From Promethearchaeota archaeon (GTDB lineage Archaea; Asgardarchaeota; Lokiarchaeia; Sigynarchaeales; SOKP01): a DNA stretch of 11,957 nucleotides. How positions within the stretch are numbered: the stretch's first letter is position 1; every line of letters begins with the position of its first letter. Location: contig JAEOTL010000548.1 in the NCBI GenBank assembly GCA_016839845.1, positions 1 through 11,957 of the forward strand, read 5' to 3'. The translations under genes were made by a program, and so were the position numbers. The notes beneath the pieces were generated by a model. It was not told the origin of the DNA, did not search any database, and worked only from the letters and a program-made list of their open reading frames with translations. Of this stretch, positions 1 through 11,957 are shown piece by piece.

Positions 1-1825
1 TTAATTTTGGAACATGCCTTGGACTAGTTTTCTCACGTAGAGTTTGTTTAATCTTTATTTTTAGTTCATCAGTAAGCTCAAATCCTTCATTAAGCAATAC
101 AAACATTACAATTCTGATATCGCCACTTATTTTTTGACCAATTACAAGACTATCAGCAATTTCAGGTAATTGTTCAACGACGTTATAAATTTCTGCTGTG
201 CCAATCCTAACTCCTGAGGGTTTAAGAACGGCATCAGATCGCCCCCAAAAAGTGATTCCACCCGTCACACTATTGATTAAAACGTAATCTCCATGTCTCC
301 ATACATTTTTTCCTACATCTTTAAAATGATCAAAGTATGCTGCCTTATATTTTGTCATATTCTCGTCATCCCCCCAAAAGTATATGGGCATTGAGGGAGA
401 TGGTGCTTCACACACTAATTCTGCTTGCTCATCTTCAACAGAGTTTCCTTTATCATCATAGGCTTGGACTTTCATTCCTAATGATTTTCCTTGTATTTCC
501 CCAGAATATACGGGAAGAATTGGTATTGCACATGCAAAACAGCCATTTAAGTCTGTACCTCCGCTGATAGAGTTGAAAAACAAATCTTTTTTGATATTAG
601 AATATACAAACTCAAATCCTTCAGGTGATAGAGTAGATGCTGTTTGACTTATTATCCTTAATGCGTTGAGATCATATTTCTCTGCTGGTTTGGCATCCAA
701 TCCCATTAAATGGTGGAGATATGAAGCACTTGTTCCAAATATCGTAACCTTATATTTTTCAATGAGTTCAAACATTCTAAGAGGATGTGGATAAAGGGGG
801 TTCCCATCATATAAGAATATCGTTGCTCCTACGGCTAATGAACTTATTAGCCAATTCCACATCATCCAAGATGGTGCAGTAATATAATTAATAACGTCCT
901 CGCGTTTAAGATCTGTTGCTAATATAAGTTCTTTTAGGTGATTTATTAGAACTCCACCTGCGCCTTGTACCATACATTTTGGTTTTCCAGTCGTACCAGA
1001 AGAAAACATTATATATACTGGATGATCAAAAGGTAATTGTGCAAACTTAAGCTGATAATTCTCATCATTAGAAAGAAAATCATCCCAGTGAACGGCTTTA
1101 GGAATGTTAGTAATATCTGGTTTGTCATCGGAGATATATGATACGATAACGACTTTTTCAATTGAGGGGATTGCTTCAACAACTTCTTTTACATTCGGAA
1201 TGATGTTAAAAATTTTATCCCGGTAGTAATATCCATCAACAGCGAATAGTACTTTTGGTTCGATCTGACCAAACCTATCAATTACTGCACTAGCTTGTAA
1301 TTCAGCGCCACAAGAAGCCCAAATAGCACCAATGGCTGTAGTAGCTAGCATTGCGGTTGGTGTTTCAATTAAATTTGGAATATATGACACAATTCTATCT
1401 CCAACTTGAATTCCTATATCTTGAAGAGACTGTGCTAATCGAGTAACTTGCTTGTTTAAATTTTCGTAACTGATAATTTCAGTTTTTTTATTTTCCCCCT
1501 GAAAGATAAAAGCAAATTGGTCATCATTATATTTAAGAAGATTTTCAGCAAAGTTGAGCTTCGCACCAGGGAACCATTTAGTTCCCGGAAATAAGTTTAA
1601 ATCCTCAACGACTTCATCATAAGACTTCGACGCAATAATACCTCCGAAATCCCACATGGCTGCCCAAAAATCTTCGATATATTCAACCGACCAATCATAG
1701 AGTTCCTTCCCTCCTTTTATACTTTTATCAAACTTTCTATTGATTAACTCAATAAACTGGGTTATATTTGCGTTGTTAATCCATTCTTCAGAAGGTTCCC
1801 ATAATTTTTTTGGTTCGTCATTCAT
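1..1825 (-). CDS. aacS: Acetoacetyl-CoA synthetase (C-terminus cut by window edge)
   Basis: Predicted to activate acetoacetate with ATP and CoA to acetoacetyl-CoA through an acyl-adenylate; probably cytosolic. I translated the minus strand from ATG at 1825 and found 608 uninterrupted codons before the edge; family members are usually about 650 residues, so roughly 40-60 are missing. ANL-superfamily motifs run in order: the phosphate loop FSSGTTGKPK (about 274-283), WMMWNW (320-325), SGGTD (421-425), WRHGDY (509-514), and GRSDA followed by GVRIGTAEIY (528-547). WMMWNW, SGGTD and GVRIGTAEIY are typical of acetoacetyl-CoA rather than acetyl-CoA synthetases. The catalytic lysine near the C-terminus would lie outside the window. 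A TATA-like TATAATTG (1893-1900 region, read on the minus strand) is a weak promoter candidate. The phosphohexomutase lies 118 nt upstream on the same strand, probably as a separate unit. Family assignment is firm; substrate is inferred from motifs. Confidence 0.93.
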   Translation of the reverse strand, partial: MNDEPKKLWEPSEEWINNANITQFIELINRKFDKSIKGGKELYDWSVEYIEDFWAAMWDFGGIIASKSYDEVVEDLNLFPGTKWFPGAKLNFAENLLKYNDDQFAFIFQGENKKTEIISYENLNKQVTRLAQSLQDIGIQVGDRIVSYIPNLIETPTAMLATTAIGAIWASCGAELQASAVIDRFGQIEPKVLFAVDGYYYRDKIFNIIPNVKEVVEAIPSIEKVVIVSYISDDKPDITNIPKAVHWDDFLSNDENYQLKFAQLPFDHPVYIMFSSGTTGKPKCMVQGAGGVLINHLKELILATDLKREDVINYITAPSWMMWNWLISSLAVGATIFLYDGNPLYPHPLRMFELIEKYKVTIFGTSASYLHHLMGLDAKPAEKYDLNALRIISQTASTLSPEGFEFVYSNIKKDLFFNSISGGTDLNGCFACAIPILPVYSGEIQGKSLGMKVQAYDDKGNSVEDEQAELVCEAPSPSMPIYFWGDDENMTKYKAAYFDHFKDVGKNVWRHGDYVLINSVTGGITFWGRSDAVLKPSGVRIGTAEIYNVVEQLPEIADSLVIGQKISGDIRIVMFVLLNEGFELTDELKIKIKQTLREKTSPRHVPKL

Positions 1826-1929
1826 AGAGCATACCCTTTATCTACTCTCAAATCAGTTTTAGTTTATGTATTGTACTCATATTGAATATTTCTATAATTG
1901 CAAAATTTTTTTTAAATGTTTCTAGTTTT

Positions 1930-1934
1930 AAAAA
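1930..1934 (-). terminator. Short T-run after the phosphohexomutase gene
   Basis: Five consecutive T on the minus strand begin about 10 nt after the phosphohexomutase stop, in an AT-rich spacer of 118 nt before the next gene. Archaeal transcription commonly ends at U-tracts, so this could end the longin-Arf/phosphohexomutase transcript. The tract is short and no hairpin accompanies it. Confidence 0.35.
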
Positions 1935-1943
1935 GTAGTTAGA

Positions 1944-3698
1944 TTACTTATAATTCTGATTAACAAATTCCATAACATTTGAGATTTCTTCTAAATAGGT
2001 TTCTTTTTTCCCAAAAATATAAAATCTTACGTTGGGACCAGTACCAGAGGGTCTAAAATATAGTGTCGAATTTTCACTCTTTAGTTCAAAAATATCGATC
2101 ATACCGTTATTATCTGAGAGAGCATTAACCACATATTTTTTCTCTTTAATGATTATTGATTTTCCATCATTCTTCTCAAAGTTTTTTATTATTTTTACTT
2201 TTTCTTTATCTGTGGCATGTATAGTTCGGTTTATTCCCTTAATCGACCAGTCTATTGATTCTGAAATTAAATAACCTCTACAAAGTAATTCAGTTATTAA
2301 TACCAATGCTGGAACTGGATATTTATCGGCAATTATCTCGTGATCTGTTGTGAATGTATAATCCTTAGAATTTTCATTTTTTGACATATCTAAAATGTTA
2401 AGTGTATGTCCTCCACTTTCTTCCCAAAACACCATTAAAAAAGACTCACCTTCTAAGTGTTGGTTCTCTATAATTTTAATAATATGTTGTCTAAGTGGGG
2501 TTGCTCTATTTATTTTTGTTAGGTTTTTGTTCTCATCTTCATAGTATAGTATTGCCTTGTTAATCTTCGACTGCTCAACTTTAATACTTAAAAGGAAATA
2601 AAGAATGACTCCCAAGTGTTTGTATCCAACTCCAGTTAATATATTAATAAAACTAGTGTGGTCTCCTCTTAAATCACTTGGGATTGTTCTCACGTTAATT
2701 ATTTTCTTTCCATATTCTTGTGCTAAGATATTGTGCATTGCCGAATAAATTTCATTAGGGATGTAAGTGAAATATTCTCCATTTTGCTTCACATAGAGTG
2801 CGATCCTATCTCTATCAGCATCTAATAATAAAGCAATTTTAGAATCTGACCGTTCCATAATTTCTTTTAATTTTTCTTCACGAATGACCTTTATTGGATT
2901 AGGAGGATTAATTTCTTCTTCAATTAATATCACATTTGCTCCATAATACTTAAATAAATCTACGATCCCCTTTGCTTTCCCTAAATAGGGCCAAATCACA
3001 ATATTTCTATCCTTGATACTTCTAATTTCCAAGACTTTAGATAATAATTTTTTGATATACTCATTATTTCTCTCAATAGCATTAGTCAGAATTGGTTTAT
3101 AATCAGCTTCTAAATGAATTTCCGTATAGTCTAAAGCTTTTTGAGAAATTTCTTTAAAAAATTTACCAGACATAGGGATTGGGTAATCTATATAAAATTT
3201 GATCCCATTCCAAGAGATATCATTATGACTCGCAGTTAGTACAATGACTAGTTCTAGTTCCTTATATAACGCTACGGAAGCTGCGCCAAAGGGAGATGAT
3301 ACCTTGGACTCCTCAGGAGAATCTAATTGGTGAAAGACTTCAAATCCATCGTATGCAAATATCTCAGAGCAATATTTCAATAATAATTTCCTGCTTGGAC
3401 GGTTATCAGTAACAATTAGTACTTTTAAATTCTTGGGACCCTTTAATTCAATGAATTGTTGGCTAATTGCTTTAAAAACCCGTAAAAACAGAAATAATTT
3501 CCTATTGGAGAGAAAATATTTTTTATCATCTTCGATGATATCATATAGTTGGATTCTTAATCCTGATGTAGGTGCTACTATAGGGTCTATTATTGCTTTT
3601 TCTTCTTCAGATAATTTTGGTAATCTTAAGATCTTCACTGGACCTTTGACATCATTGAATTCTAGCTTATCATTTATAAACTTCGCCACAAATTTCAC
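1944..3698 (-). CDS. Alpha-D-phosphohexomutase (phosphoglucomutase/phosphomannomutase family), long form
   Basis: Likely interconverts hexose 1- and 6-phosphates in sugar-nucleotide or central sugar metabolism. The four family sites are present in order: an N-terminal TSGLR (44-48); the catalytic phosphoserine loop TASHN (155-159, Ser157); the metal loop DADRDR (293-298), keeping the three aspartates of DxDxDR; a sugar-binding loop EESGGHT (426-432); and a phosphate-binding loop RPSGTGP (549-555). At 584 residues it is much longer than usual archaeal PGM/PMM proteins (about 450) and nearer PGM2/PgcA-type enzymes. Oddities are Arg between the last two metal aspartates, an extra Gly in the sugar loop, and Gly for the usual Glu in SGTEP. 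The start is GTG at 3698, because an in-frame TAA lies two codons upstream. No clear Shine-Dalgarno is visible. The gene begins 10 nt after the longin-Arf stop, so the two are probably co-transcribed. Substrate is unknown. Confidence 0.88.
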   Translation of the reverse strand: MKFVAKFINDKLEFNDVKGPVKILRLPKLSEEEKAIIDPIVAPTSGLRIQLYDIIEDDKKYFLSNRKLFLFLRVFKAISQQFIELKGPKNLKVLIVTDNRPSRKLLLKYCSEIFAYDGFEVFHQLDSPEESKVSSPFGAASVALYKELELVIVLTASHNDISWNGIKFYIDYPIPMSGKFFKEISQKALDYTEIHLEADYKPILTNAIERNNEYIKKLLSKVLEIRSIKDRNIVIWPYLGKAKGIVDLFKYYGANVILIEEEINPPNPIKVIREEKLKEIMERSDSKIALLLDADRDRIALYVKQNGEYFTYIPNEIYSAMHNILAQEYGKKIINVRTIPSDLRGDHTSFINILTGVGYKHLGVILYFLLSIKVEQSKINKAILYYEDENKNLTKINRATPLRQHIIKIIENQHLEGESFLMVFWEESGGHTLNILDMSKNENSKDYTFTTDHEIIADKYPVPALVLITELLCRGYLISESIDWSIKGINRTIHATDKEKVKIIKNFEKNDGKSIIIKEKKYVVNALSDNNGMIDIFELKSENSTLYFRPSGTGPNVRFYIFGKKETYLEEISNVMEFVNQNYK

Positions 3699-3708
3699 CG
3701 TAAGTTAT

Positions 3709-4578
3709 CTATGATACTTGTTTAATTGCTTCTTTTAGTATTGCCAAAATTTTCTCTCGATACATGGGTTCGATCGCGATCATATCATAGGTTTTGATAA
3801 TTCGTTTTTCACTTGACAAGAACTTCTCACATAACTCAGGTGAAAGAGTGTTTGGCAAATCTTGTTTATTTGCGATCCCAATTACTAATTTATCTTTATA
3901 GTGTTTATCTAAAATATCGTGAATTATTTTTTTTGACCCAATTATGTTCTCATAGGTTGAATCTGTTACCAGCAACGTTATATCTGTCCCGGCTAGAAGT
4001 CCTTTCCAAAGTGAATGATACTGTTTTTGACCAGCAAAATCCCATATCGTTAGAGTTCTATTGAATTCGCTCCCATCATAATCCGCAATGTCGGCTGTAA
4101 TTGTGGGGACATATTCTAAGTCAACATTCTTCCCACAGATTAATTTTGTTAACGTTGTTTTCCCAACGCCCCCAAAACCGAGAATAGAGATTTTTATAGC
4201 CCCTAAAATTAAGTTATCTAATTCTTTTTCAAATTCATAAAATATACTTCGATTTCCAGCCCAGGATCCATCTTCTAAAATCTTCCCGTAGTTGTCAATA
4301 AATCTTGATCTTATGCTTAAGATTTTGGAATTAATTGATGCATCATCGTCCTCTAAATCTGTACATACTACGATTATAATGGTGTCAATGATGGTGTAAA
4401 AATACTTGAAGTCTTCTGTTTGGGTACTTTTAATATCGCTCTGACTGATTTCTTTCATAAATCCTGAGAATGCGCTCAAAAATCCTGCCAGAAGGTCCCT
4501 ATCTACATCTGATACACCATAGTTCCTGAACATCAATGATTTACCGTCTTTTGTAAGGATATTTATATATTGAATCAA
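3709..4578 (-). CDS. Longin-like domain fused to Arf-family small GTPase
   Basis: A GTP-binding switch protein with an extra N-terminal domain. Residues 1 to about 125 start with a strand/hairpin (IQYINILTKDG) and a helix (LLAGFLSAFSGFMKEI), then strands and a long helix. This pattern resembles longin/roadblock-type domains common in Asgard proteins; I assign it by pattern, not by search. Residues 129-289 are an Arf-like G domain: P-loop GFGGVGKTT (134-142), switch-I Thr159, WDFAGQ (179-184) and the Arf-style NKQD (237-240). G5 is divergent (MIAIEP, 266-271). There is no N-terminal glycine for myristoylation. The start is TTG at 4578; an in-frame stop lies just upstream and no ATG fits, while a TATA box 33 nt away supports it. 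It is the first gene of a probable operon with the phosphohexomutase. In eukaryotes, longin domains pair with Arf-like GTPases (SR-alpha/SR-beta); a similar in-cis arrangement is an inference. Confidence 0.9.
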   Translation of the reverse strand: MIQYINILTKDGKSLMFRNYGVSDVDRDLLAGFLSAFSGFMKEISQSDIKSTQTEDFKYFYTIIDTIIIVVCTDLEDDDASINSKILSIRSRFIDNYGKILEDGSWAGNRSIFYEFEKELDNLILGAIKISILGFGGVGKTTLTKLICGKNVDLEYVPTITADIADYDGSEFNRTLTIWDFAGQKQYHSLWKGLLAGTDITLLVTDSTYENIIGSKKIIHDILDKHYKDKLVIGIANKQDLPNTLSPELCEKFLSSEKRIIKTYDMIAIEPMYREKILAILKEAIKQVS

Positions 4579-4610
4579 ATTATTTACCGAAGAAATTTAT
4601 TATTGTAGAA

Positions 4611-4618
4611 TTATATAA
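4611..4618 (-). promoter_or_regulatory. TATA box for the longin-Arf gene
   Basis: TTATATAA, a perfect palindromic TATA element, ends 33 nt before the TTG start at 4578. With an archaeal TATA-to-start-site distance of about 25 nt, the transcript would have a leader of under 10 nt, which fits the lack of a Shine-Dalgarno. Confidence 0.55.
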
Positions 4619-4650
4619 GAATTATTAATTAAATATTAAATTTCGATAAA

Positions 4651-4680
4651 ATATATTTTTTGTAAAAGAGCATATTTTTA
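4651..4680 (+). promoter_or_regulatory. TATA-like elements for the coiled-coil gene
   Basis: Two AT-rich boxes, ATATATTTTT (4651-4660) and CATATTTTTA (4671-4680), lie 36-65 nt before the start at 4716 or 4722. Either could be the TATA element; the spacer is so AT-rich that the choice is uncertain. Confidence 0.35.
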
Positions 4681-4715
4681 CAAGAAGGATTGCTTAGAAA
4701 ATTTCATGGTGAAGA

Positions 4716-5333
4716 ATGCAGATGGGAGAACCAATTAAGGATGGCTTAGAAGAGATACTCGAGTTCATTAAAAATGCGGATGATAAAATTGATAAATTTG
4801 CCTCGGTACTTGAAAAGTTTGGACTTGACATAATAACCAAAATGGGGCAAACTAACGTAAAAATTAATATGCTCACAGATAAAGTTGAAAATGTGAGTAA
4901 AGCTACCATAGATGTAAAAGCGTTGCTCCCACAGCTGACTAATGTCATTGAAAATCAGAAAATTCTGGAGGCTGAACTGGATTTAATACGAACCCTAATA
5001 CAGAAATCTGATATTTCACTTCATGCAAGAAATGTTGAAAGTGAAACAATAAAAAGAGATACCACTGCTACTGATAAAAAACAGGCGATAATTGATCAAT
5101 TTAACACGTTAAAAGATCAACTAAATACGGGGGTTGATCCTATCAATGTGGCAGAAATCCTTGAAAATATTAAGGAAGATATATTCGTTTTCACTGGAGG
5201 GCATAGGATCCTCTATGAAATTGGTCAATATTCAAAAAGTTTAAACGGTTTAATGATCATTCCCGATGACTTAAAATATGATCTACAAGAAAAAATAATT
5301 TTCTGGATCAATAAGTTATCTGTAAAAGGATAG
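4716..5333 (+). CDS. Coiled-coil protein of unknown function, beside two GTPase genes
   Basis: I do not recognise a family. The 205-residue protein is soluble, with no signal peptide or membrane segment. Residues about 8-105 are almost entirely helical, with hydrophobic residues at heptad-like spacing (e.g. ILEFIKNADDKIDKF, then VKINMLTDKVENV and LEAELDLIRTLIQ), suggesting one or more coiled coils. A polar linker (about 105-122) leads to a C-terminal domain with GGHRILYEIGQYSKSLN (about 160-176) and a final helix. ATG at 4716 is the longest start. ATG at 4722 may be the true one, since the Shine-Dalgarno-like GGTGA (4708-4712) sits 9 nt before it but only 3 nt before 4716. The gene is divergent from the longin-Arf gene across a 137-nt spacer and ends 24 nt from the end of the Rab-like gene. 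A role as a GTPase partner is inference from position and shape only. Confidence 0.8.
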   Translation: MQMGEPIKDGLEEILEFIKNADDKIDKFASVLEKFGLDIITKMGQTNVKINMLTDKVENVSKATIDVKALLPQLTNVIENQKILEAELDLIRTLIQKSDISLHARNVESETIKRDTTATDKKQAIIDQFNTLKDQLNTGVDPINVAEILENIKEDIFVFTGGHRILYEIGQYSKSLNGLMIIPDDLKYDLQEKIIFWINKLSVKG

Positions 5334-5357
5334 AAGGAGATATAATTAATTTCCAGT

Positions 5358-5936
5358 CTATTCTTGTAATTTTGAAAGAAGAATTAGCTCCCCTAATTTA
5401 TGGAAAATCTCAGTAACATTTTCTCCTGTTAGAGCTGAAGTTTCATAAAATGGAGCATTTAACTTTTGGGATAAATGATCAGCCATGGGAACAATAATCT
5501 TTTTCTCATCCTTTAAATCTATTTTATTACCGATTAATACTCGTGGAATGCCACTTAATCCATATTTTACTGCTGTTGAGTACCAGTTGTTAATATTTGA
5601 GAATGAACTCGAGCGGGTGACATCATAAACGAGGAGCATCCCATCAGCCCCATTAAAATAAGGACGATGCAACATATAGAATTGGGGCTGACCAGCTATG
5701 TCCCAAACCATAAGTGAAACATCTGTGTCTTTCCCCATATCATTTTTAACCGTAATCTGCTCCTTTGTGATATTTACTCCAACTGTTGGTATATATTCAT
5801 ATTCGAACTTCTCTGCGCAAAAAGCTTTAAGTAATGACGTTTTCCCTACTGCTGGGTCCCCGATTACAATTATCTTGTAAATCATTTCATTTCGTTCATG
5901 GAAGACGAGTTCATTATTGTCGTTTTTTTCAGTCAT
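5358..5936 (-). CDS. Rab/Ras-like small GTPase
   Basis: A complete Ras-superfamily G domain acting as a GTP/GDP switch. Motifs are P-loop GDPAVGKTS (26-34), switch-I PTVGVN with Thr51, switch-II WDIAGQ (78-83, Gln83 for hydrolysis), NKID (137-140) and ETSA (165-168). YDVTR with SFSNINNW (104-118) is Rab-like. The N-terminus carries about 18 extra polar residues. The C-terminus ends at LQE with no cysteine, so prenyl anchoring as in eukaryotic Rabs is absent, as is usual for Asgard GTPases; it is probably cytosolic or recruited by partners. ATG at 5936 is the start, with AT-rich promoter-like sequence upstream. It converges on the coiled-coil gene with 24 nt between stops and has no obvious terminator there. 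Its client process cannot be told from the sequence. Confidence 0.95.
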   Translation of the reverse strand: MTEKNDNNELVFHERNEMIYKIIVIGDPAVGKTSLLKAFCAEKFEYEYIPTVGVNITKEQITVKNDMGKDTDVSLMVWDIAGQPQFYMLHRPYFNGADGMLLVYDVTRSSSFSNINNWYSTAVKYGLSGIPRVLIGNKIDLKDEKKIIVPMADHLSQKLNAPFYETSALTGENVTEIFHKLGELILLSKLQE

Positions 5937-5958
5937 ATCAATAAGTAATTATGTATCT

Positions 5959-5974
5959 TTAATTAATTAATTAA
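5959..5974. repeat. (TTAA)4 simple repeat before the Rab-like gene
   Basis: Four tandem TTAA units make a 16-bp self-complementary tract 23-38 nt upstream of the Rab-like gene's ATG. The distance fits a TATA/promoter element for that gene. It may equally be low-complexity spacer. Confidence 0.5.
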
Positions 5975-5999
5975 TGAAATATGAGTTTAAAAATGTTAA

Positions 6000-6545
6000 T
6001 CATTCATCTTTAAATTGAAATCGTCTTAATATTTTAAAACTCGACATTTTATTTTCATCCCGAGCAATAAAACAGAATTCATTAAGCAGAAATTTGATCT
6101 CCTCCCATTCTGACTGGAGTTTGTCAATCACCTTTAATAAATTATTTCTTCCTTTAATTTGCCCTACACTTAGATGTGGTCTAAAACCGCTTTCAAATTT
6201 ATTTACATCATTGCAATCAGATACAAGTTGAAGAATCTTTGATTGTAAATTAATTATCAGGTCATTAGGTTTAGGATCAAGCCATAGTGTGTAATTTTGC
6301 CGCCCACTGGGAAAGTAATTAAAATTCTTTAGACTAATCTCAAAAGGAGTAATGGATTTGCATTCTTTTTTAAACTCAGCTGCGATGGCGTTATATTCAT
6401 CTTGGGATCGAAAGGGATACAACAAAGTTATATGTGGCATCCATCGATTGATATTTCTATCATATTTTTTGCGTATTTCTTGGATCATTTCCCATTTTTC
6501 TTGTGGTGGGATAATGACTACGGCGGAAGTATAGACTTTACTCAA
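6000..6545 (-). CDS. 2H phosphoesterase / 2'-5' RNA ligase (LigT)-like protein
   Basis: A member of the 2H superfamily, which includes LigT/ThpR RNA 2',3'-cyclic phosphodiesterases and 2'-5' RNA ligases. The two catalytic H-x-T/S tetrapeptides are present: HITL (38-41) in MPHITLLYPF, and HLSV (124-127) in FRPHLSVGQ. Their separation of about 85 residues and the length of 181 residues fit the family. The first strand VYTSAVVIIPP (4-14) also matches the fold. TTG at 6545 is chosen as start because an in-frame TGA lies two codons upstream and the next internal Met (residue 20) would delete the first strand. A TATAATAA-like element lies only about 15-22 nt upstream (minus strand), so promoter placement is unclear. 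Likely acts on cyclic phosphate or 2'-5' linked RNA or nucleotide ends; exact substrate is unknown. The gene stands alone, divergent from the PUA gene. Confidence 0.87.
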   Translation of the reverse strand: MSKVYTSAVVIIPPQEKWEMIQEIRKKYDRNINRWMPHITLLYPFRSQDEYNAIAAEFKKECKSITPFEISLKNFNYFPSGRQNYTLWLDPKPNDLIINLQSKILQLVSDCNDVNKFESGFRPHLSVGQIKGRNNLLKVIDKLQSEWEEIKFLLNEFCFIARDENKMSSFKILRRFQFKDE

Positions 6546-6685
6546 TAAATTTCACACTTTATTATACGATTTAATTCTACTCGAAATTAATGAAAATTAA
6601 TTAAAAGATTTTTATTTAAGTAAAGGTTAAATGTAATTTGAAAAATTAAAATTAATTTTAGATTTTGTACTAAATCCTTAAACGC

Positions 6686-6700
6686 TGAGTTCTAAACTCA
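6686..6700. repeat. Inverted repeat upstream of the PUA gene
   Basis: TGAGTT-CTA-AACTCA, perfect 6-bp arms around a 3-nt centre, ends 24 nt before the ATG at 6725. It could be an operator or a small 5'-UTR hairpin. A possible TATA element (TTTTATTTAAG near 6610-6620) lies upstream of it. Function is unproven. Confidence 0.4.
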
Positions 6701-6724
6701 AAGAGCCATTTCGTGAGCATATAA

Positions 6725-7231
6725 ATGAAAATAAAACAACGACATTTTATTCGAAAATCCGAATTAAAGCCAATTAAAGGCGAAATTCTAAAACAATATA
6801 ATCAAAAATTTGTTGATCAAATATTTCCTCCCAAAAGTAATGTAGAATTGATTCTCACCGAATCAGGGGATACATTATACGCAGTAAACAATGAATTAAA
6901 ATTATGGAAATCAAAGGACGGGTATATTCCTGTGTTAACACTCCTATTGAAAAAACACGTCGATTTAAAGACAATAGTAGTGGACTTTGGGGCAATTCGA
7001 TATGTCGCTAATGGAGCTGATGTGATGAGGCCAGGAATTACGAAAATTGATCCAACTATTGAGAAGGGGGATATTGTTCAGATTATAGAGGAGACAAAAG
7101 AAAGAGCTCTAGCTGTAGGAAAAGCGATGTTCGATGGTCCGGAAATGCAAAAGAAAGAGTCAGGTAAAGTTGTAGAAAATATCCACACCATTCAAGATGC
7201 GATTTGGGAGTTTGAGAAAGATTTTAAATAA
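6725..7231 (+). CDS. PUA-domain RNA-binding protein, MCT-1/Tma20-like
   Basis: Resembles the archaeal counterpart of MCT-1/Tma20 (COG2016), which in eukaryotes acts with DENR on the ribosome in translation re-initiation and 40S recycling. The N-terminal half (1 to about 75) contains KIKQRHFIRKSELKPIK and the YIPVLTLLLKK stretch typical of the pre-PUA domain. The PUA domain follows: VVDFGAIRYVANGADVMRPG (85-104), then IEKGDIVQIIEE and ALAVGKAMFDG (about 112-139). GAI, GAxVMRPG and AxGxAxF are classic PUA signatures. The 168-residue length is usual for archaeal members. ATG at 6725 has a GTGAG (6713-6717) 7 nt upstream that can pair with 16S rRNA. Its stop overlaps the stop of the convergent gene by 8 bp. 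An archaeal role in translation is inferred from the family. Confidence 0.9.
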   Translation: MKIKQRHFIRKSELKPIKGEILKQYNQKFVDQIFPPKSNVELILTESGDTLYAVNNELKLWKSKDGYIPVLTLLLKKHVDLKTIVVDFGAIRYVANGADVMRPGITKIDPTIEKGDIVQIIEETKERALAVGKAMFDGPEMQKKESGKVVENIHTIQDAIWEFEKDFK

Positions 7232-7580
7232 ATTCCGCTTTTAGTATCGAATTTACTATTTTTCTATCAGGTTCACTCAAGGTGCTTATAGGATCGCTCC
7301 CTGATTCATATGGATCAAACAAAAAGCCACCTTCTTTAAACTTACATAAACTTAGTATTTCCTTCAATCCTTCTTCAACGAAATGCTTATCATGAATCAA
7401 ATTTGATGCTTCCATCAGTTTAATAATGGCATTCGATTTCCACATTTCATCATCAATTGTATTTCCATCTAAATGAATGAATTCTTCAAAAATCTCACGT
7501 AAGATCTCATGTTTTACAATCAATTTTTGTGTATTACACCCCAACCTATTGCCATTAGAAAAATCATTCTCCGAAGTCAT
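7224..7580 (-). CDS. Hypothetical protein, 118 residues
   Basis: No family recognised. The product is soluble and acidic, mostly helical: a polar N-terminus of about 17 residues, helices around LIVKHEILREIFEEFIHL (20-37) and SNAIIKLMEASNLI (49-62), then a glycine-containing turn (KEGGFLFDPYESGSDP) and a final helix. The ordered amphipathic pattern and ATG start at 7580 argue that it is real. A TATA-like GATATACTTATC on the minus strand (about 7601-7612) lies 21-32 nt upstream. Its 3' end overlaps the PUA gene by 8 bp, tail to tail, which is compact but not unusual. No catalytic motif or membrane segment is visible. Confidence 0.6.
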   Translation of the reverse strand: MTSENDFSNGNRLGCNTQKLIVKHEILREIFEEFIHLDGNTIDDEMWKSNAIIKLMEASNLIHDKHFVEEGLKEILSLCKFKEGGFLFDPYESGSDPISTLSEPDRKIVNSILKAEFI

Positions 7581-7732
7581 GATCCATGTAAGAGTATGCT
7601 GATAAGTATATCAATACGATTCATTTCAGCGCTATTACGTTATCGTAAAACTCACATCTTTGATTTTCTTTGATTTGTATGAAATTGTACATTTCTTAAA
7701 TGTAAATGATCGAAATCGAATAGTTTTTATAG

Positions 7733-8037
7733 AATTTTTGGATTAACTCATACAATACTCTCAGTTCTAATGCATCTGCTGCAAATCTACAAATTATATC
7801 CTTTAATTCATTTTTACTAGATTAAAAGACGTCGTAATATCTAGGTATATCGACATTAAATCGATTATATCTCAGGAAATTCTTCTTACTTGGGCTGAAA
7901 AAGGAACTGAAAATGTGTTATACTCTATTGGAAATATAATAAATCCAACCCCAAGTAAATAAATTTTAGTAGATGGTTCTGAACTTTTTACTTTGCGATT
8001 TATAAACGAATTTGAAATCATAATATCTTGTGTGTAA
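7733..8037 (+). pseudogene. Possible decayed coding sequence (frameshift plus internal stop)
   Basis: Translation gives protein-like text broken across frames. One frame (7733-7822) reads through NASAANLQIISFNSFLLD to a stop. The next frame (7807-7962) overlaps it and continues KDVVISRYIDIKSIISQEIL and LLTWAEKGTENVLYSIGNII to TAA at 7960. The same frame then resumes ILVDGSELFTLRFINEFEII before TAA at 8035. The switch falls near an A-run (about 7823-7826), where single-base slips are common. A further open stretch ending FIEFLD just upstream is in the third frame. I recognise no family. It could be a genuine remnant, an assembly or indel error in a live gene, or chance. Confidence 0.33.
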
Positions 8038-8132
8038 TTTTGAATTTAAGTCGCGTATTATCGGGGTGATACTGTGTTCCATGCATATTACACGATGTTA
8101 TAATAAAGACTTGAATTTATATTACTAGGAGC

Positions 8133-8140
8133 TATATATT
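8133..8140 (+). promoter_or_regulatory. TATA-like box for the 114-residue gene
   Basis: TATATATT lies 35-42 nt before the ATG at 8176, giving an expected short leader. Two further AT boxes (GATATATC near 8144 and TGTATATATC near 8164) follow, so the exact element is uncertain. Confidence 0.4.
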
Positions 8141-8175
8141 GATGATATATCGTTTAGGGAAGTGTATATATCTCG

Positions 8176-8520
8176 ATGGCTCATATTGTCAAGAATAAAA
8201 AAGAGGTTGTGTGTGAAAAAATGTCAATGTATCGATCATATTTATTAAAGAATAATTTTTGGGCCAAAAAAGGAAACGAGAAGCGACCAGACGCGGAAAA
8301 AGTTTTTATAAAGCATGATTCAGAGGTGGGTGGGATTTACGCTGTTATTCTAAATGATAGAAAAGGAATAAAAATGATGGTGGAAGGAAAGGAATATTTT
8401 TTCAATAATTTTGACAAATTAGAATCTTTTCTAACTCGTCTTCAGCAGAGAAAGGATGATTTTATGAAAATCCTGAGAAGAAAAAACCTTTCCCAAAAAC
8501 TACGAATGTTAGATATCTAA
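8176..8520 (+). CDS. Small basic hypothetical protein, 114 residues
   Basis: No family recognised. The protein is rich in Lys and Arg, with three parts: a basic N-terminus (1 to about 40) containing KNNFWAKKGNEKRPDAEKVF, a central probable beta region (GGIYAVILNDRKGIKMMVEG, 52-71), and a C-terminal helix that is strongly basic (FLTRLQQRKDDFMKILRRKN). The charge suggests nucleic-acid or ribosome binding, but no motif confirms this. ATG at 8176 gives the longest frame. ATG at 8221 or 8227 are possible alternatives, since AGGGAAGTG (8156-8164) is rather far from 8176. It follows the decayed region at 7733-8037 and is in the same reading frame as the later parts of that region, so a relation by truncation is possible but unsupported by similarity. 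A T-run and a hairpin follow its stop. Confidence 0.6.
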   Translation: MAHIVKNKKEVVCEKMSMYRSYLLKNNFWAKKGNEKRPDAEKVFIKHDSEVGGIYAVILNDRKGIKMMVEGKEYFFNNFDKLESFLTRLQQRKDDFMKILRRKNLSQKLRMLDI

Positions 8521-8535
8521 AAATTATAATTCATA

Positions 8536-8541
8536 TTTTTT
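8536..8541 (+). terminator. T-run after the 114-residue gene
   Basis: Six T in a row, 16 nt after the stop at 8520, followed by another T-rich patch (ACGTTTCT). This is typical of archaeal U-tract termination for the plus strand and lies just before the 8555-8586 hairpin. Confidence 0.5.
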
Positions 8542-8554
8542 AACGTTTCTAGTA

Positions 8555-8586
8555 AGATTTAAGTCTAGAATCCTAGATCTAAATCT
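8555..8586. terminator. Strong hairpin between convergent genes
   Basis: Two 14-nt arms (AGATTTAAGTCTAG and CTAGATCTAAATCT) flank a 4-nt loop AATC. On the plus strand, 12 Watson-Crick pairs, one G-U and one A-C mismatch form. It sits 35 nt after the 114-residue gene and 23 nt after the unknown two-gene unit read from the other side, as expected of a bidirectional terminator or 3'-end protector. It could alternatively be a protein-binding site. Confidence 0.55.
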
Positions 8587-8608
8587 AAGATTTTGATTAC
8601 GATTCTCA

Positions 8609-9610
8609 TCATACCATATCAACAAATCTTAATATAATATCCTTTAGGATAGGTTTTAAGTCTTTAATCCAGGCTAAGCCATCTAATTTTTGCTGTTCTA
8701 CTGCTTTTTCATAGTTTCTTAAACGACTAGCAATAAGATTATGTATGGAATTATACTTATGATTTGCCGTTAATCCAGAACATATACATGTTGTTAAATT
8801 GTGAGTTAAATCAACTTTAAAATCTTCAAATTTATAGAATTGACCAAATCTAAAATATGAGGACAATAATCTCGAAATCGAGTTTTCAAGTTCCCTTTCA
8901 ACAATTTTCTGCTTGTTAAAGCAGTAAGATTTAATTAATCTTTCTAACATTGTTCCATCGAACTCTAATACCGGTGTTGATTTTTCCTCTACTGAATTTG
9001 GCAGTTCACTTTTGATTTTGACTTTTGATGGGTGTAAATCATTATAATCTTTCTTGATCATCGATGATAATCCTTCTCGTAAAGTGAAGATACAAGTATC
9101 TATTTTTTCTCCTCCCTTGAATACTGTATGTACTCTTAATTGGTTTTTTGCTAAATATGTTTCCATATTTGAAGAATCTACTTCATTGGGGTTAAAAAAT
9201 ATTTCGTATAATGCACAAATTTCAAGTTCACTAACGTCGGAAATTAAAATTTCTCTTAAGTGGTTATCATAATCTAAGAAGAAAAGAAAAATAGTATCAT
9301 CGATGGCACTATTTGGATCTTCGTAGACCTCTAAATTGATAAATTTCTTATAATCAAATCGAATTCTATTTGCTCGAATCCATTCAAACGCAAAATCTAA
9401 TAATGTTTTATCTTCTTTTATTTTGGGCTTAAAAAAATTAAGAATTTCTATGATTCTCTCAGGAGAAAATCCAACTGATTGGTTTATTAAAAATTTGGCC
9501 ATGATTTCTATGGATCCTAAATTTTTAAACATACGGTTTATTCTCTGGTAATTCCATATTAATCTTTCTTTGTCAATATGAAACAACTGCTTAAATTTGA
9601 TTTCTTCCAA
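8609..9610 (-). CDS. Unknown protein, second gene of a two-gene unit, 333 residues
   Basis: No family recognised. The protein is soluble with no signal peptide or membrane helix, and largely helical. Residues 1 to about 90 form a series of helices (RLIWNYQRINRMFKNL, SIEIMAKFLINQSVGF, PERIIEILNFF). The middle (105-185) has strands with acidic patches (DDTIFLFFLDYDNHL, then HTVFKGGEKIDTCIFTLREG). The rest (215-333) is helical and has several Cys (C230, C275, C277) that are not spaced like a zinc finger. The start is TTG at 9610; an excellent Shine-Dalgarno, GAGGT, lies 7 nt upstream and the next in-frame Met is residue 27. It begins 32 nt after its upstream partner, so the two are very likely co-transcribed and may form one complex. 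It ends before the hairpin at 8555-8586. Function cannot be assigned. Confidence 0.78.
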   Translation of the reverse strand: MEEIKFKQLFHIDKERLIWNYQRINRMFKNLGSIEIMAKFLINQSVGFSPERIIEILNFFKPKIKEDKTLLDFAFEWIRANRIRFDYKKFINLEVYEDPNSAIDDTIFLFFLDYDNHLREILISDVSELEICALYEIFFNPNEVDSSNMETYLAKNQLRVHTVFKGGEKIDTCIFTLREGLSSMIKKDYNDLHPSKVKIKSELPNSVEEKSTPVLEFDGTMLERLIKSYCFNKQKIVERELENSISRLLSSYFRFGQFYKFEDFKVDLTHNLTTCICSGLTANHKYNSIHNLIASRLRNYEKAVEQQKLDGLAWIKDLKPILKDIILRFVDMV

Positions 9611-9617
9611 TAAATTT

Positions 9618-9622
9618 ACCTC
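9618..9622 (-). promoter_or_regulatory. Shine-Dalgarno GAGGT that fixes a TTG start
   Basis: On the minus strand, GAGGT sits 7 nt before TTG at 9610, with an in-frame TAG further upstream. It is the best ribosome-binding site in the window and decides the non-ATG start of the 333-residue gene. As the second gene of a unit, that gene would need such a site, in line with leaderless or short-leader first genes and led internal genes. Confidence 0.65.
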
Positions 9623-9642
9623 AATTCCCTTATCCCTTAATT

Positions 9643-10674
9643 CTAACTATCAAGTAAATCTCTAATATTTCTTAGATTCTCCTCAGAATCTGTACCCCAT
9701 TTGTCGAATGGATTAATTCTTGAATTTATTTCTATAACTGTCTCTTCAAAATTCTTCTTTTTATCTAAGATAAGCCTTAATTTTTTCTTATAAAATGAGA
9801 TTTCATAACACTCTGATACCTCGTTATTGGTTGGAATTAATATTATACCATAACTCGTTCTGATTTGATTCTCAATCAAAAATTCTTCTAAGTATAAAAC
9901 CTCATTTTTAGAGCTGCTTAATCTTATCCTTCTTATGTTCGGAAGAATATCAGTTTTTTCAAATAGCTTCAAAGTTTCTACTATACGAGCTTCAAAATAA
10001 TTAGGTAATATTGCCATCAAATAGTAGGAAGGAATAGATTTCAAATACTTTGTTCTTAATGGATCATCTGTATCAAATGTGTAAAGGTTCGATTCAACTA
10101 CACCCTCAATTCTTGTTCTTTTTATTAATCCTACTGAACAATATTTTTTTTTCTCTTCAGGATACAACCTTCTTGGGGAGCCTAAGGATTGTTTGATCAA
10201 ATTTACGCCTCTTCCTAACTCCCCGTTGATGAACTTATTATAGTTAAATTCAACTCCGTAGGTCTTTTGGCCTATGCATTTTCCTTGAATGATACTTTGA
10301 TGAATATATTTTTTCAATTTTTCATACAACAATTTGGGATCTTCTGTATATGGCGATCCAATAAAACCAAAGAGATAAGTCATACCATCTTCTGCATCAA
10401 CTGAAGAATTAAGACACAAGAATGATTCTATAAAAGATCCTCTATCAATTTGTTCCAGATTTGATGATAATGTTGATTCAATAAAATTAATATTCCATTT
10501 ACGCTCAGTGTCATACGCTAAAGCCATAAATAACGGTCCAAGAAACCGCATAGGCAATTTATTTATTTGTTTGATATTTTCTTCCGATAACTTCTTAGAT
10601 AGTTTAAATTTTTCATAGACAATATTATCTTCAGATGAAAAGAATAATCCTAGTAGTAAATCTAAGCTTTCCAT
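9643..10674 (-). CDS. Unknown protein, first gene of a two-gene unit, 343 residues
   Basis: No family recognised. No signal peptide or transmembrane helix is evident; the hydrophobic patches (LDLLLGLFF at 4-12; LPMRFLGPLFMALAY at 40-54) are short and look like buried helices. Residues 1 to about 130 are helical and somewhat acidic. Residues 130-215 contain a Lys/Arg-rich segment (IKQSLGSPRRLYPEEKKKYC, then IKRTRIEG) that could contact nucleic acid or acidic partners. Residues 245-310 look like alternating strands and helices (NIRRIRLSSSKNEVLYLEEF; SYGIILIPTNNEV; YEISFYKKKLRLIL). ATG at 10674 has GGGAG only 2 nt upstream, too close for a normal Shine-Dalgarno. A TATA-like GATTTATC lies about 65 nt upstream on the minus strand. 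It leads the unit with the 333-residue gene and is divergent from the metallo-hydrolase gene. Function cannot be assigned. Confidence 0.78.
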   Translation of the reverse strand: MESLDLLLGLFFSSEDNIVYEKFKLSKKLSEENIKQINKLPMRFLGPLFMALAYDTERKWNINFIESTLSSNLEQIDRGSFIESFLCLNSSVDAEDGMTYLFGFIGSPYTEDPKLLYEKLKKYIHQSIIQGKCIGQKTYGVEFNYNKFINGELGRGVNLIKQSLGSPRRLYPEEKKKYCSVGLIKRTRIEGVVESNLYTFDTDDPLRTKYLKSIPSYYLMAILPNYFEARIVETLKLFEKTDILPNIRRIRLSSSKNEVLYLEEFLIENQIRTSYGIILIPTNNEVSECYEISFYKKKLRLILDKKKNFEETVIEINSRINPFDKWGTDSEENLRNIRDLLDS

Positions 10675-10765
10675 TACTCCCTAATTTTTCCATTTTTGTC
10701 GGTGTACTCTAACAAGATGATCAAAAAACGCTTAGATAAATCTTTTCAATTTGGGCAAAACTATC

Positions 10766-10846
10766 TAACAGTTTATTATTTAAAGACATGATATTTAAAT
10801 ATCAAATTTGATTCACGCGAATTAAACATTTCAATTTAACAGTTTA
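10766..10846 (+). repeat. Direct repeat TAACAGTTTA in the divergent intergenic region
   Basis: The decamer TAACAGTTTA occurs exactly at 10766-10775 and 10837-10846, with starts 71 bp apart, on either side of the 16-bp palindrome at 10789-10804. Paired copies in a 214-bp divergent spacer suggest sites for one DNA-binding protein, but AT-rich sequence makes some repeats expected by chance. Confidence 0.4.
10789..10804. promoter_or_regulatory. Perfect 16-bp palindrome, candidate operator
   Basis: TGATATTTAAATATCA is fully self-complementary with no spacer. It lies 115 bp before the unknown two-gene unit and 84 bp before the metallo-hydrolase start, so it could serve both divergent genes as an operator for a dimeric regulator. 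It also contains TATA-like sequence on both strands. Confidence 0.4.
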
Positions 10847-10852
10847 AATGTT
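10825..10852 (+). promoter_or_regulatory. Inverted repeat overlapping the metallo-hydrolase promoter
   Basis: AACATTT (10825-10831) and AAATGTT (10846-10852) are perfect 7-bp inverted arms 14 nt apart; the right arm runs into the TATA-like box at 10851-10858. A regulator bound here would cover the BRE/TATA position, as archaeal repressors often do. The role is inferred from placement. Confidence 0.4.
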
Positions 10853-10858
10853 ATAATT
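10851..10858 (+). promoter_or_regulatory. TATA-like box for the metallo-hydrolase gene
   Basis: TTATAATT ends 30 nt before the ATG at 10889, so transcription would start about 5-10 nt before the start codon. No strong Shine-Dalgarno is seen before this ATG, consistent with a short-leader or leaderless transcript. Confidence 0.45.
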
Positions 10859-10888
10859 CTAGTTCCGATTTGAGAAAGTTGATTAATT

Positions 10889-11887
10889 ATGATAGGTGAA
10901 ATAGAAAGTGGAAATATAGCAATAAAAATCCTTGCAAATAATGCCACAAGTATAACTTTACAGACCGATAAGAAATTTAATGGCAAGGTTATTCAGCCTC
11001 AATTTGATTCTGTTAACACAGTTGCTGAACATGGCTTAGGAATGAGTATTACTATTTTTGATAATGATAAATCTCATCTCTTTTTATTTGACACTGGTAG
11101 TATAAATCAGTCGATAATAGGAAACATAAAAGCTTTGAATGTAAAATATGGAGATATAGAAAAGATTATCCTCAGTCATGGGCATTTTGATCATTTTGGG
11201 GGTTTAACAGCACTTATTCCTAAATTGAATGAAGGATCAAAAATTTATCTAAATAGTGGATGTTTTGATCAATATCATATCATTCATTCTACGACTGGTG
11301 TTAAGATACCAGTTAACGAATTAGGACCTAATTTAGAAAGATTAGTGGATGAGGGGAGAATAAAACATAGGAAATTAGAGTTACTTGACCGGAATGAAGT
11401 TTATAATCTTGCTAATAAAGCTGGAGTAGAAATTATTGAAACATCGGAACCAACAGAACTGTATTCTGGGATAATTACAAGTGGTGAAATAGAGATATTC
11501 GATCAAGAGGAAGTTTCTTCTGGTTTTTATTCTGAAAAAAGACCTCATATATTTGAAGAACATACTTTTAGAGATGAGACTTCATTATATATAAACATAA
11601 AAGATCAGGGCTTAATTATCCTAACAGGTTGTGGTCATGTTGGAATTGTTAATACAATTAAACATGCTCAGAAGATCACAGGAATTAATAATGTGTATGC
11701 TATTATTGGAGGATTCCATAAGGAAACCTCAAGTTTAGATGCAATAAATGCAGCGGTTGGATTTATAACACGATTAGATCCCAAGGTTATATGTGGTGTG
11801 CATTGTACCGGATTTTCGTTTAATAATGCTATACAAAAGCATCACTCTCATACTTTAGGTGTTGTCGGAACAGAATTTAAGCTGTAG
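10889..11887 (+). CDS. Metallo-beta-lactamase-fold hydrolase, COG1237 / MJ0301-like
   Basis: A metal-dependent hydrolase of the metallo-beta-lactamase superfamily. The group is often annotated as a 7,8-dihydropterin-6-methyl-aminobenzene-5'-phosphate (methanopterin precursor) synthase after MJ0301. Visible signatures are FDTG (67-70), the metal motif SHGHFDHFGG (96-105: His97, His99, Asp101, His102), a DETSLY strand (229-234) followed by LTGCGHVGIVNT (245-256, His250), IIGGFH (272-277) and GVHCTGF (303-309, His305). GC-H-GI-NT and GGFH are the marks of COG1237 rather than of true beta-lactamases or glyoxalase II. At 332 residues it is slightly long, with an insertion around 150-225 before the DETS strand. 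No signal peptide, so cytosolic. ATG at 10889 fits the TATA box. A role in tetrahydromethanopterin synthesis is possible for an archaeon with that cofactor, but nothing nearby confirms it, and COG1237 is functionally broad. Confidence 0.9.
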   Translation: MIGEIESGNIAIKILANNATSITLQTDKKFNGKVIQPQFDSVNTVAEHGLGMSITIFDNDKSHLFLFDTGSINQSIIGNIKALNVKYGDIEKIILSHGHFDHFGGLTALIPKLNEGSKIYLNSGCFDQYHIIHSTTGVKIPVNELGPNLERLVDEGRIKHRKLELLDRNEVYNLANKAGVEIIETSEPTELYSGIITSGEIEIFDQEEVSSGFYSEKRPHIFEEHTFRDETSLYINIKDQGLIILTGCGHVGIVNTIKHAQKITGINNVYAIIGGFHKETSSLDAINAAVGFITRLDPKVICGVHCTGFSFNNAIQKHHSHTLGVVGTEFKL

Positions 11888-11903
11888 GTTGTTTCTTTAA
11901 TTA

Positions 11904-11957
11904 TTAGTTTTCTTCATAAATTGGTTGGAGTCCTGTTTGGAAATGCCGTAATCGTAA
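11904..11957 (-). CDS. Possible C-terminal tail of a gene running off the right edge
   Basis: Reading the minus strand from the edge, one frame is open for 17 codons and ends at TAA (11904-11906); the text LRLRHFQTGLQPIYEEN looks protein-like. Such a gene would converge on the metallo-hydrolase gene with 16 nt between stops. The plus strand is also open here after 11887, so the evidence is slight. Confidence 0.3.
   Translation of the reverse strand, partial: LRLRHFQTGLQPIYEEN

Follow-up and report, generated by a model that had tools for sequence, protein, structure and literature searches.

How did the partnership between longin domains and GTPases in eukaryotic membrane traffic originate? 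The question is raised by a gene of a Promethearchaeota archaeon whose product carries both domains on one chain. Longins and roadblocks share a mode of GTPase binding, as stated in the accessible part of PMC3521125. We analysed the gene within a stretch of 11,957 nucleotides (the window) and among its relatives. The protein is real, well conserved and of a kind already described; longin-GTPase fusions have been reported before, and what is added here is their wide conservation and the recurrence of the same partner genes in one group.

Domain architecture of the fusion protein

The gene and its neighbours are listed in Table 1. The earlier note had placed the gene correctly at 3709..4578 and had left out the strand, which is minus; the plus strand of the same stretch contains many stops. 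The motifs that it named were also found, GFGGVGKTT from residue 134, WDFAGQ at 179-184 and NKQD at 237-240.

Table 1. Positions of the fusion gene, its domains and motifs, and the adjacent genes in the window.
Feature	Position	Strand	Details
Longin-GTPase fusion gene	3709..4578	minus	289 aa; TTG start at 4578, stop 3709-3711
Longin domain, residues 1-125	4204..4578	minus	
First longin helix with its start, residues 26-45	4444..4503	minus	Most conserved 20-residue stretch of the protein; local pLDDT only 68-69
GTPase domain, residues 127-289	3712..4200	minus	Pfam Arf 55.9 bits (cut-off 22.3), Roc 54.4 (27), Ras 47.1 (21.6), MMR_HSR1 32.9 (21.9)
G1 / P-loop GFGGVGKT, residues 134-141	4156..4179	minus	G134, G137, V138, G139, K140 invariant in 35/35; T141 at least 90%
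G3 WDFAGQ, residues 179-184	4027..4044	minus	W179, D180, A182, G183, Q184 invariant in 35/35
G4 NKQD, residues 237-240	3859..3870	minus	Invariant in 35/35
Intergenic stretch between divergent genes	4579..4715	.	137 bases; ORF coordinates, sequence
Coiled-coil-looking protein, divergent partner gene	4716..5333	plus	205 aa; upstream in 40/40 testable Loki-type loci
Rab/Ras-like small GTPase (RasL)	5358..5936	minus	192 aa; Pfam Ras 157.1 bits
Phosphohexomutase-like gene, directly downstream	1944..3698	minus	PGM_PMM_I 40.0 bits (cut-off 22.5); PGM_PMM_II 26.0, below cut-off 29.3

Since the structure search with the full-length model returned GTPases throughout its list, the N-terminal domain was modelled separately, as the earlier note had suggested for residues 1-128. 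The model (pLDDT 81.8, pTM 0.76) has a longin fold, and aligns with solved longin domains over 110-124 of the 128 residues in the 50 matches listed, which include SR-alpha, delta-COP and AP subunits; Ragulator roadblock chains are nonetheless present in the Foldseek list. In both models, the elements assigned by DSSP run strand-strand-helix-three strands-two helices, which is the longin order. The first strand comprises residues 2-9 and the terminal helices residues 79-103 and 110-125, the last of which leads straight into the GTPase domain. The canonical orders of longin and roadblock are given in the accessible part of PMC8833172, and the order observed is not that of a roadblock, because in the models a strand comes first, with no helix ahead of it, and two helices close the domain. 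This topology, together with the VIA matches, led us to reject a roadblock/LC7 domain. The N-terminus had been called longin/roadblock-looking; the predicted structure identifies it as a longin, and the roadblock half of that description falls.

Profile searches with each domain separately divided in the same protein: the G domain passes the cut-offs of four Pfam families (Table 1), but residues 1-125 of the window protein gave nothing at E <= 1 and no longin profile match at E <= 10. Longin profiles pass their curated cut-offs in two of eight fusion relatives (P0129, Fuz_longin_1 28.3, cut-off 26.1; P0171, Clat_adaptor_s 33.6, cut-off 22.5), and Fuz_longin_1 is the commonest Pfam longin match in alignment A2.

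Conservation was counted in alignment A1, whose 35 rows (34 of the 41 full-length loci described below, and the window) were chosen before counting. The longin domain is as conserved as the G domain, with mean majority fractions of 0.820 and 0.787, and residues 26-45 reach 0.993, compared with 0.938 for G4 and 0.914 for the P-loop. Longins that have no GTPase attached (L152, L153 and L154, the last from a Heimdallarchaeum genome) share the same conserved first helix. We therefore dropped it as proof of contact in cis, and it more likely marks a contact between longins or with a partner. In L153 and L154 (256 and 237 aa), the roughly 100 residues after the longin resemble, by eye, a winged-helix domain.

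The description of the C-terminal part as a full Arf-like G domain holds for some features and fails for others. Arf is the Pfam profile with the best E-value for the window G domain (4.9e-15), with Roc close behind (1.8e-14), and the Arf, Roc and Ras matches all lie within residues 127-261. A PDB sequence search gave an Arf1 as its best match (E 1.5e-13), the G4 motif is NKQDLP, and an invariant Trp is found in switch II of the 35 sequences. In contrast, G3 is WDFAGQ, with the Ala in every row, instead of the WDVGGQ of the Arf sequences compared or the general form WDxGGQ. In 35/35 aligned sequences, a longin domain lies ahead of the G domain, where Arf has its own N-terminal helix; this location would fit the idea in the earlier note that the longin might stand in for that helix. 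G5 had been called divergent, and this is true of the whole family: its place is usually (V/I)AI, with A268 invariant in 35/35. The small-GTPase signature residues K140, T159 of switch I, D180, Q184, N237, K238 and D240 are likewise invariant in 35/35, and the nucleotide-binding and catalytic motifs are, as judged from sequence, intact.

Distribution and affinity of the GTPase part

A protein search returned 833 homologues at E <= 1e-3; among the best 120 of the 833, the nearest record is 99% identical and named Promethearchaeota archaeon. Full-length relatives were found at 41 of 56 genome loci, under titles of Lokiarchaeota, Lokiarchaeia or Prometheoarchaeum, and the remaining 15, mostly titled Heimdallarchaeota, match in the G domain only. 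The homologues and the full-length loci rule out chance or artefact. The earlier note had also asked whether the fusion is conserved across Asgard genomes. Of the 227 genomes of the phylum searched with profile A1, 125 carry a related fusion at E <= 1e-40; since the search scored ten candidates in each genome, a genome without a match at this cut-off may still have the fusion. The other genome-wide searches reported below, for the coiled-coil gene and the reverse order, scored 10 to 14 candidates in each genome and are to be read in the same way, absence meaning absence at the stated cut-offs. Among the matches listed for profile A1, many span positions from 1 to about 287 and others only part of them. 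Further fusion relatives carry the depositors' names Helarchaeota, Freyarchaeota and Jordarchaeales.

Longer proteins with the longin-GTPase pair at the N-terminus were also observed, in the Lokiarchaeota genome of locus L006 (G002; for example 880 aa in L204) and at L206 and L207, where second, longer fusions of 587 and 581 aa carry some 300 extra residues.

The earlier note had opposed a grouping of the G domain with Arf to one with Rab/Ras. In a tree of 59 chosen rows, which holds no SR-beta, the fusion family forms one clade (99/99) and stands beside Ras/Rab with 86/94; a grouping with Arf is not rejected (p-AU 0.493), and neither is one with Rag (p-AU 0.385). The rows of the tree, and the 40 of alignment A4, were picked before the counts. 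The GTPase part thus forms a single clade, and the tree tests are compatible with Arf, Ras and Rag affinities alike. Profile, structure and tree disagree on whether the G domain belongs to plain Arf or plain Rab, Arf being the best or near-best Pfam profile across the family scans. The Rag/Gtr profile (PF04670, Gtr1_RagA) matches 3/35 sequences at E <= 0.01 and 15/29 in a wider set, and the C-terminal roadblock of that family is missing, since the chain ends with the G domain. SRPRB is not the leading profile as would be expected of an SR-beta; where both are printed, it scores below Arf (27.3 vs 85.0, 27.5 vs 82.7 and 18.5 vs 64.6 bits). SR-beta and Rag are not among the 50 matches listed for the full-length model, which is no evidence that they differ.

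Conserved neighbours and relatives in reverse order

In Lokiarchaeia, the fusion gene is tied to the coiled-coil gene and, less strictly, to the gene of a Rab-like GTPase. The neighbourhood was counted over all 41 full-length loci, with one set aside for the coiled-coil gene and five for RasL at contig ends. The coiled-coil gene lies on the strand opposite the fusion gene in the tabulated loci. With a profile built from Loki-type loci, it was found (E <= 1e-20) in 60 of the 61 genomes that have a Loki-type fusion (E <= 1e-115), and the 166 others among the 227 genomes gave no match; in the exception, G155, the fusion gene is 774 bases from the first base of the contig. The two genes are head-to-head in all 58 genomes that have both on one contig, with a median gap between the matched parts of 204 bases and a largest of 1391, and are on different contigs in two genomes. 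At 32 of 36 testable loci, the 3.5 kb upstream of the fusion gene contain a RasL relative with 55% identity or more; it shares the strand of the fusion gene in 19 of them and lies on the opposite one in 13, and it is absent at the other four loci (L014, L024, L039, L040). Its presence nearby on either strand points to a gene kept through rearrangement. The phosphohexomutase-like gene is adjacent downstream at 40/41 loci, in L021 after a duplication, and no functional link between it and the fusion gene is evident.

In a set of 20 fusion loci, the coiled-coil and phosphohexomutase genes are both retained at the six of Loki type (L129-L134), and neither is seen at the 14 that are not of Loki type. 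The coiled-coil link is therefore confined to the Loki-type fusion.

In the coiled-coil protein, a GGH(R/K)ILYEI-like motif close to the C-terminus is conserved. The Pfam matches of this protein (COG3_N at 6.1e-05 in 3/14, and others) look like coiled-coil background and were discarded. Its final stretch of about 80 residues is similar to the C-termini of proteins of 263-794 aa (L199, L200, L202, L203; E 3.7e-06 to 9.7e-05), and this part may be a recurring Asgard module. At L021 (8001-12254), the fusion gene and RasL are duplicated together, and the P-loop of the second fusion copy is degenerate (GLGGTGKE); this copy is possibly a pseudo-GTPase partner.

In other genomes, we identified the opposite domain order. 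G006 (the genome of L056, Candidatus Heimdallarchaeum endolithica), G013 and G019 encode many proteins of the Arf family, some 290-340 aa long, that begin with the G domain; such proteins were noted at L155-L184 in these three genomes and at L213-L232. Of ten scanned, five have weak longin-type Pfam matches in the C-terminal part (L171, Fuz_longin_1 2.6e-4 with Robl_LC7 0.0039; L182, Intu_longin_1 0.0034; L178, L181 and L183, 0.03 to 0.07) and the other five have none there. A profile-profile comparison of the longin of the fusion family with eight reverse-order C-termini gave a probability of 85.4 (E 5.8e-6, 68 columns), and one with six Rag-like C-termini, a weak control at 32% mean column identity, gave 0.3. 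Scored with the N-terminal longin profile, the C-termini lie above all shuffles in 9/14 cases (2,800 shuffles) and, in further genomes, in 14/20 (4,000 shuffles); we do not accept a longin-like domain in the remaining 5/14 and 6/20.

A full-length reverse-order profile matches 49 of the 227 genomes at E <= 1e-40, three of which (G138, G150, G154) are also among the 125 with the longin-first fusion. By Pfam, the reverse-order G domains are clearly Arf, at 109.5 to 128.5 bits and far above Ras, and they form one tree group (91/90) whose tie to ArfR and eukaryotic Arf is not settled by that tree. The occurrence of the opposite order in other genomes suggests that the pairing of longin and GTPase is useful in cis. 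Term searches of the accessible literature, outside which most subscription papers lie, found no description of the reverse order, and we do not claim novelty in print.

Explanations and comparison with known systems

The explanation that we favour, at a probability of about 0.45, is a one-chain switch, in which a longin platform is controlled by GTP and works with the neighbouring coiled-coil and Rab-like proteins. The longin would dimerise or dock a partner through its nearly invariant first helix, and the GTP/GDP state of the attached Arf-like domain would open or close this platform in cis. The coiled-coil protein, as effector or tether, and the Rab-like GTPase encoded nearby would receive the output, probably at the cell membrane, with RasL acting upstream or downstream of the fusion. 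This explanation is supported by the longin fold, the invariant G1, switch I Thr, G3 and G4, the conservation of the longin, the linkage to the coiled-coil and RasL genes, the joint duplication of fusion gene and RasL at L021, the existence of the reverse order and the shared mode in which longins and roadblocks bind GTPases. It is weakened by the presence of the first helix in longins without a GTPase, by the four loci without RasL and by the restriction of the coiled-coil link to the Loki type.

The first of these weak points also counts in favour of the strongest rival. If the longin were a dimerisation module only, the protein would be an obligate dimeric GTPase with a longin that takes no part in the nucleotide switch, comparable to the C-terminal roadblocks of Rag GTPases. 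The small residues and strong conservation of the first helix, and its recurrence in longins that lack a GTPase, would fit such a role, as would the degenerate copy beside the normal one at L021, which recalls an active/inactive pair, and the homodimers of Rag-like fusions modelled by Tran et al. (PMC10933270, accessible part). However, the longin comes first in the chain, no roadblock is present and Gtr1_RagA is matched by only the 3/35 sequences given above, though by 15/29 in the wider set, and we consider this explanation unlikely.

The Rab-like neighbour could instead be the target, with the longin acting in trans as its exchange factor or docking platform, in the manner of the first longins of Mon1-Ccz1 and Fuzzy-Inturned, and the Arf-like domain serving as upstream input. 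The longins of Sec22b, Vamp7 and delta-COP match as well or better, and RasL is missing at 4/36 loci, which makes this quite improbable. An SR-beta-linked function is very improbable indeed, with SRPRB far below Arf where both are printed and a secretion or SRP family match in 0/9 window proteins scanned with Pfam.

Beyond the switch itself, the coupling of a longin in cis to an Arf/Ras-type GTPase might be ancient in Asgard archaea and have arisen two or more times, with the domains in opposite orders: the Loki-, Hel-, Odin- and other lineages have longin-GTPase, and Heimdallarchaeum and other genomes have GTPase-longin, with a G domain that is clearly of Arf type by profile. On this view, the one-chain relation would have existed first and been inherited or re-used by the trans pairs of eukaryotes (SR-alpha/SR-beta, Arf/adaptor subunits, Mon1-Ccz1/Rab). 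The fusion of Lokiarchaeia, together with its divergent coiled-coil partner, would run a two-GTPase module of its own. We regard this broader scheme as doubtful, and offer it tentatively. The one-chain fusion, its constant partner in Lokiarchaeia and the reverse-order version are concrete proteins with which cis sensing and a shared interface can be tested, and the coiled-coil protein is a first candidate effector. With the distribution, the gene association and the reverse-order relatives, the longin-GTPase question becomes more testable than the single finding implied.

Among eukaryotic systems, the longin of SR-alpha with SR-beta, and Arf with the small subunits of adaptors, likewise pair a longin with an Arf-type GTPase, and their longins are among the fold matches. 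These pairs are, however, two chains, and SR-beta is only a secondary profile match here. Mon1-Ccz1 and Fuzzy-Inturned share first longins of canonical type, but are described in the accessible part of PMC8833172 as triple-longin heterodimers acting on Rab in trans, whereas here one longin and a GTPase form a single chain. Asgard ArfR has the same Arf-type NKQDLP motif in G4. It is described with an N-terminal amphipathic helix (PMC12554972, accessible part), whereas a longin precedes the G domain here, and the tree does not join the two, joining being not rejected (p-AU 0.493).

The closest relatives are in other Asgard genomes. Lokiarchaeum was reported to have 41 longin-like domains, five of them fused to Arf-like GTPases (Dey, Thattai and Baum 2016, PMC4917890; we take the analysis to be that of Klinger et al. 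2016). These combine a longin-like domain with an Arf-like small GTPase in a Loki genome, and are likely of the same family, the comparison being one of descriptions only; the distribution, neighbourhood and reverse order given here are not in the accessible part of that paper. The accessible parts of PMC4915359, PMC6141808 and PMC9834061 do not describe the family of the present fusion. Tran et al. 2024 (PMC10933270, here and below from its accessible part) count 26 sequences with roadblock or longin domains, longin-GTPase included, among the 74 GTPase sequences of Prometheoarchaeum MK-D1, and describe the fusion class as Rag-like and as lying close to Arf. The same authors found that GTPase genes of MK-D1 are generally not in operons with roadblock, longin or TRAPPC3 genes and that matching Asgard GTPases to their regulators from genome layout is difficult, whereas here a conserved neighbourhood links the fusion gene to a coiled-coil gene and to another GTPase gene.
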